A program made the position numbers and the translations under genes. The notes below the pieces were generated by a model. That model made no database searches and was not told where the DNA came from. It saw only the letters and a list, made by a program, of their open reading frames with translations. Positions 1 through 64,000 of a DNA stretch of 64,000 nucleotides are shown piece after piece; position 1 is the first letter of the stretch; every line of letters starts with the position of its first letter. Source of the stretch: Hyphomicrobiales bacterium (GTDB taxonomy: Bacteria > Pseudomonadota > Alphaproteobacteria > Rhizobiales > Xanthobacteraceae); contig JAFKKH010000020.1 of assembly GCA_017305665.1 (NCBI GenBank), positions 1 to 64,000 of the forward strand, given 5' to 3'.

Positions 1-1929
1 CATGGCGCCGGCAATCTCGGTCGTGTCGAGGAAGGTCTGCAGGATATCCTGCGTCATCTGGAACGGCAGCAGGCCGGCCTCGCGGCCTTGAGTGAAGCCG
101 GACCACGCGCCATCGGTCCTTCGATGGACAGCGACATCGTCGACGCGATTAAGCGCGAACTCTCGGAGATGCGCTTCAACCAGTCGGAAACCACGCGCCA
201 TACCCAGGATTCACTGGAGGTCGTGCACAACACGCTCGGGCATGTCGTCGACCGGCTGGCGATGATCGAGGGTGACCTGCGCGCGGTCCGTTCCGCGCCT
301 GCCCCGGCCGCACCGCCGCGCCCCGCCATGCCGCAGCAGCCGGCGATCTCGCCAAGGCCCGAATTGCCGAATCCCGTCCTGCTGCAGACCGCGGCCGCGC
401 CGTCGTTCGCACCGGCCGCGGCGCCTGCTCCGCAGCGCACGATCGGCGACGTCCTGCTTCAGAAAGATACATTCAGCCCCGATCACGGCGCACCGCCGAC
501 GACGCCACGACCGCAGCAGCCGTCACAAGCAGCGATCAATCCGGAGCTGCCGCCCGATCATCCGCTGGAGCCTGGCACACGGCCGCCGGGACGCGGCGCA
601 TCGCCGTCGGAACGCATCGCAGCCTCCGAAAGCGCGCTCGGCGACATCGCCGGCGCAGCGCGCGAGCAAACCAGCTCCTCCAGCTTCATCGCCGCGGCGC
701 GCCGCGCCGCGCAGGCGGCTGCGGCCTCGGCGCAGTCGCCCGACAAACCCGGACGCTCCAAGGTCGCGATCGAAACGCCGCGTCCCGCGGGTAGCGCCGG
801 GTCGAACATCACTTCAAAGATCCGTTCGCTGCTGGTCGGCGCGAGCGTGGTGGTGATCGTGCTCGGCAGCTTCAAATTTGCGATGTCATTGTTCGACGGC
901 AGCGCTTCCCCCATGGCCGTCAGCCAGACCAGCCGCGCCGTGCCGCCCGCGACAAAATCTCCCGCCGACACGAAGGCTAAACCGGCGACACCGGCGCCGG
1001 CTTCGGCCATGCCCTCCATGACCTCGCCGACGCCGATCAATCAGCAGTCGATGAATGCACCATCGGCTCCCGCGAGCGCGCCAGCCGAAGCAGAGCCAGC
1101 GGCTGCCTCCGCCACCCAGCCGGAAACGGCATCGGCCGATATCACCGGCACGATCCCGGATGTGCCCGCAGCTCTCCCGGACGGGCACGCCTTTGCGACC
1201 GTCGCGATTCCACCCTCCGAAAAACTTCCCGACAGTATCGGCGGACCTCTGCTGCGCACCGCCGCGCTCCATGGCGACGCCACCGCGGCCTATGAAATCG
1301 GCCTCCGCTATGCCGAAGGCAAAGGCGTAGCCGCCAACTACGGCGAAGCCGCGAAATGGTACGATCGCGCCGCTCAGGCCGGTGTCGTGCCCGCCATGTT
1401 CCGGCTCGGGACCCTGAACGAGAAGGGCCTCGGCGTCAGCAAGAACATCGATGCCGCGCGGCGCTATTACATGCAGGCGGCAGAAGGGGGGAACGCCAAA
1501 GCCATGCACAACCTCGCGGTGCTCGATGCTGACGGCGGCGGCAAGGGCCCGAACTACAAGAGCGCCGCACACTGGTTCCGCAAGGCGGCCGAGCGCGGCA
1601 TCGCCGACAGCCAGTTCAATCTCGGTATCCTCTATGCCCGCGGCATCGGCGTCGAACAGAACCTTGCGGAATCCTACAAGTGGTTCAGCCTGGCGGCCGC
1701 TCAGGGCGATGCGGACTCCGGCCGCAAGCGCGACGACGTGGCCAAGCGCCTCGACCCGCAGTCGCTGGCTGCAGCCAAGCTCGCGATCCAGACATTCTCG
1801 CCTGAGCGCCAGCCCGACGACGCCGTCAAGGTCGCAAGCCCCGCCGGCGGATGGGATGCCGCGCCTGCGAAGCCTGCGGCAAAAACCTCGGCGGCGAGGC
1901 ACGGTGCGACCAAACGCGCCGCACGTTAA
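1..1929 (+). CDS. Sel1-repeat envelope protein, PodJ-like, 5' end outside window
   Basis: The reading frame is open from the first base, so the N-terminus lies upstream; 642 residues are visible. The first part is charged and probably helical. A long Pro/Ala-rich linker follows, then one hydrophobic membrane segment near residues 280-300, another Pro/Ala/Thr-rich stretch, and four Sel1-type repeats around residues 415-580 (typical cores: GLRYAEGKGV, GILYARGIGV). Proteins of this shape in rhizobia are annotated as peptidoglycan-binding or PodJ-type polar localization factors, with the Sel1 repeats in the periplasm. That role is inferred from architecture. The stop is TAA at 1927-1929; nothing is recognisable in the next 190 bases. 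Confidence 0.8.
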   Translation, partial: HGAGNLGRVEEGLQDILRHLERQQAGLAALSEAGPRAIGPSMDSDIVDAIKRELSEMRFNQSETTRHTQDSLEVVHNTLGHVVDRLAMIEGDLRAVRSAPAPAAPPRPAMPQQPAISPRPELPNPVLLQTAAAPSFAPAAAPAPQRTIGDVLLQKDTFSPDHGAPPTTPRPQQPSQAAINPELPPDHPLEPGTRPPGRGASPSERIAASESALGDIAGAAREQTSSSSFIAAARRAAQAAAASAQSPDKPGRSKVAIETPRPAGSAGSNITSKIRSLLVGASVVVIVLGSFKFAMSLFDGSASPMAVSQTSRAVPPATKSPADTKAKPATPAPASAMPSMTSPTPINQQSMNAPSAPASAPAEAEPAAASATQPETASADITGTIPDVPAALPDGHAFATVAIPPSEKLPDSIGGPLLRTAALHGDATAAYEIGLRYAEGKGVAANYGEAAKWYDRAAQAGVVPAMFRLGTLNEKGLGVSKNIDAARRYYMQAAEGGNAKAMHNLAVLDADGGGKGPNYKSAAHWFRKAAERGIADSQFNLGILYARGIGVEQNLAESYKWFSLAAAQGDADSGRKRDDVAKRLDPQSLAAAKLAIQTFSPERQPDDAVKVASPAGGWDAAPAKPAAKTSAARHGATKRAAR

Positions 1930-2122
1930 TCTGAATTATTCACCAACTTCGCACGTGAGCGGCGCGCCGGGTGGAAAAGCCGGCCCGTTCTGAATTCTTT
2001 CATCCCGTCAGCGCACGATTTCGGCTATGCAGGGATACGGTGCGATCCGGCACCGCTGCAGAGAAAACCCATCGCCGCGTGCATTTTCGGCCTGTCCGCG
2101 GCGCAATCCGAAGCGGACGCGC

Positions 2123-3049
2123 GTGCAGCTCTATCTCCCGATCGCCGATATTCCGGTCAACGTGTTCCTCATTCTGGCGATGGGCGCGGCGGTCGGCTTC
2201 GTGTCGGGAATGTTCGGCATCGGCGGCGGCTTCCTGATGACGCCGCTCCTGATCTTCGTCGGGATCGCGCCCGCGGTTGCGGTGGCGTCGGTTGCGAGCC
2301 ATATCGCAGCCTCCTCCTTTTCCGGCGCACTGTCCTATTGGCGCAAGCGCGCGATCGATCCGATGCTCGCGCTCATCCTGCTGAGCGGAGGCATCGTCGG
2401 GACCACGCTCGGGGTCTGGACCTTCACGCTGCTGCGCTCCCTGGGCCAGCTCGATCTGATGATCGCGCTGTCGTATGTGGTGCTGCTGACGAGCGTCGGC
2501 GCAGCAATGTTCTGGGAAGGCCTGCGCGCCATGCTGCGGGCCCGGGGCGGCAATCCCGTCCCGCTGCGACGTTCCGGCAGCCATGGCTGGATTCACGGAC
2601 TGCCGCTCAAGGTCCGGTTCAAGCGCTCCAAGATCTATCTGTCAGCTATCCCGGTCGTCGTCATCGGCCTGATCATCGGCTTCATCGGCGCGATCATGGG
2701 CATTGGCGGCGGCTTCATCCTTGTTCCAATGCTGATCTACGTGTTGCGCGTGCCGACGGCGACCGTGATCGGTACCTCCATGGTGCTCACTCTCGTCACC
2801 ATGACGTTCGCGACCATGCTGCACGCCGTGACGAATCATCTCGTCGATGTCGTGCTGGCGCTGATCCTGATGACCGGAGGCGTGACCGGCGCGCAATTCG
2901 GCGCGCGCGCAGGTCAACGCATCCGCGGCGACCACCTGCGCCTGCTGCTCGGACTCCTGATTCTGGCGGTCGGCGTGCGTTTCGCTATCGAACTCGGCAT
3001 CCGCCCCACCGATCTCTACACCGTCCGCGAAACCACGGGGGGCGTATGA
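2123..3049 (+). CDS. TSUP-family sulfite/anion exporter (TauE/SafE)
   Basis: A 308-residue inner-membrane protein with about eight hydrophobic segments. The two TSUP half-repeats each carry the signature glycine loop, GMFGIGGGF near the start and AIMGIGGGF in the second half, each followed by a proline-containing helix. TSUP proteins export sulfite, sulfonates or related organic anions. I chose the GTG at 2123 because the protein then starts MQLYLPIADIPVN, matching relatives; the longer open frame from 2027 adds a basic non-homologous stretch. The stop overlaps the next gene's start in an ATGA junction, so the pair is almost surely co-translated. Confidence 0.9.
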   Translation: MQLYLPIADIPVNVFLILAMGAAVGFVSGMFGIGGGFLMTPLLIFVGIAPAVAVASVASHIAASSFSGALSYWRKRAIDPMLALILLSGGIVGTTLGVWTFTLLRSLGQLDLMIALSYVVLLTSVGAAMFWEGLRAMLRARGGNPVPLRRSGSHGWIHGLPLKVRFKRSKIYLSAIPVVVIGLIIGFIGAIMGIGGGFILVPMLIYVLRVPTATVIGTSMVLTLVTMTFATMLHAVTNHLVDVVLALILMTGGVTGAQFGARAGQRIRGDHLRLLLGLLILAVGVRFAIELGIRPTDLYTVRETTGGV

Positions 3050-3837
3050 GCGCACGCGCACCAAGACTGGCGATCGGGCTGGCGCTCATGTTTTGCGCGC
3101 CCTTCCTCGCCGAGGATGCGCGGGCCGAGCGTCTGATCGTGTCCGTCTCGAACCATCGTGTCACGGTAACGCCGAACTACTCCGGTGAGGAACTGGTGCT
3201 GTTCGGCTCGGTCGAGCGGGACAGCAACGCGCCGCTGCCGCGCACCGGTTACGACCTCGTCGTGACCGTGAGCGGCCCGCGTATCGACATGGTGACGCGC
3301 CGCAAGGAGCGCCGGTTCGGCATCTGGGTGAACACCGATTCACGGCAGTTCCTGAAAGTCCCTGCCTACCTCGCGGCTTTCAGCAACCGCCCGCTGGACA
3401 AGATCGCCGCGGTCGACGTGCTGCGACGGCAGCAGCTCGGACTGAAAAATGTGCTGCTGACCCAGCGCGTCGGCACCGACTATGCGGACGTGGTGGCAAG
3501 CGATCCGTTCCGCAGCGCTTTCATCCGGCTGCGCAACGAGCAAGGCCTGTATCGCGAGAACACCTCCGCGGTGACATTCCTGACGCCGACCCTGTTCCGC
3601 ACCAGCATTCCGTTGCCGGCCGAGGTGCCGATCGGCACCTACCACATCGGAATCAAACTGCTCGCCGACGGCGCACTGGTAACGAAGACCGACACCGCGT
3701 TCGAAATCGTCAAGGTCGGCTTCGAGCAGTTCGTCGCGACCGCTGCGCGCCAGCACAGCATCTTCTACGGGATCGCGACGGCGTGCATGGCGCTGATGAC
3801 CGGATGGATGGCGTCGATCGTCTTCCGCAAGGATTAG
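3046..3837 (+). CDS. TIGR02186-family membrane-anchored periplasmic protein
   Basis: 263 residues. A signal peptide (about 1-27, ending near EDARAERL) is followed by a soluble domain with an Ig-like beta pattern, and a single membrane helix close to the C-terminus (about 235-257) before a short basic tail. This is the family commonly called TIGR02186, nearly always encoded directly after a TSUP exporter in alphaproteobacteria, as here with a 4-base overlap. The function is not established. The context suggests an accessory or substrate-handling partner of the exporter on the periplasmic side. Confidence 0.85.
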   Translation: MSARAPRLAIGLALMFCAPFLAEDARAERLIVSVSNHRVTVTPNYSGEELVLFGSVERDSNAPLPRTGYDLVVTVSGPRIDMVTRRKERRFGIWVNTDSRQFLKVPAYLAAFSNRPLDKIAAVDVLRRQQLGLKNVLLTQRVGTDYADVVASDPFRSAFIRLRNEQGLYRENTSAVTFLTPTLFRTSIPLPAEVPIGTYHIGIKLLADGALVTKTDTAFEIVKVGFEQFVATAARQHSIFYGIATACMALMTGWMASIVFRKD

Positions 3838-3853
3838 CAGGCCACTTCCGCGA

Positions 3854-4633
3854 TCAGGCGGGCATCGCGATGTCGGTCGCCACGCCCGGCTCGAGCAGCT
3901 TCAGCCGCGCGCCAAACCCAAGCGTGTCGAACGAGACCTTCAGATCGTTGCCATCCTGCCTGAAATGTTTCCAGCCGTCGTGATGCACCGGCACGATCAC
4001 CGCATCCGGAAACGCACGTGCGGTTTCGATCGTATCGTTGGTGTCCATTGTCAGATGGAACGGTCCACGGGTCTGCGCCGCACCCGCGAACGGCAGCACC
4101 ACGCCGGCCTTGAAGCGCCGCGCCACGTCTGCAACCCCGTCGAACCAGACCGTATCGCCGGTGATGTAGACCGGACGGAATCCCGGATCGGTCGAGGTCA
4201 GCACGAAGCCGATCACATCGCCAGACAGCGGCTCGATGCCGGCGGGGCCGTGACGTGCGGGCGTCGCCGTGATCGTCAATCCACTGCCGTCAGGTTTGGT
4301 CAGCTCCGTGCTGGCCCAGGGCACAAGGCCCTCGGCATGGCCGCCGAGCCGTTTTGCGCCCGCGACCGTGGTCAGCACCCGGCTTGCCGTTTTCAGAAAA
4401 TCACGACCGGAATTGTCGAGGTTGTCCGAGTGCTGATCGTGGCTAAGCAGCACGGCATCGACCGACCCGATGCGATCGGCGCCGATCGCAGGCGACGACA
4501 GCTTTTCGAGCGTTACATGCGGCAGCTTGTATTCGCCGGGCGCGTCGAAGGTCGGGTCGGTCAGCAGGCGGAAGCCGCCGACTTCGATCAGGGCGGTCGG
4601 GCCACCAATGAGGGTGATACGAAGGGTTGTCAT
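3854..4633 (-). CDS. MBL-fold metal-dependent hydrolase, UlaG-like
   Basis: 259 residues with the N-terminal beta-strand pattern and metal site of the UlaG-like branch of metallo-beta-lactamase-fold hydrolases. The first metal motif reads SHDQHSDNLD, where the usual HxHxDH has Asn for the last His; N at this place is common in this branch. Later metal-binding candidates are ARHGP, the TGDT loop and a C-terminal VHHDGW. The substrate is unknown. The start ATG at 4633 has an AGGAGA Shine-Dalgarno that overlaps the stop codon of the upstream EamA gene, so the two are translationally coupled. Confidence 0.85.
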   Translation of the reverse strand: MTTLRITLIGGPTALIEVGGFRLLTDPTFDAPGEYKLPHVTLEKLSSPAIGADRIGSVDAVLLSHDQHSDNLDNSGRDFLKTASRVLTTVAGAKRLGGHAEGLVPWASTELTKPDGSGLTITATPARHGPAGIEPLSGDVIGFVLTSTDPGFRPVYITGDTVWFDGVADVARRFKAGVVLPFAGAAQTRGPFHLTMDTNDTIETARAFPDAVIVPVHHDGWKHFRQDGNDLKVSFDTLGFGARLKLLEPGVATDIAMPA

Positions 4634-4642
4634 GGTTGTCTC

Positions 4643-5581
4643 CTAGCTTGCGCGCTGTGCTGCGGCCGCAGCCGGACGGGTGACGAGCCAGATACCGAGC
4701 GCGACCGGAATGATGCCGAGCAGATCGCGGACCGCGACGTGTTCGCCGAGCACCATCCAGGCGAACAGCATGCCAAGCGGCGGCATCAGGAAGTGATAGG
4801 CACTCGCCACCGTCGCACCGCAGGTCTTCAGCAGATGAAACCACAGCAGGTAGGCGAGGATCGAACCGCCGAGCACAAGGAAGGCGAAGGCGCCGAGCAA
4901 CTGCAGATTCGGCACGATGTCGTGCACCGAGGCGAACGTGAGCGCGAACGGCGTCACGGCCAGCCCTCCGGCGAGATTCTGGACACCATTGCCGAGCCAG
5001 AGGTCACCCTTCGGTGCGAGCAGCTTGAACAGAATGGTGCCGGCAACGATCGAGGCCAGCGACGCCAGCGTGAACATGATGCCGTGCAAGCTGTCGGTTC
5101 CGACCGCGATGCGATGCCAGACGATCAATGCGACGCCGATGATGCCCAACAGAAGACCCATGACCTTGCGCCACGTCAGCGTTTCGCCAAGGAACATCGC
5201 AGCCAGCATGGCCGTAAAGATCGGATTGGCACTGACGATCAAGCCGCCGAGTCCGGCAGAGACCGTCTGCAGACCGGTGTAGCCAAGACCAAGATAGAGC
5301 GCGTTGTTGGCGATGCCCAACACGGCGAACACCCCGACGTCCCGCCACGAGAGCGACCATTCATCGCGACGCAGCGCCGAGATGCCGAGGATCAGAAGCC
5401 CGGCGAGCAGGAAGCGACCCGCAAGCAGGATCAGTGGCGGGCAATAGGTGACGCCGGTCTTGCCGGCGACGAAGGCGAAGCTCCACAGCAGACAAAACAC
5501 GCCGATGGCGAGCGGCAGCGTGTTGAAGGCGGGCCGGGACGCGATAACCGGCGAAACAGCCGATGGTGACAGGGTGGACAT
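4643..5581 (-). CDS. EamA-family (DMT) drug/metabolite transporter
   Basis: 312 residues with ten predicted membrane helices forming two EamA repeats; the small-residue-rich loop near VSANPIFTAMLAA is typical. Such proteins usually export amino acids or other small metabolites through the inner membrane. I place the start at the ATG at 5581, which has AGGAGA seven bases upstream, rather than 21 bases further out. It is transcribed away from the LysR gene at 5667 and shares an 85-base intergenic region with it, the classic layout for a LysR-controlled exporter. The MBL hydrolase follows in the same operon. Confidence 0.88.
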   Translation of the reverse strand: MSTLSPSAVSPVIASRPAFNTLPLAIGVFCLLWSFAFVAGKTGVTYCPPLILLAGRFLLAGLLILGISALRRDEWSLSWRDVGVFAVLGIANNALYLGLGYTGLQTVSAGLGGLIVSANPIFTAMLAAMFLGETLTWRKVMGLLLGIIGVALIVWHRIAVGTDSLHGIMFTLASLASIVAGTILFKLLAPKGDLWLGNGVQNLAGGLAVTPFALTFASVHDIVPNLQLLGAFAFLVLGGSILAYLLWFHLLKTCGATVASAYHFLMPPLGMLFAWMVLGEHVAVRDLLGIIPVALGIWLVTRPAAAAAQRAS

Positions 5582-5666
5582 GGCAAATCTCCTCTGCCCC
5601 ATGATCTAGGAGCCCACCTTGCTATTAGGAAATTAAATGATAAAATCATCATCAGTGGATTCTTGA

Positions 5667-6542
5667 ATGGTGAGCGTCATGCTCGATCTCGACCTGCTCC
5701 GCAGCTTCGTCTCCGTCGTCGATGCCGGCGGCTTCACCCGCGCGGGCGAGCGCGTCCATCGTACCCAGTCGACCGTGAGCCAGCAGATCAAGCGGCTGGA
5801 AGATGATTTCGGGCGGCCCCTGCTCAACCGCATCGGCAAGAAGGTGGTCCCGACCGAGGACGGTGAGCGGCTGCTGGCCTATGCGCGGCGGCTGCTGGCG
5901 CTCGCGGAAGAAACCCGTGACGTGCTGGCGCGGCCGAAGGGCGAGGGCGTGGTGCGGCTGGGCATTCCCGAGGACTTCGCGGCCTATCGATTGACCGAAT
6001 TGCTGGCGAGTTTCATGCGGTCGCGCCCTGGCTTGCGGCTCGACGTTCGTGCCGATCAGAGCGCGTATCTGCGCCGCGACCTTGAACGCGGCGAACTCGA
6101 TCTTGCGCTGCTCAAACGGCCGGCAGGCGAGAAGGGTGGCATCAGCGTGTGGCCGGAGCGCGTCCATTGGGTGATGAGCAAAACCCACCCCCTCAACCCG
6201 GCCACGCATTCCGTCCCGTTGATTGGCTTTCCGCCGGGATGCCTGTACCGGGCCGGCGCTATTCACGCCATCGAAAGCGCGGGCCGCGCCTGGCACATGG
6301 CCTACACCAGTTCGAGTCTCGCAGGTATCCAGGCCGCGGTTGCCGCCGGCCTTGGTTTAAGCATTCTCTCGGAGATCGCGATTCAGCCGGAGCATCGCGT
6401 TCTGACCGCGAAAGACGGTTTTGCCCCGATCGACAAAACCGAAGTGGCGCTGGTCGCGGCACCGGAGGCGAGCCCGGCCACGCTGCGCGTTGCCGATCTG
6501 CTGGCCGACTTCTGCAATACGGTGCAAGCGAAGGCGGCTTGA
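5667..6542 (+). CDS. LysR-family transcriptional regulator
   Basis: 291 residues. The N-terminal winged helix-turn-helix (about residues 5-64) contains DLLRSFVSVVDAGGFTRAG and a recognition helix around TQSTVSQQIKRLE, followed by a periplasmic-binding-like effector domain. It is divergent from the EamA transporter and MBL hydrolase operon and likely controls it and itself from the AT-rich 85-base gap (5582-5666). An effector cannot be told from the sequence. Confidence 0.9.
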   Translation: MVSVMLDLDLLRSFVSVVDAGGFTRAGERVHRTQSTVSQQIKRLEDDFGRPLLNRIGKKVVPTEDGERLLAYARRLLALAEETRDVLARPKGEGVVRLGIPEDFAAYRLTELLASFMRSRPGLRLDVRADQSAYLRRDLERGELDLALLKRPAGEKGGISVWPERVHWVMSKTHPLNPATHSVPLIGFPPGCLYRAGAIHAIESAGRAWHMAYTSSSLAGIQAAVAAGLGLSILSEIAIQPEHRVLTAKDGFAPIDKTEVALVAAPEASPATLRVADLLADFCNTVQAKAA

Positions 6543-6546
6543 TCGA

Positions 6547-7287
6547 TCAGTAGCAGCGCGACGCCGCGATCGCGTGCATCCGGCTGTCGCCGAGCACATG
6601 CGCGATAAAGTCGGTCGCGAAGATCTTCGCGAAGGCGCGATCGCGAATGCTCAGACCACCGGCATAGGCGCCGAACGCGGGCATGATTGCGCGCGCCCCA
6701 TCACTGGCGAAGCAACGCCGCTCCATGGAACGGCCGCGCGTCGAAACCCGCGCCTTGGGATGCAAGTGCCCCGCGATCTCGCCAGCAGTGCCGGTTGGCT
6801 CATGGCGGAACACGATCCCGCCGATCGCCACCTCGCTCGCGACAGCGCCGCCGAGATCGGACGGCAGCGCCGGATCGTGATTGCCTGCGATCCAGATCCA
6901 GTCGCGACGGATCTGCAAGGTGGACAGCGCCTCACGATCCGGTTCAGACAATCGCTCATGGGCATCGCGATCGTGAAAGCTGTCGCCGAGCGCGATCACG
7001 GTGCGTGGATCATAATGCGCGACAACAGCGGCGAGACGGCTCAGCGTCGCCACCGTGTCGTAGGGCGGCAGCAGCACGCCACGGGTGGCGAAGCTCGAGC
7101 CCTTTTCCAGATGCAGGTCGGACACAACCAGCAGGCGCTCCTGTTCCCAGAACAGCGCGCCAGATAAATCGGCAAGAAATTCGACCGCGCCCACGCACAT
7201 GGCCTGCCGCAGCGGAACGTCGTTGATGGCCAACACGCTCAAGAGATGATCCGAATCGGAAAGAGGCTCGTCCCTTCCATAGATCAT
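6547..7287 (-). CDS. pdeM: Ligase-associated DNA damage response phosphoesterase PdeM
   Basis: 246 residues of the calcineurin-like metallophosphoesterase fold. Metal motifs occur in order: SDLHLEKG (DxH), GDSFHD, AGNHD and GHLHP. The segment from FWEQERLLVVSDLHLEKGSS matches the TIGR04123 (PdeM) branch, a partner of the Lhr-type helicase upstream on the same strand. The ATG at 7287 keeps the gene clear of the helicase end (64-base gap); a GTG or ATG nearer the metal domain is possible because the first 30 residues look non-conserved. PdeM, the helicase, exonuclease and ligase form the ligase-associated repair set, here split in two loci. Confidence 0.87.
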   Translation of the reverse strand: MIYGRDEPLSDSDHLLSVLAINDVPLRQAMCVGAVEFLADLSGALFWEQERLLVVSDLHLEKGSSFATRGVLLPPYDTVATLSRLAAVVAHYDPRTVIALGDSFHDRDAHERLSEPDREALSTLQIRRDWIWIAGNHDPALPSDLGGAVASEVAIGGIVFRHEPTGTAGEIAGHLHPKARVSTRGRSMERRCFASDGARAIMPAFGAYAGGLSIRDRAFAKIFATDFIAHVLGDSRMHAIAASRCY

Positions 7288-7351
7288 GCGAATACTCTTC
7301 CGAAAAGAGCGGATATCCGCGGAACGCGGCGAATAGGAACTCGCGGTCGCA

Positions 7352-9919
7352 TTACCGTCCCATCGCCTCCTTGACGAGGTCCTCGGCAGCTTCTGCCAGC
7401 AGTTCGTCGGAGGCCTCGCCGTAAACTGCCTCGCGCCCAATCTCCAGCATCACGGGAACCGCGAGCGGGGAAATATGATCCAGCGGCTTGTGCGTGATCC
7501 GCCCCTGGATACGGGTGAGCATATCGCTGAGCCTGCGCAGATCGAGCAGCCCGGTCGCGGCGTCCGCCCGCGCGGCACGCAACAGCACATGATCGGGCTG
7601 ATGCTTGCGCAGCACGTCGTAAACGAGATCAGTCGAGAACAAGACCTGCCGCCGGCTTTTCTCCTCACCCGTGAAGCGGCGCGCGATCAGCCCCGAAATG
7701 ATCGCACAATTGCGGAAGGTGCGCTTCATCAGCGCCGATTCCGCCAACCACGCCTCGAGATCGTCACCCAGCATGTCCGGATCGAAAAGCGCATTCAGAT
7801 CGAGCCGGCCCTGACGGATCATCGACGAGGCATCGCCCAGCATCCAGATCGCCAGCGCATACTCATTGGCGACGAAGCCGAGCGGGCGCACGCGCATGCG
7901 TTCGAGCCGCCGCGTCAGCAACATGCCGAGCGTCTGGTGCGCGAGCCGTCCCTCGAATGGGTAGCAGACGAGATAGTGCTTGTCGGCGCGCGGAAAGCTT
8001 TCGACGATCATCTCGCGGGCATGCGGAACGCGGGAATAATACGACTGCAACGACAGCCATTCGCGCACCTGCTCCGGCAGCGCGCTCCATGCCCGCTTGT
8101 CGTCGAGCAGATTGCGCACGCGCTCGGCAAGATAGGTGGAGAGCGGAAACTTGCCGCCCATGTAGGATGGCACCTTGGGACTGTCATCGTTGGCGCGGGA
8201 GACATAGACCTGATCTTCCACCAGCGCCTCGTAACGCACGATCTCGCCGCCGAACACGAAAGTGTCGCCGGCGACGAGACCTTCGATGAAATACTCCTCG
8301 ATTTCGCCAAGCATGCGCCCGCCGCGCGCGATCGTGCCGGTCGAACCGGAGCCGCCATGCCGCGAGCGCACCAGTTTCACCTTCAGCATCGCCTCCTCGA
8401 CGATGGTACCGACGTTGAGGCGATAGCTCTGCCGCACGCGCGGATTGGCGACGCGCCAGCGGCCTTCCTTGTCCTGCCGGATGCGGGCGAAGCGCTCGTA
8501 GGTCTTCAATGCATATCCGCCGGTGGCGACGAAATCGATCACGTCGTCGAAGTCCGTGCGCGACAGCGCCGCGTAAGGCGCGGCGGTACGCACCTCGTCG
8601 TAGAGCTGATCGGCATGGAACGGCTCACCGCACGCGCAGCCGAGAACGTGCTGCGCCAGCACGTCGAGTGCACCGGAGCGAAGCGGCGGCGTGTCCTGTG
8701 CGTTCTCATTGACCGCATCAATGGCGACACGGCACTCCAGCACCTCGAAGCGGTTGGCCGGTACCAGCACCGCGCGCGAGGCTTCGTCGAGCCGGTGGTT
8801 GGCACGGCCGATGCGCTGCATCAGCCGCGAGGCCCCCTTCGGCGCGCCGATGTTGATGACGAGATCGACATCGCCCCAGTCGACGCCGAGATCGAGCGAC
8901 GAGGTACAGACAACGCCACGCAGGCGGCCCGCCGTCATCGCCTGCTCCACCTTGCGGCGCTGCGCGACATCGAGCGAGCCGTGATGGAGCGCGATGGCAA
9001 GCCCGTCGTCGTTGACGCGCCAGAGGTCCTGGAACAGCATCTCGGCCTGGCTGCGGGTATTGACGAACACCAGCGTGGTCTTGTTGCGCTTGATCAGATC
9101 ATAGACTTCAGCGAGCGCATGACGCGCCGAATGCCCGGCCCACGGCAGACGCTCCTGAGTATCGAGCATCTCAACGACGGGGGCGGCCGCACCGCCGGCC
9201 ATGACGATGTCGGCGGAAGCTGAGCGGTCTTCGGGTTGCGGCACCAGAAATCGCGCCAGCGATTCCGGCTCGGCCACCGTGGCCGACAGGCCGATCGTGC
9301 GCATCTGCGGCGCCAGTCTCCACAGTCGAGCCAGTGCCAAGGACAAAAGATCGCCGCGCTTGGACGTCACCAACGCGTGGAGTTCGTCGAGCACGACACG
9401 CTTCAACGAGGAAAACAGAAACGGCGCATCATCGGATGCCAACAGCAGCGCCATCTGCTCCGGAGTCGTCAGCAGGATGTCCGGCGGATAGCGACGCTGC
9501 CGCTGACGCCGCGACACCGGCGTATCGCCGGTGCGGGTTTCAACCTTGATCGGCAGCTTCATCTCCGCGATCGGCGCTTCCAGATTGCGCGCAATGTCGA
9601 CCGCGAGCGCTTTCAGTGGCGAGATGTAAAGTGTGTGGAGGCCTTGGTAGACCATTCCTTCCCCTCTCAAGGAGGGAGGTGACAACGGAGCGCGCCGAGG
9701 AGAAGCAAGCTCCACCAGCGTCGGCAAAAACCCTGCGAGTGTCTTGCCGGCGCCGGTCGGTGCGATCAGCAGCGCGGAGCGGTCCTGCCGCGCTTTTTCC
9801 AGCAAAGCCAATTGATGCGCGCGAGGCGACCACCCCCGCGCGGAAAACCACCGCCGGAAAATCTCCGGCAGCAGATCGGCAGAGGTGGCATCCGACAGTT
9901 GAGGCGCGAGGTGCTGCAC
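7352..9919 (-). CDS. Ligase-associated DNA damage response DEXH-box helicase (Lhr-type)
   Basis: 855 residues, the usual length for the Lhr-core helicase of the ligase-associated repair module. Walker A is APTGAGKT (about residues 53-60), the DEXH box is VVLDELHAL, motif III is GLSATVAEP, and motif VI contains QRIGRANHR. Lhr-core winged-helix and beta-barrel domains follow. Unusually, a Pro/Arg/Gly-rich stretch at about residues 73-92 (SPRRAPLSPPSLRGEG...) interrupts the space between Walker A and motif Ia (TLYISPLKALA), at 9644-9703. The start is GTG at 9919. PdeM lies immediately downstream. Confidence 0.92.
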   Translation of the reverse strand: MQHLAPQLSDATSADLLPEIFRRWFSARGWSPRAHQLALLEKARQDRSALLIAPTGAGKTLAGFLPTLVELASPRRAPLSPPSLRGEGMVYQGLHTLYISPLKALAVDIARNLEAPIAEMKLPIKVETRTGDTPVSRRQRQRRYPPDILLTTPEQMALLLASDDAPFLFSSLKRVVLDELHALVTSKRGDLLSLALARLWRLAPQMRTIGLSATVAEPESLARFLVPQPEDRSASADIVMAGGAAAPVVEMLDTQERLPWAGHSARHALAEVYDLIKRNKTTLVFVNTRSQAEMLFQDLWRVNDDGLAIALHHGSLDVAQRRKVEQAMTAGRLRGVVCTSSLDLGVDWGDVDLVINIGAPKGASRLMQRIGRANHRLDEASRAVLVPANRFEVLECRVAIDAVNENAQDTPPLRSGALDVLAQHVLGCACGEPFHADQLYDEVRTAAPYAALSRTDFDDVIDFVATGGYALKTYERFARIRQDKEGRWRVANPRVRQSYRLNVGTIVEEAMLKVKLVRSRHGGSGSTGTIARGGRMLGEIEEYFIEGLVAGDTFVFGGEIVRYEALVEDQVYVSRANDDSPKVPSYMGGKFPLSTYLAERVRNLLDDKRAWSALPEQVREWLSLQSYYSRVPHAREMIVESFPRADKHYLVCYPFEGRLAHQTLGMLLTRRLERMRVRPLGFVANEYALAIWMLGDASSMIRQGRLDLNALFDPDMLGDDLEAWLAESALMKRTFRNCAIISGLIARRFTGEEKSRRQVLFSTDLVYDVLRKHQPDHVLLRAARADAATGLLDLRRLSDMLTRIQGRITHKPLDHISPLAVPVMLEIGREAVYGEASDELLAEAAEDLVKEAMGR

Positions 9920-10001
9920 GCCTCAAGAGGTAAGCTGCGCGAGGCCCGAGGTCGAGGGGCGCCGGATCGGGAGCCCCTCGCCGACCCCCATCGTCAGCAA
10001 C

Positions 10002-11216
10002 CTATTCCGACACCGGCTTGTCGGAGATGATCCAATCCTTGCCGTTGAACTGCTGGATGTAGAGCGTTTTGATCGAGGTGTAGTCCTCGGGCGTATAGCT
10101 GTAACTCACGCCGGGCAGCATATGGGGGGCGCGGAAGCCCGCCAGCGTGCTCGCCTGTTTCAGAACGTTGGCGCGGGTGAGATTATCGCCGCAACGACGC
10201 AGGATTTCACCCATCGCCACCGCCTGCCCATAACCGGCGAAGGCAATGGAGTTCTCGGGCGTAACGTTCGGCAGATACTTCTTGCGCAATGCCTCGAACG
10301 CCATCACGTCCGGATCGTTGGCGTACTTCGCCGCACCGATGTCCTTGATATAGGAGATCGCCACGATGCCCTTGGCATTCTCGAGACCGGCTGCCTCGAG
10401 AATCGAGCGGCCGGTCGACCCCGCCGACAGCAGTTGCAGCGGCTTCCAGCCGAGCTCCGCGACCTTGCGAATCGATTGCGACGTCGCCTTGCCGGTAGTG
10501 ATGTTGTAGAAAACGTCCGCACCGGATTTGCTGAGATTGATGAGCTGCGAGTCGACGGTCGGATCGGTCAGGTCGTAGGTTGCCTCGGCGACGACCTTGG
10601 CGTGGCCGCCGGCATCAGCCAGCACCTTCTTGAACGGGCCGAGGAAGTCGCGGCCGAAATCGTCGTTCTGGTAAAGGATCGCAACCTTGGCATTCGGCTT
10701 CACGCTGAGCACGTACTTCGCCAGGATCCGCGCCTCGGTCGGATAGAGCGGCAGACCGGCCATGGTCCACTTGAAGTGCTTCGGATCATTCCACTTGGAC
10801 GCGCCGGTATTCAACAGAAGCTGCGGCACGCCCTTGCTGTTCAGATACTTGTGCACGGCCGTCTGCGGCGCAGTTCCGAGCGAGCCATACAGCGCCAGCA
10901 CCTCATCCTGCTCGACGAGACGGCGCGTGGCCTCGACGGCCTTCGGGGCGCTATAGGCATCGTCCCTGGTCAGGAACGTCACCTTCCGCCCATTGATGCC
11001 CCCCTTTTCGTTCAGCATCTGGAAGTAGGCTTCGCCGACCCGCCCCAGCACGCCATAGAGCGACCCAGGCCCCGAATGCGGAATGGTCTGGCCGATCTTG
11101 ATCTCGGTGTCCGACGCACCAGGATCGTATTTCTTGTCCGCGCCAACGGCGGCGGTCGCAAATAGCAAGGTCGTGGTGATGAGGCCGGCCGCAAGGCCGG
11201 ATCGGCGCGATGGCAT
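10002..11216 (-). CDS. Branched-chain amino acid-type ABC transporter substrate-binding protein (orphan)
   Basis: 404 residues with a signal peptide (about 1-29, cleavage near AVGA/DKKYD) and a type I periplasmic binding fold (Peripla_BP_6): KIGQTIPHSGPGSLYG, then YGSLGTAPQTAVHKYLNSKGVPQL. Such proteins deliver amino acids, amides or aromatic acids to Liv-type permeases. No permease or ATPase gene is beside it, so it must work with a transporter encoded elsewhere or be stand-alone. The start ATG at 11216 has GGGAG eight bases upstream. Confidence 0.9.
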   Translation of the reverse strand: MPSRRSGLAAGLITTTLLFATAAVGADKKYDPGASDTEIKIGQTIPHSGPGSLYGVLGRVGEAYFQMLNEKGGINGRKVTFLTRDDAYSAPKAVEATRRLVEQDEVLALYGSLGTAPQTAVHKYLNSKGVPQLLLNTGASKWNDPKHFKWTMAGLPLYPTEARILAKYVLSVKPNAKVAILYQNDDFGRDFLGPFKKVLADAGGHAKVVAEATYDLTDPTVDSQLINLSKSGADVFYNITTGKATSQSIRKVAELGWKPLQLLSAGSTGRSILEAAGLENAKGIVAISYIKDIGAAKYANDPDVMAFEALRKKYLPNVTPENSIAFAGYGQAVAMGEILRRCGDNLTRANVLKQASTLAGFRAPHMLPGVSYSYTPEDYTSIKTLYIQQFNGKDWIISDKPVSE

Positions 11217-11385
11217 GGTTTCACTCCCGTATGTTTTTGTGCCGACGGCTCCGCCACGAGTCCGCGACGGACCATCGGTTCCCAAGCATCCTGCGCGCGC
11301 GCCGACCGCAGATCAAGCAACCGGTGTCGCGCCCCCAATCCAGGGACAGGCCGAATTCAAATACATTGGATTTGCTGTGGTTTTT

Positions 11386-11401
11386 CATGGCCACGGCCAT
11401 G
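11386..11401. promoter_or_regulatory. Perfect inverted repeat in the divergent promoter region
   Basis: CATGGCC-AC-GGCCATG, arms of seven bases separated by two, lies in the 272-base gap between the divergent binding-protein gene (start 11216) and outer-membrane protein gene (start 11489). It is followed by no T-run on either strand that would make it a terminator, so an operator is the simplest reading. The factor is unknown. Confidence 0.35.
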
Positions 11402-11488
11402 CTTTCCGAGCCAGTGTGGCCGCTGTAACACAGACAAATCGGCCCCCTGCGCGTACATTTTGCCGGTCATTCTCCCATGGGGTCGATA

Positions 11489-12847
11489 ATGAAAAAAATT
11501 CTGTTCGGTGTCCTGCTCGCCAGCACCGCGATGAGCGCCGCCCAGGCGGCCGATCTCGCGGCGCGGCCGTACACAAAGGCGCCGCCGATGATGGCGGCAG
11601 TCTACGACTGGACGGGTTTTTATCTCGGCGTGAACGCTGGCGTCGGGCTGGGCCGCGACCGGACGACTCATGATTTGGGCGGCGGCAACGGCATCTCGAC
11701 CTATCTGTCCCCGCTTGGCGGGCTGGGCGGCGCCCAGATCGGCTACAATTGGCAGACCAACGGATCGTTCCTCGGACCCATCGTGTTCGGCGTCGAAGCC
11801 GACATCCAGGGCGCCGACATGAGCGACAGGTACCCGAATATCGGCGGCTTGATCCAATACAACCAGAAGCTGGACTGGTTCGGCACCGTGCGCGGCCGCG
11901 TTGGTCTCGCCACCGGTCCCGTGCTGACCTACGTCACGGCGGGTTACGCCTATGGCAACGTCCACACCGGCGTCACCGAAGGTGGCTTGCTGTCCTCGGT
12001 CGGCGGCGGTCGCAGCGGATGGACATGGGGCAGCGGCGTCGAAGCCGCGCTGGGCGGCAACTGGACCGGCAAGATCGAATACCTCTGGGTGGACCTCGGC
12101 AACACCAACGATGGGCTGGCTTTTGCCGGCCAATCGCTCCGCAGCGAGCTGCGTGAAAACATCTTCCGGGTCGGCCTCAACTACCGGATCGGCGGCAACA
12201 GCGTTTACACGCCTGTCGCTGCGGCCAACTGGGCCGGCTTCTATCTCGGCGGTAACCTCGGCTCGGGAACTGGCCGCGACCGCAGCGCGCTCACCGATGT
12301 CGGTGCCGGCACGACTGCAGCGTTCAATACGTCGCCCGACGGGATCAATGGCGGCGTGCAGGCCGGTTACAACTGGCAGGCTGGCAACTGGGTCTACGGT
12401 CTGGAGACCGACATTCAGGGCTCGGCACAGGAAGACAACAAGACTTCGTTTTTTGCACCTGGCACCGCGCTGGACGTCAACTCAAAGCTGCCTTGGTTCG
12501 GCACTGTGCGTGGGCGCCTCGGTTATTCGATCGGTTCGTCGCTGTTCTACGCGACGGGCGGTCTCGCTTACGGAGAGATCAAGACGGATCTCGGCCCGGT
12601 GGCGTTCTCTGACACCCGTACCGGCTGGACCGTCGGCGCCGGCATCGAAACGCCCTTCACCTTCCTTGGCCTGTTCGGGCCGAACTGGACCACCAAGACC
12701 GAATATCTTTACGTCGACCTCGGAACATCCACGAATGCGTTCACCACTGGCGCAGGGCCGGGTGTTTATTCGACCGACGTCAAGGAGCACATCTTCCGCA
12801 CCGGCCTGAACTATCACTTCAATACGCCGGTGGTTGCGAAGTACTGA
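11489..12847 (+). CDS. Double-barrel Omp25/Omp31-type outer-membrane protein
   Basis: 452 residues. A signal peptide (MKKILFGVLLASTAMSAAQAA) is followed by two consecutive Omp25/31-type beta-barrel units of about 210 residues. Unit one opens with YDWTGFYLGVNAGVGLGRDR and closes with NIFRVGLNYRI. Unit two opens with ANWAGFYLGGNLGSGTGRDR and closes with HIFRTGLNYHF. Each unit repeats GYNWQ, LPWFGTVRGRLGY-type and KTEYLYVDLG-type strands. This is an internal duplication, and the protein probably makes two adjacent 8-strand barrels. I chose ATG 11489, 12 bases inside the longest frame, because the signal peptide begins there. A strong terminator follows. Confidence 0.92.
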   Translation: MKKILFGVLLASTAMSAAQAADLAARPYTKAPPMMAAVYDWTGFYLGVNAGVGLGRDRTTHDLGGGNGISTYLSPLGGLGGAQIGYNWQTNGSFLGPIVFGVEADIQGADMSDRYPNIGGLIQYNQKLDWFGTVRGRVGLATGPVLTYVTAGYAYGNVHTGVTEGGLLSSVGGGRSGWTWGSGVEAALGGNWTGKIEYLWVDLGNTNDGLAFAGQSLRSELRENIFRVGLNYRIGGNSVYTPVAAANWAGFYLGGNLGSGTGRDRSALTDVGAGTTAAFNTSPDGINGGVQAGYNWQAGNWVYGLETDIQGSAQEDNKTSFFAPGTALDVNSKLPWFGTVRGRLGYSIGSSLFYATGGLAYGEIKTDLGPVAFSDTRTGWTVGAGIETPFTFLGLFGPNWTTKTEYLYVDLGTSTNAFTTGAGPGVYSTDVKEHIFRTGLNYHFNTPVVAKY

Positions 12848-12873
12848 TCGTAGTTCTCCTCCCGAAATACTCG

Positions 12874-12900
12874 AACCCCGGCCTCGCGGCCGGGGTTTTT
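12874..12900 (+). terminator. Rho-independent terminator after the outer-membrane protein gene
   Basis: A perfect 10-base stem (AACCCCGGCC / GGCCGGGGTT) with a TCGC tetraloop runs straight into a T-run. It ends the outer-membrane protein transcript just before the convergent methyltransferase gene. Confidence 0.93.
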
Positions 12901-12916
12901 GTTTGCGTGCGAACCG

Positions 12917-13825
12917 TCAGGGTCTGGTCGCAACGGCGACGAGACCGGGAACGGGCATGTTGTCTTCGTCGCGCGCGGACACTTCATCCAGGTGACACAG
13001 CGTCAGCCCGGCGGACGCGACAGCCTTCCTCACATAGAGCGCGCTATGGGCATAGCGAAGACCAGCGCCGAGGCTGATGCCCTCCCCGCTGCAACTCTCG
13101 GCGGTAAACGCAAACAGACCGCCCGGCACCAGAACCCGCATCACCTCGCGCAGCAATGGCGCCAGATCGTGCAGGTAGATCACGGCATCGGCCGCGAGAA
13201 TCAGATCGGCGCTGGCCTCGGACCTTGCAGCGAGACCCTGCACCATGTCCGCAATATCGAGCTGCGCGTAGAGGCCCGTCGCGTGCGACTTCTCGACCAT
13301 GCGCGGCGACAGGTCGATGCCGATGAAAGAATCCACCTGCGCAGCAAAGGCACGAGCAACGAGCCCGGTGCCGCAACCGAGATCGATGGCACGCCTGAAA
13401 AATGCCGGCTTGCGAACGGCGTTGCGCGCGGCCAGCACCGCCTTGAACAGAATCGCGGGGCCGCGATAGCCAAGGCCGTCAACCAGCGCCGTCTCGAACT
13501 TCGGCGCATACTGGTCGAACAGGGCTTGCACATAGCCGGGCGATGGCGTCGCCAACGGCCGCTCGCTCATCCGCATTAACCGCAATGCCGCACCATGACG
13601 GTCCGACGGATCTGCGGCGAGCGCGGCGCGGAAAGCCGTCACCGCCCGATCCGCTTCGCCGAGTTGCTCGCGAATATCGCCAAGGGTGAACCACGCCGAC
13701 ACGAAGGCGGGCGCGAGTTCGGTCGCCTGTTCAAGCAATGTCGCGGCGGCGGCAAGATCGCCGCGCAGTTGCAGATCGCGGGCAAAATCGAACCGGCGGT
13801 CGGCAAGCAAATTCCCGGACGACAT
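12917..13825 (-). CDS. TPR-containing SAM-dependent methyltransferase
   Basis: 302 residues from ATG 13825; another ATG at 13843 adds six. Two tetratricopeptide-like repeats (about residues 10-75; ELAPAFVSAWFTLGDIREQLGE) precede a class I methyltransferase domain with SAM motif I AIDLGCGTGLVARAFA and the acidic loop IGIDLSPRMVEKS. The C-terminal part GGLFAFTAE is typical of motif VI. The methyl acceptor is not identifiable. It is convergent with the outer-membrane gene and divergent from the repair exonuclease at 13979. Confidence 0.87.
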   Translation of the reverse strand: MSSGNLLADRRFDFARDLQLRGDLAAAATLLEQATELAPAFVSAWFTLGDIREQLGEADRAVTAFRAALAADPSDRHGAALRLMRMSERPLATPSPGYVQALFDQYAPKFETALVDGLGYRGPAILFKAVLAARNAVRKPAFFRRAIDLGCGTGLVARAFAAQVDSFIGIDLSPRMVEKSHATGLYAQLDIADMVQGLAARSEASADLILAADAVIYLHDLAPLLREVMRVLVPGGLFAFTAESCSGEGISLGAGLRYAHSALYVRKAVASAGLTLCHLDEVSARDEDNMPVPGLVAVATRP

Positions 13826-13978
13826 GAACAGGCGCGCGGCCATGCGGCCATCGAAGGTTCTTCGTCATCGCCGGCCTCGATCCGGCGATCTCCGGGAAAG
13901 GATTTGTCTGAGGGAAGGCCGCGCTGGTCAAGCGACACCGATGGTTCAACCGGTGCAATCCACGCCTATATATTCCGC

Positions 13979-15025
13979 ATGCGTCCGCACGACATCCTGA
14001 TGCCGGTTGCAGCCGGCCTGTGCTGCAAGCCCGGCGGCTTTTACATCGATCCGGTGCGGGCGGTCGATCGCGCGATCATCACTCACGGCCATTCCGATCA
14101 TGCCCGTCCCGGCCATGGCGCAGTGCTGGCGACGCAGGAAACGCTCGACCTGATGCGGCTGCGCTATGGCGACAACTTCGCGGGCACCACACAGGCCGTC
14201 GCCTATGGCGAAACGGTCCGGCTCGGTGACGTCGCCGTCACGTTTCACCCCGCCGGGCACGTGCTGGGCTCGGCGCAGATCGCGGTGACACACGGCAGCA
14301 CCCGCATTGTCGCCTCCGGCGATTACAAGGATGTTCGCGATCCGACCTGCGCGCCGTTCGAGGTGGTGCCGTGCGACGTGTTTATCACCGAGGCGACCTT
14401 CGGGTTGCCGGTGTTTCGTCACGGCGATGCGGCGGCGGAGGTGAAGAAGCTGCTGGCATCGGTCGCGCTGTTTCCGGAACGCGCTCATCTGGTCGGTGCC
14501 TATTCGCTCGGCAAGGCGCAGCGGGTGATCGCGCTGATCCGCGAAGCCGGCTACGACGCACCGATCTATCTGCACGGCGCGATGGACAAGATCACATCCT
14601 ACTATCAAAGCCGCGGCATCGCGCTCGGCGAGCTTCGGCCTGTGAAGGGGATGAAGAAAGCGGACCTCGCCGGCACAGTCACGCTGGCGCCGCCATCCGC
14701 CACCTCCGATCTGTGGACCCGGCGTTTTCCCGATCCCGTGACGGCATTCGCTTCCGGATGGATGCGGGTGCGCGCACGGGCGCGGCAGCGCGGCGTCGAG
14801 CTGCCGCTGGTGATTTCAGATCATGCCGACTGGGATGGGTTGACCCGCACGATTGCCACCACGGGTGCCGGCGAAATCTGGGTGACGCACGGTCAGGAAG
14901 ACGCGCTGGTGCACTGGTGTGGAACGCAAGGCTTGACCGCGCGGCCGCTGGCGCTGGTCGGCTATGGCGACGAAGACGGCGAGGAGGATGCGCCCGCGCC
15001 CTCCGGCGAAGAGGCCGGTGCATGA
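13979..15025 (+). CDS. Ligase-associated DNA exonuclease, MBL/beta-CASP type
   Basis: 348 residues. The metal motif THGHSDHARPG, the GSAQI strand motif (HVLGSAQIAV), SGDYKD and the later ISDHADWDGL and VTHGQED identify the MBL-fold exonuclease of the ligase-associated repair set. The ATG at 13979 gives the family N-terminus MRPHDILMPVAAGLCCKPGGF; the longer frame upstream lies opposite the methyltransferase gene and is not conserved-looking. The stop overlaps the ligase start in an ATGA junction. Confidence 0.92.
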   Translation: MRPHDILMPVAAGLCCKPGGFYIDPVRAVDRAIITHGHSDHARPGHGAVLATQETLDLMRLRYGDNFAGTTQAVAYGETVRLGDVAVTFHPAGHVLGSAQIAVTHGSTRIVASGDYKDVRDPTCAPFEVVPCDVFITEATFGLPVFRHGDAAAEVKKLLASVALFPERAHLVGAYSLGKAQRVIALIREAGYDAPIYLHGAMDKITSYYQSRGIALGELRPVKGMKKADLAGTVTLAPPSATSDLWTRRFPDPVTAFASGWMRVRARARQRGVELPLVISDHADWDGLTRTIATTGAGEIWVTHGQEDALVHWCGTQGLTARPLALVGYGDEDGEEDAPAPSGEEAGA

Positions 15026-16689
15026 ACCGCTTTGCCGAACTGCTCGACCGCCTCGCCTACGAGCCCGGCCGCAACAACAAGCTGCGGCTGATCACGGCCT
15101 ATTTTCGCGAAACGCCCGATCCCGATCGTGGCTACGCGCTGGCGGCATTGACCGGCGCGCTGTCGTTCAAGCATGCCAAGGCCGGACTGATCCGCGACCT
15201 GATCGCCGCGCGCACGGATCCGACGCTGTTCGCCTTGTCGTATGATTATGTCGGCGACCTCTCCGAGACCGTCGCATTGATGTGGCCATCAGCACCGATG
15301 CGCGAGCGCCACAACAACCCGCCTCCTCCGACGCTCACGGACGTCGTCACCACGTTGCGCATGCTCGGCAAGACGGAGTTGCCGGCGCAGCTCGCGCGCT
15401 GGCTCGACCAACTGGATGAGACCGGACGCTGGGCGCTGCTCAAACTCGTCACCGGCGCGATGCGGATCGGCGTCTCGGCGCGGCTGGCGAAGACCGCGGC
15501 TGCGGCACTCGGCGACAAGGACGCTCACGATGTCGAACTGATCTGGCCGGGACTCGCGCCGCCCTACCTCGATCTGTTCGCCTGGCTCGAAGGGCGCGCA
15601 GAGAAGCCGGTCAATCGCGATCCGGCGCCGTTCCGCCCCGTGATGCTGGCGCATGCGATCGAAGACGCTGATTTCGCCACGCTGAATGCGACGGATTTCG
15701 CCGCCGAATGGAAATGGGACGGCATTCGCGTTCAGGCGGTCAGCGGCCGCGGCGAACACGACAGCGTCGTGACACGGCTCTACTCACGCACCGGCGAGGA
15801 CGTCACCAAAAGCTTTCCGGACCTCATGCCGTCGCTGCGCTTCCCCGGCGCAATCGATGGCGAGTTGCTCGTCGTGCGCGACGGACGAGTGCAGTCGTTC
15901 AACGTGCTGCAGCAGCGGCTGAACCGCAAGGCGGTGACGCCGAAGCTGATGAAGGAATTTCCGATCCATTTGCGCGCCTATGACTTGCTTAGCGATGGAG
16001 ATAATGACTTGCGCGAACTGCCATTCAAGGAACGGCGTGAACGGCTCAAGGCCTTCATCGCGGCGCTCGACGATCCCCGCATCGACCTGTCGCCGGAGGT
16101 GCCGTTCGCCTCATGGGGCGAACTCAAGGCAGCCCGTGCCGACCCGGCGTCGGCCGGTGCGGGCGCGGATGCCGAGGCCGTCGAAGGCGTGATGCTCAAG
16201 CGGCGCGACAGTCCCTATCTGCCGGGACGTCCGCAGGGGCCCTGGTGGAAGTGGAAGCGCGATCCACACATCATCGATGCCGTTCTGATGTACGCACAGC
16301 GCGGCCACGGCAAGCGATCGTCGTATTATTCCGATTACACCTTCGGGGTCTGGACCGCGATCAATGGCGAAGAGCAACTGGTGCCGGTCGGCAAGGCCTA
16401 TTTCGGCTTCACGGACGAGGAACTGTTGCAGATCGACCGCTTCGTCCGCCGCAACACCACCGAAACCTTCGGTCCGGTCCGACATGTGGTGCATGAGCCC
16501 GATCAGGGGCTAGTGCTGGAGATCGCGTTCGAGGGATTGCAACGCTCGGCCCGGCACAAGTCCGGCGTCGCGATGCGGTTTCCGCGCATCAGCCGGCTGC
16601 GCTGGGACAAGCCACCGCGCGAGGCGGACCGGCTGGAGACGCTGGAGCGGATGCTGAAATCGGAAACCGCTTCCATTGCCGATTCATGA
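15022..16689 (+). CDS. ATP-dependent DNA ligase, ligase-associated repair type
   Basis: 555 residues: an N-terminal alpha-helical DNA-binding domain, then the nucleotidyltransferase and OB domains. Motif I is EWKWDGIR (the Lys is adenylated), motif III IDGELLVV, motif IV EGVMLKRRDSPY and motif V WWKWKRDP. The length and absence of polymerase or phosphoesterase fusions separate it from LigD. It overlaps the exonuclease by four bases, forming a two-gene repair operon whose helicase and PdeM partners are encoded 4 kb upstream on the other strand. The module is associated with DNA crosslink and damage repair in bacteria. Confidence 0.94.
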   Translation: MNRFAELLDRLAYEPGRNNKLRLITAYFRETPDPDRGYALAALTGALSFKHAKAGLIRDLIAARTDPTLFALSYDYVGDLSETVALMWPSAPMRERHNNPPPPTLTDVVTTLRMLGKTELPAQLARWLDQLDETGRWALLKLVTGAMRIGVSARLAKTAAAALGDKDAHDVELIWPGLAPPYLDLFAWLEGRAEKPVNRDPAPFRPVMLAHAIEDADFATLNATDFAAEWKWDGIRVQAVSGRGEHDSVVTRLYSRTGEDVTKSFPDLMPSLRFPGAIDGELLVVRDGRVQSFNVLQQRLNRKAVTPKLMKEFPIHLRAYDLLSDGDNDLRELPFKERRERLKAFIAALDDPRIDLSPEVPFASWGELKAARADPASAGAGADAEAVEGVMLKRRDSPYLPGRPQGPWWKWKRDPHIIDAVLMYAQRGHGKRSSYYSDYTFGVWTAINGEEQLVPVGKAYFGFTDEELLQIDRFVRRNTTETFGPVRHVVHEPDQGLVLEIAFEGLQRSARHKSGVAMRFPRISRLRWDKPPREADRLETLERMLKSETASIADS

Positions 16690-16835
16690 GCAACCGTCCC
16701 CCAAGACGTATGCGCGTAAGCGCCCGAAGGGGCCCGGCTGCCCGCGTGCCGCATTGAGCCATTGACGCCGCAGCACTGGTTCCCCATCTGCGACGGGCTA
16801 TAATGTGAAAACCGATTTCGCAGGAGAGACCCACG

Positions 16836-17138
16836 ATGCCGAACGAGACCCGGGACTTGCCGGCCAGTCAGGATGGCCTGGCGCGCTTTCTGGGCGGCTC
16901 CCCGCTGGGGGTGGCGTTCCGCCTGATCCTGCTGTCGATCCTGGTCGGCGTCATGCTCGCGGCGGTCGGTTTCGATCCCTGGAATATCGTGCACAGCATC
17001 CGCCTGCTATTCGAGCGGCTGTGGAATCTCGGCTTCGACGCCATCAACGGCCTGTGGCGCTACTTCCTGCTCGGCGCCGTGATCGTGGTTCCGATCTGGC
17101 TGATTTCGCGACTGTTCAGCGCCCCGCGCGGGCGATAA
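16836..17138 (+). CDS. DUF6460-type small inner-membrane protein
   Basis: 100 residues with two hydrophobic segments (about 24-46 and 76-94) joined by an aromatic-rich stretch (WNIVHSIRLLFERLWNLGF). The FLGGSPLGVAFRLILLSILVG beginning is typical of the DUF6460 family found across Nitrobacteraceae. Function unknown. An AGGAGAG sequence lies 9 bases before the ATG. The MBL hydrolase starts ten bases after it ends. Confidence 0.8.
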   Translation: MPNETRDLPASQDGLARFLGGSPLGVAFRLILLSILVGVMLAAVGFDPWNIVHSIRLLFERLWNLGFDAINGLWRYFLLGAVIVVPIWLISRLFSAPRGR

Positions 17139-17147
17139 CCCCGCGTC

Positions 17148-17882
17148 ATGCGTGTTCATTTCATTGGCTGCGGCGATGCGTTCGGGTCCGGTGGCCGGTT
17201 CAATACCTGTTTCCACGTCACCGGCGACCGCACCAATCTGCTGATCGACTGCGGCGCGTCGTCGCTGGTGGCGCTGAAGCGGAGTAACGTCGCGCTCGAC
17301 GACATCGGCCTCATTCTGATCACGCACTTCCACGGCGACCACTTTGCCGGCCTGCCCTTCTTCATCCTCAACGCCCAATTCAGCCGCAGGCGGACGCCGC
17401 TGACCATCGCCGGACCTGCCGGCCTGAAGGTTCGGTTCACGCAGGTGATGGAAACGCTGTTCGAGAATTCATCGAAGACCCAGCAGAAATTCGAGATCAA
17501 TCTGATCGAGTTGCAGCCCGGCCAGCAGGCGGCTTTCGGCGGGACTGCCGTCACACCGTTCGAGGTCGTTCACGGCGCGGGCGGCGGCCCGTTTCATGCC
17601 TATCGCATCGAAAGCGAAGGCCGCATCGTGACCTACAGCGCCGACACCGAGTGGACGGAAGCGCTGGTCCCTGCCGCACGCCATGCCGACCTCTTCATCT
17701 GTGAGGCCTACACGTTCGAGACCAACGTCAGAAATCACCTGAGCTACAAGACGCTTGTCGAACATCTGCCGCGTATCGCACCGAAGCGCCTTGTCCTGAC
17801 TCACATGAGCGACGACATGCTGGCACGCACCGGCGAAACGCCGCATATCGCCGCGCACGACGATCTCGTGATCGAGATATGA
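17148..17882 (+). CDS. MBL-fold hydrolase, RNase Z-like
   Basis: 244 residues. It starts MRVHFIGCGDAFGSGGRFNTC and carries the metal motif THFHGDHFAGLPF, then VVHGAG, YSADTEW, EAYTFE and LTHMSDD, the pattern of the RNase Z / arylsulfatase-like branch. It lacks the long exosite arm of true tRNase Z, so the substrate may be a small molecule. Its stop overlaps the MATE gene start in an ATGA junction. Confidence 0.87.
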   Translation: MRVHFIGCGDAFGSGGRFNTCFHVTGDRTNLLIDCGASSLVALKRSNVALDDIGLILITHFHGDHFAGLPFFILNAQFSRRRTPLTIAGPAGLKVRFTQVMETLFENSSKTQQKFEINLIELQPGQQAAFGGTAVTPFEVVHGAGGGPFHAYRIESEGRIVTYSADTEWTEALVPAARHADLFICEAYTFETNVRNHLSYKTLVEHLPRIAPKRLVLTHMSDDMLARTGETPHIAAHDDLVIEI

Positions 17883-19246
17883 TGGACGCTGCATCCCCGT
17901 CCCAGGTGGCCCACAGCCGCGTCACCAGCGCACAGGTATTCGCTATCGCCGGCCCCGCGATGGTCGCCAACCTGACCACGCCGCTGCTCGGCATCGTTGC
18001 CACCATCGCGATCGGGCGACTCGGCAATGCCACGCTGCTCGGCGGCGTGGCCATGGCGTCCGTGATCTTCGATTGCATGTTCTGGCTGTTCGGTTTTCTG
18101 CGCATGGGTACCGTGGCGCTGACGGCACAGGCCACAGGCGCGCGCGACACCGGAGAGGTCGGAGCCCTGCTGCTGCGCGGTTTCGTCATCGCAGGCCTGA
18201 CCGGTCTCGGACTCATTGTCCTGCAAATCCCTCTCGCGACCGTTGTCTTCGATGCCATGGGCGGAAGCGCCAACGTGACCCATGCCGCGCGAAGCTATTT
18301 CGCAATCCGGATCTGGTCGGCGCCCATGGCGCTCGCAAACTACGTGGTTCTCGGCTGGCTGATCGGACAGGCTCGCGCCTCGCTTGCCCTGTCGGTGCAG
18401 ATCGCCATCAACCTCGTCAACATGACCGCGACTGTTGTCCTTGTGCTGGTGTTCGACTTCGGCATCGCCGGCGCGGCGATCGCAGCGATCGTTGCGGAGA
18501 CGAGCGGCCTTATCATCGGCATCCTGATCGCGCGACGGATCACACGCAATTCGCTTGTCGCACCGGCTGCCGCGCTGTTCGACCGCGCAAAACTCATGCG
18601 GATGTTCACTGTCAATCGCGATATCATGATCCGCACGGCCGCGTTGATCACCGCCTTCCTGTTTTTCACGGCGCAGGGCGCCCGCGCCGGCGACGTGACA
18701 CTCGCTGCCAATGCCGTGTTGAACAACTTCCTGCTGATCAGCGCCTTCTTTCTCGACGGCCTCGCCAATGCTGCCGAGCAGATGTGCGGCCGTGCCGTCG
18801 GCGCGAGCGACCGCCACGGATTCACCGGTGCCACGCGGCTCGTCATTCTCTGGGGATTCGCATTCGCGCTCGCGGTGACCGCGGTCTATGCGCTGGCCGG
18901 CACCCATCTGATCGACATCATGACCGCGAGCACCGACGTGCGGTTGATCGCACGCGATTATCTGTGGCTGGCGGCACTGGCGCCGGTGCTTGGCGTGTTC
19001 GCCTTCGCTTATGACGGCATTTATATCGGCGCCACCTGGACGCGCGACATGCGCAACCTGATGGTGCTGTCGTTGGTCATCTTCCTCGCCGCATGGTGGG
19101 CCTTGCGGCCGTTCGGCAATTCCGGCCTGTGGGGCGCCCTGCTCGTTCTCTACGCCGCGCGTGGCGGGCTGCAGGGATTGCGCTATCCCGCACTGTTGAA
19201 GGCCACGTTCCCGGTGCTCATGCCACCGGCCAATCCTCGGCCGTGA
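17879..19246 (+). CDS. MATE-family multidrug efflux transporter
   Basis: 455 residues with about twelve membrane helices in two related halves; the first begins VFAIAGPAMVANLTTPLLGIV. MATE proteins expel cationic drugs or metabolites using H+ or Na+ gradients. It is translationally coupled to the MBL hydrolase upstream. Its last 29 bases overlap, on the opposite strand, the 3' end of pyrD, so the two genes are convergent with overlapping coding ends. Confidence 0.9.
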   Translation: MMDAASPSQVAHSRVTSAQVFAIAGPAMVANLTTPLLGIVATIAIGRLGNATLLGGVAMASVIFDCMFWLFGFLRMGTVALTAQATGARDTGEVGALLLRGFVIAGLTGLGLIVLQIPLATVVFDAMGGSANVTHAARSYFAIRIWSAPMALANYVVLGWLIGQARASLALSVQIAINLVNMTATVVLVLVFDFGIAGAAIAAIVAETSGLIIGILIARRITRNSLVAPAAALFDRAKLMRMFTVNRDIMIRTAALITAFLFFTAQGARAGDVTLAANAVLNNFLLISAFFLDGLANAAEQMCGRAVGASDRHGFTGATRLVILWGFAFALAVTAVYALAGTHLIDIMTASTDVRLIARDYLWLAALAPVLGVFAFAYDGIYIGATWTRDMRNLMVLSLVIFLAAWWALRPFGNSGLWGALLVLYAARGGLQGLRYPALLKATFPVLMPPANPRP

Positions 19247-20315
19247 TCGCCGCGGCATCGGCACCGACGATCTCCGACAGCGAGTCGCGGCCTGTCCGCA
19301 ACAGCGTCGACGCCAGATCGCGCTTGATGTCGTCGATCAATCCGAGACCTTTATAAACCAGCGATGAATAGAGCTGGATCAACGTGGCCCCGGCACGGAC
19401 CTTGGTCAGCGCAGCACCACCGCTGTCGATACCGCCAACGCCGATCAACGGAAACGCGCCTTCGGCCCGCACGTAGGTTTCCGCCACCATCCGCGTCGAC
19501 AGCCGGAACAGCGGACGTCCCGACAACCCGCCTTGCTCTTGCGCGCGTGTCTGGTCACGCAGGGTTCTAGGGCGCGCCAGCGTGGTGTTGCCGACGATCA
19601 TGCCATCCACCCGGCGCGACCGCGCGATGTGGACGACATCGTCGAGCTCGGCAAGTGTGAGGTCCGGCGCGATCTTCAGCAGCACCGGCGTGTCGCCCGC
19701 ATTCTGCCGAACCTGGTCGCGCGCATCGATCACCTTCGCAAGGAGGTCGTCGAGCGCCGCCGCCTGCTGTAGGTTGCGGAGGCCCGGCGTGTTGGGCGAG
19801 GACACGTTGACGGTGAAATAGCTGGCCACCGGCGCAAAGGTCTCGATCAGCTTGACGTAATCGGCGGTCCGGTCGGCCGAGTCCCTGTTGGCGCCGACAT
19901 TGACGCCGACGATGCCGCCGGACTGCGCGCGCGCCGCCAGCCGGCGGAGCGCGGCCTCGGCGCCATCGTTATTGAAGCCCATGCGGTTGATGACGGCCTC
20001 GTCGCGATCGAGCCGGAACATCCGCGGACGCGGATTGCCGGCCTGCGGCTTTGGAGTCACCGACCCGACCTCGACAAATCCAAATCCCAACCGCAGCAGC
20101 GCATCGGGAACCTCGGCATTCTTGTCGAAGCCGGCGGCCATGCCGATCGGGTTGGGAAAATTCAGGCCGAAAGCGCGCACCGCGAGTTTCGGATCATCGC
20201 GGCGCAGACGGAGCGGTGGCAACAGCCGCAAACCCTGGATCGCCATGCGGTGGGCATCTTCCGGATCGAACCAGCGCAACAGCGGCAGCGAGAAATTGTC
20301 GAAGGCGCGGATCAC
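19218..20315 (-). CDS. pyrD: Dihydroorotate dehydrogenase, quinone-dependent (class 2)
   Basis: 365 residues. The N-terminal helical region (LPLLRWFDPEDAHRMAIQGL) is the membrane-quinone-binding part of class 2 enzymes. The FMN barrel contains NPIGMAAGFDKNAE, VNVSSPNTPGLRNLQ (the Ser is the class 2 catalytic base) and IGVGGIDSG. It oxidises dihydroorotate to orotate in pyrimidine synthesis at the inner membrane. The start is GTG at 20315, overlapping the stop of the DUF952 gene (GTGA), so both are one operon. Confidence 0.95.
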   Translation of the reverse strand: MIRAFDNFSLPLLRWFDPEDAHRMAIQGLRLLPPLRLRRDDPKLAVRAFGLNFPNPIGMAAGFDKNAEVPDALLRLGFGFVEVGSVTPKPQAGNPRPRMFRLDRDEAVINRMGFNNDGAEAALRRLAARAQSGGIVGVNVGANRDSADRTADYVKLIETFAPVASYFTVNVSSPNTPGLRNLQQAAALDDLLAKVIDARDQVRQNAGDTPVLLKIAPDLTLAELDDVVHIARSRRVDGMIVGNTTLARPRTLRDQTRAQEQGGLSGRPLFRLSTRMVAETYVRAEGAFPLIGVGGIDSGGAALTKVRAGATLIQLYSSLVYKGLGLIDDIKRDLASTLLRTGRDSLSEIVGADAAAITAEDWPVA

Positions 20316-20656
20316 GTCGCAAGCTCCGGAATGTCGTGAGTGCCGTCCGACCGCGTGCGCATGTCCATCACCGCGATGACATGGCCGAGATCGAGGTCAC
20401 CATAAAGATGCGGAAACAACTCACCACCGCGCGAGACCTCCCAGCGCAACGCATCGCCAAGCGCATCGGCGTCGATAGCGATCAGGAACAGACCGACCTG
20501 ACCAGCGAAGTGCTTGCGGGCTGTGCCCTCGACCTGGGACGCCGTGGAAAAATGGATGAAGCCGTCGCGCAGATCGTCGGCGCTACCGCGAAACAGCCCC
20601 TGCCGCTCAGCCTCGCGCCAGGCCGATGCCGGGGAGATTTTATAGATCGTGCGCAC
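20312..20656 (-). CDS. DUF952 domain protein
   Basis: 114 residues if started at the GTG at 20656 (protein MRTIYKISPASAW, with a GGGA element before it); an ATG at 20704 would add 16 residues. DUF952 hallmarks are IYKISP near the start, DGFIHFSTASQV and the C-terminal ELFPHLYG. Structures of the family resemble ADP-ribosyl-type folds, but no activity is established. It is directly upstream of and overlaps pyrD. Confidence 0.82.
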   Translation of the reverse strand: MRTIYKISPASAWREAERQGLFRGSADDLRDGFIHFSTASQVEGTARKHFAGQVGLFLIAIDADALGDALRWEVSRGGELFPHLYGDLDLGHVIAVMDMRTRSDGTHDIPELAT

Positions 20657-20884
20657 GTGTATCCCGAGCCCGTTATTGCGCTCCAACCCATTGAAAAAGC
20701 GCATGATCTTATTGCCATCCCCGAGATTTGGGGTGGGTCGCGTCTGACCGTATCGGCGCCCCCGTCGCACTTCAAGTGCGGTATTTTGTAGGGAAGCGCA
20801 TTGCAGGCTTTCGCCGATTGAGGTAATAATTCCTAGTTTTTGACAAAATTCACTGGCTCTGGAAACCGGACTCAGGACGCGCCG

Positions 20885-21517
20885 ATGACCATGCTGACTC
20901 ACGAGCAGATCTGGACGGCGCTCGACCGCCTGGCAGAACGCGCCGGACTGTCCCCCTCGGGGCTGGCGAAAAAATCCGGGCTCGATCCCACCACCTTCAA
21001 CAAGTCGAAGCGCATCACCAGCGACGGCCGCGAACGCTGGCCGTCAACCGAGTCGGTCGCGAAGGCGCTGGCCGCGACCAACACCGCGATCGATACCTTC
21101 GTGCAGTTCATCGAGGATACCGCCCGCGCGGCCCAGGCCGTCCCGCTGCTCGGCTTCGCCGAAGCCGGCGCCGGGGGCTATTTCGACGACGGCGGCTTTC
21201 CGGTCGGCAAGGGCTGGGATGAGGTCGGGCTTCCGTCCGTCAACGATGAGCACGCCTATGCGCTGGAGATTTCCGGCGATTCGATGAAGCCCGCCTATCG
21301 CGATGGCGACGTCATCGTGGTTTCGCCAGGTACGGCGATCCGGCGCGGCGACCGCGTCGTGGTGAAGACCCGCGAGGGCGAGGTGATGGTGAAGGAGCTC
21401 AAGCGCCGCACCACGAAGACCATCGAGCTGCAATCGCTCAATCCCAACCATGTCGACCGGACGCTCGCCGCCGCCGACGTCGAGTGGATCGCGCGCATCG
21501 TGTGGGCGAGTCAGTGA
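20885..21517 (+). CDS. LexA-like S24 peptidase-fused HTH regulator
   Basis: 210 residues (ATG 20885; ATG 20891 is also possible). An N-terminal helix-turn-helix (RAGLSPSGLAKKSGLDPTTF) is joined to a C-terminal S24/LexA-like domain holding the nucleophile in EISGDSMKPAYRDGD and the general-base Lys in VVVKTREGEVMVKEL. A linker cleavage site could be around GFAEAGAGGYFDD (AG). Such proteins repress targets until self-cleavage, but many relatives are not SOS-linked. No phage genes are nearby. It is divergent from DUF952-pyrD; a TTGACA-like hexamer sits at 20840-20845. Confidence 0.87.
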   Translation: MTMLTHEQIWTALDRLAERAGLSPSGLAKKSGLDPTTFNKSKRITSDGRERWPSTESVAKALAATNTAIDTFVQFIEDTARAAQAVPLLGFAEAGAGGYFDDGGFPVGKGWDEVGLPSVNDEHAYALEISGDSMKPAYRDGDVIVVSPGTAIRRGDRVVVKTREGEVMVKELKRRTTKTIELQSLNPNHVDRTLAAADVEWIARIVWASQ

Positions 21518-21518
21518 T

Positions 21519-21557
21519 CCTTCTTTCTCTCTCCCCTTGTGGGAGAGGGAAGAAAGG
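21519..21557. terminator. Bidirectional palindromic terminator between convergent genes
   Basis: A pyrimidine-rich left arm (CTCTCTCCCC at its core) faces GGGAGAGGGAAGAAAGG across a TTGT loop, with a few mismatches. It sits exactly in the 42-base gap between the S24 regulator and lysK stops. A second element with almost the same core lies at 41705-41735. Confidence 0.7.
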
Positions 21558-21559
21558 CA

Positions 21560-23194
21560 TCACCCTGCCCTTGCCAGCGCGCCGTCGATCATCGCCACCG
21601 CGTTGTTGATGCCGTAGACCGCGACGAACGAGCCGAAGCGCGGGCCTTTCTCCTGACCCAGCAGCACCTGATAGAGCATGTTGAACCATTCGAGCGACAC
21701 GCCGGGGCGGCCGTCCTTAGCAAGTTTCTTGTGATCGAGGAACGGATCGCGGCGACCGATCTCGTAGACCGCGTTCTGAATGTCTTCCGCCGGTGCATCG
21801 GCCGGTAGTTGCGACAGCGCGTCGCGCAGATCCTGCAATGCGGTGCGCTCACTTGCGGTCGGCTCGCGGAATGTCTTCGCGGGCGCCACGAAGTCGCGAT
21901 AGTAGTTGATGGCATAGCCGACCATCGCGTCGAGCTTCGGATGGCTCTGCGGCGTCACGCCCGGCCGGTAGCGGCCGATGAAACCCCACAGCGTCTCGGC
22001 ATTCTCCGCGTTCGACGACGACACCAAGGTCAGCAGCAACTGGAACGTGACCGGCATGTCGGCCTTGGGCGGATGGCCGGCATGGATGTGCCAGACCGGA
22101 TTGGCAAGCTGCTGCTTGCCGTCCTGCCGCGCAAAGCCGTCGAGAAATTGCTGATAGTCGTCGACGTTGCGCGGGATCACATCGAAGTACAGCCGCTTCG
22201 CCGACTTCGGCTCGCGATACATGAACAGCGACAGCGATTCCGGCGACGCATAACGCAGCCATTCGTCGATGGTCAGGCCGTTGCCCTTCGACTTGGAGAT
22301 CTTCTGACCCTTGTCGTCGAGGAATAGCTCGTAATTAAAGCCTTCGGGCGGCGTGCCGCCGAGCGCCGAGCAGATCTTGCCCGACAACTTCACTGAATCG
22401 ATCAGGTCCTTGCCGGCCATCTCATAATCGACACCGAGCGCGGTCCAGCGCATCGCCCAGTCGGCCTTCCACTGGCACTTGACCGCCCCACCCGTTACGG
22501 ATGTTTCGACTTCCTCGCTTGTGTCGGGGTCCACATAGGTCACGGTACCGGCAGCGACATCGCGCCGGATCATCGGCACCTGCAACACCACACCCGTCGT
22601 CTTGCTGATGGGTAGAAACGGCGAATAGGTTGCGCGCCGATCCGGTCCGAGGGTGGGAAGGATCACGTCCATCACCTTGTCGTAGACCGCAAGCATCTTC
22701 AGCAGCGTCTCGTCGAAGCGCCCGGACGTATAATAGTCCGTCGAACTGGCGAATTCATAATCGAATCCGAAATGATCGAGAAAAGCACGCAATCGCGCAT
22801 TGTTGGCCGCGCCGAACGACGGGTATTCATTCGAAAATGGATCGGGAATCCGCGTCAGCGGCTTGCCCAGATGGCTCGCCAGCAATTCCTTGTTCGGCAC
22901 GTTGTCCGGCACCTTGCGCAGGCCGTCCATGTCGTCGGAGAAAGCCAGCAGCCGCGTCTTGATCTTGTCGTCCGTCAGCACGCGAAAGGCATGGCGCACC
23001 ATGGTGGTGCGCGCGACTTCGCCGAAGGTACCGATATGCGGCAGGCCGGAGGGCCCATAGCCGGTCTCGAACAGCACCTCGTCCTTCGGCTTCCTCTTCA
23101 GGCGTGCGACAATCGCCTTCGCCTGCTCGAAAGGCCATGCATTGGACTGTTCGGCGAGCGACCGCAGATCGCTCGCTGACATGACGTCTGACAT
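21560..23194 (-). CDS. lysK: Lysyl-tRNA synthetase, class I
   Basis: 544 residues of the class I type (archaeal-like LysRS-I) rather than the common class II LysS. The HIGH-like motif is [12 protein letters not shown] and the KMSKS-like motif is [10 protein letters not shown]; the C-terminal half is the helical anticodon-binding cage. It charges tRNA-Lys. Class I LysRS is usual in alphaproteobacteria of this order, so the length and sequence look normal. Confidence 0.94.
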
Positions 23195-23242
23195 CTCAAT
23201 TCTCCACGGCGCGCGGCGTCATCCGCTTCGCCACCTGTATTT

Positions 23243-24163
23243 TCAGAACGGGCTGACGGAAAAATACCGCAGCCAAAGATCGGTATAGCGGCCTTTTTCC
23301 CAGACCCGAAACAGCGCCCAGTTCAGCGCCTGGCGCAGCACGTCGTTGCCCTTCTTCACGGCGATGCCGACGCCTTCGCCGAAATAGCGACTCTCGATGA
23401 AGGGGCCGCCGCTGAACGCGCAGCAGCCTTCCGAATCGGTGCCGTTGATCCAGAACGCCAGCGAGATCGCGTCGCCGAAGATGAGATCGACCTCACCCCG
23501 CTGCAACGCCTGTCGCAGGGCCTCGCTGTTCGGATAGGGATGCAATTCCGCGTCGGTGAAGAAGGCCTTGAGATAGGCCTCGTGCGCCGATCCCGCGACC
23601 ACGCCGACCTTCTTGCCTTCGAGCAATTCGGGACGGACCTCTGCCATCACCGCGTCGTGGCGCGACACGAACCGCGCCGGCACGCGATAATAGGGGTCGG
23701 TGAAATCCACCCGTTTGCGCAAGTCCGGCGTCACCGCCAGCGAAGCGATGATGGCATCGCCGCGGTTGCTGGTCAGTGCGTCCACCAGGGTCTCGAAGCG
23801 CCGCATCTGGACGGTGCAGGAGACCTTGATCTCGTCGCACAGCGCCCGCGCCAGATCGACATTGAATCCGGCCGGATTGCCGTCAGGCCCGGTGAAATTG
23901 AACGGCGGATAATCCGTCTCGGTGAGGAAGCGGATCACGGTCAGACGCGACAGATCGGGACGGTCCGGTCTTCGCCGCGGGTCCCAGAAGCCCGGAACGG
24001 CCTGCGGCGCGACAACGGGTGCTTTCGGCGCGGCCTGCGCCCGGGCATCGCCCATAGCGCCCCCAAAAGCCAGCAGCCCGGCCGCCAACAGGTGAGCCAG
24101 CAAGATTGCACGGCATCGACCGATCAATCTTCCGTTGAAGGAGGTAACAATCTGTGGTTGCAT
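23243..24163 (-). CDS. Amino-acid-type ABC substrate-binding protein (family 3)
   Basis: 306 residues. The N-terminal signal region ends near DARAQAAP; a proline-rich linker precedes a type II binding fold with FLTETDYPPFNFTGPDG, GFNVDLARALCDEI and IASLAVTPDLRKRVDFTDPYY, the usual ligand-site landmarks for amino-acid binding proteins. No permease or ATPase genes are adjacent. I chose ATG 24163 because the signal peptide follows directly; longer open sequence upstream overlaps the divergent glycosyltransferase. Confidence 0.88.
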   Translation of the reverse strand: MQPQIVTSFNGRLIGRCRAILLAHLLAAGLLAFGGAMGDARAQAAPKAPVVAPQAVPGFWDPRRRPDRPDLSRLTVIRFLTETDYPPFNFTGPDGNPAGFNVDLARALCDEIKVSCTVQMRRFETLVDALTSNRGDAIIASLAVTPDLRKRVDFTDPYYRVPARFVSRHDAVMAEVRPELLEGKKVGVVAGSAHEAYLKAFFTDAELHPYPNSEALRQALQRGEVDLIFGDAISLAFWINGTDSEGCCAFSGGPFIESRYFGEGVGIAVKKGNDVLRQALNWALFRVWEKGRYTDLWLRYFSVSPF

Positions 24164-24241
24164 CACATGGGGCTTTTCGGATGGCGGTCTTATAGACCAT
24201 CCGGAGAGAGACGCGAGTACCGTTTGTTGCGTGGGGCGTAC

Positions 24242-26287
24242 ATGGCGGTGCAGGAGTTGCACGACCTTGTCGGAAGCCGTCGCCGGACCGCCATGTCCGT
24301 CTACGGCCGGACCATGCAACCCGCGCGGCTTCGACCCTCTCCGGCAATTCCGGCCCCTATCACCCGCGTCCTGCCATCGCGCGACGACAACAGGCTGCGC
24401 GACGGGGAACATGACCCGGCAAGCGAACTCGACTGTCTGCGGCCGGTCTTCGCCCGTACCCTGCTGCAGGCCGCCGAGGCGCGCAGCCGGCACGTCGGGA
24501 TCGGCGCCGATCAGGTGCTGATCCGGTCCGGCATCATCGATGAGGACGCCTATCTGCGGGCGCTCTCGGCTCATACCGGCCTTGCGATCGAACCGCTCAC
24601 AGCGATGTCCCGCAACGACTGTTGTCTCCCCGATCATCATCTGCCCCGCGTTGCGCAACATGGACTGCTTCCGGTGCGCACAGACGGAGAATTGGTATGG
24701 ATCGTGGCGCCGCGCGGCCTCGCTGCGCGCCAGCTTTGCCGGTTTGCCCATGCATATCCGTCGTTACGCGAACGTATCCGGTTGACCTCGGCGCAAGACC
24801 TCAGCCGGTTTTTGCTGCGGCAGGCCGGCGATGTGCTGGGGCGCTCCGCAACCCTCGCGCTCAGTCAGCGATTCCCGATGCTGTCGGCCGCACCGGTTGC
24901 CATCGCATCCGCCTGGCATCCGTTGCGGCGTCTCGCGCAGACCGGTGTCCTTGCGATGCTGATGACGCTAACGCCGACCTTCGCCATGGAGTTCTGGGGC
25001 AACGTACTGGCGGGCTGGTTCCTCACCTTCATCGGCTTGCGCCTTGCGGCAAGCCTGATCTCGCCGCGGCGCGTCGCGAGACCGCCGCGCATCCCTGACA
25101 ACCGCCTGCCCGTCTACACGGTGATCGCGGCGCTGTACCATGAGGCGACATCGGTGGCGGCGTTGATAAAAGCCATCGATGCATTCGACTTTCCCCGCGA
25201 GAAGCTCGACATCATCATCGTCCTCGAGCTCGACGATCTCGAAACCCGTGCGGCCATCGCGCGGCTCGGTCCCATGCCGCATATCCGCGTTCTGCTTGCA
25301 CCCGCGCAGGGACCGCGCACCAAACCAAAGGCGCTGAATTACGCGCTGCCGTTCGCGCGCGGCAGCTTTACGGCCGTGTTCGACGCCGAGGACCGCCCCG
25401 ATCCCGGCCAGCTTCGCGCCGCGCTCGATGCCTTCCGCACGCAAGGCGCCGATGTCGCCTGCGCTCAGGCCAGCCTCTGTATCGAGAACGCCTCGGATAG
25501 CTGGCTCTCGCGCATGTTCGCCACCGAATATGCCGGACAGTTCGATGTTTTTCTTCCGGGGTTCGCGCGGTTTGGCCTGCCGCTGCCGCTCGGCGGCTCG
25601 TCGAATCACTTCCGCACCTCGATTCTTCGCGGGGTTGGCGGCTGGGACGCGTACAATGTGACCGAAGACGCCGACCTCGGCTTCCGCCTGGCCCGCTTTG
25701 GCTATCGTTCCGTCACCTTCGCATCGACCACGTATGAGGAAGCGCCTGCGCGCTTTGGCGGGTGGCTACGCCAGCGTTCACGCTGGATGAAAGGATGGAT
25801 GCAGACCTGGAGCGTACATATGCGTCAGCCCGCGCGACTCTGGCGCGATGCAGGCCCCAAGGGGTTTTTCACACTGAATGCTCTCGTCGGCGGCAATGTG
25901 CTGACGGCACTGACCTTCCCTATTCTGGTCGCAACCCTTGTCATCGATCTGCTGGCACAGTTCGGCATAACGCGATGGTTCGCGGCGAGCCCAGTCACGC
26001 CGCTGCATCTGGTCACGGTCATCGCAGGCTTCGCCTCGACAATTATTGTCGGCCTGATGGGTCTCGCGCGGCGCAAACAACTGCAGCAGGGCTGGGTTCT
26101 GTTGCTGACGCCGCTCTATTGGAGCTGCCTCTCAATTGCGGCGTGGCGCGCGCTTATCCAGTTGTGGAGCGATCCATACCGTTGGGAGAAAACCGAGCAC
26201 GGTCTTTCCGGATCGCGTGCCGGGCGACATCTGCCGGAATATGCCACCAGCACGTTCGCTGAAAAACAGCAACGATCCTACAAGTAG
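24242..26287 (+). CDS. MshEN-GT2 fusion glycosyltransferase, membrane-bound
   Basis: 681 residues from ATG 24242 (alternatives 24293 and 24314). About residues 75-190 resemble the MshEN/GspE N-terminal domain (VGIGADQVLIRSGIIDEDAYLRAL), which in other proteins binds c-di-GMP. Two membrane helices follow, then a family 2 glycosyltransferase with FDAEDRPDPGQL (sugar-nucleotide aspartates), TEDADLGFRL (catalytic acid) and QRSRWMKGW (QxxRW), and three or four C-terminal helices. The layout is that of a processive exopolysaccharide synthase regulated by its N-terminal domain. The product is unknown. Its end overlaps the convergent SCO1 gene by ten bases. Confidence 0.88.
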   Translation: MAVQELHDLVGSRRRTAMSVYGRTMQPARLRPSPAIPAPITRVLPSRDDNRLRDGEHDPASELDCLRPVFARTLLQAAEARSRHVGIGADQVLIRSGIIDEDAYLRALSAHTGLAIEPLTAMSRNDCCLPDHHLPRVAQHGLLPVRTDGELVWIVAPRGLAARQLCRFAHAYPSLRERIRLTSAQDLSRFLLRQAGDVLGRSATLALSQRFPMLSAAPVAIASAWHPLRRLAQTGVLAMLMTLTPTFAMEFWGNVLAGWFLTFIGLRLAASLISPRRVARPPRIPDNRLPVYTVIAALYHEATSVAALIKAIDAFDFPREKLDIIIVLELDDLETRAAIARLGPMPHIRVLLAPAQGPRTKPKALNYALPFARGSFTAVFDAEDRPDPGQLRAALDAFRTQGADVACAQASLCIENASDSWLSRMFATEYAGQFDVFLPGFARFGLPLPLGGSSNHFRTSILRGVGGWDAYNVTEDADLGFRLARFGYRSVTFASTTYEEAPARFGGWLRQRSRWMKGWMQTWSVHMRQPARLWRDAGPKGFFTLNALVGGNVLTALTFPILVATLVIDLLAQFGITRWFAASPVTPLHLVTVIAGFASTIIVGLMGLARRKQLQQGWVLLLTPLYWSCLSIAAWRALIQLWSDPYRWEKTEHGLSGSRAGRHLPEYATSTFAEKQQRSYK

Positions 26288-26871
26288 TGCTTGAGATCGT
26301 CGGCAGCAGCCTCCGGCGTGCGCTTGAGATTGAACGGCGCGACAAACTTGCCGTCCTTATCCATCAAGTAGATCAGCGCGGTGTGATCCATCGAGTAATC
26401 GCCGTCCTTGAGAGGGATCTTCTTGGCATAGACCCGATACTCGGACAGCACCTTCGCTACGGCTGTGGGATCGCCGGTCAGGCCCTTCAGGTGCGGATCG
26501 AAGCTGGAGAGGTAATCCTTCATCACGGCACTGGTGTCGCGCTCGGGATCGACCGAAACGAAGTAAGCGTTGACGCGATCGGCGTCCTTGCCCATGGCCC
26601 GCAGCACTTCCGACATCTCGAAAAGCGAGGTCGGGCAGACATCAGGGCAATGGGTGTAACCGAAGAAAATGATCGTCGGCCGCCCCAGCAGGCTTTTTTC
26701 GGTGACGGTCTGTCCGGTCTGGTCGGTCAATTGAAACGGACCGCCGATCGCGGCCGGCGCGGTGGCGCCGCGCAACCCGCCGAGGAGCCACAGCACCACG
26801 ACGAGGCCGATCACCAGACTGCCGGCAAAGGCCGCAAACACAACCAGCGGGCGGGTGGCACGATCCGTCAT
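26278..26871 (-). CDS. SCO1/SenC family copper chaperone for cytochrome oxidase
   Basis: 197 residues. An N-terminal membrane anchor (LVVFAAFAGSLVIGLVVVLWLL) is followed by a thioredoxin-like periplasmic domain with the copper motif CPDVC and the distal His in SMDHTALIY. It delivers copper to the CuA site of cytochrome c oxidase. I chose ATG 26871 as it begins just before the anchor. The small membrane protein at 26894 lies 22 bases upstream on the same strand. Confidence 0.93.
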   Translation of the reverse strand: MTDRATRPLVVFAAFAGSLVIGLVVVLWLLGGLRGATAPAAIGGPFQLTDQTGQTVTEKSLLGRPTIIFFGYTHCPDVCPTSLFEMSEVLRAMGKDADRVNAYFVSVDPERDTSAVMKDYLSSFDPHLKGLTGDPTAVAKVLSEYRVYAKKIPLKDGDYSMDHTALIYLMDKDGKFVAPFNLKRTPEAAADDLKHYL

Positions 26872-26893
26872 CAGCAATCCTTCAGGGCTCAGG

Positions 26894-27067
26894 TCAGAAG
26901 CAGGCGGCGATGCCGGAAGCCAGCATCTCGAAGAACACAGCGGTTCCGTAGTGCGCCCATAGCACCAGCGCTCCAAGCAGCAGAAGCACGCCGATAGCCG
27001 CGCTGGCCGCGGCAATCAAGGAGGCAAAGCCGCGTTGCGACGTCGCCGGCTGCATCGGATGCTGCAT
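26894..27067 (-). CDS. Small single-pass membrane protein upstream of SCO1
   Basis: 57 residues from ATG 27067, with GGGAG just before it. The N-terminal 20 residues are polar and one hydrophobic helix (about 21-45: SLIAAASAAIGVLLLLGALVLW) follows, then a short tail ending ASGIAACF. A longer frame to 27172 adds a low-complexity Arg/Ser part that I do not believe. The placement suggests a role with the copper chaperone or oxidase assembly, but the family is not recognised. Confidence 0.6.
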   Translation of the reverse strand: MQHPMQPATSQRGFASLIAAASAAIGVLLLLGALVLWAHYGTAVFFEMLASGIAACF

Positions 27068-27219
27068 GATCTCCCGCGATTTTCCGTGGACAAGCGCCTC
27101 CGGCGATGGCCGGCTGCGACTGCGGTTCCGTGAGTTCCAGATAGGACCACTCGCGCTCGCAGGCAAGCGCAACCGCCTGAACTCCGATCACGTCGTGCTG
27201 ATGGAGTCCGTGCCGAAAG

Positions 27220-27678
27220 TCAGTGCGCTGACGAGGCCTGCGCGTCCAGATAACACGGGCGGTACATTCCCGAGAGCTGACGGCCCCGCAGGAAAATCAT
27301 GTGCCGTGTCAAACCGCCTCGCCGTTTGATCCAGCGTCGTACCGGGGTGGGGTACATCAGGTACAACATGTGGGTCGCTTCAGGATTGGTCACGGCGCGG
27401 CCATCGGGTCCCATATCCCAAGCCGCGTGGAATCCAAGCGTCGCATGAGACGTTACGCAAATCTTGTTATGCGGAACCGCGCCGAGAACGATGGTGCAGG
27501 CCGACGCACACAAGCCGTCGATGATGACGGACTGACCCGAATTACGCAGGTCCTGATATTTGTCGACGTAGGTTCCGATCCGGCCGCCGCGGTCGCCGGC
27601 AATCCGCACCACCGCATGGCTTGCGGCGACATGCCCCAGCAGAAAAATCGCCGCGAGCAATCCCGTCACGACTCTCAT
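27220..27678 (-). CDS. Secreted ClpP/crotonase-like periplasmic protein
   Basis: 152 residues with a signal peptide (about 1-22, MRVVTGLLAAIFLLGHVAAS). The core SVIIDGLCASACTIVLG followed by a later GFHAAW resembles the Ser-His layout of ClpP-type proteases in the COG3904-like periplasmic group: glycine, small residues and Ser at the oxyanion turn, then His. Domain membership is inferred from this pattern. ATG 27678 is chosen because it begins the signal peptide. It stands alone, 152 bases upstream of the small membrane gene. Confidence 0.6.
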   Translation of the reverse strand: MRVVTGLLAAIFLLGHVAASHAVVRIAGDRGGRIGTYVDKYQDLRNSGQSVIIDGLCASACTIVLGAVPHNKICVTSHATLGFHAAWDMGPDGRAVTNPEATHMLYLMYPTPVRRWIKRRGGLTRHMIFLRGRQLSGMYRPCYLDAQASSAH

Positions 27679-27938
27679 TGCTTGCCCCAGTCCCCCAGCC
27701 GCCGATCTCGAATCTGCCGACGTCGCATGATGCTCGCGTAGCCTCTGGCGAGATCGGATTTTTGTCCAGATGCGCGCGATGCTGCAAATCAAATTCAAAT
27801 CCAGTGTTGCAGACGCGCTGCAGTTCGCTGCGCTGCAAAGGTCCCAAACTGGAACAAGTTAAAACGACTCGAAGCCCCGCAGGTTGACCCGCCGCAGCAG
27901 GGCACGCTTCAATCGCAAGCATTTGGGGGAGAACAACA

Positions 27939-29597
27939 ATGGCCGAGGATGCAGATGTCATCGTGGTCGGCGCGGGACTTGCCGGCCTTGTCGCTGCGAC
28001 GGAGATCGCCGATGCCGGCAAACGTGTCATCGTCGTCGAGCAGGAGGGTGAACAGAGCCTCGGCGGGCAGGCGTTCTGGTCGCTGGGCGGATTGTTCCTG
28101 ATCGATACGCCGGAACAACGGCGTCTCGGCATCAAGGACAGCCACGATCTGGCCCTGCAGGACTGGATGGGGTCAGCGGGGTTCGACCGTGATGAAGATT
28201 ACTGGCCGCGTCGCTGGGCTGAAGCCTACGTCGCCTTCGCTGCCGGCGAGAAGCGCGGTTGGCTCCGCGCCATGGGCCATCGCATTTTCCCCGTGGTCGG
28301 CTGGGCCGAGCGCGGCGGCTACGACGCGATGTCCCACGGCAACTCGGTACCGCGGTTCCACGTGAGTTGGGGAACCGGCCCCGGCGTCGTCGAACCATTC
28401 GAGCGGCGGGCGCGTGAGGCTCAAGCCGCCGGACGACTGACATTCGCGTTTCGTCACCGCGTCGACGCGCTGACCTCGACCAACGGCAGGATCGATGGCG
28501 TCAGCGGTGGCGTGCTGGAACCCACGACGGTCGCGCGCGGCGAGAGCAGCGCGCGCAAGATTGTCCGTGAGTTCAACCTGAAGGCGCAGGCCGTGATCGT
28601 CGCCTCCGGCGGCATCGGCGGCAATCACGACCTGGTGCGGCAGAACTGGCCGCAACGGCTCGGCGTTCCACCAAAACACATGATCTCCGGCGTGCCCGCG
28701 CACGTCGACGGCCGCATGATCGGCATCACCGAGGTGGCCGGCGCGCGGCTGATCAATCGCGACCGCATGTGGCATTACGTCGAGGGCATTCGGAACTGGG
28801 ATCCGATCTGGCCCGACCACGGCATCCGCATCCTGCCCGGACCGTCGTCGATGTGGTTCGATGCCACCGGCCAGCGCCTGCCCTCGCCGCTGTTTCCGGG
28901 ATCGGACACGCTGGGCCAGCTCGAATACATCATGAAGACCGGCTACGACTATTCGTGGTTTGTGCTGACGCAAAGCATCATCAAGAAAGAATTCGCGCTC
29001 TCCGGCTCCGAACAGAACCCGGACCTGACCGGCAAGAGCTGGCGGATGACGCTGAAGCGCGCCACCAACAAGGGCGCACCGGCGCCGGTGGAAGCGTTCA
29101 AGACCCACGGCGCCGATTTCATCGTACGCGACAATCTGCCCGCCCTGGTCGATGCCATGAATGCGCTCAGCGGCGACAACTTGCTCCGTTTCGATGACAT
29201 CCAGCATCAGATCGCGGCGCGCGACCGCGAGATCGCCAACGCCTACGCCAAGGACACGCAGATCATCAACATCCACAATGCGCGCCGCTATATCGGCGAC
29301 AGGCTGATCCGCACCGCGAAGCCGCACCGGATTCTCGATCCCGCGCACGGTCCGCTGATCGCGGTGAAGCTCAACATCCTGACCCGCAAGACGCTGGGCG
29401 GCTTCGAAACCGATCTCGACGCGCGCGTCTTCGGCCGCGACGGCAACATCATTCCCGGCCTCTATGCCGTCGGCGAAGCGGCCGGCTTCGGCGGCGGCGG
29501 CATGCACGGCTACCGCGCACTGGAAGGCACATTCCTCGGCGGTTGCCTGTTTTCCGGCCGCAACGCCGGACGGGCAGCAGCGAAGGCCGTCGTCTGA
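27939..29597 (+). CDS. FAD-binding dehydrogenase (fumarate reductase/KstD-like)
   Basis: 552 residues. The N-terminal dinucleotide-binding motif is VIVVGAGLAGLVAA with the acidic end VIVVEQEG; the C-terminal FAD signature is YAVGEAAGFGGGGMHGYRALEG. Between them is a substrate domain of the fumarate reductase / 3-ketosteroid dehydrogenase superfamily. The substrate is not determinable. The start ATG at 27939 has a purine-rich GGGGGAG upstream. RidA follows 77 bases downstream and may be co-transcribed. Confidence 0.88.
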   Translation: MAEDADVIVVGAGLAGLVAATEIADAGKRVIVVEQEGEQSLGGQAFWSLGGLFLIDTPEQRRLGIKDSHDLALQDWMGSAGFDRDEDYWPRRWAEAYVAFAAGEKRGWLRAMGHRIFPVVGWAERGGYDAMSHGNSVPRFHVSWGTGPGVVEPFERRAREAQAAGRLTFAFRHRVDALTSTNGRIDGVSGGVLEPTTVARGESSARKIVREFNLKAQAVIVASGGIGGNHDLVRQNWPQRLGVPPKHMISGVPAHVDGRMIGITEVAGARLINRDRMWHYVEGIRNWDPIWPDHGIRILPGPSSMWFDATGQRLPSPLFPGSDTLGQLEYIMKTGYDYSWFVLTQSIIKKEFALSGSEQNPDLTGKSWRMTLKRATNKGAPAPVEAFKTHGADFIVRDNLPALVDAMNALSGDNLLRFDDIQHQIAARDREIANAYAKDTQIINIHNARRYIGDRLIRTAKPHRILDPAHGPLIAVKLNILTRKTLGGFETDLDARVFGRDGNIIPGLYAVGEAAGFGGGGMHGYRALEGTFLGGCLFSGRNAGRAAAKAVV

Positions 29598-29674
29598 TCC
29601 GGCAAGCGGCAGGCACTGGCGCACTGTGCAACGCCGCGATAAGGAACAATCTCAATTCGATTTGGAGAAACAAG

Positions 29675-30025
29675 ATGACCATCCAGCGTTTCGAAACCGG
29701 TCCGCGCATGAGCCAGGCCGTGGTCCATGGCAACACCGTCTATCTCGCCGGCATCGTGGCCAACAAGACAGCCGGCGACAGCGTGAGCAAGCAGACGCAG
29801 GAGGTCCTCTCGATCATCGACGGCCATCTGGCGAAGGCCGGGACCGACAAGTCGAAACTGCTCGCGGCGACGATCTATCTGACCGACATGAAGACCTTCG
29901 CCGACATGAACGCGGCCTGGGATGCCTGGGTCTCGGCCGGCAACACGCCGGCGCGCGCCACCGTCGAGGTCAAGCTCGCCGCGCCTCAATACAACGTCGA
30001 GATCATGGTGACCGCGGCGCGCTGA
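29675..30025 (+). CDS. RidA/YjgF family protein
   Basis: 116 residues. MTIQRFETGPRMSQAVVHGNTVYLAG is the usual RidA start; the loop with IDGHLAKAGTDKSKLL and the arginine in GNTPARATVEV are the imine/enamine-hydrolysing site landmarks. RidA proteins hydrolyse reactive enamines or imines made by PLP enzymes and amine-forming oxidases, which fits its position behind a FAD dehydrogenase. GGAGA lies seven bases before the ATG. Confidence 0.9.
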   Translation: MTIQRFETGPRMSQAVVHGNTVYLAGIVANKTAGDSVSKQTQEVLSIIDGHLAKAGTDKSKLLAATIYLTDMKTFADMNAAWDAWVSAGNTPARATVEVKLAAPQYNVEIMVTAAR

Positions 30026-30131
30026 CACGCACCTGTCGTCGGAAGATAACCTCCGAGGTAATCGATCGCGGCGGATCAATTCCCGATAGTGGCCTGACCG
30101 AAATGGTTCGGCCACTTGAAGGAGAGACGCC

Positions 30132-30509
30132 ATGACCGACGCCGAGACTGTTGCCTATCGCTATATCGAACTCTGGAACGAGACCGCCGCCGATCGGCGG
30201 CGGTCCATCCTCGCGTCCAACTGGACCAACGACGCGACCTACGTCGATCCCCTGATGAGCGGCGAAGGCCATGCGGGGATCGACGCCCTGATCGCCGGCG
30301 TGCAGCAGCGATTCCCCGAGTTTCATTTCACGCTGATTGGACAGCCGAACGGCTACGGCGATCATGTCCGCTTTTCCTGGGGGCTCGGTCCCAAGGGAGC
30401 CGATAAGGGAGCCGACAGCCCGATCAAGGGCACCGACTTCGCCACCGTCCAAAACGGGAAAATCCGCAGCGTGACCGGATTCCTCGATCAGGTGCCGCAG
30501 GGGGCTTGA
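30132..30509 (+). CDS. NTF2-like/SnoaL family small protein
   Basis: 125 residues with the NTF2-like cone-fold pattern: an N-terminal helix (VAYRYIELWNE), the WTNDATYVDPLMSGEGHAGIDALI strand-helix, and alternating strands ending in VTGFLDQVP. Members are small isomerases, dehydratases or binding proteins; no catalytic residues can be assigned. It has a GGAGAGA element before the ATG. Confidence 0.8.
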   Translation: MTDAETVAYRYIELWNETAADRRRSILASNWTNDATYVDPLMSGEGHAGIDALIAGVQQRFPEFHFTLIGQPNGYGDHVRFSWGLGPKGADKGADSPIKGTDFATVQNGKIRSVTGFLDQVPQGA

Positions 30510-30588
30510 TCCGACCTGCCTTGGCCGTCCCGGACCGCGGGGCGGCCTCCCCCACAGACCACGGATTTACGGTTAACTGCGTTTTCAC

Positions 30589-30617
30589 GGGAACCTGACC
30601 GGCTTTGCTGCATCCAA
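30589..30617 (+). promoter_or_regulatory. Predicted ECF-sigma promoter upstream of the sigma gene
   Basis: GGGAACC, a 15-base spacer and CATCCAA, ending 39 bases before the sigma-factor ATG at 30657. The same two blocks with exactly the same spacing occur at 31353-31381 before the DUF4142 gene, and the right half of the spacer is also shared (CTT-GCTG). The pair is best explained as the autoregulated promoter type of this ECF sigma factor. Confidence 0.7.
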
Positions 30618-30656
30618 CGGTCCGACAGTTGAGTACCCTGAGATCGGAGTGACGTG

Positions 30657-31349
30657 ATGCAACAGGGACAGGCCCGGCTGGTTGCCAGCCCCCGACATGA
30701 CGAGGCGGACCTGGTCCGCCGTGCCCGCGCGCGCGACGAGGCAGCCATCCGCGCCATCATGCAGACGAACAACCGCAGGCTTTATCGGATCGCGCGGGGA
30801 ATTCTGCGCAATGACAGCGAGGCCGAGGATGTCGTGCAGGAAACCTACGTCCGCGCCTTCACCCACCTTGAGAATTTTCGCGGCGATTCGAGCCTGACGA
30901 CATGGCTCGCACGCATTGCCATGAATGAGGCGCTTGGCCGGTTACGTCGTCAGCGCCCGAGCATCGACTGGACGACCCTGGAACTCGGCGCGCCGAACGC
31001 CCAGATCATCCAGTTTCCCGTTTCCGCCATCTCCGAAGACCCTGAAAAATCCATGGCTCAACGCGAAATCCAGCACGTAGTCGAACAGGCGGTCGATGAA
31101 CTGCCGGAGGCATTCCGCATCGTCTTCATCACCCGCGTGATCGAGGGGATGAATGTCGAGGAAACCGCGGAGATTCTCGACCTCAAGCCGGAAACCGTAA
31201 AGACGCGGCTGCACCGTGCTCGCACCATGCTGCGGGAGAACGTCGAACGGAAGATCGGCCCGGTCGTGATGGAAGCCTTTCCCTTTGCCGGCAAGCGCTG
31301 CGAGCGCCTGACCAACGCGGTCCTGCGACGGCTCGGCTTTACGGCATAA
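30657..31349 (+). CDS. RNA polymerase sigma factor, ECF subfamily
   Basis: 230 residues. Sigma region 2 includes LYRIARGILRNDSEAEDVVQETYVRAF and the DNA-contacting SSLTTWLARIAMNEAL; region 4 includes VEETAEILDLKPETVKTRLHRAR. It directs core polymerase to a dedicated promoter. There is no anti-sigma gene beside it, and the tail (VVMEAFPFAGKRCERLTNAVL) carries the single cysteine. A GTG at 30654 is an alternative start. DUF4142 and cupredoxin genes follow, the first with its own copy of the predicted promoter. Confidence 0.94.
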   Translation: MQQGQARLVASPRHDEADLVRRARARDEAAIRAIMQTNNRRLYRIARGILRNDSEAEDVVQETYVRAFTHLENFRGDSSLTTWLARIAMNEALGRLRRQRPSIDWTTLELGAPNAQIIQFPVSAISEDPEKSMAQREIQHVVEQAVDELPEAFRIVFITRVIEGMNVEETAEILDLKPETVKTRLHRARTMLRENVERKIGPVVMEAFPFAGKRCERLTNAVLRRLGFTA

Positions 31350-31352
31350 TCC

Positions 31353-31381
31353 GGGAACCTCCGCCGCTTCGCTGCATCCAA
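31353..31381 (+). promoter_or_regulatory. Predicted ECF-sigma promoter upstream of the DUF4142 gene
   Basis: GGGAACC, a 15-base spacer and CATCCAA, matching 30589-30617 in both blocks and spacing. It starts three bases after the sigma gene's stop codon and lies about 60 bases before the DUF4142 ATG, giving the target operon its own promoter besides any read-through. Confidence 0.7.
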
Positions 31382-31440
31382 TCCTGTGTGTCATCAACAA
31401 CGCGGCGATTTCGGCCGCGGCGTCACAGGAGTGTCCAACC

Positions 31441-31962
31441 ATGTTCGTTCGACTGAGCGCGGCCATCGCCGCCGCGGCGCTGCTGAGCAGCGGTGCGCTT
31501 GCACAAGGCGCGAAACCCACCGATCCGCAGATTGCCCATATCGCCTACACGGCCGGCGTCATCGACGTCACCGCCGCCAAGCAAGCGCTGAAGAAATCCA
31601 AGAACAAGGAGGTGCGTGCCTTCGCCACCGATATGGTGCGGGACCATGAGGCGGTGAACAAGCAGGCGCTCGCGCTGGTCAAGAAGCTCAAGGTCAAGCC
31701 CGAGGACAACGACACCAGCCGGACACTGTCGAAGAATGCCGCCGCCAAGCTCAAAGAGCTGTCGAAGCTGAAAGGCGCTGCGTTCGACAAGGCCTACGTC
31801 GATAACGAAGTCGCCTACCACAAGGCGGTCGACAGTGCGCTCGAAACCCAGCTCATCCCGTCCGCCAGCAACGCGGAGCTGAAGAGCCTGCTGCAGACCG
31901 GCCTGAAGATCTTCGAGGGCCACGAACAGCACGCCGAACACGTCGCATCCGAGTTGAAATAA
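31441..31962 (+). CDS. DUF4142 secreted helical protein
   Basis: 173 residues with a signal peptide (about 1-21, ending SGALAQ). The mature part is a ferritin-like four-helix DUF4142 domain: IAHIAYTAGVIDVTAAKQAL, FATDMVRDHEAVNKQAL (the typical M-V-x-DH) and a C-terminal HEQHAEHVASEL with clustered His. DUF4142 proteins are periplasmic or outer-envelope and often belong to stress regulons; metal binding by the His/Glu sites is plausible but unproven. The cupredoxin gene follows after ten bases. Confidence 0.88.
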   Translation: MFVRLSAAIAAAALLSSGALAQGAKPTDPQIAHIAYTAGVIDVTAAKQALKKSKNKEVRAFATDMVRDHEAVNKQALALVKKLKVKPEDNDTSRTLSKNAAAKLKELSKLKGAAFDKAYVDNEVAYHKAVDSALETQLIPSASNAELKSLLQTGLKIFEGHEQHAEHVASELK

Positions 31963-31972
31963 GGAGCGCCCC

Positions 31973-32314
31973 ATGATGCCGAGCGGATATCGCCTGATCG
32001 TTGCGGCCTTCGTTGTTGCAGCCGCAGGCATGACAACCCCGGGGATGTCCGTCTCGGCGCATGCGGCAACGATTCAAATCACAATGCAGAACCTCGTTAT
32101 CGCGCCGGCCGCGGTAACGGCGAAGGTCGGCGACACCATCGAGTGGGTCAACAAGGACGTGTTCGCGCATACCGCGACGGCACGGAACGGCGACTGGGAC
32201 GTGACGCTGCCGCCGAAAAAGACCGCCAAACTCGTTCTGAAGAAAGCAGGAACGATCGACTACTACTGTCGCTTCCATCCCAACATGAAGGCGACGCTGA
32301 CGATCGCGCCCTAG
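31973..32314 (+). CDS. Cupredoxin (amicyanin/plastocyanin-like)
   Basis: 113 residues: a signal peptide (about 1-31) and a single cupredoxin domain. The type 1 copper ligands are visible as His in FAHTAT, then Cys-His-Met in YYCRFHPNMKA. It is a periplasmic blue-copper electron carrier. It is co-transcribed with DUF4142 downstream of the ECF sigma gene, so it is probably induced by the same signal. Confidence 0.92.
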   Translation: MMPSGYRLIVAAFVVAAAGMTTPGMSVSAHAATIQITMQNLVIAPAAVTAKVGDTIEWVNKDVFAHTATARNGDWDVTLPPKKTAKLVLKKAGTIDYYCRFHPNMKATLTIAP

Positions 32315-32390
32315 TGTCCCGATTCCGAAGCTCGCATGCCTTTGCCGCGACCCTTGATGCGAACTTCTGAACCACCACACCAGGCGGTCG

Positions 32391-33557
32391 TCAGGCCGTC
32401 CGGAACGGCAACGCCGGCCCGTCGAGCCTGCGCAGACCGGGCTCGCGGCGCTCCAGCCACCAGCCGTATTGCTTCGGCCAGGCTGCGAAGGCTGCGACCT
32501 CCCGTGCCTCGAGCGCCATTTGCGCATGCAGCGGCCAGTTCGGGTCGAACAGGGCTTCGCGACCGATCGCGATCAGGTCGGCGCTGCCGTCTGTCAAAAT
32601 ATCTTCCGCCTGCTGCGGATGCAGGATGAGGCCCACCGCCATGGTCGCGATGTCGGCCTTCTGCCGAATCTCCTGCGCGAACGGCACCTGAAAACTATAG
32701 CCGCGCGGGATCCGCGCCGCCGTCGCCGACCCCATCAAACCGCCTGACGAGCAATCGATGATATCGGCCCCCCTCGCCTTGGCCTCCGTCGCGAAGGCCA
32801 CGGAGTCTGCGAGGTCGATACCGCCGTCGATCCCATCCACTGAAGAAATGCGCACTGACAGCGGCAGATCGGCGGGCCATGCCGCGCGCACGGTCTCGAG
32901 GATCTTCAGCGGATAGCGCATCCGTGCCGCACGATCGCCGCCATAGCCATCGGTGCGGCGATTGGACAGCGGCGACAGGAATTCATGCAGCAGATAGCCG
33001 TGCGCGCAATGCAGTTCGAGGAATTCGTACCCGGCCTCGACCGCGCGCAGCGTGGCGAGCCGCCAGCTTTCCTGCAACGCTTTCAAATCGGCAGCGCTGA
33101 GCTCGTGCGGCATCAGCCAGCCTTCGTCCATGGGGATCGCGCTCGGCGCAACGATCCGCCACGGCAAATCGCCGCGCGCCCGGTCGCTGTCGTCCAGCGC
33201 GGCGTTGCCGAACCACGGCCGCTGCATGCTGGCCTTGCGCCCTGCATGCGCGAGCTGGATGGCGGGGACCGAACCGTTCTCCTTGATGAACGCCGCGATG
33301 CGCTTCAGCGGCGCGATCTGACCGTCGTGCCACAAGCCGACGTCACCATGGGTGATGCGGCCTTCCGCCGTGACGGCCGTGGCCTCGACCATGACAGACC
33401 CCGCACCGCCCTGCGCAAACTTGCCGAGATGCACGAGGTGCCAGTCACCAGCCACGCCGTCGATCGCCGAATACTGGCACATCGGCGAAATCACGATTCG
33501 GTTCGGCAGGGTGACGCCGCGGAAGGACGCGGATTGGAACAGACGCGGTTGCGGCAT
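32391..33557 (-). CDS. Old Yellow Enzyme family NADH:flavin oxidoreductase, YqjM-like
   Basis: 388 residues of the FMN TIM-barrel type. The YqjM-branch motifs are VISPMCQYSA (Cys near the flavin), LAHAGRKAS (the paired active-site His pattern), ELHCAHGYLLHEFLSPLSN and TDGYGG. Such enzymes reduce activated C=C bonds of enones, often in detoxification. It is a single gene; the membrane protein at 33590 lies immediately upstream on the same strand, separated by 32 bases. Confidence 0.93.
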   Translation of the reverse strand: MPQPRLFQSASFRGVTLPNRIVISPMCQYSAIDGVAGDWHLVHLGKFAQGGAGSVMVEATAVTAEGRITHGDVGLWHDGQIAPLKRIAAFIKENGSVPAIQLAHAGRKASMQRPWFGNAALDDSDRARGDLPWRIVAPSAIPMDEGWLMPHELSAADLKALQESWRLATLRAVEAGYEFLELHCAHGYLLHEFLSPLSNRRTDGYGGDRAARMRYPLKILETVRAAWPADLPLSVRISSVDGIDGGIDLADSVAFATEAKARGADIIDCSSGGLMGSATAARIPRGYSFQVPFAQEIRQKADIATMAVGLILHPQQAEDILTDGSADLIAIGREALFDPNWPLHAQMALEAREVAAFAAWPKQYGWWLERREPGLRRLDGPALPFRTA

Positions 33558-33589
33558 CGAGGCCTCCGAATTCGGCGATACGTGGATGA

Positions 33590-34162
33590 TCAGGCGTGAT
33601 GCGTGCGCCGCAACGCCATCGCCAGACAGATGGCGACGCCGGCCTGCCAGACCGGATAGAGCGTCGACAGCAGATCGAAATTGAGCGCGTTATCGAACGC
33701 GAGCAGCGCGCCAGCGCTGGTGCCGATCACCAGCATCGGCAGCCATGCGAGTGGATCGCGAGGACCGGCCGGCAGCAGGCTGATGCCGACCGCCATGATG
33801 CCGGAGCCGACGAAGCCGCCGGCAAGACCGGACAGAATGTTTCTCACGACCTTTTCGGATTCGGAAATCTGCCCGTCGATCCAGATCGCGGCATTCACCG
33901 CGCAGACAAAGGCAATCAGTGTAACGACAGCTCCGAGCAGGGCCGCCCACCATGGGTTGTCGGAGTCGATCTGGATCAGGACAAAGACCAGGACCGCAAA
34001 CGGCACAGCCAGAAACGCAATCCGCAAATCGCCGGGCGAACCGTTGATATGATCGATCACAGGCTGGATCAGCGGCGTCAGAATGCCGGTCCCGACGCCC
34101 GCGGCGCCCGTCTTCAGAAGTCCATCACGGCTGCTGTCACGCGGCGCGACCGTCCCGGTCAA
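33590..34162 (-). CDS. Unrecognised inner-membrane protein
   Basis: 190 residues; five or so hydrophobic segments (about 50-66, 72-95, 110-135, 140-160 and the C-terminal end). A GTGILTPLIQP stretch and a Gly-rich SGLAGGFVGSGIMAVG helix are notable. No domain is recognised and no charged catalytic pattern stands out. The start at 34162 is the first ATG of the frame. Confidence 0.6.
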   Translation of the reverse strand: MTGTVAPRDSSRDGLLKTGAAGVGTGILTPLIQPVIDHINGSPGDLRIAFLAVPFAVLVFVLIQIDSDNPWWAALLGAVVTLIAFVCAVNAAIWIDGQISESEKVVRNILSGLAGGFVGSGIMAVGISLLPAGPRDPLAWLPMLVIGTSAGALLAFDNALNFDLLSTLYPVWQAGVAICLAMALRRTHHA

Positions 34163-34194
34163 GATGCCCCCTTCTCTGCCTCAAGCGGCGATGA

Positions 34195-34268
34195 TGGAGC
34201 GGGCGAAGGGAATCGAACCCTCGTATGCAGCTTGGGAAGCTGCCGTTCTACCATTGAACTACGCCCGC
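34195..34268 (-). tRNA. tRNA-Gly (CCC anticodon)
   Basis: Read on the minus strand the gene starts GCGGGCGTAGTTCAATGGTA and ends with TTCGCCCGCTCCA. The acceptor arms (7 bp), the D arm, an anticodon stem GCAGC/GCTGC with loop TTCCCAA (CCC at 34234-34236) and the TpsiC stem AGGG/CCCT with TTCGATT all pair. The discriminator is T, the usual glycine identity base, and the CCA end is encoded. It would read GGG codons. Confidence 0.97.
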
Positions 34269-34366
34269 GTGTCAGGCTCCCGCCCCTTCATGTAGCCGAG
34301 ACTGGCCGGTCCGCCAAGCCGCCTGAACCTGCAATCGGCCACGCAATGCAGCCTCGTGGGATCATT

Positions 34367-34747
34367 CTAAAGCGCCCGGACGATCTGCATGGCCGCGATC
34401 AGCGCGGCGACCGATAGCACGACCGAAGCAAGCATGTAAGCACCAGCGGCAACCGCCTCACCGCGCTCGATCAGATAGAATGCATCCAGCGAGAACGTGG
34501 AAAACGTGGTGTAGCCGCCGCAAACGCCAACGGTAAGGAATATCCGGACGGCTTGCGGCAAATCCCAACGGATGGCGAACAGGCCGGCAAACAACCCCAT
34601 CAGTAACGATCCGCTGATATTGATGAACAGCGTGCCCCACGGAAACTTCGGACCCAGCAACCGGCCGAAGCCGATGCCGACGAGATAGCGAGCTACCGAC
34701 CCCAACGACCCGCCCGCGGCGACAGCCAGAATGAACGTCCACTTCAA
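34367..34747 (-). CDS. crcB: Fluoride exporter CrcB/Fluc
   Basis: 126 residues with four membrane helices. Family motifs are GGSLGSVARY, GTLFINISGS and GVCGGYTTFSTFS (the pore-lining Phe box). CrcB forms dual-topology dimers exporting F-. I place the start at TTG 34747, which has AAGGAGG eight bases upstream and overlaps the stop of the small gene before it; the GTG at 34771 would put the coding start upstream of the ribosome-binding site. It is downstream of a fluoride riboswitch. Confidence 0.93.
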   Translation of the reverse strand: MKWTFILAVAAGGSLGSVARYLVGIGFGRLLGPKFPWGTLFINISGSLLMGLFAGLFAIRWDLPQAVRIFLTVGVCGGYTTFSTFSLDAFYLIERGEAVAAGAYMLASVVLSVAALIAAMQIVRAL

Positions 34748-34917
34748 TGTTTTTGCCTCCTTAGCAGCCACTCGGCCATGCCTGTGATCGCGCCGACGGC
34801 CACCAGAGGAACCACCGAAGCCATTTCAGAATCCGTCAGATAAGCGATCGCAACCACGGCCCAGCAGGCACCGACGATCCACAACGAGATCGACAGCGAA
34901 TCCGGAAGCCTGGTCAT
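34744..34917 (-). CDS. 57-residue two-helix membrane protein coupled to crcB
   Basis: A short gene from ATG 34917, with AAGGG before it. The protein is 57 residues: MTRLPDSLSI, then two hydrophobic helices at about residues 11-27 and 34-50, then an Arg/Lys-rich tail (LLRRQKH). Its TGA stop overlaps the crcB TTG start (TTGA), and the SD of crcB lies inside its last codons, so translation of the two is linked. It sits directly behind the fluoride riboswitch. It is not a CrcB fragment by motif; a fluoride-export accessory protein is the obvious guess. Confidence 0.75.
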   Translation of the reverse strand: MTRLPDSLSISLWIVGACWAVVAIAYLTDSEMASVVPLVAVGAITGMAEWLLRRQKH

Positions 34918-34943
34918 GCGCGCCCTTTCTCGGGCGCTACGGA

Positions 34944-34986
34944 GGGAGGAACGAGCTCCTACCGACGCGAAAGCGCCCGGTAGGAG
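34944..34986 (-). promoter_or_regulatory. Putative fluoride-riboswitch expression platform hairpin
   Basis: On the minus strand CTCCTACC (the last bases of the aptamer) and GGTAGGAG form an 8-bp stem around a GGCGC..CG-containing loop. The left arm overlaps the aptamer pseudoknot strand ACTCC, so ligand-bound aptamer and this hairpin exclude each other. No T-run follows. A further stem, GCGCCC-GAGAAA-GGGCGC, covers the start region of the small gene at 34919-34936, so translational control is likely. Confidence 0.55.
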
Positions 34987-35029
34987 TCATCAGCCTTGCG
35001 GCGGGTATCGGGGGACTCCATCCCCATCG
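34979..35029 (-). ncRNA. Fluoride riboswitch (crcB motif RNA)
   Basis: Minus-strand reading gives GGGGATGGAGTCCCCC, then CCGCCGCAAGGCTGATGACT and CTCCTAC. The features of the crcB motif are present: stem P1 GGGGA...TCCCC with the loop TGGAGT, stem P2 GCC-GCAA-GGC, the conserved CTGATGACTCC, and a pseudoknot between GGAGT in the loop and ACTCC in the 3' strand. The ligand is fluoride. It precedes the 57-residue membrane gene and crcB. A downstream hairpin (34944-34986) is a likely expression platform. Confidence 0.92.
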
Positions 35030-35038
35030 ATTTCGATC

Positions 35039-35066
35039 ATGCTAGCTGGATCGGTGAACCGGTCAA
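35039..35066 (-). promoter_or_regulatory. Likely promoter of the fluoride-riboswitch operon
   Basis: Minus-strand TTGACC (35061-35066) and TAGCAT (35039-35044) are 16 bases apart. Transcription would start near 35031, just before the first aptamer stem. Confidence 0.5.
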
Positions 35067-35155
35067 GATGGTGGAATGAGCGGCCGCATCACAAGCGGCG
35101 AAATGCGCTGCAACAGCCCAGGCATTTTTCGAGTGCAGTCGTTCACGCTGATGTT

Positions 35156-35749
35156 ATGATCGATCCCAGTATGACGGGGCTTGGGTACACAGTTTTCGAT
35201 ACACCGATCGGGCGGTGCGGCATCGCATGGGGCCCCGCGGGTATCATCGCGATTCAACTCGCGGCGGATCGCGAAATCGAGACCCGGCGCCTTTTGCTGC
35301 GCCAGGTCCCGGAAGCCCGCGAACTGGAGCCGCCCACCGAGGTCGCTCTCGCTATCGACGGTCTCGTGACCCTGCTGCGCGGCCAGCCATCCGACTTTTC
35401 CGATGTCTTACTCGACATTCGCAACGTGTCGCCGTTCGCCCGCAGAGTCTACGACTACACGCGCACGATCCTGCGCGGCGACACCATGACCTACAACGAG
35501 GTTGCCGACCGCCTCAAACCGCAAGGCGCGCCGCACGCCGTGGCGCAAGCGCTGTCGCAAAATCCGTTCCCACTCATCGTGCCCTGCCACCGCGTGCTGG
35601 AGGCGGGAGGATACGCCGACAGGATGTCAGCGAATGGCGGCAGCATTTCCAAGCGGCGGCTGTTGTCGATCGACGGCGCTGCCGGCAAGAGCAGCCAGAC
35701 CCTGTTCGACGTCCTGCTCCCCGTTGCCCGTCCTCCGCTTCAGGGATAA
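35156..35749 (+). CDS. Methylated-DNA-[protein]-cysteine S-methyltransferase (Ogt/MGMT type)
   Basis: 197 residues from ATG 35156 (ATG 35171 is also possible). The C-terminal domain has the active-site IVPCHRVL with Cys accepting the alkyl group, and the DNA-binding SPFARRVYDYTRTI; the N-terminal domain is the RNase H-like Ada-type. It repairs O6-alkylguanine. It is divergent from the fluoride operon and followed by an AraC regulator after nine bases. Confidence 0.9.
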   Translation: MIDPSMTGLGYTVFDTPIGRCGIAWGPAGIIAIQLAADREIETRRLLLRQVPEARELEPPTEVALAIDGLVTLLRGQPSDFSDVLLDIRNVSPFARRVYDYTRTILRGDTMTYNEVADRLKPQGAPHAVAQALSQNPFPLIVPCHRVLEAGGYADRMSANGGSISKRRLLSIDGAAGKSSQTLFDVLLPVARPPLQG

Positions 35750-35758
35750 AATCGCTGC

Positions 35759-36601
35759 ATGGCAGCAACGTCTCTCTTGCAGCGCGGGTCGATCTCCGTG
35801 TCCGAGTATCGGTGCACGGCCGGCCCGGATGACGTTCCGTTCGCCGAACAGCATCAATGCCATTCGATTTCCTACGTGCGCCGAGGCAGCTTCGGCTGCC
35901 ACACCCGCGGACGCCATCATGAATTGATCGCGGGTGCGATCCTCGTCGGCCATCCCGGCGACGAATATACCTGTACGCACGAGCATCACGTTTGTGGCGA
36001 TGAATGCCTGTCGTTCTTCCTGAGCCCGGAGCTGGTCGAGACCATCGGCGACAAGCGCGACATCTGGCAGAGCGGCAGCGTCCCGCCGCTGCCGGAGCTC
36101 ATGGTGGTGGGCGAGCTGGCCCAGGCCGCAAGCGATGGCCATAGCGACATCGGGCTCGACGAGATCGGACAGCTCTTTGCAAATCGTTTCGTCGAGACGG
36201 TATCGGGACGAACCCAAAAACCGCCGTCCGCGAAGGTTCGCGATCGCCGCCGCGCGGTCGAGGCCGCGCTCTGGATCGATGCCCACTCCCACCGACCGAT
36301 CGAACTGGACGACGCCGCCGGCGAGGCCGGCCTCAGCCCGTTCCATTTCCTGCGGCTATTCTCGAACGTGCTCGGCGTGACCCCGCACCAGTATCTGGTA
36401 CGCTCACGCTTGCGTCACGCGGCGCGGTTGTTGCCCGATCGGGACCGCGCGATCACCGATATCGCCTACGATGTCGGGTTCGGCGACCTGTCCAATTTCG
36501 TGCGCACCTTCCATCGCGCCGCCGGCGTTTCCCCGCGCGGCTTCCGGCAGGCCTCCAGAGGCGACCGCAAGATTTTCCAAGAACGGCTCGCCCGGCTCTG
36601 A
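35759..36601 (+). CDS. AraC-family transcriptional regulator
   Basis: 280 residues: an N-terminal cupin-like ligand domain with a His/Cys-rich patch ([15 protein letters not shown]) and a C-terminal AraC double helix-turn-helix, with [21 protein letters not shown] and the second helix [20 protein letters not shown]. The effector is unknown; the Cys/His patch could bind a metal. It follows the alkyltransferase closely and precedes three small enzyme genes. Confidence 0.9.
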
Positions 36602-36652
36602 CTAGGGTGATCTCCGGATCGCGCCGTCAAGGCGCCTCGACAGGAGACCACC

Positions 36653-37012
36653 ATGTACGACCACCTCGGACTTCACGTCAAAGACCTCGACGCCAGCGTA
36701 CGTTTCTATACCGCCGCGCTCGCACCGCTCGGCCATGTGTTGTGTTCCCGCGATGACAGCGGCGCAGGTTTCGGGCCACCCGACGCACCTGCACTATGGC
36801 TCTACCTGACCAAAAAGAGCGGTGGTCCCGGGGCGCATATCGCGTTTCACGCCGCCGACCATGCATCGGTCAAACGTTTTCACGCCGAAGGCCTCAAAGC
36901 CGGCGGCCGGGACAATGGCGGTGCCGGTCCGCGCACAGACTACAGCCCGACCTATTATGCCGCCTTCCTGATCGATCCCGACGGCAACAACATCGAGGCG
37001 GTCTGCGCCTGA
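36653..37012 (+). CDS. VOC (glyoxalase/bleomycin-resistance) family protein
   Basis: 119 residues with two betaalphabetabetabeta units. The first opens MYDHLGLHVKDLDASVRFY and the last strand is FLIDPDGNNIEAVC, where His and Glu are the expected metal ligands. Typical functions include glyoxalase, dioxygenase, antibiotic or thiol-conjugate activities. AGGAGA precedes the ATG. Three small genes follow one after the other on this strand. Confidence 0.88.
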   Translation: MYDHLGLHVKDLDASVRFYTAALAPLGHVLCSRDDSGAGFGPPDAPALWLYLTKKSGGPGAHIAFHAADHASVKRFHAEGLKAGGRDNGGAGPRTDYSPTYYAAFLIDPDGNNIEAVCA

Positions 37013-37056
37013 GCAAAATCGAAATCGATACCGCCATATCAACGGAGACATCAACA

Positions 37057-37455
37057 ATGGCTTCCATCCATAAAGAGGTTGCGCTGGATGCGCGTGCCGA
37101 CGACGTCTGGGACGCTATCCGTGATTTCGGCGCGGTGCATCGCCGCGTCGCGCCCGGCTTCCTTCTCGATGCCAAGCTCGACGGCGACGCGCGGATCGTG
37201 ACCTTCTCCAACGGCACCGTCGCGCGCGAAGTGCTGGTGAGCTGCGGCGACGCACGCAAGCGGCTGGTCTATGCGGTGGTCAGCGAGCGGGTGAAGCAGC
37301 ACAGTGCCTCGATCCAGATTATCCCGGATGGCGAGCGCAGCCGGATGATCTGGATCACCGACGTGCTGCCGAACGAGATCGCACCCTATATCGACGCGCA
37401 GATGGAGCTCGGTGCTGCCGCCATCCAAAAGACATTCGCGCGGACCGCCGCATGA
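37057..37455 (+). CDS. SRPBCC-family (START-like) protein
   Basis: 132 residues with the helix-grip pattern of Bet v 1/START domains: KEVALDARADDVWDAIRDFG at the start, a central VTFSNGTVAREVLVS and a long C-terminal helix (PYIDAQMELGAAAIQKTFA). Members bind hydrophobic ligands or catalyse aromatic ring reactions. The stop overlaps the next start in an ATGA junction. Confidence 0.85.
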   Translation: MASIHKEVALDARADDVWDAIRDFGAVHRRVAPGFLLDAKLDGDARIVTFSNGTVAREVLVSCGDARKRLVYAVVSERVKQHSASIQIIPDGERSRMIWITDVLPNEIAPYIDAQMELGAAAIQKTFARTAA

Positions 37456-37979
37456 CCGCGTCCATCTTTCTCGATGCACTCTGCGCGGACGGCCCGTCAG
37501 CCGACCGCGCCGGCAAGATGGATCTCTACGGCTGGCTGATCGGTTCCTGGAAACTCGACATCATCAGGTACCTTTCCGACGGCACGATACGTCGCCGCAA
37601 GGGTGAATGGCACTTCGGCTGGGCGCTGGAAGGGCGTGCGATCCAGGACGTCTGGATCACGCCACCACGCGGGGCGCGCGAGGGCGATGCGGCAACTAAC
37701 GTCAATTCCTACGGCACCACATTGCGCATCTACGATCCGCGCATCGACGCCTGGCAAATCCAGTGGACCGACCCGGTGACGCAGAATTTCCTCACCATGA
37801 TCGGCCGCAAGCAAGGCAACGATATCGTGCAGCTTGGCACTAACGCGAATGGTCAGCCGGTACAGTGGAGCTTCTCGGACATCACACCCGACAGCTTTAC
37901 CTGGCGCGGAGAGACCTCACTCGATCAAGGCGCGAACTGGCGACTGGATGTGGAGTTCACCTGTCGGCGCACCGGGTGA
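37452..37979 (+). CDS. DUF1579-like lipocalin-fold protein
   Basis: 175 residues, an all-beta pattern with several Trp/Gly-rich strands (LIGSWKLDI, WHFGWALEGRAIQDVWI, AWQIQWTDPVTQNFLTM), reminiscent of DUF1579 and other calycin-like domains. Function is unknown; the family match is by overall look only. It overlaps the SRPBCC gene by four bases and probably works with it. Confidence 0.6.
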   Translation: MTASIFLDALCADGPSADRAGKMDLYGWLIGSWKLDIIRYLSDGTIRRRKGEWHFGWALEGRAIQDVWITPPRGAREGDAATNVNSYGTTLRIYDPRIDAWQIQWTDPVTQNFLTMIGRKQGNDIVQLGTNANGQPVQWSFSDITPDSFTWRGETSLDQGANWRLDVEFTCRRTG

Positions 37980-38007
37980 TCCGCGCCGCCGCATCGAGCG
38001 TGCGCAC

Positions 38008-39051
38008 TCAACCGATCGACCAGGTCAACGGCGCGCCGCCTGCTCCGCCCGTCATACCCACGGCGATATGCCGGCCGGACCCGGCGGCAAGTCCGTCGAA
38101 CAGACCCTTCAAGACACTGGTGCAGGCCGGATGATAATCGGCGACGCCAGCCATCAATTTCCAGGTGCGCTGGTGGATCGTCGATCCGCCATCCGTCACA
38201 TCGGCTTCGTCGCCCTGTGCGGCGAACAGCGCGGACAAGAATGTCGTAAAATCCTTCGCGGTCCCCCGCCCGACGCCAAGGCCGCGTGCGACCTCGTCGA
38301 AATACTGCATGCCGATCAGCTTGCCGGTGAGATGCAGGAGATAGGCGGCATCGTCGGGACCGAACACCTGCACCGCAACCGGTGCGGCTGTGCGGACATA
38401 TTCCATCGCATAGTTGAGATAGGCTTTTTCCAACCGCTGCTTCGGCCAGCTCTCGACCGGCAGTGCCGGCGCCTTGTCGGGATCGAACAGTGGCGCTTCG
38501 AGATGTCGGGCAAAGACGAGGCGGCGATCCAGTTCAAGATCATCGTCATATTCGTAGTAATAGCCTTCAAGGCCGTCCTGTCCCTCCACCGTCTGCTTGG
38601 TGCAGACGAAGCCGACCCCGAGATTTCCGAGCGCAACGCCATTGTTGGCGTGCCAGCCGCGCAGCATCGCGCGCGACACTTCGCCGGGCACGCCGCAGAT
38701 CGCGGTGCCGCGCCAGATCCAGCGCGGCGGCGGATAGCGGATCCAGGCCTTGCGATCGGACTCGTACATGTATTCGACATGGACGCCGCCGATCCAGTTC
38801 GAGAGATAGTGGTACTGCGCCGCCGCGACCGCGGGCGGCAGATGCGCGAGACCGAGCTTTTCCAGCCCGGACAGAAACTTCTCCTGCTGCTGGCGGCGAA
38901 ACACACGAAATACGAATTCGGCGGCATCAGCGGTGCCCCGCCGTGTCACCACAGTGAGGATCAGGCCGGTGAAAAAGGCGTGATAGAGATCGGCGACACC
39001 GCGCCATGCGATCCAGCGCGCTTCATCGCTGTCGTGCCGCACAACCGCCAT
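38008..39051 (-). CDS. Conserved hypothetical protein, family not recognised
   Basis: 347 residues from ATG 39051 (ATG 39075 also open). Soluble, mainly helical; no membrane helices beyond one weak segment (LYHAFFTGLILTVV). Regular Cys at ICGVPGE, FVCTKQT and PACTSVLKG. A long aromatic run LEGYYYEYDDDLELDRR is striking. It ends with Gly-rich GGAGGAPLTWSIG. I do not recognise the domain. It lies 98 bases downstream of dcd on the same strand. Confidence 0.55.
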   Translation of the reverse strand: MAVVRHDSDEARWIAWRGVADLYHAFFTGLILTVVTRRGTADAAEFVFRVFRRQQQEKFLSGLEKLGLAHLPPAVAAAQYHYLSNWIGGVHVEYMYESDRKAWIRYPPPRWIWRGTAICGVPGEVSRAMLRGWHANNGVALGNLGVGFVCTKQTVEGQDGLEGYYYEYDDDLELDRRLVFARHLEAPLFDPDKAPALPVESWPKQRLEKAYLNYAMEYVRTAAPVAVQVFGPDDAAYLLHLTGKLIGMQYFDEVARGLGVGRGTAKDFTTFLSALFAAQGDEADVTDGGSTIHQRTWKLMAGVADYHPACTSVLKGLFDGLAAGSGRHIAVGMTGGAGGAPLTWSIG

Positions 39052-39149
39052 ATCTCGCCTCCCGTTGCTCCGCACTCAGCGAAGCAATCCGGGTCGGCAA
39101 AGTCAAACCCGATCGGCCGGCCGCGACCTTCGCAATTCCGCCGTGCGGA

Positions 39150-40256
39150 TCACACCCGAAAATGCTTCGAGAGTTTCAGGCCCTGCGCCTGATAGTTGGA
39201 GCCGATGCGCTGGCCGTACATCGCGTCGGGCCGCGCCAGCATCTTCTCATAGACCAGACGGCCGACGATCTGGCCATGCTCGAGAATGAACGGCACCTCG
39301 CGCGAGCGCACCTCCAGCACGGCGCGCGCGCCCTGCCCGCCCGCGCCGGCATAACCGAAGCCGGGATCGAAGAAGCCGGCATAGTGCACGCGGAATTCGC
39401 CGACCAGCGGATCGAACGGCACCATCTCGGCGGCGTAGTCCGGCGGCACCTGCACCGCTTCCTTCGAAGCGAGGATATAGAACTCGCCAGGATCGAGGAT
39501 CAGGCTGCCGTCGGCACGCGCCTTGATCGGCTCCCAGAAGTCGTCCACGGCATAGCCGCCGCGGCGATCGATATCGACCACGCCGGTGTGACGCTTGGCA
39601 CGGTAGCCGACAAAACCGTTGGCGTTTTCGCCGGAGAGATCGACGCTGAGGGCTACGCCATTGGCAAGATCGGCATCGTCGACATCGACCAGCCGCTCCT
39701 GCGCATGGAGCGCGTCGAGTTCGTCGGTGTCGAGAATGGCATCGCCGGTGCGGAAGCGGACCTGCGACAGCCGCGATCCCTCGCGCAGCAAGACCGGAAA
39801 CGTCTTGGGGCTGATCTCGGCATAGAGCGGGCCGTGATAGCCGGCGCCGATCATGTCGAAGCGCCGCGTGCCGTCTGCGATCACACGCGTGAACACGTCG
39901 AGTCGGCCGGTCGAGCTTTTTGGATTGGCGGCAGCGATGATCTCCGGCGGCAACGCCAGGCTCTCGAGCAGCGGCACGATGTAGACGCAATTGGTCTCCA
40001 GCACCGCGCCATCGGAGAGGTCGATGTCGTGCAACTTCAATTCGTCGATACGCTCCGCCACCGTCGCGCCGGGTCCCGGCAGAAAACTGGCGCGCACCCG
40101 GTAAGCGATGCCACCAAGCCGCAGGTCGAGGCTCGCCGGCTGGATCTGGCTCTCGACGAACGGATACTCCGGCAGGATCAAGCCGGCATCGGCCATCGCC
40201 GCGATCATGCGGTCGGGCAGAATGCCATTGGCATCGGGCGGAAGCGTGAATGACAC
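39150..40256 (-). CDS. dcd: dCTP deaminase, two-domain alphaproteobacterial type
   Basis: 368 residues, roughly twice the length of the E. coli Dcd subunit, made of two related dUTPase-like halves. The conserved segment NPKSSTGRLDVFTRV sits in the N-terminal half with the acidic TFPVLLREGSRLSQVRFRTG; the second half repeats the GFFDPGFGY-type turn of dUTPase-like folds. It converts dCTP to dUTP in dTTP synthesis. It is divergent from metZ, with the SAM-II region between. Confidence 0.88.
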   Translation of the reverse strand: MSFTLPPDANGILPDRMIAAMADAGLILPEYPFVESQIQPASLDLRLGGIAYRVRASFLPGPGATVAERIDELKLHDIDLSDGAVLETNCVYIVPLLESLALPPEIIAAANPKSSTGRLDVFTRVIADGTRRFDMIGAGYHGPLYAEISPKTFPVLLREGSRLSQVRFRTGDAILDTDELDALHAQERLVDVDDADLANGVALSVDLSGENANGFVGYRAKRHTGVVDIDRRGGYAVDDFWEPIKARADGSLILDPGEFYILASKEAVQVPPDYAAEMVPFDPLVGEFRVHYAGFFDPGFGYAGAGGQGARAVLEVRSREVPFILEHGQIVGRLVYEKMLARPDAMYGQRIGSNYQAQGLKLSKHFRV

Positions 40257-40329
40257 GGTGTCGTCCTTGCGGCTTTTGCCGGCTAAACCTTGGAAATAGG
40301 CGCTTTTACCGGTTATCCGATGGTTGGCT

Positions 40330-40358
40330 TGACGGAAAGGGCAGCCCGGATTAAGAGC
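40330..40358 (+). promoter_or_regulatory. Predicted promoter of the SAM-II/metZ transcript
   Basis: TTGACG (40330-40335) and TAAGAG (40353-40358) are 17 bases apart, placing transcription start near 40365, right at the first bases of the SAM-II aptamer. Confidence 0.55.
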
Positions 40359-40367
40359 ATGACTTAT

Positions 40368-40428
40368 CCCGTGGTGATTTGAGCCGGCCGGCTTGCAGCC
40401 ACGTAAAATAAGTCGCTAAACAGGCCGG
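40368..40428 (+). ncRNA. SAM-II riboswitch (metA element)
   Basis: The segment CGTGGTGATTTG...TTGCAGCCACG...AAGTCGCTAAA carries the SAM-II hallmarks: stem P1 CGTGG (40371-40375) with CCACG (40399-40403), the GTGATTTG loop, and the 3' AAGTCGCTAAA that forms the pseudoknot. The ligand is S-adenosylmethionine, repressing methionine synthesis genes. A 12-base palindrome AGCCGGCCGGCT lies in the loop. Translational or transcriptional control of metZ follows. Confidence 0.93.
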
Positions 40429-40441
40429 GGACAATGTGATC

Positions 40442-40476
40442 CCGGCTTGTGGAGTTTTCTCCAGGCCGGTTTTTTT
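40442..40476 (+). terminator. Rho-independent terminator in the metZ leader
   Basis: CCGGC-TTG-TGGAG / CTCCA-G-GCCGG with a TTTT loop is followed by seven T's. A competing hairpin, GCCGGGGA (40424-40431) with TCCCGGC (40440-40446), would take away its left arm. The 3' edge of the aptamer overlaps this antiterminator arm, so ligand state may choose between the two folds. Confidence 0.7.
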
Positions 40477-40511
40477 GTGACCGTTTCCAAGGCGGTCACG
40501 CAGGAGGTCAC
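40477..40511 (+). promoter_or_regulatory. Alternative hairpins over the metZ ribosome-binding site
   Basis: GTGACC(G) at 40477-40483 can pair either with CGGTCAC at 40493-40499, leaving the AGGAGG site (40502-40507) free, or with GGTCAC at 40506-40511, covering the end of it just before the ATG at 40512. Confidence 0.5.
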
Positions 40512-41702
40512 ATGTCGAAGTCGCCCACCGCCAAATATCATCCCGAAACCCGGCTGGTTCATTCCGGCATCTTGCGCTCGCAGTTCGCCGAGACGTCCGA
40601 AGCGCTGTTCCTGACACAGGGCTACGTCTACGACACCGCCGAACTGTGCGAGGCACGGTTCAAGGGCGAGGATCCGGGTTTCATCTACTCGCGCTACTCC
40701 AACCCCACGGTTTCCATGTTCGAGCAACGCATGGCAGAGCTCGAGGGTGCCGAGGCCGCGCGGGCTACGGCAACCGGCATGGCCGCCGTGACAACCGCGA
40801 TGCTTGCTCCGCTGAAGGCCGGCGATCACGTCGTCGCCTCCAAGCAACTGTTCGGCTCGTGTCGCTACGTGGTGGAGGATTTGCTGCCGCGTTACGGCAT
40901 CCAGTCCACCCTGGTCGATGGACTCGACCTCGACCAGTGGCGCAAGGCTATGCGTCCGAATACCAAGACCTGCTTCCTGGAAAGTCCGACCAACCCGACG
41001 CTCGATGTGCTCGATATCGGCGCCATCGCCGAGATCGCGCATCAGGCCGGTGCGCGGCTCGTCGTCGACAACGTGTTCGCGACGCCGATCTGGCAAAGCC
41101 CGCTCGCCCTCGGTGCCGACGTGGTGGTGTATTCGGCCACCAAGCACATCGACGGCCAGGGGCGCACACTCGGCGGCGTCATCCTGTCATCGAACGCGTT
41201 CGTTCAGGAACATTTGCAGACGTTCCTGCGTCAGACCGGACCTTCGATCTCGCCGTTCAACGCCTGGGTACTGCTGAAGGGGCTGGAGACGCTCGGCGTC
41301 CGTGTGCGCCAGCAAACCGAAAGTGCTGCGGCGATCGCCGAAGCGCTCGCATCGCATCCCAAGATCTCCCGCCTGATCTATCCGGGTCGCTCCGACCATC
41401 CCCAGGCGGCGACCGTGAAGAAGCAGATGCGCGCCGGTTCGACGCTGATCGGCTTCGAGGTCAAGGGCGGCAAGGCGGCAGCGTTCCGCGTGCTCAACGC
41501 GCTGAAGCTTGCACGGATTTCCAACAATCTCGGCGACGCCAAAAGTCTCGTCACTCATCCGGCCACCACCACCCATCAGCGGCTGGCACCGGAAGTCCGC
41601 GCCGAACTCGGCATCGGTGAAGGATTCATCCGCTACTCGACCGGCCTCGAGCACAAGGATGATTTGATCGAGGATCTCACGGCAGCACTGGAGACGGCGT
41701 GA
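40512..41702 (+). CDS. metZ: O-succinylhomoserine sulfhydrylase
   Basis: 396 residues of the Cys/Met-metabolism PLP family (gamma family). The PLP lysine is in YSATKHIDGQGR; the phosphate-binding SRYSNPTVSMFE and VDNVFATP, and NNLGDAKSLVTHPATTTH near the C-terminus, match MetZ, which makes homocysteine from O-succinylhomoserine and sulfide. ATG 40512 has AGGAGG four bases before it. Regulated by the SAM-II leader. The operon ends at the terminator 41705-41735. Confidence 0.94.
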   Translation: MSKSPTAKYHPETRLVHSGILRSQFAETSEALFLTQGYVYDTAELCEARFKGEDPGFIYSRYSNPTVSMFEQRMAELEGAEAARATATGMAAVTTAMLAPLKAGDHVVASKQLFGSCRYVVEDLLPRYGIQSTLVDGLDLDQWRKAMRPNTKTCFLESPTNPTLDVLDIGAIAEIAHQAGARLVVDNVFATPIWQSPLALGADVVVYSATKHIDGQGRTLGGVILSSNAFVQEHLQTFLRQTGPSISPFNAWVLLKGLETLGVRVRQQTESAAAIAEALASHPKISRLIYPGRSDHPQAATVKKQMRAGSTLIGFEVKGGKAAAFRVLNALKLARISNNLGDAKSLVTHPATTTHQRLAPEVRAELGIGEGFIRYSTGLEHKDDLIEDLTAALETA

Positions 41703-41704
41703 TT

Positions 41705-41735
41705 TTTTCCCTCTCCCGTTGCGGGAGAGGGAAAA
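41705..41735. terminator. Bidirectional terminator between metZ and the SGNH operon
   Basis: A perfect 13-base palindrome TTTTCCCTCTCCC / GGGAGAGGGAAAA with a GTTGC loop, the T's and A's giving a U-run in both directions. It serves the convergent metZ and SGNH genes. Its core resembles the element at 21519-21557. Confidence 0.9.
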
Positions 41736-42689
41736 TTACATCGGCCGATAGGCCGTCACGGTCGATGGCGGATTGATGCCCGCCTGGACCTGCTCGACCG
41801 ACTTGATGATGTCGTCGCCGAGCAACTGGGCGAAACAGGCGTAACCCCAGTCGTTCATATGCAGGCCGTCGTTATTGACGAATGTTTCGAACGGCAACGA
41901 CTGCCGATCGTGCCAGTCGCGCATGACCGCAAAGCGCGGGAAAATTCCGATGTGCCTGTAGTGGGCGACCTTGCTCAGCAGGCTGACCATCTTGCTGGCG
42001 CTTTCGCCCTTGGCATTGACCGCCGGCGAATATTGCGGATCGACCAGGACCACATCAGCGCCCGCGGCCTGAATGATCCCGACACCTTGTTCCACAAGCT
42101 TGCCGGTCGTCACCGGATCGAGATTGCGCAGAACCGCATTGGTACCGACCTGCCAGATCACCATGTCCGGCTTGGCATCGATCACTTCCGACTGCAAACG
42201 CTTCATCATCTCGGGTGCGTCTTCGCCGCCCTTGCCCCGGTTCAGCACGGTGATGTCGGCCTTCGGATACTTGCGACGCAACTGCGCCGCCAGCCGGTTC
42301 GGATAGGTGTATTCCGGCGCCGTCGAACCATAGCCTTCCGTGGAGGACGAACCGAAGGCGACAATGACGACGGGCTTATTGGCGGCAAGCTTCTCCGCAA
42401 CGTGCGGCAGTGAGCCCGTCGATGGGGCGACGCCTTTCGGGGGAAGGCATGGGACCCGATTAAAAATATCGCCGGCCCGCGTTGCGGCGGCCTTCACTTT
42501 CTCGATCACCTTGCCCGGCAGACTCTTCTTTGTGGGATCCGCCGCCGCGGCACCCGACGAGGACACGCCGGGCGTCGCGGTCGCCATCGGCGCCGTCTGT
42601 GCGGCCGCAACAGACGTCATCGCGCCCAGCAGCATGAGCGCCATCGCCGCCGGACGGACAGCTATGGAGAAACGGTCGAGGATCGTCAT
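41736..42689 (-). CDS. SGNH-hydrolase-fold secreted protein, complete active site
   Basis: 317 residues, signal peptide to about residue 30. SGNH motifs are all visible: block I VAFGSSSTEG (nucleophile Ser), block III QVGTNAV (Asn), and block V NNDGLHMNDWGY (Asp and His). It is likely a periplasmic carbohydrate O-acyl-esterase or transferase. It is the last gene of an OpgC-SGNH-SGNH operon; its ATG shares a base with the previous TGA. The neighbouring SGNH paralogue lacks two of these residues. Confidence 0.87.
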   Translation of the reverse strand: MTILDRFSIAVRPAAMALMLLGAMTSVAAAQTAPMATATPGVSSSGAAAADPTKKSLPGKVIEKVKAAATRAGDIFNRVPCLPPKGVAPSTGSLPHVAEKLAANKPVVIVAFGSSSTEGYGSTAPEYTYPNRLAAQLRRKYPKADITVLNRGKGGEDAPEMMKRLQSEVIDAKPDMVIWQVGTNAVLRNLDPVTTGKLVEQGVGIIQAAGADVVLVDPQYSPAVNAKGESASKMVSLLSKVAHYRHIGIFPRFAVMRDWHDRQSLPFETFVNNDGLHMNDWGYACFAQLLGDDIIKSVEQVQAGINPPSTVTAYRPM

Positions 42690-43456
42690 CAACGCTGGAT
42701 CCTGAGGTCGGCGGGATTGATGCGGGCGGTATCGGTCACAAACGACGACAGCGCGCGGCCGAGACAATCGTGAACTCGTTTTGCGAGACCGACGCCATGC
42801 ACGGCGCGGAACAGATCGAATTCCCCGCTCTCGTTCCATTGGTGCATGATCGCAAACCGGTCGAACAGCGGCACGTCGTGCTGTTGCGCCACAACCCGCA
42901 TGTTGTCGATGTAGGAAGTCGGTGAAATCATGGTTTCTGTACGCGGGCTGTATTGCATGTTTATCAGGACCACGTCGGCGCCTGCTTTTTGCAGGGCGTC
43001 CACGCCCGCATCGACAGCGCCGCGAAAGTCATCGATATCGACCGAACGGATAGCATCGACGGTGCCGGTCTGCCAGACAACCAAGGTCGGCTTTTTCGCT
43101 TCGACCAGTTGGCCGAGACCTGCGGCCATCTCGGCCGCGGTCTTTCGCGGGGCCAATTCCACCGAAACGTTAATGGTTACGCCTGGCAGTTTTTCACGCA
43201 GCGCGTCCTGCAACCGTGCGGGATAGGCATCTCCCTCCGCCCCCGGAATGGTTGAGGAACGGCTGCCCACAACCAGGATGTCGAGCGGGCCACCTGCCTT
43301 GACCGCCGAAGCGACCCGGCCCAGCAGGCTGTCACTGGTCAGCAGATAGGCCGGAACGTCGCAGTTTTTCGGGGCATCTTCGGCGCGCAGAGAGGCACCG
43401 GCCGTCAGACCGACCAACATCATCAGGCCAAGGATCGGTCTCCCGATCGCCTTCAT
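42689..43456 (-). CDS. SGNH-fold paralogue with degenerate active site
   Basis: 255 residues with a signal peptide (about 1-24). The fold follows the downstream copy: VVGSRSSTIPG, VVWQTGTVDA and VLINMQYSP align with VAFGSSSTEG, VIWQVGTNAV and VLVDPQYSP. The Asn of block III is Val-Asp here (GTVD), and where the other has DGLH this one has RAVH, so the catalytic Asp is missing. The Ser is retained. Possibly a non-catalytic or altered partner. Its start overlaps the OpgC stop (ATGA). Confidence 0.85.
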   Translation of the reverse strand: MKAIGRPILGLMMLVGLTAGASLRAEDAPKNCDVPAYLLTSDSLLGRVASAVKAGGPLDILVVGSRSSTIPGAEGDAYPARLQDALREKLPGVTINVSVELAPRKTAAEMAAGLGQLVEAKKPTLVVWQTGTVDAIRSVDIDDFRGAVDAGVDALQKAGADVVLINMQYSPRTETMISPTSYIDNMRVVAQQHDVPLFDRFAIMHQWNESGEFDLFRAVHGVGLAKRVHDCLGRALSSFVTDTARINPADLRIQR

Positions 43457-44700
43457 GCGCCCCCTCCCGCGAGATCCGCGTCGCCATTGGCGGGCTTGGA
43501 ACGGCTTCCGCCCTTGCCCGCAACGCTCTTGTACCACGAAAACATCCATGCGGCGGCGGACATGATGAAGATGCCGGAAAGACTGATAACGAAGTGAATC
43601 CCCGCGCCGCCGCCCGCTTCCGCCAGAATGAAATGCCCGGCAAAAGCCAGGAAGACGCCGATGCAGAATATCTCCAGCGAGTGCTGGCCGCACAGGATCA
43701 GCGGCCGCAGCCAGGGCGATTTCAGCCCCGGCCAGTCCTTCGGCAAGATCCGCACCGTCAGCGCGGCCAGCGCAAGGAAATGCGCAAACCGCAACGTGTC
43801 GAGGTTGGTCTTGTCGATGGGGTACATCCATTTCTCGATGATGCGCGGCATGTAGTGATTGAGCTGCGGCACGTGCCAGGTCAGGGTCGTGTAGAAGGCA
43901 AACAGCAGATAGGCGGCACAAATCCATAGCGTCACCGGCGACGACAGGATCCGCGACATCCGCTTCGCGCCACCAAGCGCGCACCAGGCACCGAATACGA
44001 ACAGCAGTTGCCAGGCGAACGGATTGAAATACCAGACGCCATGAGGATAGGCCGGCAGCGCGAGATCGAACTGCCAGGTCAGCGCATAGAGCGCCACCGA
44101 CAGCGCCAGCGTGAGGTCGGCCTTGCGCTGCATCAGCCACAGGATCGGCGGCAGGAAGAACATCAGCACGATGTAGAGCGGAAGCACGTCCATATTGACC
44201 GGGCGGAATTTCAGCAACAGCGCCTGTACGATGGTGACGTCGGGCTGCTTGAGGAAATCGAGGATGCCCATTTCTTCGGTATAGAGCGGGTTCTCGAAGC
44301 TGCTCGCGACGTAGGAGATTTCCGCGAGGAAGATCGTGAACAGAAACACGTGGGCCACGTAAATCTGCCAGACCCGCTTGAGAATGCGCGCGGTCGCGAC
44401 CACGAACCCGCGATCCAGCATGGCGCGTCCGTAAACGAAGGCAGCGGTATAGCCCGAGATGAAAATGAAGATCTCGGTGGCGTCGCTGAACCCGTAATTA
44501 CGGATCGTCATCCATGTGAAGAGATTCGGCGGCAGGTGATCGACAAAGATCAACCAGAGCGCCAGACCCCGGAACAAATCCAGCCGCAACTCGCGTTCGG
44601 TTCCGGCGACCGGAATGGAGGCAGTCGACGCACTGCGTGCACCGGCAGGGGTCACCGGCCCGGCGTGAGTTCCGACAACTTGATCGGCAACGGACGTCAT
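43453..44700 (-). CDS. opgC: OpgC-type membrane acyltransferase
   Basis: 415 residues with about ten membrane helices. It begins with a disordered tail and ELRLDLFRGLALWLIFVDHLPP, the OpgC/acyltransferase-3 signature with the catalytic-like His. YLSKS-like motifs are not needed. OpgC adds succinyl or similar acyl groups to osmoregulated periplasmic glucans in the inner membrane. The ATG at 44700 is chosen over GTG 44706. Two SGNH genes follow in the same operon. Confidence 0.9.
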   Translation of the reverse strand: MTSVADQVVGTHAGPVTPAGARSASTASIPVAGTERELRLDLFRGLALWLIFVDHLPPNLFTWMTIRNYGFSDATEIFIFISGYTAAFVYGRAMLDRGFVVATARILKRVWQIYVAHVFLFTIFLAEISYVASSFENPLYTEEMGILDFLKQPDVTIVQALLLKFRPVNMDVLPLYIVLMFFLPPILWLMQRKADLTLALSVALYALTWQFDLALPAYPHGVWYFNPFAWQLLFVFGAWCALGGAKRMSRILSSPVTLWICAAYLLFAFYTTLTWHVPQLNHYMPRIIEKWMYPIDKTNLDTLRFAHFLALAALTVRILPKDWPGLKSPWLRPLILCGQHSLEIFCIGVFLAFAGHFILAEAGGGAGIHFVISLSGIFIMSAAAWMFSWYKSVAGKGGSRSKPANGDADLAGGGA

Positions 44701-44905
44701 AGGCACCGCTTCAAAAAACCTGCGATCGCCTCCGGCGACCGAGAATGATTTTACGGGAGAACGGCTTCACGCTAACGGTGACAAAAGGGCAATATTGCGG
44801 TCGGCGTTATAATCCGGAACTACCTGGGACACATCATCACAAGCCGGTGGGTCTGGTTCCTGCACCTGTTTCGGCTATGATCGCCTGACACACCAGAGAG
44901 TCCCG

Positions 44906-45301
44906 ATGTACCGCGCCGTTACCCGCCAGATCGAAGTCACCGTCGAGCCAAACTTCATGCCGGACCGGTCATCGGCGGAGAAGGGGCATTTTTTTTGGTC
45001 CTATACGGTGGTCATCACCAATGCCGGGCCGGACACCGTCCAGTTGCGCACCCGGCACTGGGTCATCACCGACGCATCGGGGCGGAAGCAGGAAGTGCGC
45101 GGCGAGGGCGTGGTCGGCGAACAGCCTGTTCTCGCACCCGGCGAACGCTTCGAATACACCAGTGGCGTTCCGCTGCCGACGGGATCGGGCTTCATGACCG
45201 GGCGCTATCAGATGGTCGCGACCGAGAGCGGGGAACGATTCGAAATCGACGTTCCGACGTTCTCGCTCGACAGCCCCGACGGCAAACGCGTCTTGAACTG
45301 A
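44906..45301 (+). CDS. apaG: ApaG, Co2+/Mg2+ efflux-type protein
   Basis: 131 residues of the ApaG fibronectin-like fold: MYRAVTRQIEVTVEPNFM at the start, then FFWSYTVVITNAG, RHWVITDASG and EGVVGEQPVLAPGERFEYTSG, the most conserved stretch. ApaG is tied to divalent cation resistance in Salmonella; its biochemical role is not settled. Monocistronic. Confidence 0.94.
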   Translation: MYRAVTRQIEVTVEPNFMPDRSSAEKGHFFWSYTVVITNAGPDTVQLRTRHWVITDASGRKQEVRGEGVVGEQPVLAPGERFEYTSGVPLPTGSGFMTGRYQMVATESGERFEIDVPTFSLDSPDGKRVLN

Positions 45302-45325
45302 TTGGCTGACGTAGAGCCTTCACGC

Positions 45326-45369
45326 AAAGCCGACGCACCGCCGTCGTTTTGGTGGAGACGGTCGGCTTT
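45326..45369. terminator. Possible terminator hairpin after apaG
   Basis: AAAGCCGAC (45326-45334) pairs with GTCGGCTTT (45361-45369), with an inner CACC/GGTG pair in the loop. The T-run after it is only three bases, so termination is uncertain. Confidence 0.45.
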
Positions 45370-45488
45370 CCCTCTGGAACCGCGGCAACAGCAGCAACGC
45401 GCATCACCGAGCAGGAGGCTATTCCATTCGCGCAATCTCTAACGTCTGACGGGCCGTCGCACCTTCCCTGGTCTCAGACCATCTGCAG

Positions 45489-46556
45489 TTATAGCTGCAG
45501 GACCCGGCCCGCATTACCGCCAGCCAGTTGCGCCAGCATCGTCTCGTCCATGCCGTTGACCCCGGCAATGTGACCGATCGGATTGTATTCGGCCATGTCA
45601 AAGGGGTAGTCGGTTCCCATCAGAATTCGATCGGGACCGAACACGTCGATCAGATACGCGAGCTGGTGATAGCTGAATACGACCGTGTCGAGATAAACCT
45701 GCCGCAAATAGGTCGTCGGCGGCAGAGGCAGATCGCCATGCGAATCCTGTCGCGCACCCCAGGCATGATCGATGCGTCCGGAATAGGCCGGCAGGTAGCC
45801 GCCGCCATGCACGGCCATGAGCTTGAGGTCCGGAAACCGCGCCAACGTTCCGCTGAAGATCAGATTGTGTAGCGCCAGTGTGGTCTCGAGCGGATTGCCG
45901 ACCACGTTGTTGAAATAGAAATGCGTCAATCTCTCGCCGTGGGTGAACCCGTTGGGATGCAGCATGATGAATGCGCCGAGTTGTTCCGCTCTGGCGAAAA
46001 ACGACCGGTAGGCGGGATCCGACAGCTCCTTGCCGTCGACATTGGTCAGAATCTGAACGCCCTTCAGTTTCAGATGCGTCATAACGTAATCGAGTTCGCG
46101 CACGGCCAGCTCGGGCTCCTGCAGCGTCACGCCTCCGAGGCCGAGAAATCTGTCCGGCTTGCGCGCACAGAATTCCGCAACGCCATCGTTGGCGATGCGA
46201 TGCGCTTCTTCCGCGATCTTCGGATCGACATAATAGTAGCACTGGCCGGGTGCCGGCGCGACAACCTGGATATCGATGCCCATCCTGTCGAGATCGCGCA
46301 AGCGACGGTCGATGGTGGTCATCACCTCGACGATGTCTTTCTCCTGGCCCGCGTTGATGACTTTGGTCGCCTCGTCAGCGAAGTACCCCAGCGAGACGCG
46401 ACTGATGTCGATGTGAGGTCGTGCAACCTTGGCGGCTTCGGGCACGACAATATGGGCGTGAACATCGATAGTCGTCGACGAGGGACGGCGGGCGCGACCA
46501 TCGGCGTCATGGATACGGGCCGCCGTGAGGCCATAGCGATTCTTGCGGTCGATCAT
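45489..46556 (-). CDS. ACMSD-type amidohydrolase/decarboxylase
   Basis: 355 residues of the amidohydrolase-2 (ACMSD/gamma-resorcylate decarboxylase) family. Zinc-site residues are in DVHAHIVV (HxH), the MLHPNG and AVHGGGY segments, and the final GTDYPFD aspartate. Relatives perform non-oxidative decarboxylation or hydrolysis of aromatic acids. It is co-directional with the GntR gene upstream, and the long catabolic operon faces away, so a step in the same pathway is likely. Confidence 0.88.
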   Translation of the reverse strand: MIDRKNRYGLTAARIHDADGRARRPSSTTIDVHAHIVVPEAAKVARPHIDISRVSLGYFADEATKVINAGQEKDIVEVMTTIDRRLRDLDRMGIDIQVVAPAPGQCYYYVDPKIAEEAHRIANDGVAEFCARKPDRFLGLGGVTLQEPELAVRELDYVMTHLKLKGVQILTNVDGKELSDPAYRSFFARAEQLGAFIMLHPNGFTHGERLTHFYFNNVVGNPLETTLALHNLIFSGTLARFPDLKLMAVHGGGYLPAYSGRIDHAWGARQDSHGDLPLPPTTYLRQVYLDTVVFSYHQLAYLIDVFGPDRILMGTDYPFDMAEYNPIGHIAGVNGMDETMLAQLAGGNAGRVLQL

Positions 46557-46598
46557 TGATTTGTCCTTTTCTTGTTATGATCGCTGACCTGCCCCAAC

Positions 46599-47234
46599 TC
46601 AGGCCTGCATCGCCGTCCATTCGAGGGCCGTACTGAACCGCTTGACTGCGGCCGCGACATGCGACTTGAGCAGGCTCACGGCGCGGCGAGAATCCCGGGC
46701 CTGCACCGCGGTGATGATGGCGTTGTGCTCTTCGACGAATTTATGCGCATTGGGTCCGCGAACAGCGGCCACGCTCATCCTGACAAGCCGTTCTGTCTCC
46801 TCGATGAGATCGCAGGTGGTTCGCGCCATGCGGCTGTTGTTTGAGCATCGTGCCAGCGTGCAGTGAAAATCCCGATTGTAGGTTATGAACTCGTTCTCAT
46901 AGTCGCCATCGAATTTGCGGAAACGATCGAGCGCTTTCAGCTCTTCGTCAGGCGCGCTCTTTGCCGACTCCGCAATGCAGGCAAGTTCGAGCGCCTGGCG
47001 AAATGCAAAGATCTCGTTGGCGTCGCGCAACGAGACCGGCGACACCCGGTAGCCCTGGCGCGGAATCACGATCACCAGCCCTTCGCTGACGAGATGCTGA
47101 AGGGCCTCGCGCACCGGTGACTTGCTGACGTCGAACTGCTGGGCGAGCTCCTGCTCGCGCAATTCACGCCCCGGCGGCAGATCGCAGGTCAGAATTCCCC
47201 GCCTCAGAAAATCGTAGATCCGCTGTCCCTGCAT
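46599..47234 (-). CDS. GntR-family (FCD domain) transcriptional regulator
   Basis: 211 residues. An N-terminal winged helix-turn-helix (LREQELAQQFDVSKSPVREALQHL) and a C-terminal FCD ligand domain with the metal-binding pattern ITYNRDFHCTLARCSNN and EEHNAIITAV. FCD-type regulators usually respond to organic acids. It lies between the amidohydrolase gene and the divergent transporter-hydroxylase operon and most likely represses both. Candidate operators are at 47265-47276 and 47427-47446. Confidence 0.91.
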   Translation of the reverse strand: MQGQRIYDFLRRGILTCDLPPGRELREQELAQQFDVSKSPVREALQHLVSEGLVIVIPRQGYRVSPVSLRDANEIFAFRQALELACIAESAKSAPDEELKALDRFRKFDGDYENEFITYNRDFHCTLARCSNNSRMARTTCDLIEETERLVRMSVAAVRGPNAHKFVEEHNAIITAVQARDSRRAVSLLKSHVAAAVKRFSTALEWTAMQA

Positions 47235-47264
47235 TTTGGTTGGAATTGCCCCTCGTTATTTTTT

Positions 47265-47276
47265 GTGAAATATCAC
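47265..47276. promoter_or_regulatory. Candidate GntR operator near gntR start
   Basis: GTGAAATATCAC has the form GTGA-N4-TCAC, a short dyad of the size FCD regulators bind, 31 bases upstream of the GntR gene's ATG in an AT-rich region. Confidence 0.35.
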
Positions 47277-47426
47277 GATATCCGATCAGGAAGCCAACAC
47301 TATCTTATAGCTTAGGCGACTTTCTACTGAATTCACTCGAAAAATCATCATTTTCACCTGATTTGATTTGGGCTGTTGACTCTCTTCTGGAGTCGGTGAC
47401 ATCCTAGAAATCAGTAAAAATATAAA

Positions 47427-47446
47427 TCCAGATGTATCAGTCTGGA
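47427..47446. promoter_or_regulatory. Inverted repeat before the catabolic operon
   Basis: TCCAGA and TCTGGA separated by eight bases lie 18 bases upstream of the first gene's start at 47464. It may be a regulator site or a leader hairpin. Confidence 0.35.
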
Positions 47447-47463
47447 CATTTGGGAGGGATGGT

Positions 47464-48681
47464 ATGCCGCGTTTCTGCATTCTTTTGTCGACGACAGTTC
47501 TTGCGGTGCTGGCTCTGACGCCGGCGCAGGCCGCCGAACCGCTCAAGGTCGGCTTCATGACCGTCCGGTCCGGAGCCCTGGCTGCCGGCGGCCGGCAGAT
47601 GGAGGAAGGCCTCAAGCTGTGCATGGACGAGCACCACGGCGAGATGGCCGGGCGAAAGATCGATCTCATCACCGCCGATACCGCCGGCCAGCCCGCGGTG
47701 ACCAAGACCAAGGCGCAGGAACTGGTCGAGCGTGACGGCGCACAGGTTCTGATCGGACCGCTCGCCGCCTTCGAGGCGCTCGCCATCGACGACTATATCC
47801 GTCAGACCAAGACGCCGATCATTTCGCCCTCCGCCGCCGCGGAGGATTTGACCCAGCGTAAGCCGAACCCATGGTTCGTGCGCGCCGTCGGCACGTCCGC
47901 GCAGGCCCATCATCCGCTCGGCGAATACGCCGCCAAGGATCTGCACTACAAGAAGATCGCGATCATCGCCGACGACTTCGCGTTCGGGCACGAGATCGCC
48001 GCCGGATTCCAGCGCACGTTCGAGGAGAACGGCGGCAAGGTCGTTCAGAAGCTGTGGTCGCCGCTCAATACTGCGGAGTACGGCACCTACATCACGCAGA
48101 TCGACCCCGACGTCGATGCGGTTTTCGCGGCCTTTGCTGGTGGCAACGGCATCAAGTTCCTGAGCGAGTACAAGAATTACGGCATGCAAAAGCCGGTTCT
48201 CGGCGCCATGACGACGGTGGATGAAGGCATCCTGAAGCGCATGGGCAACGAAGCCGTCGGCGTGATCTCCGCCGGCTGGTACAGCGCCGCGATCGACACG
48301 CCGGCCAACAAGAAGTTCGTCGCGGCCGTCCGCAAGGCCTACAACGCAGACCCCGGCTACTACACCGTTGGCGCTTACATGGCGTGCCAGTTCCTCAATA
48401 ACGCACTCGAGCAGGTCAAAGGCGACATCTCCAACAAGGAAGCCTTCATGAAGGCCCTGCGCAACGTCAACATTCCCGAAAGCCCCTATGGCCCTGTGAA
48501 ACTCGATAAATTCGGCCAGCCGATTCTCGACATCACGATCCGCAAGGTCGAGAAGAAGGATGGCAGGTTGCAGAACGTCGTGATCAAGACCTATCCAGCC
48601 GTGAGCCAGTTCTGGACCTATGGCGCGGATAAATTCCTCAAGAGCCCGGTCTACTCGCGCGACTGGAAGCCAGCGAAGTAA
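47464..48681 (+). CDS. Liv-type ABC transporter substrate-binding protein (first system)
   Basis: 405 residues with a signal peptide (about 1-23, cleavage near PAQA/AEPL) and the Peripla_BP_6 fold: KVGFMTVRSGALAAGGRQM and IGPLAAFEALAIDDYI. The substrate is probably the acid broken down by the downstream enzymes. GGGAGGG precedes the ATG. It is the first gene of a long operon (47.5-56.5 kb) with its permeases, ATPases and enzymes. Confidence 0.93.
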   Translation: MPRFCILLSTTVLAVLALTPAQAAEPLKVGFMTVRSGALAAGGRQMEEGLKLCMDEHHGEMAGRKIDLITADTAGQPAVTKTKAQELVERDGAQVLIGPLAAFEALAIDDYIRQTKTPIISPSAAAEDLTQRKPNPWFVRAVGTSAQAHHPLGEYAAKDLHYKKIAIIADDFAFGHEIAAGFQRTFEENGGKVVQKLWSPLNTAEYGTYITQIDPDVDAVFAAFAGGNGIKFLSEYKNYGMQKPVLGAMTTVDEGILKRMGNEAVGVISAGWYSAAIDTPANKKFVAAVRKAYNADPGYYTVGAYMACQFLNNALEQVKGDISNKEAFMKALRNVNIPESPYGPVKLDKFGQPILDITIRKVEKKDGRLQNVVIKTYPAVSQFWTYGADKFLKSPVYSRDWKPAK

Positions 48682-48703
48682 TTCGTCGTCGGGAGGGATC
48701 CGC

Positions 48704-49564
48704 ATGAACTTCTGGATCATCCAGGGCTTGAACGGTCTGGCGTTCGGATCCCTCCTGTTCATTCTCGCATCAGGTTTCTCGCTGATCTTCGGCCTGATGC
48801 GCATCGTCAATCTGTCGCACGGCGCATATTTCATGCTTGGCGCCTACGTTGGGTTGTCGGCGATCGAGGCCGGCGTGAATTTCTGGATCGCGATCCTGAT
48901 CGGTGGCGGCGCGATCTGCATTCTTGGCGGCGTTCTGGAGCGCTTCATCCTCCGCAGGCTCACCGGCCAGCCGCTCGCGCAGGTTCTGGTGACGCTCGGC
49001 ATAGCCTTCATTATCGCGGACACCTGCGTCTGGATTTGGACCGGCGATCCGCGCCCGGTCCCCATGCCAAGCGAACTGACCGGCGCCTTCCGAATTTCGC
49101 ATCTGGCATTTCCGATCTATCGTCTGTTCGTGATCGGCGTTGCATTTGCGCTGGCTGCGACCCTCTGGTTCCTGCTTGAACGTAGCCGTCTCGGCGCAAT
49201 GATCCGGGCCGGCGTCGATGACCTTCCCATGGCGCGCGCAATGGGAATCCGCACCTCCCTTCTGTTCACCGTGGTGTTCTGCCTCGGCTCCGCGCTGGCG
49301 GGCGCCGGTGGCGTCCTCGCCGGGCCGATCCTGTCAGTCTATCCAGGCCTCGATACCGACATGCTGCCGCTGGCACTGGTCGTCGTCATCCTGGGCGGCG
49401 TCGGCAGCCTGCTCGGCGCCTTCATCGGCAGCCTGATCATCGGCTTCATCTACAGCTATGGGCAGGCGCTGTTTCCCGATCTCGCTTACGTCATCCTGTT
49501 TCTGCCGATGGTTCTGGTGCTGACGCTGCGGCCGACCGGCCTGTTCGGAAGGCAGGCGATCTGA
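48704..49564 (+). CDS. LivH-type ABC permease (first system)
   Basis: 286 residues with eight hydrophobic segments. The start MNFWIIQGLNGLAFGSLLFI and FGLMRIVNLSHGAYFMLGAYVG are typical LivH, with the ATPase-coupling loop around MIRAGVDDLPMARAMGI. ATG 48704 follows GGGAGGG; the longer frame upstream is not used. Its stop overlaps the next start (TGATG). Confidence 0.93.
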   Translation: MNFWIIQGLNGLAFGSLLFILASGFSLIFGLMRIVNLSHGAYFMLGAYVGLSAIEAGVNFWIAILIGGGAICILGGVLERFILRRLTGQPLAQVLVTLGIAFIIADTCVWIWTGDPRPVPMPSELTGAFRISHLAFPIYRLFVIGVAFALAATLWFLLERSRLGAMIRAGVDDLPMARAMGIRTSLLFTVVFCLGSALAGAGGVLAGPILSVYPGLDTDMLPLALVVVILGGVGSLLGAFIGSLIIGFIYSYGQALFPDLAYVILFLPMVLVLTLRPTGLFGRQAI

Positions 49565-50562
49565 TGCGCTTTTCGGCTTTCAACGCGCTTCCGCGCCTCT
49601 TGGTTTTTGCCGCGCTACTGGCGATGCCATGGCTGGTCACATCGGACTACTACGTCAATATCGCCAGCCAGATCGTGATCGCCGCCATACTCGCACTCAG
49701 CCTCAATCTGCTGATCGGCTTTGGCGGCATGATCTCACTCGGACACGCAGCCTATCTTGGCGTCGCAGCCTATCTCACGATCTATCTCACAGCTCACGCC
49801 GGATTCGGGCACCTCACGGGCGCCGTCATCGCGATCGGCGCCACCACGGTGCTAGCCATGTTGTTCGGCTATCTGGCGCTGCGCGCCTCGGGCCTCGGCT
49901 TTCTGATGATTACGCTGGCGCTCGGCCAGATCCTGTGGGGCGTCGCCTATCGATGGGCAAGCCTGACCGGCGGGGACAATGGGCTGGGTGGACTAAAACG
50001 GCCACACCCATTCGGGCTGGATCTGAACGACCCCATCATCTTCTATTATTTCGTGCTGTTCTTTCTGGCGATTGCCGTTTGGTGCATCGCTCGGTTCATC
50101 CAGTCCGGACTGGGACAAAGCCTGCAGGGGACACGCGACCAGCCCCGTCGCATGCGTGCGCTCGGCTATAACGTGTGGCTGATCCAGTGGCTGAGCTTCG
50201 TGTTCTCCGGCTTCTGGGGCGCGGTCGCCGGCCTCCTGTATGCCTATTATCACCAGTTCGTCAGCCCGCAGACCCTTCACCTCACGACATCGGCCGAGAC
50301 CCTGCTGATGGTCATCGCCGGCGGCACCGGAACGCTGCTTGGGCCGGTGGTCGGCGCCGCGCTGGTGGTCATCCTGAAGAATGTCGTCAGCGCCTACATC
50401 ACGCGCTGGCTGATCCTGCTCGGCGTGATCTTCGTCGCAATCGTGCTGTTCATGCCCGAAGGGCTGGTGCCTGGTGCCCGACGCGCCTTGCGCGCATTGA
50501 GGGGTTCGTCGCGCACAGACACGGTTGCTGAAGCGTCGTCCATTGCGAAGGACGGTGCCTGA
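49564..50562 (+). CDS. LivM-type ABC permease (first system)
   Basis: 332 residues, about ten hydrophobic segments, LivM-like: ALSLNLLIGFGGMISLGHAAYLGVAAYL, and the coupling loop QSLQGTRDQPRRMRALGYN. It forms the inner-membrane channel with the LivH partner. The start overlaps the LivH stop. Confidence 0.92.
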   Translation: MRFSAFNALPRLLVFAALLAMPWLVTSDYYVNIASQIVIAAILALSLNLLIGFGGMISLGHAAYLGVAAYLTIYLTAHAGFGHLTGAVIAIGATTVLAMLFGYLALRASGLGFLMITLALGQILWGVAYRWASLTGGDNGLGGLKRPHPFGLDLNDPIIFYYFVLFFLAIAVWCIARFIQSGLGQSLQGTRDQPRRMRALGYNVWLIQWLSFVFSGFWGAVAGLLYAYYHQFVSPQTLHLTTSAETLLMVIAGGTGTLLGPVVGAALVVILKNVVSAYITRWLILLGVIFVAIVLFMPEGLVPGARRALRALRGSSRTDTVAEASSIAKDGA

Positions 50563-51305
50563 TGGCGACACCCATTCTCGAAGTCACCGGCCTTTACCGC
50601 TACTTCGGCGGATTGCCCGCCGTGCGCGATGTCACGATGCGCGTTCCGGCCGGCGAACGGCGGCTGTTGCTCGGCCCTAACGGCGCCGGCAAGACGACGT
50701 TCTTCAACCTCATCGCGGGAGACTACCCTCCCTCACAAGGCGAGATCCGGATTTTCGGTCAGAACGTGACGCGAAAGTCTGCCAACCAGCGCACCCAACT
50801 CGGCATGGCGCGGACCTATCAAATCATCACGCTGTTTCCGAAAAACACCCTCCTCCATAACGTCGTTATTTCTCTGGTCGGTTTGCGCGACATTCGATTC
50901 AATCCGTGGTCCGATCTCCGCCGGCAGGCGGCGCTGTGGGATGAGGCCCGCGCCACGCTTGCGCTCGTCGGCCTCGAGCATCTCGCCGACCGCACCGTGT
51001 CGGAAACCAGCTATGGCGAGCGCCGCCGGCTCGAGATCGCCATGGCGCTCGCGCAAAAGCCGAAACTGTTGCTGCTCGATGAACCGCTCGCCGGCCTCTC
51101 CGCCGATGAGCGCCAGGACGTGCAGCGCCTTCTGCAATCCATCCCGCGCGACGTGACCATTGTCATGATCGAACACGACATGGATGTCGCTCTTGCCTTT
51201 GCCGACGTGATTACGGTGATGCAGCACGGCCAAGTGGTCGTGGAGGGCAGCCGCGCCGACGTCGTCGCCGATCCCAAGACGCGTGAGGTGTATCTTGGAC
51301 ACTGA
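50562..51305 (+). CDS. LivG-type ABC ATP-binding protein (first system)
   Basis: 247 residues. Walker A is LGPNGAGKTTFF, the signature region is SYGERRRLEIAMALAQKPKLLLLDEPLAGLS (Walker B LLLLDEP), and the switch His is in IEHDMD. The signature is degenerate at SYGER instead of LSGGQ, a usual LivG form. Start overlaps the LivM stop. Confidence 0.92.
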   Translation: MATPILEVTGLYRYFGGLPAVRDVTMRVPAGERRLLLGPNGAGKTTFFNLIAGDYPPSQGEIRIFGQNVTRKSANQRTQLGMARTYQIITLFPKNTLLHNVVISLVGLRDIRFNPWSDLRRQAALWDEARATLALVGLEHLADRTVSETSYGERRRLEIAMALAQKPKLLLLDEPLAGLSADERQDVQRLLQSIPRDVTIVMIEHDMDVALAFADVITVMQHGQVVVEGSRADVVADPKTREVYLGH

Positions 51306-52014
51306 CGCCCTCACGATCGACGGCCTGAACGCCTTCTACGGCGAGAGCCACGTGCTGCATGATCTCTCCTTCAGCGTGAAGAAGGGACACGTGCTTGGCC
51401 TGCTCGGACGCAACGGCGCCGGAAAGACCACCTGCATCAGCGCGATCATGGGGCTGGTCAAGGCCAAGGCGACTCGTGTCGACCTCTTCGGTCAGTCCAT
51501 CACCGGGCTGTCGCCCGAAGCCATTTCGCTCAGAGGCGTCGGCCTTGTCCCGCAAGGCCGGCGCATCTTCCCATCGCTCACCGTTTACGAGAACCTGACC
51601 GTGGCAGCCCGCCGGGGTCGTTCCGATCACGGCTCCAACTGGGGGCTCGAACAGGTTTATGCGACATTCCCTCGCTTGCAGGAGCGCCAGCGTCAGCTCG
51701 CCGGCTCGCTCTCCGGCGGCGAGCAGCAGATGCTGGCGATTTGCCGCGCCCTGATGACAAATCCGCGCGTCGTCCTGTTCGACGAGCCCTCCGAGGGGCT
51801 GGCGCCGCAGATCGTCGCCGAAGTCGCGGTCGTGCTCAAGAAACTCCGCGACAGCGGGCTGTCCATCATTCTGGTCGAACAGAACATCAAGCTGGCGCTC
51901 GACATCGCGGATGAAGTCGTCGTGCTCAATACCGGCTATGTCGCCCATGCGGGCGGCGCCGACTCGCTTCGTTCCAACGATCGTCTGGTCGAGCAACTGC
52001 TCGGCGTCTATTGA
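51295..52014 (+). CDS. LivF-type ABC ATP-binding protein (first system)
   Basis: 239 residues. Walker A LGRNGAGKTTCI, signature LSGGEQQMLAICRAL, Walker B VVLFDEPSEGLAP and switch His region VEQNIK. I chose TTG 51295, with GAGG six bases before it; GTG 51283 is the alternative. It overlaps the end of the LivG gene by 11 bases. Confidence 0.9.
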   Translation: MDTDALTIDGLNAFYGESHVLHDLSFSVKKGHVLGLLGRNGAGKTTCISAIMGLVKAKATRVDLFGQSITGLSPEAISLRGVGLVPQGRRIFPSLTVYENLTVAARRGRSDHGSNWGLEQVYATFPRLQERQRQLAGSLSGGEQQMLAICRALMTNPRVVLFDEPSEGLAPQIVAEVAVVLKKLRDSGLSIILVEQNIKLALDIADEVVVLNTGYVAHAGGADSLRSNDRLVEQLLGVY

Positions 52015-52023
52015 GAGGTTCTT

Positions 52024-52806
52024 ATGACATCCGTTCGTCTCCCTGACGGCACGCTCGATATCATCGAAACCGGCACCGGCAAGCCGCTGATACTTCTGCA
52101 CTCGCTTCTCGCGGACCGCGCCATTTTCGATAAAGTCGTTCCGGTTCTGGCAAAACAGCGGCGCATTATCGTGCCCGACCTGCCGGGCTTCGGTGGCTCG
52201 TCGTCGGCCGGCTCGACCATCGAGGGAATCGCGGATCGCATTTCGGGCCTGTTCGGTGCTCTCGATCTTGGGACAGCGGCCGACGTCCTCGGCAACGGCT
52301 TTGGCGGCTTTGTCGCCAGCACGCTGGCAATCCGTCATGGCGCGAAGTTCGACCGGCTTGTGCTCGCCGACACCGGACTTGCCTTTTCGCCGGAGGGCAA
52401 ACAATCCTTCTTTGCGATGGCCGATCGCGTGCGCCAGAGCGGCATGGAAGCGATCGTCGACGTCGCGCTGAAGCGGCTGTTTCCCGAGGATTTCATCTCC
52501 GCCAATCCTGCGATCATGGCCGAGCGGCGCGCCGCGCTGGTCAAGACCAATCCCGAATTCTTCGCTGAGGCCTGCCACGCGCTTGCCGCACTGGATCTGA
52601 CACCCCAGATCGGCACGATCCGCAATCCGACCCTGGTCCTGGTCGGCAGCCTCGACGCAGCGACGCCGCCTGGGATGGCCCACGCTCTTGCGAAAGCGCT
52701 GCCTAAACCCGATCTGATCGAAATGCCGGGCTGCGGCCATGCGCCGATGGCGCAGGCGCCCGAGGCATTCATCAAGGCGATCTCGACGTTTCTCAATCTG
52801 GCGTAA
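52024..52806 (+). CDS. Alpha/beta-hydrolase-fold protein lacking the nucleophile serine
   Basis: 260 residues with the typical order: oxyanion region LLHSLLADRAIF, the elbow, an Asp in VGSLDAATPPG and the His in CGHAPMAQAPEAF. In the nucleophile elbow the usual GxSxG reads GNGFGG: Gly92 (codon GGC at 52297-52299) replaces Ser. The cap domain is present. This points to a non-hydrolytic or altered activity, for example a lyase, or a loss. It is the fifth enzyme-side gene of the operon after the transporter. GAGAGG precedes its ATG. Confidence 0.87.
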   Translation: MTSVRLPDGTLDIIETGTGKPLILLHSLLADRAIFDKVVPVLAKQRRIIVPDLPGFGGSSSAGSTIEGIADRISGLFGALDLGTAADVLGNGFGGFVASTLAIRHGAKFDRLVLADTGLAFSPEGKQSFFAMADRVRQSGMEAIVDVALKRLFPEDFISANPAIMAERRAALVKTNPEFFAEACHALAALDLTPQIGTIRNPTLVLVGSLDAATPPGMAHALAKALPKPDLIEMPGCGHAPMAQAPEAFIKAISTFLNLA

Positions 52807-52811
52807 TCGAT

Positions 52812-53681
52812 ATGAAGGCTCCGCCGTTTCAGTACCACCGCCCGCAAACGCGCGAAGAACTCGGCACCCTGCTCTCCAGCCTGGAGAACGCCAAGATTCT
52901 TGCCGGCGGACAATCGCTGATGCCGATGATGAACCTTCGGGTGCTTGCCCCCGATCATCTGATCGACATCAACCGCATCCCGGGCCTCGCGGGAATCCGC
53001 GAAACCCCCGAAGGGATCGAAATCGGCGCAATGACACGGCAGGCCGACATTCTTTCGTCCGACGTTGTCAAAGCCCGTCTTCCGCTGTTGAGTCGCGCGC
53101 TCGAGCATGTCGGCCATATCCAGACCCGCGCGCGCGGCACCATCGGCGGCAGTTGCTGCCATCTCGATCCGTCCGCCGAACAGCCCGCGATGTGCGCTAT
53201 TTTGGATGCCGAGTTCATCGTCACCAGACCGGATGGCCACCGCATCGTTCCAGCGAGCGAATGGTTTGAAGGGCTGCTGCAGTCCGCCCTCGGGGAGCAG
53301 GAGTTTTTAGAAGCGATCCGGATCAAGCCATGGGCGAAGGGTCATGGCTACGGCTTCGCCGAATATGCGCGACGGCATGGCGATTTCGCTATCGCCGGTG
53401 GGGCGGCCCTGATCGAGGCGAGCAAGGATGGTCGGATCACTCGTGCCGCGCTGTTGTCGTTCGGTATCGAAGCATCACCCCGGCGGCTGTCGGATGCCGA
53501 AGCAGCCCTGATCGACCAGCCGATCGGCAAACTCGATCTCGAACCTGCCGTAGCGGCTGCTCGCGCGCTCGACGCAATGGAAGACGTTCATGTCACGCCC
53601 GACTACCGCCGCCATCTTGCAGGCGTATTGATCCGCCGCGCACTGAACGAAGCGTGCACCACGCTGGAGCGGCAGCCATGA
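52812..53681 (+). CDS. Molybdenum hydroxylase FAD subunit (CoxM-like)
   Basis: 289 residues of the FAD-binding xanthine-dehydrogenase medium subunit. FAD-binding motifs are ILAGGQSLMPMMNLR and a TIGGSCCHLDPSAEQPAM stretch (the typical TIGGnlaha variant). It passes electrons from the iron-sulphur subunit. The gene begins six bases after the alpha/beta-hydrolase gene ends and overlaps the small-subunit gene by four bases. Confidence 0.92.
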   Translation: MKAPPFQYHRPQTREELGTLLSSLENAKILAGGQSLMPMMNLRVLAPDHLIDINRIPGLAGIRETPEGIEIGAMTRQADILSSDVVKARLPLLSRALEHVGHIQTRARGTIGGSCCHLDPSAEQPAMCAILDAEFIVTRPDGHRIVPASEWFEGLLQSALGEQEFLEAIRIKPWAKGHGYGFAEYARRHGDFAIAGGAALIEASKDGRITRAALLSFGIEASPRRLSDAEAALIDQPIGKLDLEPAVAAARALDAMEDVHVTPDYRRHLAGVLIRRALNEACTTLERQP

Positions 53682-54157
53682 CCGAACGTTCCCTGACATT
53701 CACGCTCAATGGACAACCGCGCGAGGCAAAGGTCGATCCGCGCGTCCATCTCGGCGACTTTCTGCGGCACTCGCTCGGACTGACCGGCACCCACATCGGA
53801 TGCGAACATGGCGTCTGCGGCGCGTGTACAGTGATCGTCGACGGCTCCCCGGTTCGTTCCTGTCTGATGCTCGCGGTCCAGATCGACGACTGCACGGTCG
53901 AGACCGTGGAAAGCCTCGGCAAACCCGGCGACTTGTCGCCGCTTCAGCAGGCGTTCGCGGCCAATCACGGGCTGCAATGCGGCTTCTGTACGCCCGGCAT
54001 GCTGATGACGCTCGAAGCTTTCCTGCGAACCACGCCCGCGCCCACCGAGGAGGACGTGAGGATCGCGATCTCCGGAAATATCTGCCGCTGCACCGGCTAT
54101 CAGGGCATCGTGCAGGCAACGCTTGATACAGCATCGACAAAGGCGAACCGGACATGA
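53678..54157 (+). CDS. Molybdenum hydroxylase [2Fe-2S] subunit (CoxS-like)
   Basis: 159 residues. Two [2Fe-2S] clusters are shown by the plant-type motif CEHGVCGACTVIVDGSPVRSC and the second motif CGFCTPGM...GNICRCTGY. It links the Mo and FAD subunits electronically. ATG 53678 is chosen over the longer frame from 53330, which lies inside the FAD subunit gene. Start and stop overlap the neighbouring subunits by four bases each. Confidence 0.94.
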   Translation: MTERSLTFTLNGQPREAKVDPRVHLGDFLRHSLGLTGTHIGCEHGVCGACTVIVDGSPVRSCLMLAVQIDDCTVETVESLGKPGDLSPLQQAFAANHGLQCGFCTPGMLMTLEAFLRTTPAPTEEDVRIAISGNICRCTGYQGIVQATLDTASTKANRT

Positions 54158-56478
54158 GTGGGCGTTTCTTTGGAGCTGCTGTCACCCGCGTCGAAGATGC
54201 GCGCCTGCTTACAGGTACGGGTCACTACGTCGACGATATCGAACTGCCCGGGATGCTCCATGCCGCCTTCGTCCGCGCGAGCTTTGCCCATGGCCGGATT
54301 CGCAGCATCGACAAGCGTGACGCGCTGGCGATGCCGGGCGTGGTTGCGATCTACACCATGGATGATTTCGCGGATATCGCGCAGGGGCCGATGCCGCCGA
54401 TGGCACCCCACCCGCTTCTGAAAACGCCGATCACCTACCATCCGCTGAGCGATACAGAGGTCCGCCACGTCGGCGAAGCCATCGCGATCGTGCTTGCCGA
54501 CAGCCGCGCCAATGCCGAGGATGCCGCAGCCGCGGTGATACTGGATGTCGAGTATCTGCCCACGGTGTCCGATGTCGCCCTCGCCCACGAGGCAAATTCA
54601 CCGACAGCGCATTCGCAACATGCCAGCAACATCGCGGCCACCATGAAGGCAGGCTTCGGCGATTGCGCCAGGATTTTTGCCAAGGCCGATCACGTTCTGA
54701 CCGAACAATTCGACATCCATCGCGGCGGCTGCCATGCGATGGAGTGCCGCGGGGTGGTCGCAAACATCGATCTGCTGACCGACGCACTGACGATTTCAAC
54801 CTCGTCGCAATCGCCTTATATGGTCCGGCGGCATCTCGCGGCTTACCTCGACCGCGACGAGAATGGCATCCGTGTCATGACGCCCGACGTCGGCGGCGGC
54901 TTCGGGCCGAAAGCCAACGTCTATGCCGAGGAATTCGCCGTTGCACTTTCGACGATCAAGATTCGGCGACCCGTGAAATGGATCGAAGACCGTCAGGAGC
55001 ATTTTGTTGCGACGACGCAGCAGCGCGGCCAGATCTGGTCGATCGATGTAGCGTTCGACAACAACGGGCGCATGCGCGCAATCCGCGGCCACTGTATTCA
55101 CGACAATGGCGCCTATGCGCCCTACGGCCTGATCCTGCCCGCAACGGCCATCGCCAGCTTCCCCGGCCCTTACGCACTCGAAGCGCTCGATCTCACGGTT
55201 GACGTCGTACTCACCAACCTGGTGCCGACCTCGCCGGTGCGCGGCGCTTGCCGGCCGAACGTCGCATTCCTGCTCGAGCGTCTTGCCGACCGCATCGCAC
55301 GTCACCTCGGCATGGATCGGCAGGACGTGCGGCAACGCAGTTTCGTGAAGGCTGAGCAGATGCCCTATACGACCGGGCTGAAGGCGCGAGACGGCTCCCC
55401 GATCTCCTATGACAGTGGCGACTATACCGGCGCGCTGAATCTCGTGCTCGACAAGATTGCAGCAAAGGACTTCGAAGCGCGGCGCAAAGAGTCGAAGCAG
55501 CGCGGCAAGCTGCGTGGACTCGGTATTGCTTCCTGCGTCGAGGATACCGGTATCGGTCCGTTCGAAGGTGCGTCCATTCGTGTAACGCCCGCCGGCAAGG
55601 TTATCGTCGCCACAGGCGCGTCCAGCCAGGGCCAGGGCCATCGCACCGCATTCGCGCAGATCGCCGCTGACGCGCTCGGCGTCGAACTGGAAGACGTGAC
55701 CGTTGAGACGGCGGACACCGCGAAATTTCCGCTCGGCATCTCCACCATCGCCAGCCGCATCGCAGTGACGGCGGGTTCATCAGTGCAGCTCGCGGCGCAC
55801 AAGGTACGGGCCAAGGCCATCACCTTCGCATCACACCAACTGGAGGTGGACGAGCATGACCTCGAACTCGAAGGCGGCGCGGTTCGTGTAAAAGGCATCG
55901 CGGACATGAAGATCAAGCTGTCCGAGATCGCGCGTGCGCTTGCCGGCTCCACCGGGGTCCCGCTGCCCGGCAACATGGAGCCAGATCTGGCCGCGACGGC
56001 CTATTTCAACTCCAATGCCCTGACGTTCGCTTATGGCGCAAATGCCTGCGAGGTCGAAGTCGATCCGGAAACGGGAGACGTCAGGGTGGTTCGCTATGTG
56101 GTGGTCCACGATTGCGGCAAGCTGATCAATCCGCTCATCGTCGATGGCCAGATCCGTGGCGGTGTCGTGCATGGCATCGGCAACGCGTTGTTCGAGCGCA
56201 TGATCTACGACGAGCAAGGTCAACCGCTGACGACCACTTACGGTGATTATTTCCTGCCGATGGCATCGGAAATGCCGCCGATCGAGATCCATCACATGGA
56301 GACGCCGTCACCGCGCAATCCGATCGGCGTCAAAGGCGCCGGCGAAGGCGGCACGATTCCCGCGGCAGCCTGCGTAATTTCAGCCGTGGAAGATGCACTC
56401 GGACCCAATGGACCGTTCATTCCCGTGCATCCCATCTCGCCGCAGCAAGTCGTGCAATGGCTGAAGGCCACGCGTTGA
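54154..56478 (+). CDS. Molybdenum hydroxylase Mo-cofactor subunit (CoxL/XdhB-like)
   Basis: 774 residues, the molybdopterin-cytosine-dinucleotide large subunit. Landmarks are DVGGGFGPKANVY, the cofactor loop SPVRGACRPNVAF, and the catalytic Glu in VKGAGEGGTIPA. It is not form I CO dehydrogenase: the AYxCSFR loop is absent, and form II would have AYRGAGR. It hydroxylates an aromatic or N-heterocyclic substrate at a carbon centre. It ends the operon. Confidence 0.93.
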   Translation: MSGRFFGAAVTRVEDARLLTGTGHYVDDIELPGMLHAAFVRASFAHGRIRSIDKRDALAMPGVVAIYTMDDFADIAQGPMPPMAPHPLLKTPITYHPLSDTEVRHVGEAIAIVLADSRANAEDAAAAVILDVEYLPTVSDVALAHEANSPTAHSQHASNIAATMKAGFGDCARIFAKADHVLTEQFDIHRGGCHAMECRGVVANIDLLTDALTISTSSQSPYMVRRHLAAYLDRDENGIRVMTPDVGGGFGPKANVYAEEFAVALSTIKIRRPVKWIEDRQEHFVATTQQRGQIWSIDVAFDNNGRMRAIRGHCIHDNGAYAPYGLILPATAIASFPGPYALEALDLTVDVVLTNLVPTSPVRGACRPNVAFLLERLADRIARHLGMDRQDVRQRSFVKAEQMPYTTGLKARDGSPISYDSGDYTGALNLVLDKIAAKDFEARRKESKQRGKLRGLGIASCVEDTGIGPFEGASIRVTPAGKVIVATGASSQGQGHRTAFAQIAADALGVELEDVTVETADTAKFPLGISTIASRIAVTAGSSVQLAAHKVRAKAITFASHQLEVDEHDLELEGGAVRVKGIADMKIKLSEIARALAGSTGVPLPGNMEPDLAATAYFNSNALTFAYGANACEVEVDPETGDVRVVRYVVVHDCGKLINPLIVDGQIRGGVVHGIGNALFERMIYDEQGQPLTTTYGDYFLPMASEMPPIEIHHMETPSPRNPIGVKGAGEGGTIPAAACVISAVEDALGPNGPFIPVHPISPQQVVQWLKATR

Positions 56479-56509
56479 AGCGCCACGATTGACGCTATTC
56501 TACACCCCG

Positions 56510-57601
56510 TCAGATCGGCGGCAGCAACCGGTTGGCCTGAAACTCGGCGAAGTATTTGGCGAACATGGCCTCGGTATCTATCACCTCGGTGAAGCCGGCC
56601 TGCATCAGCTTGATGGTGGACACGATCGCCGGCGGCCCGGGCTCGGTCCGGCCATAGCCCATGGTGTAGTCGGCATATTCGAAGGACAGACCGACGAACT
56701 CTCGCAGATTCCCCGAACGCAGCCCATACCGGGCGCGGATCGCCTCCCATTCCGTCTCGCGCGGGCGGACCTCACGATCGAGCGAGAGCGGCACGTGACC
56801 ACCCGGCTCCATGCCTAACGACGCGGCGATGGCGGGCCAGATGTTTTCCCAGACGAACACGTCGCCGTTGGTAACATTGAAGATCTCGTTGCGCGCACTT
56901 GCAGCCTCGCCAGCCCACCCAATGACGCGGGCCAGCAGATCGGCATCGATCGCCTGGGCCACACGCGGCGCACCGCCGGGGAAAGGCAAGTCCAGCCCTG
57001 CCTCGCGCCGCAACGCCGCATAGACGCCCAGGGCGGGAATGACATTCATGGCGCTGCCGGTGGAATAGCCCACGATCAGCACCGGACGCAGGATCGACCA
57101 GAACCAGTCTTTGCCCTGTTGCAAGGCGCGCAGGTGGTTTTCCTGCTTCCAGTAGAAGTTGGGCTGTTCGTGCATTTCAGAACGGTTTTCCCGCGCCGGC
57201 ACCGAAAGCGGGCGAACGTGGACGCCATATGCCTTGGTACCCTGCAACAGCGTTACATGGCGCAAATTCTTTGCATGCCGTTCCAGTGGATCGAGCAGAT
57301 TGCGCAGCATCCGATCATTGGTTTCGATCTGCTCACGTTCCCGCCAGCCGGCAACCAGCCCGGGGCGCTCGTACAGCGCAGCGTAGACCAGATGCGTCAC
57401 GCCGGGCAGACTGGCGGCGAGTTGCTCGCAAGCCGTTGCGTCGGTCAGGTCCAATGGCAGAAAGCGCGCACCATGCATATCGTCCGGCGCGCGCCGCGAC
57501 ACGGCAATGACCTCGCAATCGGAAGCCGCGCCAAAATGCCTCATCGCCGCGTAGCCAACGAGGCCGGTGGCGCCGGCTATCAGGACCTGCTTGCGTCGCA
57601 T
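56510..57601 (-). CDS. PRISE-type NAD(P)-dependent reductase (extended SDR)
   Basis: 363 residues. Rossmann motif LIAGATGLVGYAAMRHF, then the PRISE-branch features: LQGTKAYGVH (catalytic-Lys region) and NFYWKQENHL (Tyr of the family), followed by a C-terminal helical substrate domain. PRISE enzymes reduce 1,4-enones or iridoid precursors. It is the one gene of the right-hand cluster on the minus strand between the two transporter operons, sharing a 212-base region with the second one. Confidence 0.87.
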   Translation of the reverse strand: MRRKQVLIAGATGLVGYAAMRHFGAASDCEVIAVSRRAPDDMHGARFLPLDLTDATACEQLAASLPGVTHLVYAALYERPGLVAGWREREQIETNDRMLRNLLDPLERHAKNLRHVTLLQGTKAYGVHVRPLSVPARENRSEMHEQPNFYWKQENHLRALQQGKDWFWSILRPVLIVGYSTGSAMNVIPALGVYAALRREAGLDLPFPGGAPRVAQAIDADLLARVIGWAGEAASARNEIFNVTNGDVFVWENIWPAIAASLGMEPGGHVPLSLDREVRPRETEWEAIRARYGLRSGNLREFVGLSFEYADYTMGYGRTEPGPPAIVSTIKLMQAGFTEVIDTEAMFAKYFAEFQANRLLPPI

Positions 57602-57813
57602 GGCTCAGACCTCGTGCGCTGCAAGCGCGTTGGAAAGAAAGGCATGGCTTCTCGATCCCGTTGGGATGATCCCGATTTGGCTATTCCGCGTCTCAGAATT
57701 TCTGCCGAGGCAAATATTGCTTGCATGCGGCCAAGGAGTCGGGTGACTTTTAGGTCGCAGATACAAGGATAAAGTAAATGCCTCTGGAAGAAGAGGCGCA
57801 AGGGAGAAAAGAT

Positions 57814-58968
57814 ATGCTCAAGCCGATCGGCGCCGCACTGACTGCGGCCTTTTTTATTACGACATCGGCGGCGTTGGCCGCGGAAAAGCCGAAGGATCCG
57901 GACGTTATCCATATCGGCGCCCTGTTCGCCATGACCGGCAAGACCAGCTTTTACGGCACGGTCATGAGCCAGGGGATGAAGCAGGCCATCGACGAGATCA
58001 ACGCCAAGGGCGGTGTCGACGGCATCAAGCTCGAAGCCGATATCGAGGATCACAAGGGCGGTGTCGCCAAGGCCGGAGTGGACGGCTTCACGCGTCTGCG
58101 CAACCTCTACAACGTACAGGCGGTGATGACGTCATTCAGTCCGCCGACTCTGGCGATCGCGCCGATCGCCGATGAACAAAAGATTTTCCTGATCAACGGC
58201 GGCGGCGTCAGCAACAATCTGGTCGGTGCGTCGAAGTATCTGTTTCACAACCGCTCGCTCGCTTCCGATCTCGGCCACGCGGCGGTCAGCCATGCGCATG
58301 ACCTTGGTCTGAAGAAGATGGCCGAGCTGGCCTGGAATTCGGACGCCGGCGACAATATCGTCAAGGTCGTCGACGAATATTGGAAGAAGAACGGCGGCAC
58401 AGTGGTGGCGTCTGAAAAAATGGATGTCGGCGCCTCCAACATCGATACCCAGGTCGCCAAGATCCGCGCCGGCAATCCCGACTTCATCGGCCTCTGGCTG
58501 TTCAGCCCCGATCCAGGCCTTGCCGCCAAGCGCATCCGCGATTTCGGTCTGAAGGTGCCTTTGATTGGCGTCGAATATACCGCCGATGTGCAGAAGCTCG
58601 GCGGCGCAGCGCTCGAGGGCTACGAATTCACCTCCGACTATTTCCAACCCTCGGCCGATGAACCCTGGTCGGCCGCTTTCGCCAAGGGCTACAAGGAGCG
58701 CTACCACTCCGATCCGGATTTCTATGCCGCCAATTATTATGAAGGCGTCTATGTCATCGCCGAAGCGATGAAGCGGGCACGCGCCGAGGGCGGCGACTGG
58801 TACCACGGCGACAAGATCGCCGCAGCACTGCGTGCCAATCCGACCTTCAAGTCGGTCTATGGCGGCAGCATGGTTTTCCAGGCCAACGGCGTGGCCAAGA
58901 AGCGTGTCGCGCTGTTCAAGGTCCAGAACGGCAACAAGGTGTTCGAAAAATATATTGAAGCCAAGTAA
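57814..58968 (+). CDS. Liv-type ABC transporter substrate-binding protein (second system)
   Basis: 384 residues with a signal peptide (MLKPIGAALTAAFFITTSAA) and the Peripla_BP_6 fold (HIGALFAMTGKTSFYGTVM). It is diverged from the first system's protein, so it likely has a different or overlapping ligand. ATG 57814 has AGGGAG before it; a small stem GCCTCT/AGAGGC at 57780-57797 precedes it. A GC-rich hairpin follows before its permease. Confidence 0.92.
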   Translation: MLKPIGAALTAAFFITTSAALAAEKPKDPDVIHIGALFAMTGKTSFYGTVMSQGMKQAIDEINAKGGVDGIKLEADIEDHKGGVAKAGVDGFTRLRNLYNVQAVMTSFSPPTLAIAPIADEQKIFLINGGGVSNNLVGASKYLFHNRSLASDLGHAAVSHAHDLGLKKMAELAWNSDAGDNIVKVVDEYWKKNGGTVVASEKMDVGASNIDTQVAKIRAGNPDFIGLWLFSPDPGLAAKRIRDFGLKVPLIGVEYTADVQKLGGAALEGYEFTSDYFQPSADEPWSAAFAKGYKERYHSDPDFYAANYYEGVYVIAEAMKRARAEGGDWYHGDKIAAALRANPTFKSVYGGSMVFQANGVAKKRVALFKVQNGNKVFEKYIEAK

Positions 58969-58997
58969 CCGGCGCCTTCAACGCGCCTCATGATCCG

Positions 58998-59018
58998 GGG
59001 CGGCCGAAGCGGCCGCCC
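58998..59018 (+). terminator. Intercistronic hairpin between binding protein and permease
   Basis: GGGCGGCCG and CGGCCGCCC form nine pairs around an AAG loop, with no T-run. Such stems after the binding-protein gene of ABC operons typically stabilise that message and lower downstream permease expression. Confidence 0.6.
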
Positions 59019-59102
59019 TGTCATGACAGACCGCTACCGCTTACGCATATCGACGAGCCCGTAGAGCGGAAATAACGGCCACACACTTGTGTGAGTTCAA
59101 CT

Positions 59103-59972
59103 ATGGATCTCTTTGCACAGCTCTTCGTCAACGGCCTGATCAACGGCAGCCACTATGCGCTGCTCGGCGTCGGCTTCGGCCTGATCTTCGCCACGACCCG
59201 CATTGTGCATTTCGCTTACGGACCGATCTTTACCGCTGCTGCCTATGCGGCGTGGTTCGCCGCCAACGTGTTGGGCCTGCCGATTCCCGTCGCCATGGTC
59301 TTCGCTGCAGCGGTCGCCGCCGTCCTCGGCGTCATCACCTATCAGTATCTCTATCTGCCTTTCGAGCGGGGCCAGAGTTCGTCGCACGTCACTCTCATCG
59401 CCTCGCTCGGCCTGTTCATCGTGCTGGAAAACCTGATTGCGATCATCTTCGGAACCGGCGGGCGCGTGATCGATGGTTACCAGTACGGCATCTTTCTGGT
59501 CGGCCCGATCTATTTCAGTTCGGTCCAACTCGGCCAGGTGATCGCCATGGTCGTGCTGACCGCTCTGCTCGGCGTGTATCTCGCCCGCACCCGCCACGGC
59601 AAAGCCATTCTAGCCACAACCGACAATCCGGAAATGGCGCGCATCATCGGTATCGACACCGTGAAAGTGTCGCGACTGGTGTTCGCCATCGGTTCGGCAC
59701 TGTCGGCCATTCCGGCAACACTCATCCTGCTCAAGGACGGCGCAACCCCGAGCATGGGCTTCTTCGCTGTCTTCATCGCCTTCGTCGCCGTCATCGTCGG
59801 CGGCGTTGGCTCGCTGCGCGGCGCGGTCGCAGGCGGTCTGGCACTGGGCATGGTGGAAAGCCTCGGCCTATGGAAAATCCCGACCGAATGGCAAAGCTCC
59901 ATCGCCTTTATCGTCCTGTTCCTTGTGGTGCTGCTAAGACCGCAGGGCTTGTTTGGCCGGACGGTGAGCTGA
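59103..59972 (+). CDS. LivH-type ABC permease (second system)
   Basis: 289 residues with eight hydrophobic segments: MDLFAQLFVNGLINGSHYALLGVGFGLIF, and the coupling loop ILATTDNPEMARIIGIDTV. ATG 59103 is chosen over the in-frame alternative at 59091. It is separated by 134 bases, including the hairpin, from its binding protein and is one base from the fused gene downstream. Confidence 0.92.
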   Translation: MDLFAQLFVNGLINGSHYALLGVGFGLIFATTRIVHFAYGPIFTAAAYAAWFAANVLGLPIPVAMVFAAAVAAVLGVITYQYLYLPFERGQSSSHVTLIASLGLFIVLENLIAIIFGTGGRVIDGYQYGIFLVGPIYFSSVQLGQVIAMVVLTALLGVYLARTRHGKAILATTDNPEMARIIGIDTVKVSRLVFAIGSALSAIPATLILLKDGATPSMGFFAVFIAFVAVIVGGVGSLRGAVAGGLALGMVESLGLWKIPTEWQSSIAFIVLFLVVLLRPQGLFGRTVS

Positions 59973-59973
59973 C

Positions 59974-61662
59974 ATGGAATATATCCTCCACATCCTGGTG
60001 ATGGTCTGCATCTACGGCATCCTCGCCGTTTCCTTCAATCTGCTGATCGGCTTCGCCGGCCTGTTCGCCATGGCGCAGGCCGCCTTCTATGCTTTCGGCG
60101 CCTATGCCACCGCCATCCTCACCCTGAAACTCGGCCTGCCCTTTCCCGTCGATCTGCTGCTCGGCGTGCTGATAACAGCCTTCATCGGCGCCCTGGTCGC
60201 GATCCCGGCGATCCGCATATCCGGCACCTATCTGGTGGTGGTGACCTTGGCGCTGCAGGTGATCGTCATCGCCATCGCCACCAACTGGAAGGATCTCACC
60301 GGCGGCACCGACGGGCTGCGCGGCATACCAAGCCTGAATATCTTCGGTTATGCGCTCGACAACCCCGGGCGGTTTCTTCCTGCCGCGATCGTTGCGCTCG
60401 GCATCTGTTTCTGGGTCGCATGGCGACTTGCCAATTCGCCGTTCGGCCGTGCGCTCCGCGCCATGCGGGAGAACGAATCCGCCGCTGAAGCGGTCGGCAA
60501 GAACCTGCTTTACATGAAGGTTGCGGTCTTCGCCTTTTCGGCCGGGCTCGCCGCTGTCGCAGGCTCCCTGTTCGCCCGCTATCTGAACTATGTCGGCGCC
60601 GAAAGCTTCGGCATCGACGAGACCATCTACATGCTGGCGATGGTAATCCTGGGCGGCACCGGCAACCTGTGGGGCTCGCTGGTGGGCGCCGCAGTGCTGG
60701 TGATCCTGCCCGAGTTGCTGAAGTTCGTCACCCTGCCGACCGAAATCGCCGACAAATCGCATCTCATCATCTATGGCCTGCTGCTGATTGTGATCCTGCG
60801 GCTGCGGCCGGAGGGGCTGCTCGCCGAGCGCAGTACCATGCGCCATCTTCCCCATGTCGACGACACGAATCGTCATGGCGCGGAGATGACGGCGCCACTG
60901 CCAAAGGACGAGGTCACGCTTTCGGGTAACGACCTGCACAAGCGTTTCGGCGGCATCGTCGCCGTGGCCGGCTTCAATATCGTTCTGAAGAGCGGCTCGA
61001 TCACCGGCTTGATCGGGCCGAACGGCGCCGGAAAGACCACGGCCTTCAACCTGCTGACAGGTTTTCTGTCGCTGGACAGCGGCACCATCACCTTTCGCGG
61101 CCGCAACATCACCGGACTGAAGCCGCACAATATCGTGCGCGCAGGCGTCGCTCGCTCATTTCAGGATTTGCGGCTTTTCACCAAGATGACAGCGCTCGAA
61201 AACGTCATGGTCGCGCTCCCCAATCAGGCTGGCGACCGGGTGTTCGACGTGTTCTTCCGGCCGATGAAAATCCACCGCGAAGAACAGGACAATCTGGTTC
61301 GCGCCCGTGCCGTGCTGGACTTCGTCGGCCTCACTCATAAGGCCTATGAGACGGCGGAGAACCTCTCCTATGCCGAGGAGAAACTTCTGGTGGTCGGCCG
61401 GCTGCTCGCCACCGGCGCTGAGGTCTTCCTGTTCGACGAACCTTTGTCCGGCCTTGACCGCACTACCTTGGCGGAAATTTTCCCGATCGTGCGCAAGCTG
61501 GCCGACAGCGGCAAGACAATCTGCATCATCGAGCATAATCTCGACGTCATCAAGGAGTTGTGCGACGTGGTCTACTTCCTCGACGAGGGCCATGCCATGG
61601 CTATCGGCACTCCGGATCAACTGATGAACGATCCGGCGCTGGCAACGCGGTATTTCAAATGA
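59974..61662 (+). CDS. LivM-LivG fusion: ABC permease and ATPase in one chain (second system)
   Basis: 562 residues. Residues 1-290 are a LivM-type permease (FNLLIGFAGLFAMAQAAFYAFG, coupling loop RALRAMRENESAAEAVG); residues about 310-562 are a LivG-type ATPase with Walker A IGPNGAGKTTAF, signature-region YAEEKLLVVGRLLATGAEVFLFDEPLSGLD and switch His IEHNLD. A short linker (MRHLPHVDDTNRHG) joins them. The frame is intact, so this is a true fusion and not a missed stop. It overlaps the LivF gene in an ATGA junction. Confidence 0.92.
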   Translation: MEYILHILVMVCIYGILAVSFNLLIGFAGLFAMAQAAFYAFGAYATAILTLKLGLPFPVDLLLGVLITAFIGALVAIPAIRISGTYLVVVTLALQVIVIAIATNWKDLTGGTDGLRGIPSLNIFGYALDNPGRFLPAAIVALGICFWVAWRLANSPFGRALRAMRENESAAEAVGKNLLYMKVAVFAFSAGLAAVAGSLFARYLNYVGAESFGIDETIYMLAMVILGGTGNLWGSLVGAAVLVILPELLKFVTLPTEIADKSHLIIYGLLLIVILRLRPEGLLAERSTMRHLPHVDDTNRHGAEMTAPLPKDEVTLSGNDLHKRFGGIVAVAGFNIVLKSGSITGLIGPNGAGKTTAFNLLTGFLSLDSGTITFRGRNITGLKPHNIVRAGVARSFQDLRLFTKMTALENVMVALPNQAGDRVFDVFFRPMKIHREEQDNLVRARAVLDFVGLTHKAYETAENLSYAEEKLLVVGRLLATGAEVFLFDEPLSGLDRTTLAEIFPIVRKLADSGKTICIIEHNLDVIKELCDVVYFLDEGHAMAIGTPDQLMNDPALATRYFK

Positions 61663-62369
61663 GCGCCGCCATTCTGGAAACCCGCGGCCTCGCTGCCGGC
61701 TACGGCAAGAAGCAGATCGTTCACGACGTTGATCTGACGCTGGATCGCGGCGAGATCCTGTTGGTGCTGGGCCACAACGGCGCCGGCAAGACCACGCTCA
61801 TGCGCGCCATCTTCGGCCTGCTGAAGCCGACCGCGGGCGAAGTGACTTATGACGGCAAGCCGATCGCCGGCCGCGCCCCTGGCGACAACGTGGCCGAAGG
61901 CATCGCCTTCGTGCCGCAAGGCCATGGCATCTTCCGGACCTTAAGCGTACGCGACAATCTGGAACTGGGCGGCTTCATCATGGCCGACAAGACCAGATTG
62001 CCGGAACGCATGCAGACTATCTTCAAGCTGTTTCCGATCCTGGACGAGCGCCAGCAGCAGATCGGCGGCACGCTCTCGGGCGGACAGCAACAGATGCTGG
62101 CCATCGGCATGGCGCTGATGCACGAGCCGCGCGTGGTTATTCTGGACGAGCCATCCATCGGCCTGGCGCCCAACCTGGTCGACAGGGTGATGCAGAGCAT
62201 TGCCGAGATCAACAGGAGCTTCGGCACCTCCATTCTGATGGTGGAGCAGAACGTGCGCTACAGCCTGCCGATTGCCAGCCGGGTTGCCGTCCTGAAGGCT
62301 GGCCGCAAAATCTATGATGGGCCGCCGGCGCATTTGCAGGATGACGTCGAGCTGATGAAGCTGTTTTGA
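61659..62369 (+). CDS. LivF-type ABC ATP-binding protein (second system)
   Basis: 236 residues. Walker A LGHNGAGKTTLM, signature LSGGQQQMLAIGMAL, Walker B VVILDEPSIGLAP and the switch VEQNVR. The start overlaps the stop of the fused gene by four bases. Last gene of the second transporter operon. Confidence 0.93.
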   Translation: MSAAILETRGLAAGYGKKQIVHDVDLTLDRGEILLVLGHNGAGKTTLMRAIFGLLKPTAGEVTYDGKPIAGRAPGDNVAEGIAFVPQGHGIFRTLSVRDNLELGGFIMADKTRLPERMQTIFKLFPILDERQQQIGGTLSGGQQQMLAIGMALMHEPRVVILDEPSIGLAPNLVDRVMQSIAEINRSFGTSILMVEQNVRYSLPIASRVAVLKAGRKIYDGPPAHLQDDVELMKLF

Positions 62370-62412
62370 GATCTGTGCGCTCGCGGAAATCCGGCGGTCT
62401 CGCACGCGCCGC

Positions 62413-63438
62413 TCAACCTATGGATACGCCCGCTTTGGCCCGCCTGATCCCAAGGGCCAGAATGCGATGCAATAAATCTGTGTAGTCGAGACCGTCATGC
62501 CGAGCCGCCGTCGCGAACTCCTGGCTCTTCGCGATCTCGGGATTCGGATTTGCCTCGATGAAATACGGCGTTCCGTCGGATGAAAGACGAAAGTCGATGC
62601 GCGCATATCCATCGAGCCCGAGCGTCCTGTAAATGCGCTTCGCCGTGCGCTGGATGCGAGCGGAGACGTCCGGCGCCAGACCCTTGGCTGGTCCGTCGAC
62701 GATACCGACGCGCTCCTGATAACTGGTGTCGTGCTTGACCTTCTCGGTGGCGATGTGGTCGCCGCCCATGGTGCCGAACTTCAATTCCCAGACCGGCAGG
62801 GCCTTCAGCCGATTGTTGCCGAGCACGCCGACATATAGTTCGCGTCCCTCGATGAACTGCTCCGCGATGGCGGCGGTTTCGATCCGCTCATGGATGAAGG
62901 CGACGCGTTCAGCGAGCTTCTCGTCGGTGTCGACCACAGACGCCTGCGAGATACCATGCGATCCATCCTCGTTCAGGCTCTTGACGATCAGCGGCAGCGC
63001 GAGGCGTGTCGGCCGTTTGACCTTGTGACGCATGGGGAACACGGCGAAAGCCGGGACCGCGATCCGACGATGATGGACCAGCATCTTCGACAGATCCTTG
63101 CCGCGCGCCAGCACCAGACCGCGTGGATTGCAGCCCGTATAGGGCACTTTCATCAATTCGAGGAAGCTTGCGATATGCTGGTCATACGCGGTCTGATAAT
63201 GAAACTCCTCCAGCAGCGTGAACACCACATGCGGCTTGAAGTTTTCGATCTCGTCGCGCACCGGCTTGATTTCCTCCTGTACGCCGAGCGGGTGCACGTC
63301 ATGACCCGCCGCGCGCAAGGTGCTGACGACATCGTATTCCGTTTTCCATTTGTTGATTTCCTGCGCGCTGTATCCATCGCTCGAATCCGGCGGCACGAAG
63401 TCCGGATGCATGAGTACGAGGATTCGCAGGCGTCTCAT
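62413..63438 (-). CDS. ATP-grasp ligase, D-Ala-D-Ala ligase-like
   Basis: 341 residues. A pre-ATP-grasp N-domain (ILVLMHPDFVPPDSSDG) is followed by an ATP-grasp domain with PLIVKSLNEDGSHG (ATP-binding Lys loop), IEGRELYVGVLG, and the Mg-binding YFIEANPNPEIAKSQ. It links a carboxylate to an amine or other nucleophile. The substrate is not known; the length and N-domain differ from standard Ddl. ATG 63438 is chosen because it overlaps the upstream stop (ATGA); ATG 63450 adds four residues. It is coupled to the metallopeptidase gene. Confidence 0.85.
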   Translation of the reverse strand: MRRLRILVLMHPDFVPPDSSDGYSAQEINKWKTEYDVVSTLRAAGHDVHPLGVQEEIKPVRDEIENFKPHVVFTLLEEFHYQTAYDQHIASFLELMKVPYTGCNPRGLVLARGKDLSKMLVHHRRIAVPAFAVFPMRHKVKRPTRLALPLIVKSLNEDGSHGISQASVVDTDEKLAERVAFIHERIETAAIAEQFIEGRELYVGVLGNNRLKALPVWELKFGTMGGDHIATEKVKHDTSYQERVGIVDGPAKGLAPDVSARIQRTAKRIYRTLGLDGYARIDFRLSSDGTPYFIEANPNPEIAKSQEFATAARHDGLDYTDLLHRILALGIRRAKAGVSIG

Positions 63439-64000
63439 AGTGCAATCCATTTGCGGCGTGATGGGCCGAACAGCGCGTGCATAGTCTTGGCGGTCAGCAG
63501 TACGGTGAAGTCCGTTACGAGTTTCCGTTCGGAGCCGACGGCACGCAGATCGAGCTCGCGGCAGCGAGAGATCATGTCGTCCAGCACGGCGTCGAGCGTG
63601 AGCTGATTTTCACCGGTCCACCGCGCAACCAACTCCCGGATATGGGCGCGGTGCCGCCGGATGAAGCTTGAGGCCGGTTGCGAGCGGTGATGTCGGGGGT
63701 CCACGGAAAACAGCCGCGAGAGGTCACGGTCGTACGTTTTGGGCGGGGTGAAGGCGTAGAACGCCTGTTTTTTTCGATAATGCTCGGCAAGCGTCTGGTT
63801 GAGTTCGTTCAGGGGATCGACACGCTCCCGCGTCGTGAGCAGCGGCTTCTTCCCCGCGATTTCGCCCATCAGTTCGTCAACGTATTCGAGCTTCTGCAAC
63901 GCCGGCCAGCCGGCATAGCGGGTCCGCCAGTTTGAACGCGGCCGCAGCCACACCGCAAAGGTTTCGGCGAAGTCCTCGTCCGGATGGCTCTGCGCGTACC
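63435..64000 (-). CDS. Putative zinc metallopeptidase, N-terminal part outside window
   Basis: The frame is open from the window's right edge, so the N-terminus is missing; 187 residues are present. The visible part begins YAQSHPDEDFAETFAVWL, which in the zinc-metallopeptidase family carries the third, glutamate metal ligand (the HExxH motif would be upstream of the edge). The rest has AGWPALQKLEYVDELM, typical of the same family, and a helical C-terminal tail. It overlaps the ATP-grasp start in an ATGA junction, so the two are made together. Confidence 0.72.
   Translation of the reverse strand, partial: YAQSHPDEDFAETFAVWLRPRSNWRTRYAGWPALQKLEYVDELMGEIAGKKPLLTTRERVDPLNELNQTLAEHYRKKQAFYAFTPPKTYDRDLSRLFSVDPRHHRSQPASSFIRRHRAHIRELVARWTGENQLTLDAVLDDMISRCRELDLRAVGSERKLVTDFTVLLTAKTMHALFGPSRRKWIAL

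Follow-up and report, generated by a model that had tools for sequence, protein, structure and literature searches.

A predicted two-helix small membrane protein encoded behind fluoride riboswitches and overlapping crcB in Nitrobacter and a second genus

The fluoride channel Fluc/CrcB (PF02537), encoded behind fluoride riboswitches, is a small membrane protein of four helices. The riboswitch itself (crcB motif, RF01734) is described in the accessible part of one source as exerting either transcriptional or translational control (PMC13273304), and terminators overlapping the crcB motif, a layout shared by the locus reported here, figure in the available text of Weinberg et al. (PMC2864571). Such riboswitches may also govern larger gene sets, as in the genomic island of Enterobacter cloacae FRM, where a riboswitch-controlled multi-gene fluoride response includes the resistance operon ppaC, uspA, eno, gpmA, crcB and orf5249; the portion of that report at hand names no two-helix small membrane protein, and the present system is set apart from it on this naming, orf5249 being left out of the comparison (PMC5533749). 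Reviews count exporters, Na+/H+ antiporters, pyrophosphatase, enolase and others among the fluoride-response genes, and their accessible sections name no small protein like the one considered below (PMC11139923, PMC7266159). Similarly, the titles and abstract openings of the literature matches listed report no small membrane protein behind fluoride riboswitches, a previous mention as an unnamed hypothetical gene, e.g. in the 2012 primary list of genes behind fluoride riboswitches, being possible.

The window (the whole stretch of 64,000 nucleotides that was analysed) carries on its minus strand what is expected of a fluoride riboswitch-crcB locus, i.e. the same aptamer, the same pseudoknot strands and a competing hairpin upstream of crcB. 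It departs from the known arrangement in that an extra small membrane gene, hereafter the type I smORF, is inserted between riboswitch and crcB and overlaps the latter, and in that no U tract follows hairpin 1 at this locus.

34974-35034, minus strand: fluoride riboswitch aptamer (crcB motif, RF01734); cmscan score 52.8 bits (gathering score 34), model positions 1-64 of 64
34956-34986, minus strand: hairpin 1, a predicted fold with arms nearly invariant across 14 sequences
34920-34937, minus strand: hairpin 2 (GCGCCC-GAGAAA-GGGCGC), a predicted fold immediately 5' of the smORF start
34744-34917, minus strand: type I smORF, 57 aa, ATG start; two predicted membrane helices and a short basic C-terminus
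34756-34762, minus strand: Shine-Dalgarno sequence AAGGAGG for crcB, inside the smORF and 8 nt before the TTG
34367-34747, minus strand: crcB (fluoride channel Fluc/CrcB, PF02537), TTG start, 126 aa

The initial annotation had read here a complete crcB-motif aptamer with its pseudoknot, followed by a 57-codon gene with two membrane helices whose stop overlaps the TTG start of crcB and whose last codons hold the crcB Shine-Dalgarno sequence, and this description is borne out throughout. Besides the match to the full model, both pseudoknot strands, GGAGU (35015-35019) and ACUCC (34983-34987), are present in the sequence. The protein, conserved in relatives, shows two hydrophobic stretches on the Kyte-Doolittle scale (17-residue windows from about residues 6-14 and 30-36), the smORF TGA (34744-34746) and the crcB TTG (34745-34747) overlap with 4 nt in common (TTGA), and the CrcB frame matches PF02537 with E=1.2e-28 as computed on a stretch one codon longer. 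Since hairpin 1 draws on the aptamer's 3' pseudoknot strand for its 5' arm, this strong predicted hairpin and the fluoride-bound aptamer are mutually exclusive. The gap between aptamer and smORF measures 56 nt in the window, and hairpin 2 within it likely contains the ribosome binding site of the smORF; such a hairpin is predicted ahead of the ATG in most of the type I relatives folded, G010 and G232 being the exceptions. As to the crcB start, the mean unpaired probability of the Shine-Dalgarno stretch varies from 0.14 to 0.55 across 12 loci, values that favour neither a hidden nor an open start. Elsewhere in the window, a SAM-alpha riboswitch (RF00521, 87.7 bits) was noticed on the plus strand at 40361-40440.

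When the 230-nt gap was put through 5,000 dinucleotide shuffles, 13.7% of them contained an open reading frame at least as long (P=0.14); the length of the smORF therefore says little and was rejected as evidence for a gene. The distribution of homologues is more telling. Eight matches with E<1e-7 were found in 101 genomes, the window included and the best other at 6e-22, each of them with RF01734 directly upstream. A profile of seven sequences matched in 25 of 296 family genomes; the 13 matches with E<=1e-9 all stand directly behind a fluoride riboswitch, whereas the remaining 12 comprise four behind a riboswitch (G181, G321, G282, G288) and eight that are not, among them a low-scoring one within a long frame of G016, a genome with no riboswitch among the whole-genome matches listed; it should be borne in mind in reading these figures that the smORF profiles were built from riboswitch-linked sequences. 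Counted from the riboswitch side, in a census of 150 loci among those listed from 111 family genomes, 17 are followed by a type I smORF (one broken, in G003; one truncated, in G006) and seven by a weak or type II match, this census leaving out one G055 locus as well as five G028 loci, the latter five being taken in by the type II profile scan instead. The smORF thus has the position of a fluoride riboswitch regulon gene, directly behind RF01734 and on the same strand. The order riboswitch-smORF-crcB recurs in Nitrobacter and in a second main genus, presumably Afipia, so that the frame which the initial annotation had proposed to look for in related genomes is indeed conserved there.

A spread beyond the family was rejected over the genomes and loci covered. 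The A2 profile retrieved from 397 order genomes, besides the window, only a weak match (E=3e-4) in G226, of the same family, and none of the 55 loci over the cut-off that were read, 54 of them outside the family and one (G569) with a smORF match at E=0.049, was counted as a smORF carrier, nine matches below the cut-off being left out. None of the 14 A2 members matched a named family over the cut-off (best E 0.023 in Pfam and 0.0056 in NCBIfam, none in more than five members), PDB held no solved relative of the protein (best E=0.27), and neither the window protein nor the 14 members gave a PF02537 match. An origin as a fragment or duplication of CrcB was rejected at an hhalign probability of 0.9%; although both are small membrane proteins behind fluoride riboswitches, the smORF product has two helices and lacks profile similarity to CrcB. 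Relative to the literature and to the Pfam, NCBIfam and PDB matches, the best reading is that of an undescribed small membrane protein family.

A divergent two-helix protein, type II, is encoded in the second genus as well as in further genera, and two conjugative Bradyrhizobium plasmids also carry it; its profile aligns to that of type I with an hhalign probability of 92% (E=5e-7). On both plasmids the type II gene, annotated as 'hypothetical protein', lies in a cassette behind a riboswitch and ahead of crcB and phosphoglycerate mutase, a pairing that resembles the E. cloacae FRM operon as given in the available text (PMC5533749); the plasmid search found no type I protein. Four of seven type II loci stand directly before crcB (G268, G329, G237, G282), in G254 crcB lies about 700 nt from the riboswitch, and in G028 and G297 there was no crcB in the stretch read. 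A stretch of 1,500 bases at this locus is identical between G329 and G237, two genomes listed in different genera, an identity suggestive of a recent transfer or of contamination common to both. Weak type II-profile matches at loci L145, L138, L152 and L224/L252 (E 2e-4 to 0.01) were left uncounted; that of L152 (G152) does lie behind a riboswitch, its frame being judged unconvincing.

Nine homologues of the second genus are placed away from a riboswitch: seven of them, of type I (L074, L075, L076, L079, L080, L081 and L083), lie in scanned loci from which it is absent, and the other two are second copies in G282 and G288, on different contigs from the riboswitches of these genomes. The G226 frame, a match to the profile of type II at E=8e-15, is likewise on a different contig from the listed riboswitch of its genome. 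Fluoride is therefore not the sole association of the smORF family, and the unlinked homologues suggest that the fluoride version was recruited out of a wider family. Two of them, L079 and L081, adjoin a frame that reads by eye as ferredoxin-like. In loci L221, L223 and L225 (family f50; G413, G487 and G441) the fluoride riboswitch and crcB are separated by a 50-codon frame that has one or two hydrophobic stretches but gave no smORF profile match; in this lineage the position may have come to be occupied by another kind of small membrane protein.

Selection on the smORF is modest and weaker than on crcB. Among 14 smORF pairs, dN/dS could be computed for 13 (G010/G232 being the exception) and ranged from 0.22 to 0.61, with nine at 0.38-0.61 and one of the low values (G181/G282, 0.23) accompanied by saturated dS; for crcB, ten of the 12 pairs lay at 0.10-0.26 and the remaining two (0.57 and 0.61) involved the decayed copy of G001. 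In G000/G008, G004/G006 and G282/G288 the smORF ratio was 0.22-0.23, and as few amino-acid changes were obtained by random placement in 0 of 2,000, 0.45% and 0 of 2,000 trials, respectively. This simple test, applied to nine of the 14 pairs, takes no account of relatedness and preserves nothing but the composition of the changes; on its terms these three pairs and G004/G001 were clearly below neutral and G000/G004 more weakly so (P=0.02), G001/G007 and three pairs among G298, G294 and G195 not differing significantly (P 0.06-0.12). The dN/dS check suggested in the initial annotation shows purifying selection in several pairs, of modest strength, with four of the nine tested pairs not significant.

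Taking these data together, we lean towards the view that the smORF encodes a real small two-helix inner-membrane protein of the fluoride regulon with a membrane role of its own, coupled to crcB where both occur. It is rather unlikely that the protein serves CrcB as a subunit or as an assembly or stability factor, made in coupled amounts. KdpF and AcrZ are small membrane proteins that modulate a transporter, and the smORF protein is like them in being short, hydrophobic and in the company of a transporter; unlike them it has two helices and also occurs without the transporter. The coupled gene order in two genera argues for such a partnership, as does the sister type preceding crcB on plasmids. 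In addition, five type I loci lack a nearby crcB, and three of these belong to genomes with CrcB elsewhere: no crcB was found in the 1.5-1.7 kb read downstream of the smORF copies of G010, G232, G297 and G007, and CrcB genes are present elsewhere in G001, G003, G007 and G297 (in the latter, one on the same contig), so that with G007, G001 and G297 accounted for the protein stands without CrcB only in G010 and G232. These two genomes of a third genus carry riboswitch and smORF with no PF02537 match in assemblies 99% and 90% complete, G010 being a metagenome-assembled genome and the G232 assembly consisting of about 310 contigs. The smORF is thus not confined to genomes with CrcB, which tells against, as the main function, the accessory or assembly role that the initial annotation had put forward as one possibility, and because of these two genomes we favour an own membrane role over that of a CrcB subunit. 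Conversely, of the 60 family loci where crcB lies within 400 nt of the riboswitch, 44 are without a smORF match, and the smORF has been lost where crcB was kept; this and the lack of profile similarity to CrcB speak further against a partner. The smORF protein is probably not a dedicated exporter subunit, and its occurrence suggests a fluoride-response gene found also without the exporter.

The losses are best followed in the nine Nitrobacter genomes, all of which have the riboswitch. Five of them (G000, G008, G004, G001 and G007) have an open smORF; a frameshift truncates it in G006, that of G003 is frameshifted and broken, and in G005 and G002 a 32-codon remnant without helices is left. As to crcB at the same locus, five genomes (G000, G004, G006, G005 and G002) have an intact copy, the contig ends within the gene in G008, the G001 copy has decayed, and G007 and G003 have none. 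The smORF of G001 is therefore open although the adjacent crcB has decayed, and G005, G002 and G260 retain riboswitch and crcB with smORF remnants only. It follows from the latter that CrcB can do without the smORF, in keeping with the initial statement that CrcB normally needs no partner. A broken frame beside intact crcB and riboswitch had also been named there as a sign that the gene is not real; these three genomes show that very state, but the gene is conserved in others, and the condition was thus too strict. At L321, L322 and L323 (G007:C141, G001:C154 and G003:C1), extra fluoride riboswitches were seen in genomes where the old crcB is decayed or gone, those of G007 and G001 with another crcB within about 1.2 kb, and in these three Nitrobacter the old locus may have given way to islands acquired more recently.

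The same remnants bear on a further explanation, which we hold to be rather unlikely, namely that the smORF is mainly a translated leader opening the crcB start, its peptide being of little weight. Wherever a type I smORF and crcB both have their frames in place, in ten pairs out of ten, stop and start overlap by 4 nt. The 32-codon frame of G005 and G002 still ends on the crcB TTG although the helices are gone, as does, read by eye, another short frame after the frameshift of G006, and selection on the peptide is modest; it is because the overlap outlasts the helices in G005 and G002 that the leader is kept under consideration. However, a frame of 32 codons may remain open by chance, the amino-acid sequence is conserved across genera even where no crcB follows, and only one of the four type II-crcB junctions overlaps, the other three having a 4-nt gap.

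We regard as quite improbable that the two-helix protein is a minimal fluoride-handling membrane protein replacing CrcB, e.g. an oligomer through which fluoride leaves the cell or a protein that curbs an HF/proton leak. The motifs GNNLI and GREGT are the mark of fluoride CLCs, and the CLC proteins of the two genomes without a CrcB match (one in G010, two in G232) lack these motifs of the riboswitch-linked G297 CLC, one of the G232 proteins having GREGP. That the smORF is a spurious frame or a pseudogene, to which its insignificant length and the several broken copies could point, is very hard to reconcile with homology and riboswitch linkage across several genera, purifying selection in several pairs and a sister gene annotated on plasmids.

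The contig G297:C49 (73 kb, L137-L140) holds 21 fluoride riboswitches over about 55 kb, together with a smORF copy without crcB in 1.7 kb, and its riboswitch-led frames read by eye as NUDIX hydrolase, CLC (GNNLI/GREGT), inorganic pyrophosphatase, enolase and phosphoglycerate mutase, a content that marks it as a putative dense fluoride-resistance island. Genome-wide, 20 fluoride riboswitches were counted in G028, 13 in G272 and nine in G265.

Returning to the favoured reading of a membrane protein with its own role, the layout and the known behaviour of the riboswitch suggest that the fluoride-bound aptamer would prevent hairpin 1 and thereby switch on a single transcript. Ribosomes would read the smORF and then initiate crcB at the 4-nt overlap, this layout being present in the sequence and the coupling being what we infer from it. 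The protein would reside in the inner membrane and could aid fluoride resistance through the membrane or a membrane target other than CrcB alone; smORF and CrcB would form a coupled pair where both are present, and elsewhere the smORF would be expressed alone from its own riboswitch.

Genes behind fluoride riboswitches reveal how fluoride affects the cell and by which routes cells cope with it. A conserved family for which no named relative was found, with a sister type on plasmids, would point to a component of fluoride tolerance outside export and the replacement of enzymes. Related strains offer a direct test of the question, since the smORF occurs naturally without crcB and crcB without the smORF.
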